Assembly (NCBI GenBank): GCA_028719225.1
Contig: JAQUKI010000003.1
Coordinates: 1-34,474, forward strand
Direction of reading: 5' to 3'
From: Fidelibacterota bacterium
Lineage (GTDB): Bacteria; Fidelibacterota; UBA2242
DNA: 34,474 nucleotides
Part shown: positions 1-34,474 of the stretch, one piece after another
Numbering within the stretch: position 1 is the stretch's first letter
Layout of the letters: each line of letters opens with the position of its first letter
The notes under the pieces: generated by a model
What the model saw: the letters and a program-made list of their open reading frames with translations, nothing else
The model's database searches: none
Told to the model about the DNA's origin: nothing
Made by a program: the position numbers and the translations under genes

Positions 1-1
1 G

Positions 2-352
2 GATATTGTCTTCATGCTCCTCTTCTTCTTCATGTCGGTAACAACGATGAAAGATTTTGAGGGATTGAATGTCATTTTGCCCTTTGCTAAACAGATAGAA
101 AAACTCGGTTCAGATACGCACGTCACAACTCTCTGGGTCTCCAAGGAAGGTATGTTATCTGTTGATGGAAAATTGATAAATCTCAATTCAATTCGAACAA
201 TATTTTATGAAAAACGAACCGCCGATCCGCAATTGACGGTTTCGATTCGCGCGGACGCTCAGGCTACAATGGACATGATGCACAAGGTTCATAAAGAATT
301 AAGATTAGCGGATGCTTTAAAAATCAATTACTCGGCCAATAGAGCAATTTAA
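2..352 (+). CDS. exbD: Biopolymer transport protein ExbD/TolR family (5' truncated by window edge)
   Basis: Frame is open to the window edge (DIVFMLLFFFMSVTT..., the end of the single N-terminal TM helix). C-terminal 'VSIRADAQATMDMMHKVHKELRLADALKINYSA' is typical of ExbD. Followed at 12 bp by tonB. Confidence 0.85.
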   Translation, partial: DIVFMLLFFFMSVTTMKDFEGLNVILPFAKQIEKLGSDTHVTTLWVSKEGMLSVDGKLINLNSIRTIFYEKRTADPQLTVSIRADAQATMDMMHKVHKELRLADALKINYSANRAI

Positions 353-363
353 GGAGAGTCAAA

Positions 364-1035
364 ATGATCATTAGAGTCAATCCGGAATACAGTTTAAAAT
401 TACGATACAATTATTTACTCAGAATTGGACTGGTCGGCTCTCTGTTACTGACGGTCTTCATATTTGCAGCTTTTCCGAGATTTCAGGAAACCGCTGCTGC
501 TATAAAAAAAGTGGATTTCGTCATGGAAACCACCGATGTGCCAATCATTGAACAGAAGATCGATCAGGCGGCCGCGCCAACCCGACCGGCAATCCCGGTC
601 GAATCGGAGAATGAAGACTTTTCCGAAGACATTACGATCGATGAAACGACCGACCTGAGCGAATATCAGGCTTGGGAAGCACCGCCGCCGCCGCCGGAAC
701 AAAAAGACGATTCAGATGGCCCGAGAATCCGGTTTATCCCTTACGAAAAAGCTCCGGAACCGCTCGGTGGATTTGCCGCGATTCAGGCAAACGTCATTTA
801 CCCGGAGATTGCTCAGGAAGCCGGTATCGAAGGCACTGTAATCGTTCAGGCATTTGTCAATGAATTCGGAATTGTTGCAGAAACCGTCGTTCTTAAAGGC
901 GTTCCAAACACCGGTCTTGACGAAGCCGCCTGTGCCGCAATCAAGAAGACCAGGTTCAAACCGGCGCAACAAAGAGACCAGAATATCGGCGTATATATTT
1001 CAATCCCGGTTATTTTCAAGATCAAGTCGAACTAA
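364..1035 (+). CDS. tonB: Energy transducer TonB family protein (paralog 1)
   Basis: N-terminal TM segment, Pro-rich linker (APPPPPEQ), C-terminal TonB domain (YPEIAQEAGIEGTVIVQAFVNEFGIV...GLDEAACAAIKKTRFKPAQQRD...VYISIPVIFKI). SD 'ggagag' upstream. Confidence 0.92.
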   Translation: MIIRVNPEYSLKLRYNYLLRIGLVGSLLLTVFIFAAFPRFQETAAAIKKVDFVMETTDVPIIEQKIDQAAAPTRPAIPVESENEDFSEDITIDETTDLSEYQAWEAPPPPPEQKDDSDGPRIRFIPYEKAPEPLGGFAAIQANVIYPEIAQEAGIEGTVIVQAFVNEFGIVAETVVLKGVPNTGLDEAACAAIKKTRFKPAQQRDQNIGVYISIPVIFKIKSN

Positions 1036-1056
1036 GTTTCGCAAAATAGCATTATC

Positions 1057-1089
1057 AAGAGGCGATCAAAATGGTCGCCTCTTTTTTAT
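1057..1089 (+). terminator. Rho-independent terminator after tonB paralog 1
   Basis: AGAGGCGA..TCGCCTCT hairpin followed by TTTTTTATTTT. Confidence 0.85.
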
Positions 1090-1100
1090 TTTAAAAAACT

Positions 1101-1130
1101 ATTGACATTCAGATGTCAATCCCGTATCAT
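1101..1130 (+). promoter_or_regulatory. Sigma70-like promoter with an embedded perfect inverted repeat (candidate operator)
   Basis: TTGACA (1102-1107), 17-nt spacer, TATCAT (1125-1130). Perfect 8-bp dyad ATTGACAT-TCAG-ATGTCAAT at 1101-1120 covers the -35 element. Confidence 0.65.
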
Positions 1131-1165
1131 GTATTTGTAAGGATTCGACGAAAGGAGTTAGAATC

Positions 1166-1231
1166 TTGAAAGGCAAACTAAAAAAGACAGAAAAACGACC
1201 TGAAACCAATTGTGTTTTAACCAACATTTAA
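1166..1231 (+). CDS. Putative leader peptide/small ORF (21 aa, TTG start) upstream of tonB paralog 2
   Basis: Strong SD AAAGGAG (1151-1157) 8 nt upstream of TTG. ORF reads MKGKLKKTEKRPETNCVLTNI*, ending just before the tonB2 SD. Not in the supplied ORF track because of its length. Confidence 0.35.
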   Translation: MKGKLKKTEKRPETNCVLTNI

Positions 1232-1244
1232 AGAGGGAGTGGTT

Positions 1245-1913
1245 ATGATTCGGATTAACCCAAAATTCAGTCTTAAGTTGCGGTATGGTTTTTTGCTGAG
1301 AATTGGATTGGTGACTGTACTTTTATTACTCATCATCATATTAATCGCTTTTCCGAGATTCAAACAGACGGCGCTGGCAAATAAATCTCCAGAGCTTCCC
1401 CCGGATTTTTTACCTCCGTTACCACCCATCGCGAATAATATTGATACGCCAAAACCACCGGAAAGACCGGCAATTCCAGTGCCGTCTTTTACAGAGGATT
1501 TTATTGATGATGTTCCAAATCTACCAATGAATTTCGAAGATTATATTCCATTGAATTATCCGCCGGAGCCACCGGAACCGATCGAATCGGGAACTAATCG
1601 ACGCGAAATTTTCATTCCTTATGACGAAGCGCCGGAACCAATTGGCGGTATACAATCGATTCTTGAAAATGTTAAATATCCACCCATGGCAATCGATGCG
1701 CAAATTCAGGGAACGGTATTCGTCAGGGCATTTATCAACGAGCGAGGCATCGTCACTGAATGTAAAGTTGTTCGCGGCATTCCGAACACCGGTCTTGACG
1801 AAGCCGCTTGTGCCGCCGTATTCAAGACAAAATTCAAACCGGCGAAGCAGAGAGACAAGAACGTCGGCGTCTACATGTCAATTCCCATCGTATTCAAAAT
1901 CAAAGATAGTTAA
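1245..1913 (+). CDS. tonB: Energy transducer TonB family protein (paralog 2)
   Basis: Same architecture as paralog 1 (MIRINPKFSLKLRYGFLLRIGL...; FIPYDEAPEPIGGIQSI...GTVFVRAFINERGIV...GLDEAACAAVFKTKFKPAKQRD). The ATG at 1245 matches the paralog 1 start better than the GTG at 1239. Confidence 0.92.
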   Translation: MIRINPKFSLKLRYGFLLRIGLVTVLLLLIIILIAFPRFKQTALANKSPELPPDFLPPLPPIANNIDTPKPPERPAIPVPSFTEDFIDDVPNLPMNFEDYIPLNYPPEPPEPIESGTNRREIFIPYDEAPEPIGGIQSILENVKYPPMAIDAQIQGTVFVRAFINERGIVTECKVVRGIPNTGLDEAACAAVFKTKFKPAKQRDKNVGVYMSIPIVFKIKDS

Positions 1914-1938
1914 ATCTTTCAGCGCAATATTTCAAGCA

Positions 1939-1970
1939 AGAGGCGATCAAACACGGTCGCCTCACTTTTT
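1939..1970 (+). terminator. Rho-independent terminator after tonB paralog 2
   Basis: GAGGCGA..TCGCCTC stem then a T-tract (cacttttt). Sequence closely resembles the terminator at 1057-1089. Confidence 0.75.
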
Positions 1971-2067
1971 ACGCTGCGCTGTTTTCCTACCACATGAAAT
2001 AGTTTGACATTTATTCGGGAAGGCCGTAAAATCGGTCGTCTGAAAAAGAAAAAACGAGAGAATATTT

Positions 2068-2724
2068 TTGAACGAAAACAACATAGCAAAGCATCCCAAA
2101 CGATATTCGATCACATGGAAAAGCGTCGAATCTGTGGAAAAATACTCCCAAAACCGCTATAAACATCTCGACCAACGATGGATTAGTTGGCGAGAAAAAC
2201 GGATCGTCCACCGAATATTGATTCGCCTCAAATCAACAAGCCGGACGCTTTTGGACATTCCAACCGGATATGGCCGCTTCACGGAGATTTTTCTGGAAAA
2301 CGGTTTTTCCGTGACAAACGGCGATCTGAATCTCTACGCGCTCGAATACCAGCGGAAACGACATCATGGTTCGACGCGCGTCGTCGTCTCGGATGTCAAC
2401 ACAACGCCTTTTCGGGAAAACGAATTTGATGTCGTTTTTAACTTTCGCCTGCTCCAGCACTTTAAAACCGACACCGAGCGGCGCACAACTCTCTCGGAAC
2501 TTTGTCGCGTGACAAAACACTGGGCTGTCGTATCCGTTTATATAGAATCTTCACTTCATAAACTAAATCAAAAGTTTTCTTCGCGTCCGAGAAAAATGAC
2601 GATGGCGTCCATTGAAGATTGGGAAAATGAGGTGCGTGAATCAGGTTTTAGAATCGCGGATTCATGGTGGGTTTTACGGTTTTTCCACGCCCATAAAATT
2701 TTCCTGCTGGAGAAACAGACATAA
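2068..2724 (+). CDS. Class I SAM-dependent methyltransferase
   Basis: Motif I 'LLDIPTGYGRF', later 'NEFDVVFNFRLLQHF' and 'VTKHWAVVSVY', typical of the Methyltransf_11 type. Start codon TTG, so the start is uncertain. Confidence 0.75.
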   Translation: MNENNIAKHPKRYSITWKSVESVEKYSQNRYKHLDQRWISWREKRIVHRILIRLKSTSRTLLDIPTGYGRFTEIFLENGFSVTNGDLNLYALEYQRKRHHGSTRVVVSDVNTTPFRENEFDVVFNFRLLQHFKTDTERRTTLSELCRVTKHWAVVSVYIESSLHKLNQKFSSRPRKMTMASIEDWENEVRESGFRIADSWWVLRFFHAHKIFLLEKQT

Positions 2725-2794
2725 AAAAATGTTAGCGTTGATAAACATCCAACATCGATTGATATTAACCTTGAATTCATTTCGAGTAAAAAAT

Positions 2795-4795
2795 ATGAAA
2801 AAACTAATTCTGTTTTTCGCAGTTGTTTTCTCGCTTCAGGCGGCGGAACCGATCAATTTGCCTTTCATTTTTCAACGTCCTCTGAGTTACGGAACTGTTC
2901 CGATCTCCGCAAAATGGTCGCCGGACGATGCAAAATTAGCCTTTCTCTGGAATGAAAAAGGTGAACGATTTCGGGATGTCTATGTCAAAGACATCGAAGC
3001 GTCCGGCATTCAACGGATCACATCGTTTGGAACCAATAATTCGTTGTCACCGACAGACCAAATCCGAAATCTCGTCTGGTCGCCGGACGGCAAATCTCTC
3101 GTCTTTGAATTTCAGAATAACATCTACCAAAGCGGCATTCGAAGAGACGATAAACCGGCAATCTGGATTCCGTCAGCGTCGCGTCCTGTTTTTTCACCAA
3201 ACGGAAAGTATATCATCTATGAAAAAAACTCCGATTTCTGGATACAGGAAATTACATCGGGAAAACTCACAAATTTGACGGGCGCTTCGTCCGCAGAAAA
3301 TACTCTGATAAACCATCCGTTTTTTTCCAAAACGCCTCGATTTCAATGGTCTTCTGACGATAAATCAATCGCATCTCTTGAAACCAAGGGAAAAAACGCA
3401 CCTTGTATGGTCATTCGTCAGATAGAAACGAATCAAGTGCGAGTCGTTGATGTTCGGTTCCCCATCGATGCACAATCGATCATTCGGGATTTTCAGTGGG
3501 CGCCAGACAACCAGTTCTTAGCCGTCGATGAAATCGCTGCCGACCGAAGCAAACGGTTTCTTTTACGATTCGACACAAGGCGCGGAATCGCCGATACATT
3601 ATATCGGGAAATCGCTCCGAAAAACATTGGAACGTTTGGCGGGAAAATCTTCTGGATCGAAGGCGGACTAAGCCTGTTGTTCGGTTCCTCGATCAATGGA
3701 TATGGCCATTTGTACACGATTAAGGTCGAATCCCGGATCGTCTCGGCGTTGACGCGCGGTCAATTCGATGTGATCGATTATTCAGCCGAAAACCGAAACC
3801 AAAAAATATTTTACACTTCGGATGAAGTCGCAACCGAGACGCATATCTTCAGTATCGATCCCGCGACGGACAAGTCTGAAAAGCTGACATTCCGAAACGG
3901 CGTTCATTCGTTCACGCCCTCTAATTCCGGCGAAAAGATCGCTGAAGTCTTTTCAAGTTTTCAACAGGTTCCGGAATTATATTGGTCGAACGCTTTACCA
4001 AACAGCAAGATGATCGCCATCACCCAATCGACTTCCCCGAAGATGGAAGATTATCGGATGAAATTGCCTTTGACCAAATCCGTCCGCAATCCGCAAACCG
4101 GACGTTTGATCTATTATCATCTGTGGTTGCCCGAAAAAAACCTCGTTTCATCTAAGTACCCTGTCATCCTGAATGTATCCGAAGAAACTCGATCCCATAA
4201 AATCCGCAACGCATGGAGCATCAACGGTTTGGTCAATCAATGTCTCTGCGATCAAAAATTCATCGTTGCCGAAATGACAGTCCGCTTGATAGATGCAGAT
4301 TCGATCCAGTACTCTATTTCCGATATGAAAACAGTTTTAAACGAGATCAGTACATACGATTTCGCCGACGTAAATCGCGCCGGCATTCTGGGAACGCACT
4401 TCGGCGGGTATGACGTTGCCGTTACCATGTTCGCCACACCAGAACTGTTTAAGGCAGGCGTCGCGATCACGGCGCTTCCCGAATGGCAGGAAGATTTCCC
4501 AGCAAGTAAGCCGGAGATTTTACCATTTCTGTTCGATCATATCGATACCGAAAAAGTTCCGGAAAGACTGAATTCTTACCCAGATCTCACCGGTCATTTA
4601 CTGTTCGCTCAAGGCAATATGAGCAGTATCGAAGCACTTTTGCCGACTGCAACGCTTACACAAAAAATGACGGAAGCGCAGAAACGCCTCGATTTTATCT
4701 TTTATCCGTGGAAAGATCAATATCTCGAACCCGACGAAACCACAATCGATCTGTATCAAAAGGTTTATGAATATTTTCGCAGGTATTTAAGATAG
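2795..4795 (+). CDS. S9 prolyl oligopeptidase/DPP4-like protein, predicted catalytically inactive, secreted
   Basis: Signal peptide MKKLILFFAVVFSLQAAEP starts at ATG 2795 (the ORF track extends artificially to 2612). Beta-propeller repeats (SPDGKSLVFEF, SPNGKYIIYE, APDNQFLAVDE) then an S9 alpha/beta-hydrolase-like C-terminus. Catalytic motif reads GTHFGGY in place of GxSxGGY. Confidence 0.8.
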   Translation: MKKLILFFAVVFSLQAAEPINLPFIFQRPLSYGTVPISAKWSPDDAKLAFLWNEKGERFRDVYVKDIEASGIQRITSFGTNNSLSPTDQIRNLVWSPDGKSLVFEFQNNIYQSGIRRDDKPAIWIPSASRPVFSPNGKYIIYEKNSDFWIQEITSGKLTNLTGASSAENTLINHPFFSKTPRFQWSSDDKSIASLETKGKNAPCMVIRQIETNQVRVVDVRFPIDAQSIIRDFQWAPDNQFLAVDEIAADRSKRFLLRFDTRRGIADTLYREIAPKNIGTFGGKIFWIEGGLSLLFGSSINGYGHLYTIKVESRIVSALTRGQFDVIDYSAENRNQKIFYTSDEVATETHIFSIDPATDKSEKLTFRNGVHSFTPSNSGEKIAEVFSSFQQVPELYWSNALPNSKMIAITQSTSPKMEDYRMKLPLTKSVRNPQTGRLIYYHLWLPEKNLVSSKYPVILNVSEETRSHKIRNAWSINGLVNQCLCDQKFIVAEMTVRLIDADSIQYSISDMKTVLNEISTYDFADVNRAGILGTHFGGYDVAVTMFATPELFKAGVAITALPEWQEDFPASKPEILPFLFDHIDTEKVPERLNSYPDLTGHLLFAQGNMSSIEALLPTATLTQKMTEAQKRLDFIFYPWKDQYLEPDETTIDLYQKVYEYFRRYLR

Positions 4796-4899
4796 ACGGA
4801 GTCTTAAGGGCATTTGGCGCTAAAGCGTTCTATCATAATTAAAAATCCGCCAGATGATAAATGATCGTCGAAATATACTTAATCTACCTAATCCATTCT

Positions 4900-5217
4900 T
4901 CAGTTTGGAAGCGAACCGGATGGAACTGGCGGGAAACCGGTTTGTGAATCCTTGTCCGGGAGGACAATTTCGCCGAACTTCGATTCGAATTTTGAGATAT
5001 TTTCCTGAAGCGTAAATAGAAGTGTTTTCGCGTGAATTGGCGTCATGATGATGCGACTCTGAACGACGGCTTTTGGCGCGCCGGGCATCAGGCGGGCAAA
5101 ATCCAGTACGAACTCCGCCGGCGAATGTGAGATGACAGTAAAATTACTATAGTTCCCTTCGGCTTTGGATTCGGGAATTTCAATATTCAATTGTTGAGGG
5201 GCTTTTTTCTGTTCCAT
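4900..5217 (-). CDS. DUF3467-like small protein
   Basis: 'NFTVISHSPAEFVLDFARLMPGAPKAVVQSRIIMTPIHAKTLLFTLQENISKFESKFGEI' fits the DUF3467 pattern from memory. Confidence 0.7.
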   Translation of the reverse strand: MEQKKAPQQLNIEIPESKAEGNYSNFTVISHSPAEFVLDFARLMPGAPKAVVQSRIIMTPIHAKTLLFTLQENISKFESKFGEIVLPDKDSQTGFPPVPSGSLPN

Positions 5218-5243
5218 AATAGTTGTCCTGACTGTTTCGGAAA

Positions 5244-5657
5244 TTAGTATTTAGAATTTTCACCGTTATTATCGTCTTCCCATTCATCTTCGTTGGGCAG
5301 ACCGTCATTGCCAAAGAGTTTCCACGGATCTTCCGTTTCGGCTTCTTCCGTAAGGCTTTCATTGAGTTCTGTGTCGTCTTCAAATTCATCCCAGACTTCT
5401 TTCCGTTTCTCAAATTTAGATGGATCGATGTCGGGTTCATCGTAGTCTTCACGTTCGTTTTTAAGCATTTCCTGGCCATACAAGCTCATATCAAAAAAAT
5501 CAATGTCCTCGACGATGTCATGAAACACCAGAAGTTCCAGAAAATCGAGGTATTTCGGATCGCGGAGATTGATCTTACAATGCGGGCAGATGAGCGATTT
5601 CTTTAATTCTTCCTCTTTTAGCGGAACATTACACTCGGGACATACTAAATCTTCCAT
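5244..5657 (-). CDS. Zinc-ribbon, acidic protein of unknown function
   Basis: N-terminal CPEC...CPHC pair of CxxC motifs followed by a strongly acidic tail (DFEDDTELNESLTEEAETEDPWK..EDEWEDDN). SD upstream (ggagtt). Confidence 0.7.
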   Translation of the reverse strand: MEDLVCPECNVPLKEEELKKSLICPHCKINLRDPKYLDFLELLVFHDIVEDIDFFDMSLYGQEMLKNEREDYDEPDIDPSKFEKRKEVWDEFEDDTELNESLTEEAETEDPWKLFGNDGLPNEDEWEDDNNGENSKY

Positions 5658-5724
5658 ACTAACTCCTCTTCAATGATGGCGGTAAATATAATCTTCGATG
5701 TTTTATCCGTCAAGACATATTTTT

Positions 5725-6267
5725 TCATCTCGCTTCCCTCGTAAGAATCCGAATCTGATCGGTTAAAAGTGACTTGATGCGCTGATAACTGGGTTCGATC
5801 ACATCTTCACTCTTCTTGATCGACAGGTTGAAGATCGATGCCGTTGCCGGTGTATGAAATCCGATACGCATCGTCGCTCCGCAGTTATAAACCAGATACG
5901 CATTAGTCGGACTTGGATCGGACGACAGATCCACCGCCGCCGCATATTCATACTGAAAAACATCCTGAGTCAGATGGCCGAACGGCAGGCGGGATTCATC
6001 CAGATCCGAGTTGAGAATCGGAAAAAACAGGGAAAGATCGATATTTTTCAGGATTGGAAAAAAGGATTGATAAACGCATACTTTTATAAAAAGCGCATTC
6101 TCGATAATAAATGAGAAAAGCATCCGCTGGGCGATCTGAAATTCGTCCGGATCGAACGGCAGACAGATGAGCAAATACTTTTTATCGCGCTTCGGTTTTT
6201 CACCGGTCAAGTCATAAAGCGAAGCGCGGCGGAGTATCCGGTTTGCAGTTTTTTGTGTAACACTCAT
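5725..6267 (-). CDS. Conserved-looking hypothetical protein, possibly DUF6913/GT9-N-terminal-like
   Basis: 180-aa ORF in the same orientation as the two preceding genes. 'AAAVDLSSDPSPTNAYLVYNCGATMRIGFHTPATASIFNLSIK' is weakly reminiscent of those folds. Confidence 0.55.
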   Translation of the reverse strand: MSVTQKTANRILRRASLYDLTGEKPKRDKKYLLICLPFDPDEFQIAQRMLFSFIIENALFIKVCVYQSFFPILKNIDLSLFFPILNSDLDESRLPFGHLTQDVFQYEYAAAVDLSSDPSPTNAYLVYNCGATMRIGFHTPATASIFNLSIKKSEDVIEPSYQRIKSLLTDQIRILTREAR

Positions 6268-6495
6268 CTCAATTGTCCAAATATTTCTTCTCGTTCAACT
6301 CGAAACAATCACGATTTAAATCTGAAAAATCTGTCCGAAGATAAGAGATTACTTGAAAAAAACAAATGGTTTCTCAAACCTTCCGGTAACTCATTTCGAT
6401 TCTACCAGAGAGTTTTTCATTTGTTTCATTCTTTCGATTCGATTAAGATAACAACGCAACCTTGACACCGTAGAATTTTTCTGAAGGAGTAACTG

Positions 6496-7122
6496 ATGCG
6501 ACGTTTCCGATCAAACATCACGGTTCAAATCGGATTGATCATTCTGGTTCTTGCTTGTTTTGCCGGCGCCCAGACCGATCTCGCCGAACTTAAAATGATC
6601 ATTCCCGATATTGAATTGGACATCCGGTATGCGACGACCCATAATTTCGTCGGACAGGTTCTTTACCCGTCCGCTCGTTGTTTTCTCGTTCGGGACGCTG
6701 CAATCGCGCTGAAAGACGTTCAGGCGGATTTAAAAACGAAAGGCTACAAACTGAAAGTTTTCGATGGTTATCGTCCGCTCTCCGTCCAATGGCGTATGTG
6801 GGCCATTATGCCGAATCCCAGTTTTGTCGCAGATCCGAAAACCGGTTCCCGCCACAACAAGGGTTATGCGGTGGATTTAACTCTGATCAGTATCGACGGT
6901 GATTCGGTTGAGATGCCGACGCCTTACGACGATTTTACGGAAAAAGCCAGCCGCAGTTATCAGAATCTTCCCGAGTCGGCGCTGAAAAACCGGCAACTTC
7001 TGGAAGACACGATGAAGGCGCACGGATTTACCGGCATGTCCAGCGAATGGTGGCACTTCGACTATCAGGGCTACCAAGACAAACCGAATCTGGACATTCC
7101 AATCGATCAGGTTTTAGAATGA
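6496..7122 (+). CDS. ddpX: Secreted D-alanyl-D-alanine dipeptidase, VanX/DdpX-type (M15D)
   Basis: Signal peptide; DGYRP, SRHNKGYAVDLTL (Zn-binding HxxGxAxD) and EWWHFDY motifs all intact. SD gaaggag upstream. Confidence 0.9.
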   Translation: MRRFRSNITVQIGLIILVLACFAGAQTDLAELKMIIPDIELDIRYATTHNFVGQVLYPSARCFLVRDAAIALKDVQADLKTKGYKLKVFDGYRPLSVQWRMWAIMPNPSFVADPKTGSRHNKGYAVDLTLISIDGDSVEMPTPYDDFTEKASRSYQNLPESALKNRQLLEDTMKAHGFTGMSSEWWHFDYQGYQDKPNLDIPIDQVLE

Positions 7123-7129
7123 GGTTATC

Positions 7130-8344
7130 ATGATTTTAAAACCGGCCTTTAGAAAATTACTGATCGGGCTATTTTGTCTGACATTCATTTTCGGGCAATC
7201 GCTGGTTGCAGGAGATCATCTCGTGAGCGGTCAAGCCCAGAACGCCGGATTCAATCTTGAAAAACTCCGGCGCGTCGATGCGGTGATTCAACAACATATA
7301 TCGGATGGAAAAATCCCCGGCGCGACTTTACTCGTCGCACGGAAAGGCTACATCGCCTATCGAAAAGCATATGGCAACGCACAAATAACGCCGACTGTCG
7401 AGAAAATATCCGAAGAGACGATTTTCGACATGGCTTCCTGCACGAAACCGGTCGCGACGGCGTCATCGATCATGCTTCTCGTCGAAGAAGGAAAACTCCG
7501 GCTTTTGGATCCAGTAAAACAGTTTATTCCGGAATATACCGACTTTGTCGATTCCGCCGGAAATACTGGTGATCCGATCCGGATTTACCATTTATTGACA
7601 CACACTTCCGGCTTGCCGCCTTACACCGACGTTTCTGCACTCAAGGCTCAATTCGGCTCGCCGTGTCCCGAACAGGTCATTCAAAAAATCGCGACGATAA
7701 AAAAGCAGAATCCTACCGGAACCGTTTTCGATTACAGTTGCCTCGGATATATCACGCTTGCGGAAATAATTCACCGGATGACCGGCAAAACAATCGATGA
7801 ATTTTCTCAGGAACGCATTTTTACGCCGCTTGGCATGAAAAACACAATGTTCTGCCCACCGGAAAAATTCCTGCCGCGCATTGCGCCGACCGAAGTGATT
7901 GACGGAAAGCCGCTAAGAGGATTCGTTCACGATCCGCTCGCTCAACTCATGGACGGAAAATCCGGAAATGCCGGATTGTTTTCGACAATCGACGACATGG
8001 CGATCTTCTGTCAAATGCTGTTAAATGGCGGAACGTACGGCGGGATTCGTCTTTTCTCTCCGCTGACAGTTCAGGCGATGACATCGGTCTATTCCGATCT
8101 TGCCTTCGCAGGACGCGGACTTGGCTGGGATTTGAATTCGGCGTACAACTCGAATCTCGGCGATCTCTTTCCCGAAGGAACGTTCGGTCACACCGGTTTC
8201 ACCGGCACGTCGATCTGCGTCGATCCCAAAACCGAAACGATCGTCATTTTACTAACCAACGCCGTTCACATTCCGACCGGTAACGCTATCCGGTTACGAT
8301 CACTGGTCACAAACATCGTCGCGTCGAGTATTGTGAAATTTTAA
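7130..8344 (+). CDS. Secreted serine hydrolase, beta-lactamase family (class C-like)
   Basis: Signal peptide; SxxK motif 'SCTKP', 'YSCLGY' at the YxN position, 'HTGFTGT' as the KTG-like box. Follows ddpX by 7 bp. Confidence 0.85.
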   Translation: MILKPAFRKLLIGLFCLTFIFGQSLVAGDHLVSGQAQNAGFNLEKLRRVDAVIQQHISDGKIPGATLLVARKGYIAYRKAYGNAQITPTVEKISEETIFDMASCTKPVATASSIMLLVEEGKLRLLDPVKQFIPEYTDFVDSAGNTGDPIRIYHLLTHTSGLPPYTDVSALKAQFGSPCPEQVIQKIATIKKQNPTGTVFDYSCLGYITLAEIIHRMTGKTIDEFSQERIFTPLGMKNTMFCPPEKFLPRIAPTEVIDGKPLRGFVHDPLAQLMDGKSGNAGLFSTIDDMAIFCQMLLNGGTYGGIRLFSPLTVQAMTSVYSDLAFAGRGLGWDLNSAYNSNLGDLFPEGTFGHTGFTGTSICVDPKTETIVILLTNAVHIPTGNAIRLRSLVTNIVASSIVKF

Positions 8345-8355
8345 TAGCATTCGAC

Positions 8356-10155
8356 TTATTCAACCGTGACCGATTTAGCCAGATTACGCGGCTTATCGAC
8401 ATTCAAACCTTTTTGATCGGCAATCTCGTAAGCCAGAAGTTGTAACGGGATCACATTGAGCAACGGCGATAAATCCTCATCCGTTTCCGGAACATAAAAA
8501 ATGTGATTCGACAAATCATTGAGTAGTTTATTCTCACGGTCGGTGACGGTCAGAATTATACCTCGACGCGCCTTGACTTCCTGCATATTCGACATGACTT
8601 TATCGAAAACCTGTCCGTTTGTCGCTAAAAATACGACCGGCATATTTTCGTCGATCAGAGCGATCGGCCCGTGTTTCATCTCTGCGGCGGGATAACCTTC
8701 GGCATGAATGTATGAAATCTCTTTCAACTTTAACGCTCCTTCGAGAGCGACGGGAAAACTGATCCCCCGCCCGAGATAAAGCGCATTTTGCTTTTGCGAG
8801 TATTCCGAGGCGATTCGTGTAATTTGAGGTGCATCTTCGAGAATTTTTCCAATCTGCGCCGGGATTTGAAACAAACGCTCGATGAACGCATCCGACACAG
8901 GCAGACGCTTTTCTTGCCGAAACCAAAGACTCAACAGCAACAGCGCCATCGTCTGACAGACAAACGCCTTGGTGCTGGCAACGCCAATCTCAGGCCCGGC
9001 ATGAAGATAAATACCTGAATTCACCTCACGGGCGATCGTCGAACCAACCGCATTTACAATTCCGATAACCTGCGCACCGGCAGTTTTCGCCTTACGCAGA
9101 GCCGCTAATGTATCAGCCGTTTCTCCCGATTGAGAGATGACAACCACCAGAACATTTTCATCGATAATGCCTTGCCGATAGCGGAATTCTGAGGCGTAAT
9201 CAACTTCAGCCGGAATGCCAGCGTATTTTTCAAAGTATATTTTTCCAATCAGAGCCGAATGCCAACTGGTTCCGCAGGCAGTGAGAAGAATTCGTTTCAC
9301 TCTGTCGAAATCGACCGACAGAGAAAGTTTAACCCTATTATCCTTGATCCGGCCACGGAGTGTGTTTAAAATGGCTTCCGGTTGCTCAAAGATTTCCTTG
9401 AGCATGAAGTGTTTGAAGCCTCTTTTTTCAATCTGACCAGCCGTCCACCGGATTTCCTGAATTTCAGGCGTTATCATACTCCCGTCCAATTTCCGGACAA
9501 TACATTCTGTTCCGTTGATGACGGCGATCTCATTGTCGTTTAAATAAACAACCTTTTTGGTATGCGCAACAATTGCGACGGCGTCCGATGCTATGATCGT
9601 CTCATTTTGGCCCAGACCGATGACCATCGGCGAACCTTTTCGTGCGACAACAATCTTATTTTCAGAGCGGTGAAGAACCGCTAAACCATAGGTCCCCTCG
9701 ACATTTTCCAATGCCGCTACCACGGCAGATTCCAGGTTGCCCCGATAAAATTTCTCGATCAGATGAACGATCACTTCAGAATCGGTTTCCGATGTAAATC
9801 TGTGTCCTTCACTGATCAATAATTCTTTTAAAACGGAATAATTCTCGATGATGCCATTATGAACAATGACGATCGATCCGTCACAGGAAAGATGCGGGTG
9901 CGCATTGATTTCGTTCGGTTCGCCATGAGTTGCCCAGCGTGTGTGGGCAATTCCGATCTTGCTGGCAGTTGCGCTGGAATCGACGGCCTTTTCCAGTTCT
10001 GAAATTCTGCCTTTGCGCTTGACGGTCACCAATTCTTTTTCGCCCATGACAGAAAAACCCGCGCTGTCGTACCCGCGATACTCCAATTTTTTCAGTCCGT
10101 CCAAGAGAATCGGCAATGCCGGACGATAGCCGATGTAAGCAATGATTCCGCACAT
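8356..10155 (-). CDS. glmS: Glutamine--fructose-6-phosphate aminotransferase (isomerizing)
   Basis: MCGIIAYIGYRPALPILLDGLKKLEYRGYDSAGF N-terminus with catalytic Cys; SIS domains (TACGTSWHSALIGKIYFE, ISQSGETADTLAAL); C-terminus NLAKSVTVE. SD ggag upstream. Confidence 0.97.
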   Translation of the reverse strand: MCGIIAYIGYRPALPILLDGLKKLEYRGYDSAGFSVMGEKELVTVKRKGRISELEKAVDSSATASKIGIAHTRWATHGEPNEINAHPHLSCDGSIVIVHNGIIENYSVLKELLISEGHRFTSETDSEVIVHLIEKFYRGNLESAVVAALENVEGTYGLAVLHRSENKIVVARKGSPMVIGLGQNETIIASDAVAIVAHTKKVVYLNDNEIAVINGTECIVRKLDGSMITPEIQEIRWTAGQIEKRGFKHFMLKEIFEQPEAILNTLRGRIKDNRVKLSLSVDFDRVKRILLTACGTSWHSALIGKIYFEKYAGIPAEVDYASEFRYRQGIIDENVLVVVISQSGETADTLAALRKAKTAGAQVIGIVNAVGSTIAREVNSGIYLHAGPEIGVASTKAFVCQTMALLLLSLWFRQEKRLPVSDAFIERLFQIPAQIGKILEDAPQITRIASEYSQKQNALYLGRGISFPVALEGALKLKEISYIHAEGYPAAEMKHGPIALIDENMPVVFLATNGQVFDKVMSNMQEVKARRGIILTVTDRENKLLNDLSNHIFYVPETDEDLSPLLNVIPLQLLAYEIADQKGLNVDKPRNLAKSVTVE

Positions 10156-10195
10156 ATTACTATTCTCCTAAAACTATTTGGAAAACGGATAGCGT

Positions 10196-11164
10196 CTATT
10201 CGCCGACAATTTGATTCAACCGGACGACCGTTGCACCCCAACCGCCGCCCATTTCACCTGAAATCTGGTAAGAATCAACTTCGGACGGCATTTTCTCGAG
10301 CAGGCGATGAACGGTTTCCCGAAGCGCGCCCGTTCCTTTGCCGTGAATGATCCGCACCTGAAAAATGCCGCGCCTACGACATTCGGCAAGATAATCAGTC
10401 AACAATTCTTTCACTTCGTGCGGCTGAAAAGTATGCAGATCAAGTGTTCCGTCGATCGGAATTTCAACAGGATTCTCTTCATCCGAATTTACCAGATTAA
10501 ATGCGTTGCGTGCTTCAGTGACAAATTTTTCAACCAGCCGCCTTTCTTTATTGCCGTCGGAATCTTCGACGCCGGTGTGTGCATCGACTGCTGCCGGTCG
10601 AACGTCCACAATGGCTTTCCGGACATTTTTTACATTCAGACCGCCTGCAAGAATCACCGGTTTGGGCGAAAATTCAATCAATTGCCGGCTGATATTCCAA
10701 TCGTGAGTTTTTCCGGTTGCACCGCTGGCGCCGGTTTTCGGATCGAACGAATCGAGGATAAATCCATCGATCCGCGATGAGAAACGTTCGATTTCAGCAG
10801 TCAATTCAGTCAAACTCGTTTTGACGATCAGACTTTTAATAATACGAAGTTCCGGGCGCTGTTTTTTTAATTTGACGAGTTCCGGCATCGCTATCGATCC
10901 GTGAATCTGGACGATTGATACATCGAGGAAATCCATCAGACCGAAAATCTCATCGGCGTTATCTAAGTACGTGATCAATACAGATCGGTCGGCAATTCTC
11001 AAATTCCGAATGATTTCAGCAACAGTTTCGGGTGGTATATCTTCCCGATGAACGGCTAATTTTAACGGGAATCCAAGAAAATCTACCCCACAATCCAACA
11101 GCATTTTTGCTTCGGAAAGGCTCTTGATTCCGGCAATCTGAATGCTATTTTTCAGAAATGACAT
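10196..11164 (-). CDS. TrpF-like (phosphoribosylanthranilate isomerase fold) domain fused to a C-terminal Smr domain
   Basis: N-terminal ~220 aa aligns to TrpF (IQIAGIKSLSEAKMLLDCGVDFLGF; VQIHG; GFILDSFDP..GATGKTHDW; LAGGLNVKNVRKAIVDVRPAAVDAHTGVE). C-terminal Smr signature (LDLHTFQPHEVKELL...VRIIHGKGTGALRETVHRLL...GGWGATVVRL). ATG at 11164 preferred over the ORF-track start at 11197, which overlaps the upstream gene. Confidence 0.85.
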   Translation of the reverse strand: MSFLKNSIQIAGIKSLSEAKMLLDCGVDFLGFPLKLAVHREDIPPETVAEIIRNLRIADRSVLITYLDNADEIFGLMDFLDVSIVQIHGSIAMPELVKLKKQRPELRIIKSLIVKTSLTELTAEIERFSSRIDGFILDSFDPKTGASGATGKTHDWNISRQLIEFSPKPVILAGGLNVKNVRKAIVDVRPAAVDAHTGVEDSDGNKERRLVEKFVTEARNAFNLVNSDEENPVEIPIDGTLDLHTFQPHEVKELLTDYLAECRRRGIFQVRIIHGKGTGALRETVHRLLEKMPSEVDSYQISGEMGGGWGATVVRLNQIVGE

Positions 11165-11169
11165 GCCGT

Positions 11170-11898
11170 TCACTTCAAATTGATATAAAGTCCCCATAAG
11201 GCGTCCGGCTCGCTCGTGAATGTCATCCGCTCGTTTTTCGTCGGATGATTGAACGACAGCGAATAGGAATGAAGCGCGATGGCGGTACCATCATTAAATT
11301 TGGTCTTGGAGCCGTAACGCAGGTCGCCGAACACAGGAAAGCCGCGATGCGCGAATTGAACGCGTATCTGATGATGTCGTCCGGTGATGATTTCGACCTC
11401 GGCGAGTGAATAGCCGTTTTCGTAATTCAGTCGGCGAAAGCGCAATTCAGCCGGTTGTCCTTTGCCGCTTTTCACGATCCGGCTTGTCACGCCGTCGCGC
11501 AGAATGTCATCTGTCCATGTCCCGGAGTCCGGAATTCTTCCTTCAGCGAGAACGCGGTAAATTTTAACCACTTGCTTCGTCTGAAATTGGGCGGTCAGGC
11601 GGGCGGCGGCTTTGGAAGTTCTGGCAAAAACGACAACGCCTGAAGCCGGTCTATCGATGCGATGGACGAGCCCAAGAAAAACCTCGCCAGGTTTTTGATA
11701 TTTTTCCTTGATGTAATTCCGGGCAATTTCCAGTAATGTAATGTCGCCGGTTTGATCACCCTGCATCAGTATTCCGGCCGGTTTATCGACAACCAGTAGA
11801 TGATTGTCCTGATAGAGAATTTTTAACGGTAGGTTTGATTGATTTTTCACGACTGCTAATTTCCGGCAATTCGGTGGAAATGCCAAGTCATTCCGCAT
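11170..11898 (-). CDS. RluA-family (RluC/RluD-like) pseudouridine synthase
   Basis: 'ILYQDNHLLVVDKPAGI', 'GLVHRIDRPASGVVVFARTSKAA' with the catalytic Asp, 'TGRHHQIRVQFAHRGFPVFGDLRYG'. Confidence 0.9.
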   Translation of the reverse strand: MRNDLAFPPNCRKLAVVKNQSNLPLKILYQDNHLLVVDKPAGILMQGDQTGDITLLEIARNYIKEKYQKPGEVFLGLVHRIDRPASGVVVFARTSKAAARLTAQFQTKQVVKIYRVLAEGRIPDSGTWTDDILRDGVTSRIVKSGKGQPAELRFRRLNYENGYSLAEVEIITGRHHQIRVQFAHRGFPVFGDLRYGSKTKFNDGTAIALHSYSLSFNHPTKNERMTFTSEPDALWGLYINLK

Positions 11899-11996
11899 AG
11901 AGATTCAATCCGCATTGCAGCAGATTCGGAAACGGGTCGAATAATCGCGATAAAATGGACGATGATGATGGCTGATCGTATTTAAAAATCCGGCGT

Positions 11997-13460
11997 TTAG
12001 AAATAATATCCCAGATTGAAATGATGCCGTTGCCCACCGCGATTTATGTATTCTACCCCCGGAGTTTTCTTAGTAAAGCGAATCGGACTGGCATCAAGAC
12101 GTCGGCCGGCTGGGATCAATTGCTGAAAAGTGTAGGCCAATCCGAACGGGCCTCTGCGCCACTCCGTTTCCACGTGTAAATCCAGTAAGTGCAGGCTGTA
12201 CGTGAAAGGGTAGTCAAGCGGGACTGATTCCAAACCGAGCATTAGATCGGCGCCCCCTTTTATCCAGAAATTGTACAATGTATGAGTATAAGTCAATCCC
12301 ATCTGGCTTTGAAAATTCTTGAAAATGAATTTATGGTTCAATCCAATCTGCTGAGAAAATGACGATCCACGCGAGATATCGATGGTGGCCGCATGGGAAA
12401 TCGGTATTATTCCCCACTGAAAACCGATGACCGGCGTATTCAATGAAACATCGAGATCATAAGTCGCTAAAGACAAGCCGCCGAATATTTCCATATTCTG
12501 TTTATCCGTGATAAAATTGATCGCGGAACCGGAGCGTCCAACATCTCCCTGGCCTAGCGTTTTCAAATCAGTAATATCAGGACGGTTATTGTCGATAACA
12601 TAATTGAATTTGTCGCTGAAAAATGTAATTGATAAATCTTTTAGAAATGTTTGATCCGAGAGTAAAGAAAAACGATAAAATTTATCAACCCCGTTTATCG
12701 GAAAATCTATTCGTCGTTGTCCGGCCAGGGCTGCTTTCTGACCGGAATTGATATAGTTGATTCGACAGTCCGAATCGAAATCCGCATAACGCATTGAAAT
12801 ACCGATTCGGTAACGTCTGTTCAAACAGGTTGAAGCATATAAGGAAAAACCGGATTTTTCCAAACTTAGAGTATTGATCAGTTCCCGTCCGAAAGTTGGC
12901 TCAAGCAGGTCGAAGAAGTACTTATTGGTACGGGAATCTTCCGATTGCGGAAAAGAAATAATGTCGATCGTGAAAGGCGTTGAACTTCGACTGGATTCGA
13001 AACTGCCACCGAAATGACCGACACCGAAGGTAAGAGCCCAACCGGTCGAAAAAAATGTGTTAATAATCCGGCAACGACTGACGAGGTTTGTCTGATCGTC
13101 GAGATTATTAAAATAGGAAATATTTCTGGTGGCTTTTGCTGTGACTATCTGATTGGTTCGGCCGATGTGGAACGGCCATTGCAACCGCAATTCATTACTC
13201 TGTTCGGCGAGAGTCAGCGCTGTCTTGCTAGTAATTTTTTTACGGTAGATATCGTCATAGCCAGCCGAAGCCGCGATAAAACATGCAGACGAGTTCACTT
13301 CGGCAAATGAGATAGTGTGAATTTTCGGAAAGCCCGACAGGCTGTAAACAGATTCCTGCCATTGACCGGCCAAGACCGTTGTAGCGATGACCAGTATTGA
13401 TAATAAAGTGGGGAAAAGCCGGTGACTTTTCCCCACAAAAAACGTGCGGATTATAGACAA
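11997..13460 (-). CDS. Predicted outer-membrane beta-barrel protein, unknown function
   Basis: N-terminal signal segment (LFPTLLSILVIATTVLAGQW), many alternating amphipathic strands, C-terminal aromatic 'HHFNLGYYF'. Starts 8 bp after the upstream T9SS-CTD gene. Confidence 0.6.
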   Translation of the reverse strand: MSIIRTFFVGKSHRLFPTLLSILVIATTVLAGQWQESVYSLSGFPKIHTISFAEVNSSACFIAASAGYDDIYRKKITSKTALTLAEQSNELRLQWPFHIGRTNQIVTAKATRNISYFNNLDDQTNLVSRCRIINTFFSTGWALTFGVGHFGGSFESSRSSTPFTIDIISFPQSEDSRTNKYFFDLLEPTFGRELINTLSLEKSGFSLYASTCLNRRYRIGISMRYADFDSDCRINYINSGQKAALAGQRRIDFPINGVDKFYRFSLLSDQTFLKDLSITFFSDKFNYVIDNNRPDITDLKTLGQGDVGRSGSAINFITDKQNMEIFGGLSLATYDLDVSLNTPVIGFQWGIIPISHAATIDISRGSSFSQQIGLNHKFIFKNFQSQMGLTYTHTLYNFWIKGGADLMLGLESVPLDYPFTYSLHLLDLHVETEWRRGPFGLAYTFQQLIPAGRRLDASPIRFTKKTPGVEYINRGGQRHHFNLGYYF

Positions 13461-13468
13461 TCCTGTTC

Positions 13469-15838
13469 CTATTTAAGCAGTGTCATTTTGCGGATCGTCT
13501 GGTGACCGTTAATCTCCAGGCTGGCAAAATAAATGCCGGAAGGATAACGGGAAGAATTCCACGTAAAGGCAATCCGTCCGGCGGAAACCTTACGATTGAC
13601 GATCTGCTCAATCATATGCCCCTGCAAATCGACAATTGACAATTTGACGATAGATTCCTGCGGCAGATCGAATACGATATTCGTCGTTGGATTAAACGGA
13701 TTCGGATATATCGGGTAAAGTTTGAACTCAGTCGGTAAAATCTGGTCTCTCTTGGCTATGCCGACCTTAAAGCGGTCTGGGAACATACCTCCCAGCGTGC
13801 TGTCGGTACCCATGAAGAAATTCTTCATCATCATCAGGAAACTGGTCGGCGGATTATCGAACCAAGCCGATACGTTGACCCGCTCGCCATCAATCATTAT
13901 TGTTGAATCCGAAGTAGCGAAATCTTCAAACAAACTCCACGCAATGTCCGCCGATTTTTCCGACTTTTCCTGCATGTTTACGGCGTTCATATTAAAGTCG
14001 CCCTGATAAGGTTCCATGGCAATGAACAAATCTGTTACATTATCAAAGAACACTCCGAAACTTTTAAAGGAATCTTTCAACCAGACACCGGTTTCGTGGA
14101 ATTTCTCGATGCCGTAAGGAGTTACCGTTAAAAATTCCGGATTGGATTGTTCCAGAATGTTAATCAAATCCATCGGGCCTTCGACATTAGAAAAATCCAG
14201 ATATTCAGGATCAAGATCCAATATGAATATCTGATCGAGTTCATTGTACAGCCCGGTTAAAGCATCAGCCATCATTGACATGGCATTGCACGCCAGTTCA
14301 ATCATCTCAGTAGCGACCTTGACTTGCGATACGGTCAGATAATAAATGGAAAATTCACTGTTTTCACCCAGTATATAGGATCCCAGACCGTCGTCATAGG
14401 TTTTTACTAAAACCACGTAATTCGTCACAGCGCCGCTCTCGATGTACTGATCGACATGGAAGCGGATTACGTCGATCTGATCCTGCACATCGAAATCGCT
14501 CCATTCATAAGTAGCGAACAGACTGTCGATCCGTCCGCTCGAAATTAATTGCATGACTGACTCGATATTGCCGAAATATTCCTCATCGTTCAATAAATCG
14601 TAAAGCAGCGTCAGCGCCAAACCCAAATGTTCATCAGGAGTCAGGGTCGTAAGTGGTAGTGATTCTTTAAGGAGCAGAACCTGCTGGTAGGCGTGGAGCT
14701 TAGTTTCAAATTGCTCTTGGGTATCATTGGCATTCAGAATGATGTCGGAGGCGATCATGGCATACATATCGGAAGTCAATCCGTTGGGAAATGTGTTATA
14801 GAATGTGTAGGTCGTCTGTTCGCCGCTACGGTAATAATCCTTGTAAGCTCCCATGAGGCCATTGTGATGCGCCAGGCTTTCAATTATGACGCGCGGCCGG
14901 ATAACCTTATTTTCGGTTTCGAGGCCGATTGGATAGGTTTTCCCACCCAGTAGTGTGTCTATTTCGGCAATGCCTTTTTGGAGCGAATCCATCCAAGCTA
15001 GCTCGAATTCAAACGGGGCAAACGGCTGATTCCAAAGTAATACCTGAACACTATCGATCAGAGCGCTCAATGAATCGAGTCCTTGCCGGGCAACAATCAC
15101 TCCCGGATCGATGGCCGGGCTGTTATTGTTCAATGAATCGAGTATCTGAGTAAAACCGCTATCAAGAGTAACCGCCAGGTTTTCGCCCAATGTTGCAATC
15201 ATTTTTTGTCTGTCGAAAAACGTTCTGGAAAAGACGAACAGGGTGTCTTCATACTGAGAACCCATCACCTGGACGTTAAACTCGAAATCGGCGGTGCTAT
15301 CAAACACGGCTGCCCAGTGCTCGCCAAAAGCGTCCATCAGTGGTTCGGTCTTACCTCCGAAATAATCGACTGTCTCGTTCATATCGTCGGCCAACATACT
15401 GCTGTTAGTCAACCATTCATCGATTGAATCACGATAAGCCGGATAAGTACCAGATTCAAAGAATTCAGTCAGGTTCAGCACAAATGCGTTCGGATTGCCG
15501 GCATCGAATAGTGGAAAAATATCTGTGATGGTTTGATTAACGCCCAAGATAATATTGTCACTCATTTTTTCCATCAAATATTCAAGATCGTTGACCAGAG
15601 TGTCGCCATTAACATAAGTACGGGCGGCTTGTATAATGGCCAGTCCCATATGGGCTTTCATTGTCTGGGTATCATCGGCTCCCGGTAATAATTTAAGATA
15701 TTCCGTCTCCATACTGTCGAGATAAGCGTTATATCCCGACGTAATTTCATTCCGGAGAATGAGATCTGGAACTTGAGCAAAAAGGGTGGTCGCTAAAATC
15801 AGTGTGATTATTAAGGGCATTTTTAACAAATTATTCAT
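13469..15838 (-). CDS. Large secreted protein with T9SS-type C-terminal sorting domain, unknown function
   Basis: Signal peptide MNNLLKMPLIITLILATTLFAQ from ATG 15838 with SD ggaggag. C-terminus 'LYPIYPNPFNPTTNIVFDLPQESIVKLSIVDLQGHMIEQIVNRKVSAGRIAFTWNSSRYPSGIYFASLEINGHQTIRKMTLLK'. Confidence 0.85.
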   Translation of the reverse strand: MNNLLKMPLIITLILATTLFAQVPDLILRNEITSGYNAYLDSMETEYLKLLPGADDTQTMKAHMGLAIIQAARTYVNGDTLVNDLEYLMEKMSDNIILGVNQTITDIFPLFDAGNPNAFVLNLTEFFESGTYPAYRDSIDEWLTNSSMLADDMNETVDYFGGKTEPLMDAFGEHWAAVFDSTADFEFNVQVMGSQYEDTLFVFSRTFFDRQKMIATLGENLAVTLDSGFTQILDSLNNNSPAIDPGVIVARQGLDSLSALIDSVQVLLWNQPFAPFEFELAWMDSLQKGIAEIDTLLGGKTYPIGLETENKVIRPRVIIESLAHHNGLMGAYKDYYRSGEQTTYTFYNTFPNGLTSDMYAMIASDIILNANDTQEQFETKLHAYQQVLLLKESLPLTTLTPDEHLGLALTLLYDLLNDEEYFGNIESVMQLISSGRIDSLFATYEWSDFDVQDQIDVIRFHVDQYIESGAVTNYVVLVKTYDDGLGSYILGENSEFSIYYLTVSQVKVATEMIELACNAMSMMADALTGLYNELDQIFILDLDPEYLDFSNVEGPMDLINILEQSNPEFLTVTPYGIEKFHETGVWLKDSFKSFGVFFDNVTDLFIAMEPYQGDFNMNAVNMQEKSEKSADIAWSLFEDFATSDSTIMIDGERVNVSAWFDNPPTSFLMMMKNFFMGTDSTLGGMFPDRFKVGIAKRDQILPTEFKLYPIYPNPFNPTTNIVFDLPQESIVKLSIVDLQGHMIEQIVNRKVSAGRIAFTWNSSRYPSGIYFASLEINGHQTIRKMTLLK

Positions 15839-16016
15839 AACTCCTCCAATTAATACTAACATAAATTAACAACATTTGGATGAGAAGTTATAACCTATCT
15901 CACACAATTAAACATTTCTCTTCTCAAAGGCTGGCCTATCATCATGATCGTCTTCAGGCTGACTCATTACCAGAAGATTGTTGAGGCAGCGTTGGTTTTT
16001 TCAACCGGTTGCCATG

Positions 16017-16907
16017 TCAGTCTGCATTACGGCAAAGCCGGAAACCAGTCGAATAATCACGATAAGACGGATGATGATGACGATAAGCAATCATACAGGA
16101 ATTGTTACCGCTCGACCAGCTACCGCCGCGCATGATCCGCGTCGTTCCTTCGGCGGGGCCGGTTGGATCGATCTGATACCGATTTGAATATTCCTCGTAC
16201 CAATCCCAACAGCGCTCGATGACATTGCCGCTCATATCGTAAAGACCGATCTCGTTAGGTTTTTTCAAGCCGACAGGATGGGTTTTGCGGTCGGAATTAT
16301 CGACGAACCAGGCGACATCCGGTAAATCACTGCTACCACAATAAAGATAGTTTTTCGAATGATTCCCGCCACGCGCGGCAAATTTCCATTCGGCTTCGGT
16401 CGGCAGGCGATAACCGTCGGCATTGAAATTACATGTAACCAATTGACTCAATGTATCGATAACCGACCAGATGTTGTCATCGGTGACCATCGGTAACTCG
16501 CCAGACAGGATTTGTCCGTCAATTCGATAACACGGCTGAAAACCGGCTTCGATGCTGATATTGTTACAAAATCTGAACACATCTAACCAATCAACCTGTT
16601 CGACCGGCAGGCTATCGCCCTTAAACCATGAAGAATTATATCCCGCAACGGCGATCCATTCCTTTTGAGTCAATTCATATTTGCCGAGATAAAAACTACT
16701 AACCGTTATATAATGTCCGGCGGACTGATCGGTTTTCCCGATGACGAACAGACCGCCTTTTACTAAAACCATATTGTATGGTGAATCGTCCGATTTTTCA
16801 TTTTCGGAACAACCAAAAAAGAATAATATTCCCGAAACGATTAACGAAGCGACTGTCGTTCGTTTAAGTAATAGAAAGAGAGATTTTCTTATTTCATCAA
16901 CATACAT
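16017..16907 (-). CDS. SUMF1 (formylglycine-generating enzyme-like) domain lipoprotein
   Basis: 'NMVLVKGGLFVIGK', 'YRLPTEAEWKFAARGG', 'GLYDMSGNVIERCWDWY', 'MRGGSWSS', 'GFRLCRNAD'; lipobox-like 'ILFFFGC'. Confidence 0.87.
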   Translation of the reverse strand: MYVDEIRKSLFLLLKRTTVASLIVSGILFFFGCSENEKSDDSPYNMVLVKGGLFVIGKTDQSAGHYITVSSFYLGKYELTQKEWIAVAGYNSSWFKGDSLPVEQVDWLDVFRFCNNISIEAGFQPCYRIDGQILSGELPMVTDDNIWSVIDTLSQLVTCNFNADGYRLPTEAEWKFAARGGNHSKNYLYCGSSDLPDVAWFVDNSDRKTHPVGLKKPNEIGLYDMSGNVIERCWDWYEEYSNRYQIDPTGPAEGTTRIMRGGSWSSGNNSCMIAYRHHHPSYRDYSTGFRLCRNAD

Positions 16908-18427
16908 TTCTGAATAATGCGCTGATTCCCGGTCTGCAAGCTAAGGAAATAAACTCCCGACGGCAGATTGCCACCCGACCAGAGATAATGATAATCTCCG
17001 GCCAATTGGCGACCGGAGAACAATTCTTCCACTAATCTTCCGTTCAGGTCAAAAACACTCAGTCGAACGTCGCCGGCTTCTGTGATGTGATATTTTAAAG
17101 TTGTGGAAGAGTTAAAAGGATTTGGATAATTCGCCAGTTTCAAGGCGTATTTCTCTAGTTGACCGGGATTCGGCTGAATACCGGAAGTCGGATACTCGAC
17201 GCCGTTGACTTTGGCGTAGTAAAGAATCCCGCGAGCATCTACGGGAGCATCGATTCCATTTTCAATCAAACCAACATTTCGAGTGAAATATTCCCATCCG
17301 TCTGCATCACATATTTGAGAATGCCTGTAATACAACATAAGATTATCAGAGAAATCTCCAGCCGGAGTATTTTTTGTTTCCAAATATCTGGAAGAAAAAA
17401 TGAATAATGAATCGTCCTCAAAGGGAATCATGACCGAATCCTGATTACCTAACGATAAGTAATACAGTACAGAATCCTTACCATCTCGATAAACTAAAAG
17501 ATTTCCAAGGGAGTCATAACGAACATATGAGCCATCTACGATATAGTATTGTTTGTCTTTGATATTAGTAACCCCAGTAACCGAAACAGAGGATGAATCG
17601 TGGCCATATGTCCCGTAATATTTCCAAACATTTCCTACCTGTAGCGGAAAGTAACTCTGGTAATATTCCGGTTCGGGTTGCAGGACGATATTGAGTTCGA
17701 TGGTGCTGTCCGGCCATATTTGAATATTGATTTCTTGTGATTGATATCCATCTTTCTCAATTGTAATCGGCCATTTGAAAGAAATAGTATTAAACTCAAA
17801 CCTACCGGCACTGTCGGTTAGTATTTCGAAAAACGGCCAACCGGTTTCTGATCCATAAAAACGAGTGTGAATGGAAACATCAGTAATCGGGATACCGTAT
17901 GGATCGATCACCAGACCAGTTCCCAAGCCATTTGCACCGAGCGTATCGTTCTCAAGTCCGATTGTCGGAGAATTATCTAAATAGTAAGTAGGAAAATATA
18001 CATCGATATGATGATATCTGCCGAAGCAGATTGATTGGCCGGAAAGTGGCGCCGAAACAACACCATCTAAGCCCCAAGACAATTCATCTGATACATATGT
18101 TTCATTATTTACAAGAAGAATTACTTTAAGGCTATCTTCAAATGACTCCAGGTTTAGAGTCGTATCGAGATCTTCCGGTGTAAACACTAGAAAATTGTCA
18201 TCGAATACACTCATGTCCATATATCGGGCAGTGTCATTTCCGGATTGAAATACGAGCGTGAATTTTGCGGTTGAATCCCACATCACTAACCAGGTAGAAA
18301 TACTTTGAATTTCGATTTGCCAGCCGTCATCAGTAAAAAGCAGTTCGCTGAATAAATTCGGGCTAATCGGATTCGCCGACGCAGAAACCAACAAAACAAA
18401 CAGTAAAAAGAAGAGAACCTTTTTCAT
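16889..18427 (-). CDS. Secreted protein with carboxypeptidase-regulatory-like domain and T9SS-type C-terminal sorting domain
   Basis: Signal peptide MKKVLFFLLFVLLVSASANP from ATG 18427 with SD aaggagg. 'GIPITDVSIHTRFYGSETGWPFFEILTDSAGRFEFNTISFKWPITIEKDGYQSQEINIQI' is CarboxypepD_reg-like. C-terminus 'ANYPNPFNSSTTLKYHITEAGDVRLSVFDLNGRLVEELFSG...GVYFLSLQTGNQRIIQKCMLMK'. Confidence 0.85.
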   Translation of the reverse strand: MKKVLFFLLFVLLVSASANPISPNLFSELLFTDDGWQIEIQSISTWLVMWDSTAKFTLVFQSGNDTARYMDMSVFDDNFLVFTPEDLDTTLNLESFEDSLKVILLVNNETYVSDELSWGLDGVVSAPLSGQSICFGRYHHIDVYFPTYYLDNSPTIGLENDTLGANGLGTGLVIDPYGIPITDVSIHTRFYGSETGWPFFEILTDSAGRFEFNTISFKWPITIEKDGYQSQEINIQIWPDSTIELNIVLQPEPEYYQSYFPLQVGNVWKYYGTYGHDSSSVSVTGVTNIKDKQYYIVDGSYVRYDSLGNLLVYRDGKDSVLYYLSLGNQDSVMIPFEDDSLFIFSSRYLETKNTPAGDFSDNLMLYYRHSQICDADGWEYFTRNVGLIENGIDAPVDARGILYYAKVNGVEYPTSGIQPNPGQLEKYALKLANYPNPFNSSTTLKYHITEAGDVRLSVFDLNGRLVEELFSGRQLAGDYHYLWSGGNLPSGVYFLSLQTGNQRIIQKCMLMK

Positions 18428-18428
18428 T

Positions 18429-19043
18429 TTACTTCCTCCTTTGCCATGTAAAATTGAGATTTTTATCAGGGTAAAAATCCTCAAAACGCAGGCAATAGAT
18501 TTTAAAACCGGCGGTCGTATCGATCCGCTCGTAAGGAAATGACAATTCGGTTAAATCACAAGATTCCGGCATTTGTATTAAAAATTCGGCAGAATCCAGC
18601 GGTCTTTGCCAATTCCGGGTAGAGGTCAGTATATATTCAAACCGGTTTTTCTTCACCGGCTGTCGATAATAAACGTCAATCGCGGTATCGCCTTTCGGCG
18701 GAATCTTAACGATAAATGAAACGAAATCTTTCCCTTTGTTAAAATGCGCCGGCTGACCGTTTTCCTGCCGGACATCAACCGAATCGGGAAAAGGCAAGTC
18801 TTCGGTGATAACGAACGGATAGATCAAAGGCTGTGCGACCGGTTGATCGTGCAGATTCTGAAAACTGTACTTTCCAGTCATTGCAACTGAACTGTCGCCA
18901 ACTACAAATTCCAGTTTTTCACTTGAGAAATGTATCTCCTGTGTATATCCGGAGGTACAAATTAACAATTCCAAAGCGTATATAAATAACCGGCCGAAAC
19001 ACTTAATTCCCGGAATACATTTAACTGGAAATGTTTTTCTCAC
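18429..19043 (-). CDS. Secreted hypothetical protein
   Basis: 204-aa ORF immediately upstream of the T9SS cargo gene. N-terminal hydrophobic segment (LFIYALELLICTSGYTQ), beta-rich body. Start uncertain. Confidence 0.6.
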   Translation of the reverse strand: MRKTFPVKCIPGIKCFGRLFIYALELLICTSGYTQEIHFSSEKLEFVVGDSSVAMTGKYSFQNLHDQPVAQPLIYPFVITEDLPFPDSVDVRQENGQPAHFNKGKDFVSFIVKIPPKGDTAIDVYYRQPVKKNRFEYILTSTRNWQRPLDSAEFLIQMPESCDLTELSFPYERIDTTAGFKIYCLRFEDFYPDKNLNFTWQRRK

Positions 19044-19220
19044 GCCTTTTATCCTTTTTCAAAAATATCTTTTATGGATTGAATTTACCGACATCTTAAG
19101 AAAAAACAAATGGGCGAAAAAATGCTCAAAATATTTGTTACCGGGACTTATATTATGGCTCAGGATGTTGAAAACAGTTGTTAAACCCCGCCAGAAAGTA
19201 AAGTGGGAGCGGATTTCCTG

Positions 19221-20285
19221 ATGCCTTATAAACTTGCCCGTCTAATTCTCGAAGATGGTAACGTTTTCCAGGGTTTTTCTTTCGGTTTCCCGGCGTCATC
19301 CGCCGGCGAAGTCGTCTTCAACACCGGCATGACCGGCTACCCGGAAACGCTTACCGATCCATCGTACTTTGGTGAAATTCTCACGCTGACTTATCCGCTG
19401 GCGGGTAACTACGGCGCTCCGAATTCTGCACATCCGGACTTCCCAAATCCCGATTTTGAGAGCGACCGGATTCAGGTGCGCGGTCTCATCGTCGCCGACT
19501 ACTCGGAATCATTCAGTCACTGGCATTCCCGGCAAAGTCTCGCCGATTGGTTAATCGCGCAAAAAATACCGGCGATCACCGGGATCGACACACGCGCGCT
19601 GACGCAATTTCTTCGCAACAAAGGCACGATGCTCGGCAAGATCGTTATCGACGACGATCCGGATTTTTACGATCCGAACCGGCATAATTTGGTCTCTGAA
19701 GTCAGCCGGAAGAAAATCGAAATTTTGGGCAACGGCAGCAAGCGAATCGCTTTAATCGACTGCGGCGCCAAGCGGAGCATCATTTCCAATCTGATCAAAC
19801 GTGGATTCGAGGTTCTGGCGCTTCCGTGGAATGCCGACATTTCGGCGTATGATTTTAACGGGATTTTGATCTCAAACGGTCCCGGCGATCCGACCATGTG
19901 TGCGGAAACGATCCGCTCGGCGAAATTCGCATTCGACCATAACATTCCAACATTTGGAATTTGCTTAGGACACCAGATATTGGCGCTCGCCGCCGGCGCA
20001 AAAACATTCAAATTGAAATTCGGTCACCGCGGGCAAAACCAACCGGTTATCGACCATCTTACCGGACGCTGTTATATCACATCGCAAAATCACGGTTACG
20101 CTGTGGAAAAGGACACTCTACCGCACGACTGGCAAGCTTGGTTCAGCAATCTGAACGACCATACGAACGAAGGTATGATCCACCATTCCGGTCGATTCCT
20201 GAGTGTTCAGTTTCATCCGGAAGCCGTTCCCGGTCCGGTCGATACGCAGTTTCTGTTCGATCGCTTTTTAGAGTTAGTAAAGTGA
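19221..20285 (+). CDS. carA: Carbamoyl-phosphate synthase small subunit
   Basis: LILEDGNVFQGFSFG...GEVVFNTGMTGYPETLTDPSY; class I GATase 'FGICLGHQILALAAGA' with catalytic Cys; 'QFHPEAVPGP'. ATG at 19221 preferred over the GTG at 19203. Confidence 0.96.
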   Translation: MPYKLARLILEDGNVFQGFSFGFPASSAGEVVFNTGMTGYPETLTDPSYFGEILTLTYPLAGNYGAPNSAHPDFPNPDFESDRIQVRGLIVADYSESFSHWHSRQSLADWLIAQKIPAITGIDTRALTQFLRNKGTMLGKIVIDDDPDFYDPNRHNLVSEVSRKKIEILGNGSKRIALIDCGAKRSIISNLIKRGFEVLALPWNADISAYDFNGILISNGPGDPTMCAETIRSAKFAFDHNIPTFGICLGHQILALAAGAKTFKLKFGHRGQNQPVIDHLTGRCYITSQNHGYAVEKDTLPHDWQAWFSNLNDHTNEGMIHHSGRFLSVQFHPEAVPGPVDTQFLFDRFLELVK

Positions 20286-20378
20286 ACCATTAATGAATAC
20301 AAATAAACGCGAGATGACAAAATCAAATTATCTCTTATTAGTGTTTTTTCGTGTTCATTCGTGGTTAAAAGGTATGTC

Positions 20379-23300
20379 ATGATTAAAAAAGTCCTTATCC
20401 TCGGTTCTGCGGCTCTGAAAATCGGCGAAGCCGGCGAATTCGACTATTCCGGCAGTCAGGCGATCAAGGCGTTGAAAGCCGAAGGCGTTTATACGATTCT
20501 CGTCAATCCGAATATCGCGACGATCCAGACTTCCGAAAATCTTGCTGACGAAGTCTATTTCCTGCCGGTCAACGCAGAATTCGTCGAAAAAGTGATCAAA
20601 AAAACCCGACCGGACGGCATCCTGCTTGGCTTCGGCGGGCAAACCGCGCTGAATACCGGATTGGAATTGCATCGGCTCGGAATTTTACAGAAAAACGACG
20701 TGCAGGTTTTAGGAACACCGATTCAGGCGATCATCGATACGGAAGATCGGCGGCTTTTCATCGACCGGTTGAATGAGATCGACGTGAAAACGGCGCGAAG
20801 CCACACCGCGACGACCGTCGAAGATGCTGAGAAATTTGCCGATGAAATCGGTTTTCCTGTGATGGTTCGCATTGCTTACGCGCTGGGTGGACTCGGGTCG
20901 GGCGTCTGCCGAAACCGGAAAGAATTGCACGACAAAGCGCAGAAAGCGCTTCTTTACGCACCGCAGATTTTAATCGAAGAATATCTAAAAGGCTGGAAAG
21001 AGATCGAATACGAAGTGATGTGTGACCGGCTCGGCAACAGCATCACGATCTGCAATATGGAAAACCTCGATCCGATGGGAATTCATACCGGTGAAAGCAT
21101 CGTCGTTGCGCCCAGTCAAACACTCACCAACGCCGAATATCATAAACTCCGCGAAATCGCGATCCGCGTAATCCGCCATCTGGGAATCGTCGGCGAATGC
21201 AACATTCAGTACGCACTCGATCCAAAGTCGGAAGATTACCGCGTCATCGAAGTCAACGCCCGGTTATCAAGAAGTTCGGCGCTCGCCTCGAAAGCCACCG
21301 GCTATCCGATCGCTTACGTGGCGGCGAAACTCGCACTCGGTTTCGGACTACACGAATTACCGAACAGTGTGACGAAAACGACAACGGCGTTTTTCGAACC
21401 CGCGCTGGATTATGTCGTCGTTAAAATCCCGCGCTGGGACTTGAAAAAATTTAGAAAAGTCTCGCGGCAAATCGGTTCCGGTATGAAATCCGTCGGCGAA
21501 GTGATGGCAATTGGGCGAAAGTTTGAAGAGGCGCTGCAGAAAGGTCTTCGGATGCTGGAAATCGGCGCCAACGGATTGGTCGAAAACAACGACATCGAAT
21601 TCGACGATCTCGAGAAGGAACTCCGGGAGCCGACGGAGGAGCGCATTTTTGCCGTCGCTAAAGCGCTTGAAACCGGGAAAACCGTTTCGGAAATCCACCA
21701 GTGGACGCACATCAATGAATGGTTTCTTTATAAAATTCAAAATGTTGTCGAAATCGAAAAACGACTCACCGATTCACAGAATAAACCTGTTTCAAAAGAA
21801 CTTTTGGAATCGGCCAAACAGCATGGCTTTTCTGACAAACAAATCGCTCTGGCGACCGGTAAAAGTGAAGTGGAGATTTCCAAACTCCGAAAACAATGGA
21901 ACCTCCGGCCGTTCATTCGCCAGATCGATACGCTCGCCGCGGAATTTCCCGCTCAAACGAATTATCTTTATCTCACATATAACGCTGTCAAAGATGACGC
22001 GGCTTATCCGAATCCCAATACCGTCATCATTCTCGGTTCCGGCGCTTACCGGATCGGCAGTTCGGTCGAATTCGACTGGTCGTGCGTGAACGCCGGACAG
22101 ACGCTCCGGAAATTGGGTTACAACACGATCATGCTGAACTACAATCCGGAGACCGTCAGCACCGATTATGATGAATTCGATTATCTGATCTTCGACGAAA
22201 TCAGTTTCGAGAACGTGCTGGAAATTTATGAGTCATTCCGATCGCTCGGCGTGATCGTTTCGATGGGCGGACAGATTCCAAACAATCTGGCAATGAAACT
22301 TTACCGCAACAACGTCCGCATTCTCGGCACGTCGCCGGAAAGCATCGACCGCGCGGAGAATCGCCGCAAGTTTTCCGATCTGCTCGACGAACTGGGCGTC
22401 GATCAGCCAATCTGGAAAGAACTGACATCGATTGATGAAGCCAAATCTTTCGCCGCCGAACACAGTTATCCCGTATTGATCCGCCCGTCTTATGTGCTGA
22501 GCGGCGCGGCGATGGCGGTCGCTTCCAATGACGAAGAACTGGTGCAGTATCTTCAGCGCGCGGTGAAAATTTCCCCGGAATATCCGACCGTCATCAGCAA
22601 ATATCTTGAAAATGCGAAGGAGATCGAGATCGATGCCGTCGCACAGAATGGAGAAATCGTCCGCTACGCGATTTCCGAACATGTCGAAAACGCCGGCGTT
22701 CATTCCGGTGACGCGACATTGGTTTTACCGCCGCAGAGAACCTATTTAGAAACCGTTCGGCGCATCCGCATCATCACTGAAAAAATCGCCAAATCATTGA
22801 ACATCAACGGACCGTTCAACATCCAGTATCTCGCCAAAAAGAACGAGGTCAAGGTTATCGAATGCAACCTCCGCGCCTCGCGCAGTTTCCCGTTCATCTC
22901 CAAAGTGCTGAAGGATAACTTCATCGACTGCGCCACGAAAATTCTCATGCGGATTCCCGTTGCCAAGAGTTCGCTTTCACCGTTTGAACTGAATTACGTC
23001 GGCGTCAAAGCACCGCAGTTTTCATTTACACGATTGCAGGGCGCCGATCCGATCCTCGGCGTCGAAATGGCATCGACCGGCGAAGTTGCCTGTCTTGGCG
23101 ATGATTTCGATGAAGCGTTTCTAAAGGCGTTGATCTCTGTAGGTTATCGTCTGCCGGTCAAAACGGTTCTGCTCTCGACCGGGCCGATCGAATCAAAAGC
23201 GGAATTGCTGGAATCGATCCGCGCGCTCCGGGATATGAACGTCAAACTTTATGCGACGACAGGAACGGCGAAATTCCTCGAAGCAAACATTATAACCGTC

Positions 23301-23558
23301 GAAGCGCTCTACTGGCCGCTCGAAAAAAAAGAACCGAACGCGGTTACCTTTATCAAAGACCGGAAGATCGATCTCGTCATCAACATTCCCAAGAATTATC
23401 AGGAAAAAGAACTCACCAATGGCTATCTCGTTCGTCGCGCCGCCGTTGATTATAACGCCATGCTCATCACCAACCGCCAGATTGCGATGCGGCTCGTCGA
23501 AGCGCTGACGAGGATCAAACCGGAAAATATGAAGGCGTTAAACTGGGGAGAATACTAA
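20379..23558 (+). CDS. carB: Carbamoyl-phosphate synthase large subunit
   Basis: Two ATP-grasp halves (GSAALKIGEAGEFDYSGSQAIKAL; LGSGAYRIGSSVEFDWSCVNAGQTLRKLGY) and a C-terminal MGS-like domain. ATG at 20379. Confidence 0.97.
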   Translation: MIKKVLILGSAALKIGEAGEFDYSGSQAIKALKAEGVYTILVNPNIATIQTSENLADEVYFLPVNAEFVEKVIKKTRPDGILLGFGGQTALNTGLELHRLGILQKNDVQVLGTPIQAIIDTEDRRLFIDRLNEIDVKTARSHTATTVEDAEKFADEIGFPVMVRIAYALGGLGSGVCRNRKELHDKAQKALLYAPQILIEEYLKGWKEIEYEVMCDRLGNSITICNMENLDPMGIHTGESIVVAPSQTLTNAEYHKLREIAIRVIRHLGIVGECNIQYALDPKSEDYRVIEVNARLSRSSALASKATGYPIAYVAAKLALGFGLHELPNSVTKTTTAFFEPALDYVVVKIPRWDLKKFRKVSRQIGSGMKSVGEVMAIGRKFEEALQKGLRMLEIGANGLVENNDIEFDDLEKELREPTEERIFAVAKALETGKTVSEIHQWTHINEWFLYKIQNVVEIEKRLTDSQNKPVSKELLESAKQHGFSDKQIALATGKSEVEISKLRKQWNLRPFIRQIDTLAAEFPAQTNYLYLTYNAVKDDAAYPNPNTVIILGSGAYRIGSSVEFDWSCVNAGQTLRKLGYNTIMLNYNPETVSTDYDEFDYLIFDEISFENVLEIYESFRSLGVIVSMGGQIPNNLAMKLYRNNVRILGTSPESIDRAENRRKFSDLLDELGVDQPIWKELTSIDEAKSFAAEHSYPVLIRPSYVLSGAAMAVASNDEELVQYLQRAVKISPEYPTVISKYLENAKEIEIDAVAQNGEIVRYAISEHVENAGVHSGDATLVLPPQRTYLETVRRIRIITEKIAKSLNINGPFNIQYLAKKNEVKVIECNLRASRSFPFISKVLKDNFIDCATKILMRIPVAKSSLSPFELNYVGVKAPQFSFTRLQGADPILGVEMASTGEVACLGDDFDEAFLKALISVGYRLPVKTVLLSTGPIESKAELLESIRALRDMNVKLYATTGTAKFLEANIITVEALYWPLEKKEPNAVTFIKDRKIDLVINIPKNYQEKELTNGYLVRRAAVDYNAMLITNRQIAMRLVEALTRIKPENMKALNWGEY

Positions 23559-23603
23559 GAAAATCCGCCACGCATTGGTGTAGATTTTAAGAATATAAAA
23601 CTA

Positions 23604-23634
23604 AAGAGGCTGGAAATTCCAGCCTCTTCTATTG
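23604..23634. terminator. Bidirectional terminator between convergent carB and ppdK
   Basis: Perfect 12-bp arm hairpin AAGAGGCTGGAA-A-TTCCAGCCTCTT followed by a T-rich stretch. Confidence 0.85.
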
Positions 23635-23653
23635 TCAGTTTTAATCAACCTGC

Positions 23654-26395
23654 TTATTTTTGTTCGACGACCGCCTGAGCCGCAGCCAAACGGGCAATCG
23701 GTACGCGGAATGGCGAGCAGGAAACGTAATCCATGCCGACTTTATGACAGAACTTGACCGATCTCGGTTCGCCGCCGTGTTCGCCGCAAATACCGATTTC
23801 GAGTTCCGGACGAGTTTTGCGACCGCGTTCGATACCGATCTGGATCAGTTCGCCGATTCCTTCCTGATCGATCGACTGGAACGGATCTTCGGGTAGGATT
23901 TTCTTCTCGATATAATCCGGCACAAACCCGCCAATGTCATCGCGCGAGAAGCCGAAACCCATTTGCGTCAGATCGTTCGTGCCGTATGAGAAAAACTCGG
24001 CAACTTCGGCAATTTTTCCGGCAACCAAACAGGCGCGCGGAATTTCGATCATCGTGCCGTACATGTATTTGATCTTCTTCAGGCTGTATTTCTTCAGCGT
24101 TTCCTGATAGACTTCCTCGACGATGGCTTTCTGATTCTCGAGTTCTTTTGTAATTCCGACGACCGGAACCATGATTTCCGGATATGGTTTTTTACCTTCC
24201 TTCGCCAATTCCGCCGCCGATTCGAAAATCGCGCGGATTTGCATCTTCGAGACTTCCGGATACGTTACTCCGAGACGAACGCCGCGATGTCCCATCATTG
24301 GGTTTGATTCGTGCAAGTCGGAGGCGCGTTTTTCCAGTTCTTTCAATGTGATGCCGAGGTCTTTGGCCAACTGTTCGAGTTTTTCTTTCTTTCTCGGAAC
24401 GAACTCGTGCAGAGGCGGATCGAGCAGGCGAATCACGACGGGATAACCGTCCATCGCTTCAAGCGTTGCCTTGATGGAAATTTTAACATACGGATAGAGT
24501 TCGTTTAGCGCTTTCTGACGTTCTTCAAGCGTGTTTGATACGATCATCTTGCGCAGTGCGAACAGCGGCGCATCGCTTCCCTCGCCATAAAACATATGTT
24601 CGGTGCGGAACAGGCCGATGCCTTCGGCGCCGAATGCGCGAGCGCGTTTGGCGTCAGCAGGTGTGTCGGCGTTGGTGCGGACGCCAAGTTTCCGGATCGA
24701 ATCACAGAGTTTCAGAAATTTGATCAGGATTGGATTTTCCGTAGCGTCGATCATCGGCAGTTGGCCTTCATAAACGTTACCTTTCGTGCCGTTCAACGTG
24801 ACGAAATCGCCTTCCTTGAACGTCTTGCCTCCAACAGACAACGTCCGTTTCGCATAATCAACATGCAGAGCACCGCAACCGACGATACAGCATTTTCCCC
24901 AACCGCGGGCGACGAGCGCCGCATGGCTGGTCATCCCGCCGCGCGCCGTTAAAATAGCCTGTGAAACTCTCATGCCATCGACATCTTCCGGATTGGTTTC
25001 TTCGCGAACGAGGATGACTTTCTTTCCCTTAGCCGCCCATGCAACCGCATCCGCCGAGCTGAAGACGATCTGGCCGCAACCGGCGCCGGGACCGGCGGGC
25101 AAACCTTTTGCCACGACGACGTGTTTGGCTTCGGCTTTCGGATCGATGATCGGATGAAGCAGTTCGTCCAATTGCGCCGGAGTGACGCGCATAACGGCGT
25201 CTTCTTTCGTGATCAATTTTTCCGCCAGCATATCCATTGCCATGCGAACAGCCGCCGGACCATTGCGTTTTCCAACGCGGCACTGCAACATGAACAGGCG
25301 ATTCTTTTCAATCGTGAATTCGATATCCTGCATGTCATGATAATGATTTTCAAGGCGCGTACGGTATTCGTTCAGTTCTTTATAAAGTTTGGGCATGCCT
25401 TTTTCCAGCGTCACCAATTCTTTGTTGTGTTCGGATTTGGAATATTGATTGATTGGCGCAGGCGTGCGAATTCCGGCGACGACATCTTCGCCCTGAGCGT
25501 TGATGAGATACTCGCCATAGAATCCGTTCTCTCCGCTTCCGGGATTTCTGCTGAAGGCGACGCCTGTGGCGCAATCTTCACCCATATTACCAAAAACCAT
25601 CGTTTGAACGGTCACGGCTGTTCCCCATTCGTCCGGGATATTTTCAATGCGGCGATAACTGATGGCGCGTTTGCCGTTCCATGACGCGAATACTGCGCCG
25701 ATTCCGCCCCAGAGTTGTTTCATCGGATCGTCGGGGAATTCTTTGCCGATGACCTTCTTGATGGTCTTTTTGAATTCTTTGCAAAGGCTTTTCAATTCTT
25801 CGGCAGTCAATTCGGTATCGGAAGTATAACCTTTGGCTTTCTTCTTTGCATCCATGATGCGTTCGAGTTGGCGGCGAATGCCTTCGTCATCCTTCGGCTC
25901 GATACCTTCGGCTTTTTCCATGACCACGTCGGAGTACATCATGATCAGGCGGCGATAAGCGTCGTAAACGAAGCGTTCGCTTCCACTCTGCTTGACCAAG
26001 CCGGGAATCGTCTTCTCGGTCAGACCGACATTCAAAACGGTTTCCATCATGCCCGGCATGGATTTGCGCGCGCCGGAACGAACGGAAACAAGCAACGGAT
26101 TTTTCTCATCGCCGAATTTTCTTCCCATGATCTTCTCTACTTTAGCCAACGCTTTCGTGACTTCGGCGGTGAGAGATTCGGGATATTTCTTTTTATGCTG
26201 ATAATAATAGGTGCAGACTTCCGTCGTGATTGTAAAACCCGGCGGAACGGGAAGCTGCAAGTCCGGATGTCCGGCCATTTCTGCTAAGTTGGCGCCTTTG
26301 CCGCCAAGCAGGTTCTTCATACTTTCGTTTCCGTCGGCTTTCCCGCCGCCGAACGAATACACAAACTTTTCAATTTTCGATTTTACGTTTGTCAT
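23654..26395 (-). CDS. ppdK: Pyruvate, phosphate dikinase
   Basis: YSFGGGKADG...LLGGKGANLAEM; swivelling His motif 'GGMTSHAALVARGWGKCCIVGC'; PEP domain 'EGIGLFRTEHMF' and 'GICGEHGG'. ATG at 26395 has SD gagga. Confidence 0.97.
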   Translation of the reverse strand: MTNVKSKIEKFVYSFGGGKADGNESMKNLLGGKGANLAEMAGHPDLQLPVPPGFTITTEVCTYYYQHKKKYPESLTAEVTKALAKVEKIMGRKFGDEKNPLLVSVRSGARKSMPGMMETVLNVGLTEKTIPGLVKQSGSERFVYDAYRRLIMMYSDVVMEKAEGIEPKDDEGIRRQLERIMDAKKKAKGYTSDTELTAEELKSLCKEFKKTIKKVIGKEFPDDPMKQLWGGIGAVFASWNGKRAISYRRIENIPDEWGTAVTVQTMVFGNMGEDCATGVAFSRNPGSGENGFYGEYLINAQGEDVVAGIRTPAPINQYSKSEHNKELVTLEKGMPKLYKELNEYRTRLENHYHDMQDIEFTIEKNRLFMLQCRVGKRNGPAAVRMAMDMLAEKLITKEDAVMRVTPAQLDELLHPIIDPKAEAKHVVVAKGLPAGPGAGCGQIVFSSADAVAWAAKGKKVILVREETNPEDVDGMRVSQAILTARGGMTSHAALVARGWGKCCIVGCGALHVDYAKRTLSVGGKTFKEGDFVTLNGTKGNVYEGQLPMIDATENPILIKFLKLCDSIRKLGVRTNADTPADAKRARAFGAEGIGLFRTEHMFYGEGSDAPLFALRKMIVSNTLEERQKALNELYPYVKISIKATLEAMDGYPVVIRLLDPPLHEFVPRKKEKLEQLAKDLGITLKELEKRASDLHESNPMMGHRGVRLGVTYPEVSKMQIRAIFESAAELAKEGKKPYPEIMVPVVGITKELENQKAIVEEVYQETLKKYSLKKIKYMYGTMIEIPRACLVAGKIAEVAEFFSYGTNDLTQMGFGFSRDDIGGFVPDYIEKKILPEDPFQSIDQEGIGELIQIGIERGRKTRPELEIGICGEHGGEPRSVKFCHKVGMDYVSCSPFRVPIARLAAAQAVVEQK

Positions 26396-26575
26396 AAATT
26401 CCTCTTTATTAACCATTCTTCATGTCTAAAAATACAAGGTGAAAATTACCCATAATTCGTCGGATTATCAAGGAATGGTTTTCAGTGATAATACAAGTTA
26501 ATTAAAGTTAAATACACAACTTTTTTCGGGTATTTCACCAGAATAACATTTTTTCAATTTATAAAACACGATTTT

Positions 26576-27187
26576 TTACGGTTGAACTTCTGTGCTCATT
26601 TCGAAGTAGATATCTTCAACGGAAATCTTCTCGCCGTTCTTTTTTGCGGTGGCATCGGCGCCACTTTCAGTCAATTCGGTAAAAATCAGATCGCCTTCAA
26701 TGAGGTCGCCGGGACCATCGCTTCGAGTCAGTTCGAGATTACCTTCCGTAGCAACGAATACCCTGTCCGATCCGCCATCGGTTTCCGCGGGAATAACGAC
26801 GAAAACCGCGAGTGGAATTTCCATCGTCCGGATCCCTTGCGTATCGGTCATGAAATCGGACAACGACGGATATTTTGCCTTTATTTCAGTCGTGATTGTG
26901 TTGTTACGGTTCCAGTTATATTCGTCAATCGTGTTTTTCACACTCGTTTCCGGCGTGAACGTTGCCTGATTTAGTGGCAATGTAAATTGGAAAGCCGCGA
27001 CGAGTGAAATTCCCTGAACCGTGTCGGTCGCAACACAGAACGCCGCACCGGCAGAGGAAAAATCATCATAACCCATCACATCGGTTATTTCAATAATGAC
27101 CGGCGTGGCTTCTATTTTCTCGTCGGAATCGCACGTGAAAAATAACGAAGTGAAAACCAGCATTAGTAAAATCGATATATTTTTCAT
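26576..27187 (-). CDS. Lipoprotein-like hypothetical protein
   Basis: Signal segment MKNISILLMLVFTSLFFTCDSDEK with Cys at a lipobox-like position (imperfect consensus). Remainder unrecognised. Confidence 0.6.
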   Translation of the reverse strand: MKNISILLMLVFTSLFFTCDSDEKIEATPVIIEITDVMGYDDFSSAGAAFCVATDTVQGISLVAAFQFTLPLNQATFTPETSVKNTIDEYNWNRNNTITTEIKAKYPSLSDFMTDTQGIRTMEIPLAVFVVIPAETDGGSDRVFVATEGNLELTRSDGPGDLIEGDLIFTELTESGADATAKKNGEKISVEDIYFEMSTEVQP

Positions 27188-27332
27188 AAACCTTCCATCT
27201 TCTTTTTCAATTCAATCTTTAATCTATTTTATCTTACCAAGAAAAATACTGAAAGTCAATAAACCGATTTAACAATAAAGACGAATCACTGGTTGCAGAT
27301 AACCGGTTTCTGGTTTTGATTCAATTGACTGA

Positions 27333-27376
27333 TAAAAAATTCAGCCTTGAGGGAATCAACGACTTCCTCAAGGCTG
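27333..27376 (-). terminator. Rho-independent terminator downstream of the POT transporter
   Basis: CAGCCTTGAGG..CCTCAAGGCTG (11-bp arms). On the minus strand it is followed by AATTTTTTAT. Confidence 0.85.
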
Positions 27377-27394
27377 AGTCTTAAATGAAAACGA

Positions 27395-29035
27395 TTACTT
27401 AGTGGCGTTCTCCAGCCGCTTCATTATCGAAAAGAGGAATGCGGCTGACAGCAGACAGCAAACAATGAAAGTCAACCATAATTGCCAGAGTTCGGCTTTT
27501 ACCCACATCGAACTGCCGACAACCGTCAGTTTATTGCCGATAGCCGTCGCAGCGAACCAACCGCCCTGCATCAAACCCTGCCAGCGCGGCGGAGCGACTT
27601 TGGAAACGAATGAAATTCCCATCGGGCTGAGAAATAATTCCGCAATCGTCAGGGTGAAGTATGTACTGATTAACCAGTTCGGCGAGATTCTGTTCGGCGA
27701 GACCGCAGTTCCAAGTGTCGACGGTGAGAGCAAATGTAGCGATCCGATCAATATCACAAAAAATCCCACCGCGGCAAGAATCATTCCGATACCAATTTTC
27801 TTGGGCGTCGAAGGCTCTATATTCCTTGCGCGCAAGAAGCCAAAGAACCAAACCACGATCGGTGTTCCAAACACAATGAAAATCGGATTGAACTGTTGGA
27901 AGATTTCCGGTTCAATCGAATTACTGGGCGCATACTGCGAATAGAAAAAGTAAGTCAGAAGACCGCCGATCACGAAAAGTGCACCGCCGATAATCCTCGG
28001 CAATATTTTCTCCGATTTCTTGAAAACGAAAATTAATCCGATAATCGCCGCAATCAGCGACAGGAAGGATTTCAGTTCAAAGAAAATATAAGTGATCGGA
28101 CCGACCACCTTGGCGACATAATCGCGAGCAAAATACGACAACGTCAGGCCGTTCTGATGGAAGGACATCCAGAAGAAAATCACGACAAAGAAAACCAATA
28201 ACAAGGCAACGATCCGCTGTTTCTCTTCCGATTTCGGTATTTCAATGATTTCTTTATTTGTCCCGACCAATTTCTTCCGATCGGGAAGTTGACGCTTGAA
28301 AAGAATATAAATCAAAAGGCTGATGACCATTGCCCCGGCGGCGATTCCAAAAGCATAATTATATCCGGTCGAAAATGCATCAATGTAACTTTGCGCGAAT
28401 ACGCCCAGATCGGCGACCGGCGCTCCGGTGACTTTGTCCGCCAGCATTTGAAGATTCGTCGTATCAGTCAGCGAACCGCCGATATAACTATTGCACAGTC
28501 CCGGCAAATCGGCGTCATAGATAAAACCCTGACTTTTGAGAAACCAATTTCGGATGCCATTGGCGGCGCTGGGCGCAAAGAAAGCGCCGATGTTGATGCC
28601 CATGTAAAACAGACTGAATGCCGAATCCCGTAGTTTTTCGTATTTCGGATCGTCGTAAAGTTGACCGACGAGCGCCTGAAGATTGCCTTTAAACAGGCCG
28701 TTACCAAGCGCGATTACCATCAATCCGGCGATCGTAATCTTCAATCCCATCCCCGGAATTGCCATGACTATATAACCAACTAACATAACGACGATTCCCG
28801 TGAGAATCGTCCCTTTATAATTCTGGGTCTTGTCGGCGATCAAGCCGCCGACCAACGCCAGGCCGTAGATCAACGTATAGAACCAGCTGTAAATATTTCC
28901 CGCCTGATCTTCCGCCAACGCGAATCTCGCCTGCAAAAAGAAAACCAGGCACGCCATCATCGTGTAAAATCCGAATCGCTCGCCCATGTTGGCAAAGAAA
29001 GCGACGGCTAAACCTTTGGGATGGTTTTTAAACAT
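27395..29035 (-). CDS. POT/PTR-family proton-dependent oligopeptide transporter
   Basis: Polytopic, ~546 aa. 'FFANMGERFGFYTMMACLVFFLQARFAL', 'GLALVGGLIADK', 'LGNGLFKGNLQALVGQLY', 'FSLFYMGINIGAFFAP' match POT signatures. Confidence 0.9.
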   Translation of the reverse strand: MFKNHPKGLAVAFFANMGERFGFYTMMACLVFFLQARFALAEDQAGNIYSWFYTLIYGLALVGGLIADKTQNYKGTILTGIVVMLVGYIVMAIPGMGLKITIAGLMVIALGNGLFKGNLQALVGQLYDDPKYEKLRDSAFSLFYMGINIGAFFAPSAANGIRNWFLKSQGFIYDADLPGLCNSYIGGSLTDTTNLQMLADKVTGAPVADLGVFAQSYIDAFSTGYNYAFGIAAGAMVISLLIYILFKRQLPDRKKLVGTNKEIIEIPKSEEKQRIVALLLVFFVVIFFWMSFHQNGLTLSYFARDYVAKVVGPITYIFFELKSFLSLIAAIIGLIFVFKKSEKILPRIIGGALFVIGGLLTYFFYSQYAPSNSIEPEIFQQFNPIFIVFGTPIVVWFFGFLRARNIEPSTPKKIGIGMILAAVGFFVILIGSLHLLSPSTLGTAVSPNRISPNWLISTYFTLTIAELFLSPMGISFVSKVAPPRWQGLMQGGWFAATAIGNKLTVVGSSMWVKAELWQLWLTFIVCCLLSAAFLFSIMKRLENATK

Positions 29036-29220
29036 TCTTCATTCCTCCTGATTGACTATTCATGAACATTCTAACAACGAGAAAAACCAAAATAATCGCG
29101 GGAAATATAGCCGTTAAGAAATCAAAATAAAATGAAAAACCTGCTACACCGGCAATTATCAGCACCGAACGGACATTTGAGAAGGTAAAACCGGTTTCTA
29201 CAAAAATTCCCGCCTTTGGT

Positions 29221-30156
29221 TTACCGACCTTTCCGTTGGTTCATTAAATCGAAAATCCGTATAGATAGTTCTTTGTATTTCTCCGAAACCGAATCTTCTT
29301 CAACCGGAACGAAGCAGGCGATGACATACCGGACCTTTCCGTCATCGACGATCCCCACGTCGTTTGTCCAGTATGAAAACCAGCCGGTTTTATGATAAAA
29401 CATCGCCGAATCCGGCAACCCCGCCGCCAATTTCCGAATATCAAGTTGCCGACCAAGATAACTTTTCATTTGTTTACTGACCCACGGATCGACCAACTGA
29501 TCGGTTTCGATCCGATACATAAATTCCGCCGCATGTCGGGCACAGGTTTCAGTACCGCGAATTTTCTCGTAGCCGGGATCTTCATATTTACGTTTGAGAA
29601 ATTTGCGTGTTACTTCGCTTCCCTGCCAGCCGTACAGATGGATCAGTTCGTTGATGTTTTCCCGGCGGGCGAGATCGATCAGACAGTTTGCGGCAGAATT
29701 GTCGCTCCGCGTTATCATCAAATCGAGCAAATAGCCAACCGTAACCGTGTCGCCTTCGACGAGCAATGGTCGCGGATCGTGGAGAATTTCCTTAGAGCGG
29801 TCAACGATGTTCGGCGAATCGGCAACAACCGGCATCGTTAATTTAAATTTTCCCTGTGAAATCTGGTTCAGGACTTCCGCCGCGACATACATTTTGTAGA
29901 CGGAAGCGGGATAAATAAAATTGTCCGGATTCACGCCGCCGAGACGCGGTTCCTGTCCGTTCAGATCGATCACGGCGAGCGAAATCTGCTCGATGCCGTC
30001 TTCACCGACATCGAAATCTTTGTCCAGCCCGAGGTCGACGACGATTTCGCGAAGTTGAACCGAAAGCAAATCATCTATTTTTAAATCCGATGGAACTGCC
30101 GATTGTCCAAAAGCGATTCCGGTAATCAAAATGATAATTGTAAGACTTCTTTTCAA
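29221..30156 (-). CDS. Secreted serine hydrolase, class A beta-lactamase-like fold
   Basis: SxxK (ASVYKM), SDN (RSDNSAANCLIDL) and KTG (YHKTGWFSYWTNDVGIV) motifs. TTG at 30156 with SD GGAGG fits the signal peptide (KRSLTIIILITGIAFGQ) better than the TTG at 30183. Confidence 0.85.
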   Translation of the reverse strand: MKRSLTIIILITGIAFGQSAVPSDLKIDDLLSVQLREIVVDLGLDKDFDVGEDGIEQISLAVIDLNGQEPRLGGVNPDNFIYPASVYKMYVAAEVLNQISQGKFKLTMPVVADSPNIVDRSKEILHDPRPLLVEGDTVTVGYLLDLMITRSDNSAANCLIDLARRENINELIHLYGWQGSEVTRKFLKRKYEDPGYEKIRGTETCARHAAEFMYRIETDQLVDPWVSKQMKSYLGRQLDIRKLAAGLPDSAMFYHKTGWFSYWTNDVGIVDDGKVRYVIACFVPVEEDSVSEKYKELSIRIFDLMNQRKGR

Positions 30157-30314
30157 ATCCTTGCTCCTCCCACAAAAATTCAATGATTAAAATTACTACA
30201 CAAAATTTTCAACAGAAAGTCTGAAAACCCGTTAAAGTGGCATAACAAACCAACGCCATTATTTTTAACATTGCTTTAAATGTACATCATTCTTCATACT
30301 GTCTCTAATAGGAA

Positions 30315-30974
30315 TTAGTCAACTTTTGTACCAGCGGGTGGCTGGTAACAAATACCGATTCCTACTGACAAAATCGGCTTTGGTAGATATTTCGGATTGT
30401 AGTGCAGACTTATTTCCGGAATGATCCTCAGATTTTGGCCGAAACTGAAGCCTGCAAAAAAAGTAGAATAGGACACAATCGGCTCATCCGCTATATTGGT
30501 TAAAAGAATCCAGCGATTATATTTGTAGCCTAAATAAAAACGTTTGTAACCTCCGATTAAAGCTGGTTGGAAAATGAGCGATCCGCGAGATTCCGGCATA
30601 AGGAACAATCCACTATAAGTCAGTCCAAAATCGACGGCTAATTTTAACGAATCATGTAGAAATTGATATTTACCATCAGTCGTGAGTACCGACGAAAACG
30701 GTTTGGCAAAAGCGAATGTAATTCCGGCGTCGAAGTTGCCACCCAAACCGTATCGCGCCATCATTGAATAGAAATCGATTTCCGTGTGATCCTTATCGGC
30801 ATAATTTTTTACATGGGAGTAAGCGCCAGTGATCGATGACTGATTTTTATCAAGCACGTCGGCAGTATGGAAAGTACCGTAGTTCATACAAGACGAAGTC
30901 ACCAACATTCCCATATTGATGGTAATAAACCAGCCAATCTTCCACTGATTCCGGACTCGAAAAAGTATGCGCAT
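30315..30974 (-). CDS. Hypothetical envelope protein, possible lipoprotein/beta-barrel
   Basis: Hydrophobic N-terminus 'GWFITINMGMLVTSSCMN' with a possible lipobox; beta-rich remainder. Start uncertain (30974 or 31043). Confidence 0.55.
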   Translation of the reverse strand: MRILFRVRNQWKIGWFITINMGMLVTSSCMNYGTFHTADVLDKNQSSITGAYSHVKNYADKDHTEIDFYSMMARYGLGGNFDAGITFAFAKPFSSVLTTDGKYQFLHDSLKLAVDFGLTYSGLFLMPESRGSLIFQPALIGGYKRFYLGYKYNRWILLTNIADEPIVSYSTFFAGFSFGQNLRIIPEISLHYNPKYLPKPILSVGIGICYQPPAGTKVD

Positions 30975-31137
30975 TTTTAAAAACAGTGGCGATTTTTTGC
31001 AATAGAAATTGGGATTATGAAAAATCGGACGACTCCTGACCATTTTTCCTTCATCAACAAACCTTGCGACATCATGTTAAACATCTTTACCTAAAATGTC
31101 AAGATTTTTGTCAACCGTAGGTTCAGGAGTAAAACCA

Positions 31138-31171
31138 AAACGACCGGCAATATCGCTGTCGCCGGTCGTTT
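31138..31171 (-). terminator. Rho-independent terminator downstream of hppA
   Basis: AAACGACCGGC..GCCGGTCGTTT (11-bp arms). Minus strand continues TTTTGGTTTTA. Confidence 0.8.
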
Positions 31172-31192
31172 GTAACAAAATTTACTAAAAGA

Positions 31193-33475
31193 TTAACGAG
31201 GGCCGATTCCGATCAATTGACCGATCACCGGACCAAACTTCACCGCCAATCCAACAGTTACGATCGAAACCGTAGACATCAGTTTGATAACGATGTTTAA
31301 ACACGGGCCGGCGGTATCTTTGCACGGATCGCCAACCGTGTCGCCGACGACTGCGGCTTTGTGCGCATAAGAACCTTTTCCGCCAAGATTGCCTTCTTCG
31401 ATATATTTCTTGGCATTGTCCCATGCACCGCCGGCGTTATTCAGCATGACCGCCAGAACAAAACCGGTCGTCAGTCCGCCAAACAGAACGCCGAGAACAC
31501 CCGCAACGCCGAGGACCAATCCAGCGAGAACCGGAACAGAAATCACCAGCAACGACGGCAGAATCATTTCATGTTGAGCGCCTTTCGTGCTGATTGAAAC
31601 GCAACTTTCGTAATCCGGGTCATCCGTACCTGCCATGATGCCCGGTTTTTCACGGAATTGACGGCGAACTTCTTCGACCATACTTCCGGCGGCGCGCCCG
31701 ACAGCTTTCATTGCCAACGCGGCGAATACGAATGTAATCATCGCACCCAAAAACGCACCTATCATCACACGCGGATTAAGCAGGGTGATGTTATAATAAT
31801 CGACCCAATTCGTCAGCGTTACAGTGCTGGCAACGATTTCGCGCAAGGATTCGAGAGAAGCGCTTGGATCGAAGGAAATGTTCAAACTTGTCAGTAGCTC
31901 TCTAATCATCCCGCCATCGGTAATAATATGCGAAAACTGCGCCTTGATCTCCTCGATGTATGCCGCGATCAACGCCATTGCCGTCAAAGCCGCCGAACCG
32001 ATCGCGAAGCCTTTTCCTGTCGCGGCAGTCGTATTTCCCAATGAATCCAGCGCATCAGTTCTTTGACGAACCTCTTTTGGCAAATCGCTCATTTCGGCGT
32101 TTCCACCGGCGTTATCGGCAATCGGGCCATAGGCGTCTGTCGCCAGTGTAATTCCCAGCGTCGAAAGCATTCCGATCGATGCAAAACTAATTCCGTACAG
32201 GCCGAGATTGATATGGTTCGGGTCAGCGCCAAAACCGCCGGCACAGGCATAAGAGACACCGATTCCTAAACAGGTGACAATCACAGGAAAACCTGTCGAA
32301 AGCATTCCGGTAGATAAGCCGCCAATAATTACAGTCGCAGGGCCGGTTTTCGACTGATCGGCAATCCAGCGTGTCGGTTTATAAGACTGCGACGTGTAGT
32401 ATTCCGTGAGCTTACCGATTATCCAGCCCGTGAGCAATCCGGTGATTACGGAACCGGCAATACCCATCGGCAATTTCAGGATATAAAGCAATCCGACGGT
32501 AAAAATCGTGATCAAGACGACACTCAAGTTGACGCCGCGAGCTAATGCTTTGAGAAGCGAACGCTGATTCGTGTTTTCACCCGTTCTAACCGCGAATGCG
32601 CCCAGAACGGAAAATAAATTTCCCATGCCGGCGACGATCATCGGAGCCAGCAAAGCGGCCAATATTTTTTCTGAAGCAGAACCGCTGAAAGCCGCAACTC
32701 CCAGCGCTGCTGTCGCCAGAATCGAACCGCAGTATGATTCATACAAATCGGCGCCCATTCCGGCAACATCACCTACATTATCGCCGACATTGTCAGCAAT
32801 CGTTGCGGGATTGCGCGGATCGTCTTCCGGAATTCCGGCTTCGACTTTACCGACAAGATCGGCGCCGACGTCAGCCGCTTTGGTGAAAATCCCACCGCCA
32901 ACACGGGCGAAGAGCGCTTGTAAAGACGCACCCATTCCGAAGGTCAGCATCGTCGTTGTGATCGCGGCAAGGCTCATCGCCTGAAAACCGAGCCGGGGAA
33001 CCAACCAGTAAAGAATCGTAAACCACATCGAGATGTCCAGCAGTCCGAGTCCGACGACAACCAGGCCCATCACGGCGCCGGAACGAAAAGCGATTTTCAG
33101 ACCGGCATTTAGTGATTTCCGAGCGCCTTCAGCCGTGCGGTTGGAAGCTAATGTCGCCGTATTCAAACCGAAAAATCCGGCTAAAGCGGAGAAGAAACCG
33201 CCTGTCAGGAACGAGAACGGCACCCACTTATTCTGAACATGCAGAATATAGGACATGAAAATAAAAACAAAAAAAATGATAACAAACACCAGCCCGACAA
33301 TTTTATACTGTTGTTTGATGTAGGCGAATGCGCCTTTCCGGACAGCGCCTGCAATTTTCTGCATCTTTTCTGTGCCGGGATCGCCCTTGAGCATCATTCT
33401 GTGAAAAATGTATGCTGAAATTAACGCGACGATCGAGCCGATTGGCGCAATTAAAAACATGTATTTCAAATTCAT
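31193..33475 (-). CDS. hppA: Membrane-bound ion-translocating pyrophosphatase (K+-dependent type by motif)
   Basis: '[47 protein letters not shown]', '[20 protein letters not shown]', '[23 protein letters not shown]'. SD ggagg upstream. Confidence 0.96.
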
Positions 33476-33775
33476 ATTTTTTCCTCCTTATGATATTTGA
33501 AGAACTCGTTAAGTAATAAATAGCGCGCCAAAGTTAGGACGCAATCGGCAATTTTTCAACAAGGAAATTGATTTTATCCAAGTAACGGATCTTCGTCGGA
33601 AATATCATAAGACATTGGTCACTTCCCAACCATATCGATAACGTAAGTTTCATAGTCTATTTTAACAGAAAAAACGCACTCGGAAGTGTTTATTACAGCC
33701 TGACATTTGGAATCATTTAGATAATCAAGACATGCCGTAGAATTCTCAATGCTGAATGAAATATCCCGCGCGAAA

Positions 33776-34474
33776 TCACTTCAAATATTCAGCCAGCCAG
33801 CGGTGCATTTCCTTCCACCAGCGGACATTGTTCTGCAAGCCGAGAATTTCATGACCTTCATTCGGGAAAACGATTAATCGTGATGGAATTCCCTGCCGCT
33901 GAAGCGCGGTGAAAAGTTGTAAACTCTCGCCAATCGGCACACGAAAATCCATTTCACCCTGAGTCACAAGCGTCGGCGTCTTAAAATTTTTCGCAAACCG
34001 ATGCGGCGACCATTTGTCATAAAGTTCCGGCTCGTCCCACGGCGTCGTTCCCATATCCCACGCGGGATACCATAATTCTTCGGTCGCGCCATAAAAACTG
34101 GTTAAATTGTACAATCCTGCATGACTGACGGCGCACCTGAACCGGTTTGTGTGTCCCATAAGCCAATTGACAGAATATCCGCCAAACGAACCGCCAATCA
34201 CTGCTTGCCGGTCTTGATCGATAAAACCGTATTTGGCGATGACGAAATCGAGTCCTTTAATCAAATCTTCATAGCACCTTCCGCCGTAATCGCGACTGAC
34301 TTCCTCGCGGAATGTCGAACTATAGCCGGTGCTTCCGCGCGGATTGATAAAGATGCCGACATAACCGGGCGATGTAATCAATTGCATCGTGAACCAGCTG
34401 AACATGAAACGGTCGCCCCACATATTTTGCGGACCGCCGTGGATCGTCAGAACGACCGGATATTTTTTGCCGGG
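33776..34474 (-). CDS. S9-family peptidase (acylaminoacyl-peptidase-like), N-terminus beyond the window
   Basis: Frame is open to the window edge: PGKKYPVVLTIHGGPQNMWGDRFMF... Nucleophile elbow 'GGSFGGY', Asp region 'GEMDFRVP', His 'NEGHE' all present. Confidence 0.92.
   Translation of the reverse strand, partial: PGKKYPVVLTIHGGPQNMWGDRFMFSWFTMQLITSPGYVGIFINPRGSTGYSSTFREEVSRDYGGRCYEDLIKGLDFVIAKYGFIDQDRQAVIGGSFGGYSVNWLMGHTNRFRCAVSHAGLYNLTSFYGATEELWYPAWDMGTTPWDEPELYDKWSPHRFAKNFKTPTLVTQGEMDFRVPIGESLQLFTALQRQGIPSRLIVFPNEGHEILGLQNNVRWWKEMHRWLAEYLK

Follow-up and report, generated by a model that had tools for sequence, protein, structure and literature searches.

A single open reading frame of an uncultured member of the Fidelibacterota (Marinimicrobia) joins a barrel resembling phosphoribosylanthranilate (PRA) isomerase, or TrpF, to a C-terminal Smr domain. 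The protein family that it represents is real and apparently undescribed. What the first-pass annotation of this DNA observed is confirmed and its interpretation is partly supported; residues, tree and genome content support well that the barrel is a distinct subfamily which has lost TrpF function. TrpF, a classic enzyme with a single function, is assigned by automatic annotation to any protein that matches the PF00697 profile; here a whole PF00697-matching clade cannot plausibly be TrpF, and the same doubt extends to its sister clades. The fusion also adds an architecture to the SMR proteins of bacteria, which now have a central place in the rescue of collided ribosomes. It is proposed, with confidence that is evenly balanced, that the protein belongs to a separate family derived from TrpF and has two domains, a barrel with a new ribose-phosphate-type ligand or substrate being joined to an SmrB-like domain acting on RNA or on the ribosome.

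Structure and Integrity of the Fused Gene

The window, meaning the whole stretch of 34,474 nt that was analyzed, comes from contig JAQUKI010000003.1 of assembly GCA_028719225.1, a draft genome of 2.56 Mb in 288 contigs that is 89.8% complete. The first-pass annotation had read one continuous frame uniting a TrpF fold with an Smr domain and had proposed a check by profile. The frame is indeed unbroken (Table 1), and both profiles match far above their cut-offs: PRAI (PF00697) with an E-value of 4.3e-23 and 82.5 bits against 22.7, and Smr (PF01713) with 2.3e-20 and 73 bits against 25.7. These are the sole two Pfam domains of the frame. In the AlphaFold model (pLDDT 93.2, 37-sequence alignment), eight beta/alpha units are followed by a small alpha/beta domain made of strands and helices (residues 240-316). 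The best solved structures retrieved by Foldseek are PRA isomerases throughout (4aaj, 5lhf, and 1lbm; 20-28% identity over about 215 residues, E 7e-16, TM 0.86-0.90 on target), in agreement with the TrpF-like fold first assigned to the N-terminal domain. A mis-join or a frameshift as the source of the fusion is excluded, because intact fused orthologues are found in 12 other genomes, separately binned, at 49-80% identity. Copies cut by contig ends are present in G011 and G012.

Table 1. Coordinates of the fused gene, its domains and diagnostic residues, and the upstream gene in the window.
Feature	Position	Strand	Basis or detail
Fused gene, TrpF-like barrel + Smr	10196..11164	-	322 aa; ATG at 11164-11162; no internal stop
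TrpF-like (beta/alpha)8 barrel	10517..11140	-	PF00697 match, residues 9-216; AlphaFold, Foldseek
Smr domain	10217..10444	-	PF01713 match, residues 241-316
Ala11, TrpF catalytic-Cys column	11132..11134	-	GCC codon, Q-I-A-G motif
Glu41, anthranilate-binding Arg column	11042..11044	-	Alignment column
Asp138, TrpF general-acid Asp, kept	10751..10753	-	Alignment
His154 in GATGKTHDW (canonical TrpF: Phe)	10703..10705	-	Alignment
His196 after strand 8 (TrpF: Ser/Asn/Ala)	10577..10579	-	His in 33/33 of subfamily
DLH (DxH motif)	10433..10441	-	Residues 242-244; motif role, PMC10897456
HGKG (HGxG motif)	10334..10345	-	Residues 274-277; motif role, PMC10897456
RluA-family pseudouridine synthase, directly upstream	11170..11898	-	PF00849, E 3.8e-32

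Catalytic Face of the Barrel

In TrpF, as in the T. maritima PRAI, a Cys serves as the general base, an Arg binds the anthranilate carboxylate, and an Asp is the general acid. These positions were compared between 33 subfamily members, some fused and some standalone, and 18 TrpF controls from the same phylum, with the columns checked against 1lbm. The catalytic-Cys column, that of Cys7 in the T. maritima enzyme, holds Ala in 33/33 members and Cys in 18/18 controls. The replacement of Cys by Ala in the Q-I-A-G motif, noticed at first pass and proposed there for structural alignment, is therefore borne out, and it is a family-wide trait rather than a private mutation. The anthranilate-Arg column contains Glu in 28 members, Pro in four, and Asp in one, and Arg in 0/33 as against 18/18 controls, although it adjoins a one-residue gap, which makes its register less secure than at the Cys column. 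What had been described as remaining does remain: the general-acid Asp is found in 33/33 members, as in every sequence of all clades compared, and the GGLN and VDxxTG phosphate-binding loops are kept.

The subfamily has also gained residues of its own. The column of His154 is His in all 33 members and Phe in all 18 TrpF controls; like Tyr66 and His196, this residue is new and does not vary, and His88 and Lys110 are fixed here while variable in TrpF. Invariant positions make up 22 of the 78 on the catalytic face vs. 8 of the 137 elsewhere (Fisher p 1e-5). Because none of the six search peptides spans residues 11, 41, 138, or 196, the pattern at these sites is not due to the choice of sequences; one peptide spans GKTHDWNI, and His154 also holds in the sequences obtained from a whole-protein search. 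The NCBIfam TrpF equivalog models reach only about half of their cut-off (110 vs. 215 bits). With TrpF (PF00697; T. maritima 1lbm, P. furiosus 4aaj) the fused protein has in common the fold, the Asp, both loops, and a QxHG on strand 4. It differs by the replacement of the catalytic Cys by Ala, of the anthranilate Arg by Glu, and of the Phe of GxTGKTFDW by His, by its His196 and its C-terminal Smr domain, and in that many of its carriers lack the trp pathway.

Phylogeny and trp Gene Content

In a maximum-likelihood tree of 74 rows, the barrel subfamily occupies one side of one branch with a support of 100/100. The TrpFs of the same phylum split off (100/99), and two further clades, called Q-I-Y and K-V-C-C here after their N-terminal motifs, likewise stand apart from the subfamily. 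Within it, the fused sequences do not form one resolved clade, a topology compatible with one fusion event and with alternatives too.

Gene content points the same way. No trp gene was seen near the fused gene, as first reported, and the window's genome (89.8% complete) yielded no IGPS/TrpC, no TrpA, and no second PRAI, so that the separate canonical trpF to be looked for was not found there. TrpC and TrpA were not found in G000, G001 (96% complete), G003, G004, G005 (98%, 30 contigs), G010, G012, G017, and G019. Each of these genomes carries the gene, as two ORFs in G004 and G010 (genus g4) and fused in the others. G008 was left out of this count, having a further TrpD-like match, and its missing TrpC and TrpA may reflect incompleteness. 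In G002, G006, G009, G011, G016, and G021, the genome that has the fused gene also encodes a TrpF, which lies next to TrpC or forms one protein with it. Since carriers without TrpA and TrpC and carriers with their own TrpF both exist, the gene is not linked to tryptophan synthesis, nor does it stand in for TrpF. The residues, the content of the genomes, and the tree thus lead to the rejection of a true TrpF, and the repurposed barrel suggested at first pass, separate in the tree and found both without the pathway and alongside true TrpF, holds up.

TrpD was considered as a sign of the pathway and dropped: in the genomes lacking TrpC and TrpA, the sole TrpD-like (PF02885) match lies in frames of about 430-500 aa, the size of a pyrimidine-nucleoside phosphorylase, and from their length these frames probably encode that enzyme.

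The Smr Half

In SMR domains, DxH is a nuclease motif and HGxG an RNA-binding motif (PMC10897456). Both are present here, which is consistent with the nucleic-acid-binding or nuclease module predicted at first pass, and the first reads DLH in all fused members compared. MutS2-type Smr domains of the same genomes have DIR, DLR, or near variants (DxR) instead, and a separate frame of this type lies elsewhere in the window's genome. The DxR-like MutS2 of B. subtilis splits ribosomes and leaves mRNA uncut (PMC10897456). From these motifs, the genomes seem to carry one nuclease-type and one non-nuclease-type SMR protein, between which labor could be divided.

The SMR domain with DxH and HGxG is shared with SmrB and with the KOW-SMR proteins of Bacteroidetes (PF01713; PMC10897456), but the N-terminal partner is a TrpF-like barrel, in place of the hook of SmrB, the ATPase/KOW of MutS2, or the KOW of the Bacteroidetes proteins. 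PRAI and Smr being its sole matches, the frame lacks the MutS-type ATPase and KOW and is not a MutS2. The barrel-Smr fusion is none of the three SMR architectures described in PMC10897456. Its closest Smr relatives, about 44-63% identical, are standalone “LDLHTF” proteins of about 90-110 aa, which have no barrel. In the open-access literature, no paper was found that combines “phosphoribosylanthranilate isomerase” with “Smr domain,” nor with “pseudouridine kinase.” The folds and Smr motifs are known; what is apparently new is a barrel subfamily whose function is not the annotated one, placed in an undescribed architecture.

Distribution, Neighborhood, and Origin of the Fusion

Among 245 Fidelibacterota genomes, the fusion is restricted to families f1-f3 of one order, that of the window. 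Standalone barrels occur in f6, f11, f24, and f27, and standalone Smr proteins in f4, f10, and f15. A second survey sampled 396 genomes of the phylum to which an Ignavibacteria MAG belongs (barrel threshold E < 1e-40): the subfamily barrel was present in 21/396, every frame being of at most 254 aa, and standalone Smr in dozens, while the fusion was absent from all 396. Both halves of the fused gene are under purifying selection, with dN/dS values of 0.16 (barrel) and 0.17 (Smr) between G000 and G001, and of 0.21 and 0.35 between G002 and G008.

The upstream RluA gene (173 bits against TIGR00005, just under the cut-off) ends with a stop codon at 11170-11172, 5 nt ahead of the fused gene's ATG. 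Of the two arrangements first offered, overlapping or abutting, the second is therefore the right one. The link itself is conserved, RluA lying directly upstream in 11 of the 13 fused loci with upstream sequence; in G019 one gene comes between, and in G005 RluA is absent. This conserved neighbor fits an RNA or ribosome setting. By contrast glmS, also named at first pass, starts 40 nt downstream, but the adjacency is seen only within the genus, and a meaningful role for glmS as a neighbor is not supported. RluA was not found beside the standalone barrels, which have no constant neighbor (Obg/ProB, a TP_methylase gene, an endo/exonuclease-phosphatase gene, AbiE, and others). In the same gene run, at 13469-15862 on the minus strand, the window encodes a protein of 797 aa bearing a C-terminal sorting domain for type IX secretion.

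Other gene orders suggest a route by which the fusion may have arisen. An OPT transporter gene is followed by Smr without a barrel in G018 and G020, and by barrel and Smr as separate ORFs in G010 and, with a 23S_rRNA_IVP gene between them, in G004; the order is OPT-RluA-fusion in G017 and RluA-fusion at most fused loci. The G004 arrangement is spread over two contigs (L079:6655-7034 and L085:1-423) that overlap by 253 bp at 98%, and a short inverted repeat flanks the 23S_rRNA_IVP-family gene. In G011 (L084:7763-10199), the 3′ region of the fused gene occurs twice, in closely similar copies, on either side of two genes, one of the HTH-ImmA/IrrE type and the other matching DUF3368 weakly; this insert looks like a toxin-antitoxin-like module that duplicated the end of the gene.

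Proposed Function and Alternative Readings

With its retained Asp and phosphate loops, the barrel would hold a phosphorylated, probably ribose-type compound. Because Cys and Arg are both lost, this ligand should not be phosphoribosylanthranilate, which the barrel would not isomerize. It would probably convert a ribose-phosphate-type compound, using the Asp and dispensing with the Cys, and since standalone barrels exist without a partner Smr, it probably has an activity of its own. The Smr half would be directed, like SmrB, to RNA or stalled ribosomes, most likely binding RNA or ribosomes and perhaps acting as a nuclease, and the fusion would deliver the activity of the barrel to the site where Smr acts. 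We infer both the barrel substrate and the coupling of the two halves. In a narrower version, on which we would place little weight, the enzyme belongs to RNA or nucleotide metabolism and opens or rearranges a ribose-phosphate unit next to a ribosome-acting Smr nuclease; pseudouridine 5′-phosphate is a candidate because of the RluA neighbor and of the pseudouridine-kinase-like gene beside a Q-I-Y paralogue. If true, RNA cleavage and nucleotide chemistry would be linked here in a new way. The barrel ligand, the nuclease motif, and the RluA neighbor offer handles on the role of the barrel.

The loss of Cys is equally compatible with a barrel that only binds. A catalytically dead barrel could sense a phosphoribosyl metabolite and toggle the Smr nuclease, as the absence of Cys from all members, the persistence of the phosphate loops, and the retention of a one-chain fusion across three families would allow. 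Yet the invariant Asp and the new invariant polar residues of the catalytic face seemingly go beyond the needs of binding, and the barrel also occurs alone, with no Smr to control. An enzyme, at about an even chance, is thus favored over a pure sensor, which is possible but tentative. The coupling of the two halves is a separate matter, since the fusion may simply result from the two genes having been adjacent: OPT-Smr without a barrel (G018 and G020), separate barrel and Smr ORFs behind OPT (genus g4), and OPT-RluA-fusion all exist, so the genes were neighbors before or after fusing. Each half is found without the other and needs no partner, and the standalone barrels have no RluA beside them. 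Neighboring genes of unrelated roles could therefore share one chain without functional coupling, but the fact that three families have maintained this short-linker fusion (49-80% identity), both parts being under purifying selection, makes such an accident unlikely.

It is very improbable that the protein is a genuine, if unusual, PRA isomerase fused to Smr by chance. Although the window's genome has no other PF00697 protein and this one lies above the Pfam cut-off, both Cys and the anthranilate Arg are gone, the equivalog score is about half of what the cut-off demands, TrpA and TrpC are absent from the genome, and fusion-bearing relatives possess a separate TrpF with TrpC. An assembly error or frameshift joining two genes, which a draft in so many fragments might invite, has a negligible probability given the same intact fusion in the 12 separately binned genomes.

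Other TrpF-Like Clades

The Q-I-Y and K-V-C-C clades share with the subfamily the His of GxTGKTHDW and the same side of the tree; they differ from it by a Tyr or a Cys in the Cys column and by having no Smr domain. In the Q-I-Y clade (L053, L056-L059, L062-L065, and L112), Q-I-Y stands for the K-I-C of TrpF, with Tyr in the Cys column in 10/10. These genes adjoin PfkB kinases; the pseudouridine kinase model is the best match of the kinase at L062, which scores below its cut-off. In Lactobacillaceae they are also near genes for a NupC-type nucleoside transporter, a nucleoside hydrolase, and an iron ADH. The clade is probably a ribose-phosphate enzyme of nucleoside catabolism and not a TrpF. Pseudouridine glycosidase (PF04227) accompanies it in three of eight such genomes and was not found in G000, G005, G012, or G048, with no clear pattern.

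The K-V/I-C-C clade (L023-L027, L030, L031, L054, and L111) has the motifs MPSGPG and DLCSGVR; it keeps the Cys and has Gly in the anthranilate-Arg column, and in two genomes its gene is abutted by a YjbR-family gene. Finally, the TrpFs of Patescibacteria and Bathyarchaeota (L047-L052 and L055), located in trp clusters, have the His of GxTGKTHDW as the paralogues do and retain the Cys, and from these residues they may lie near the point at which the paralogues split.
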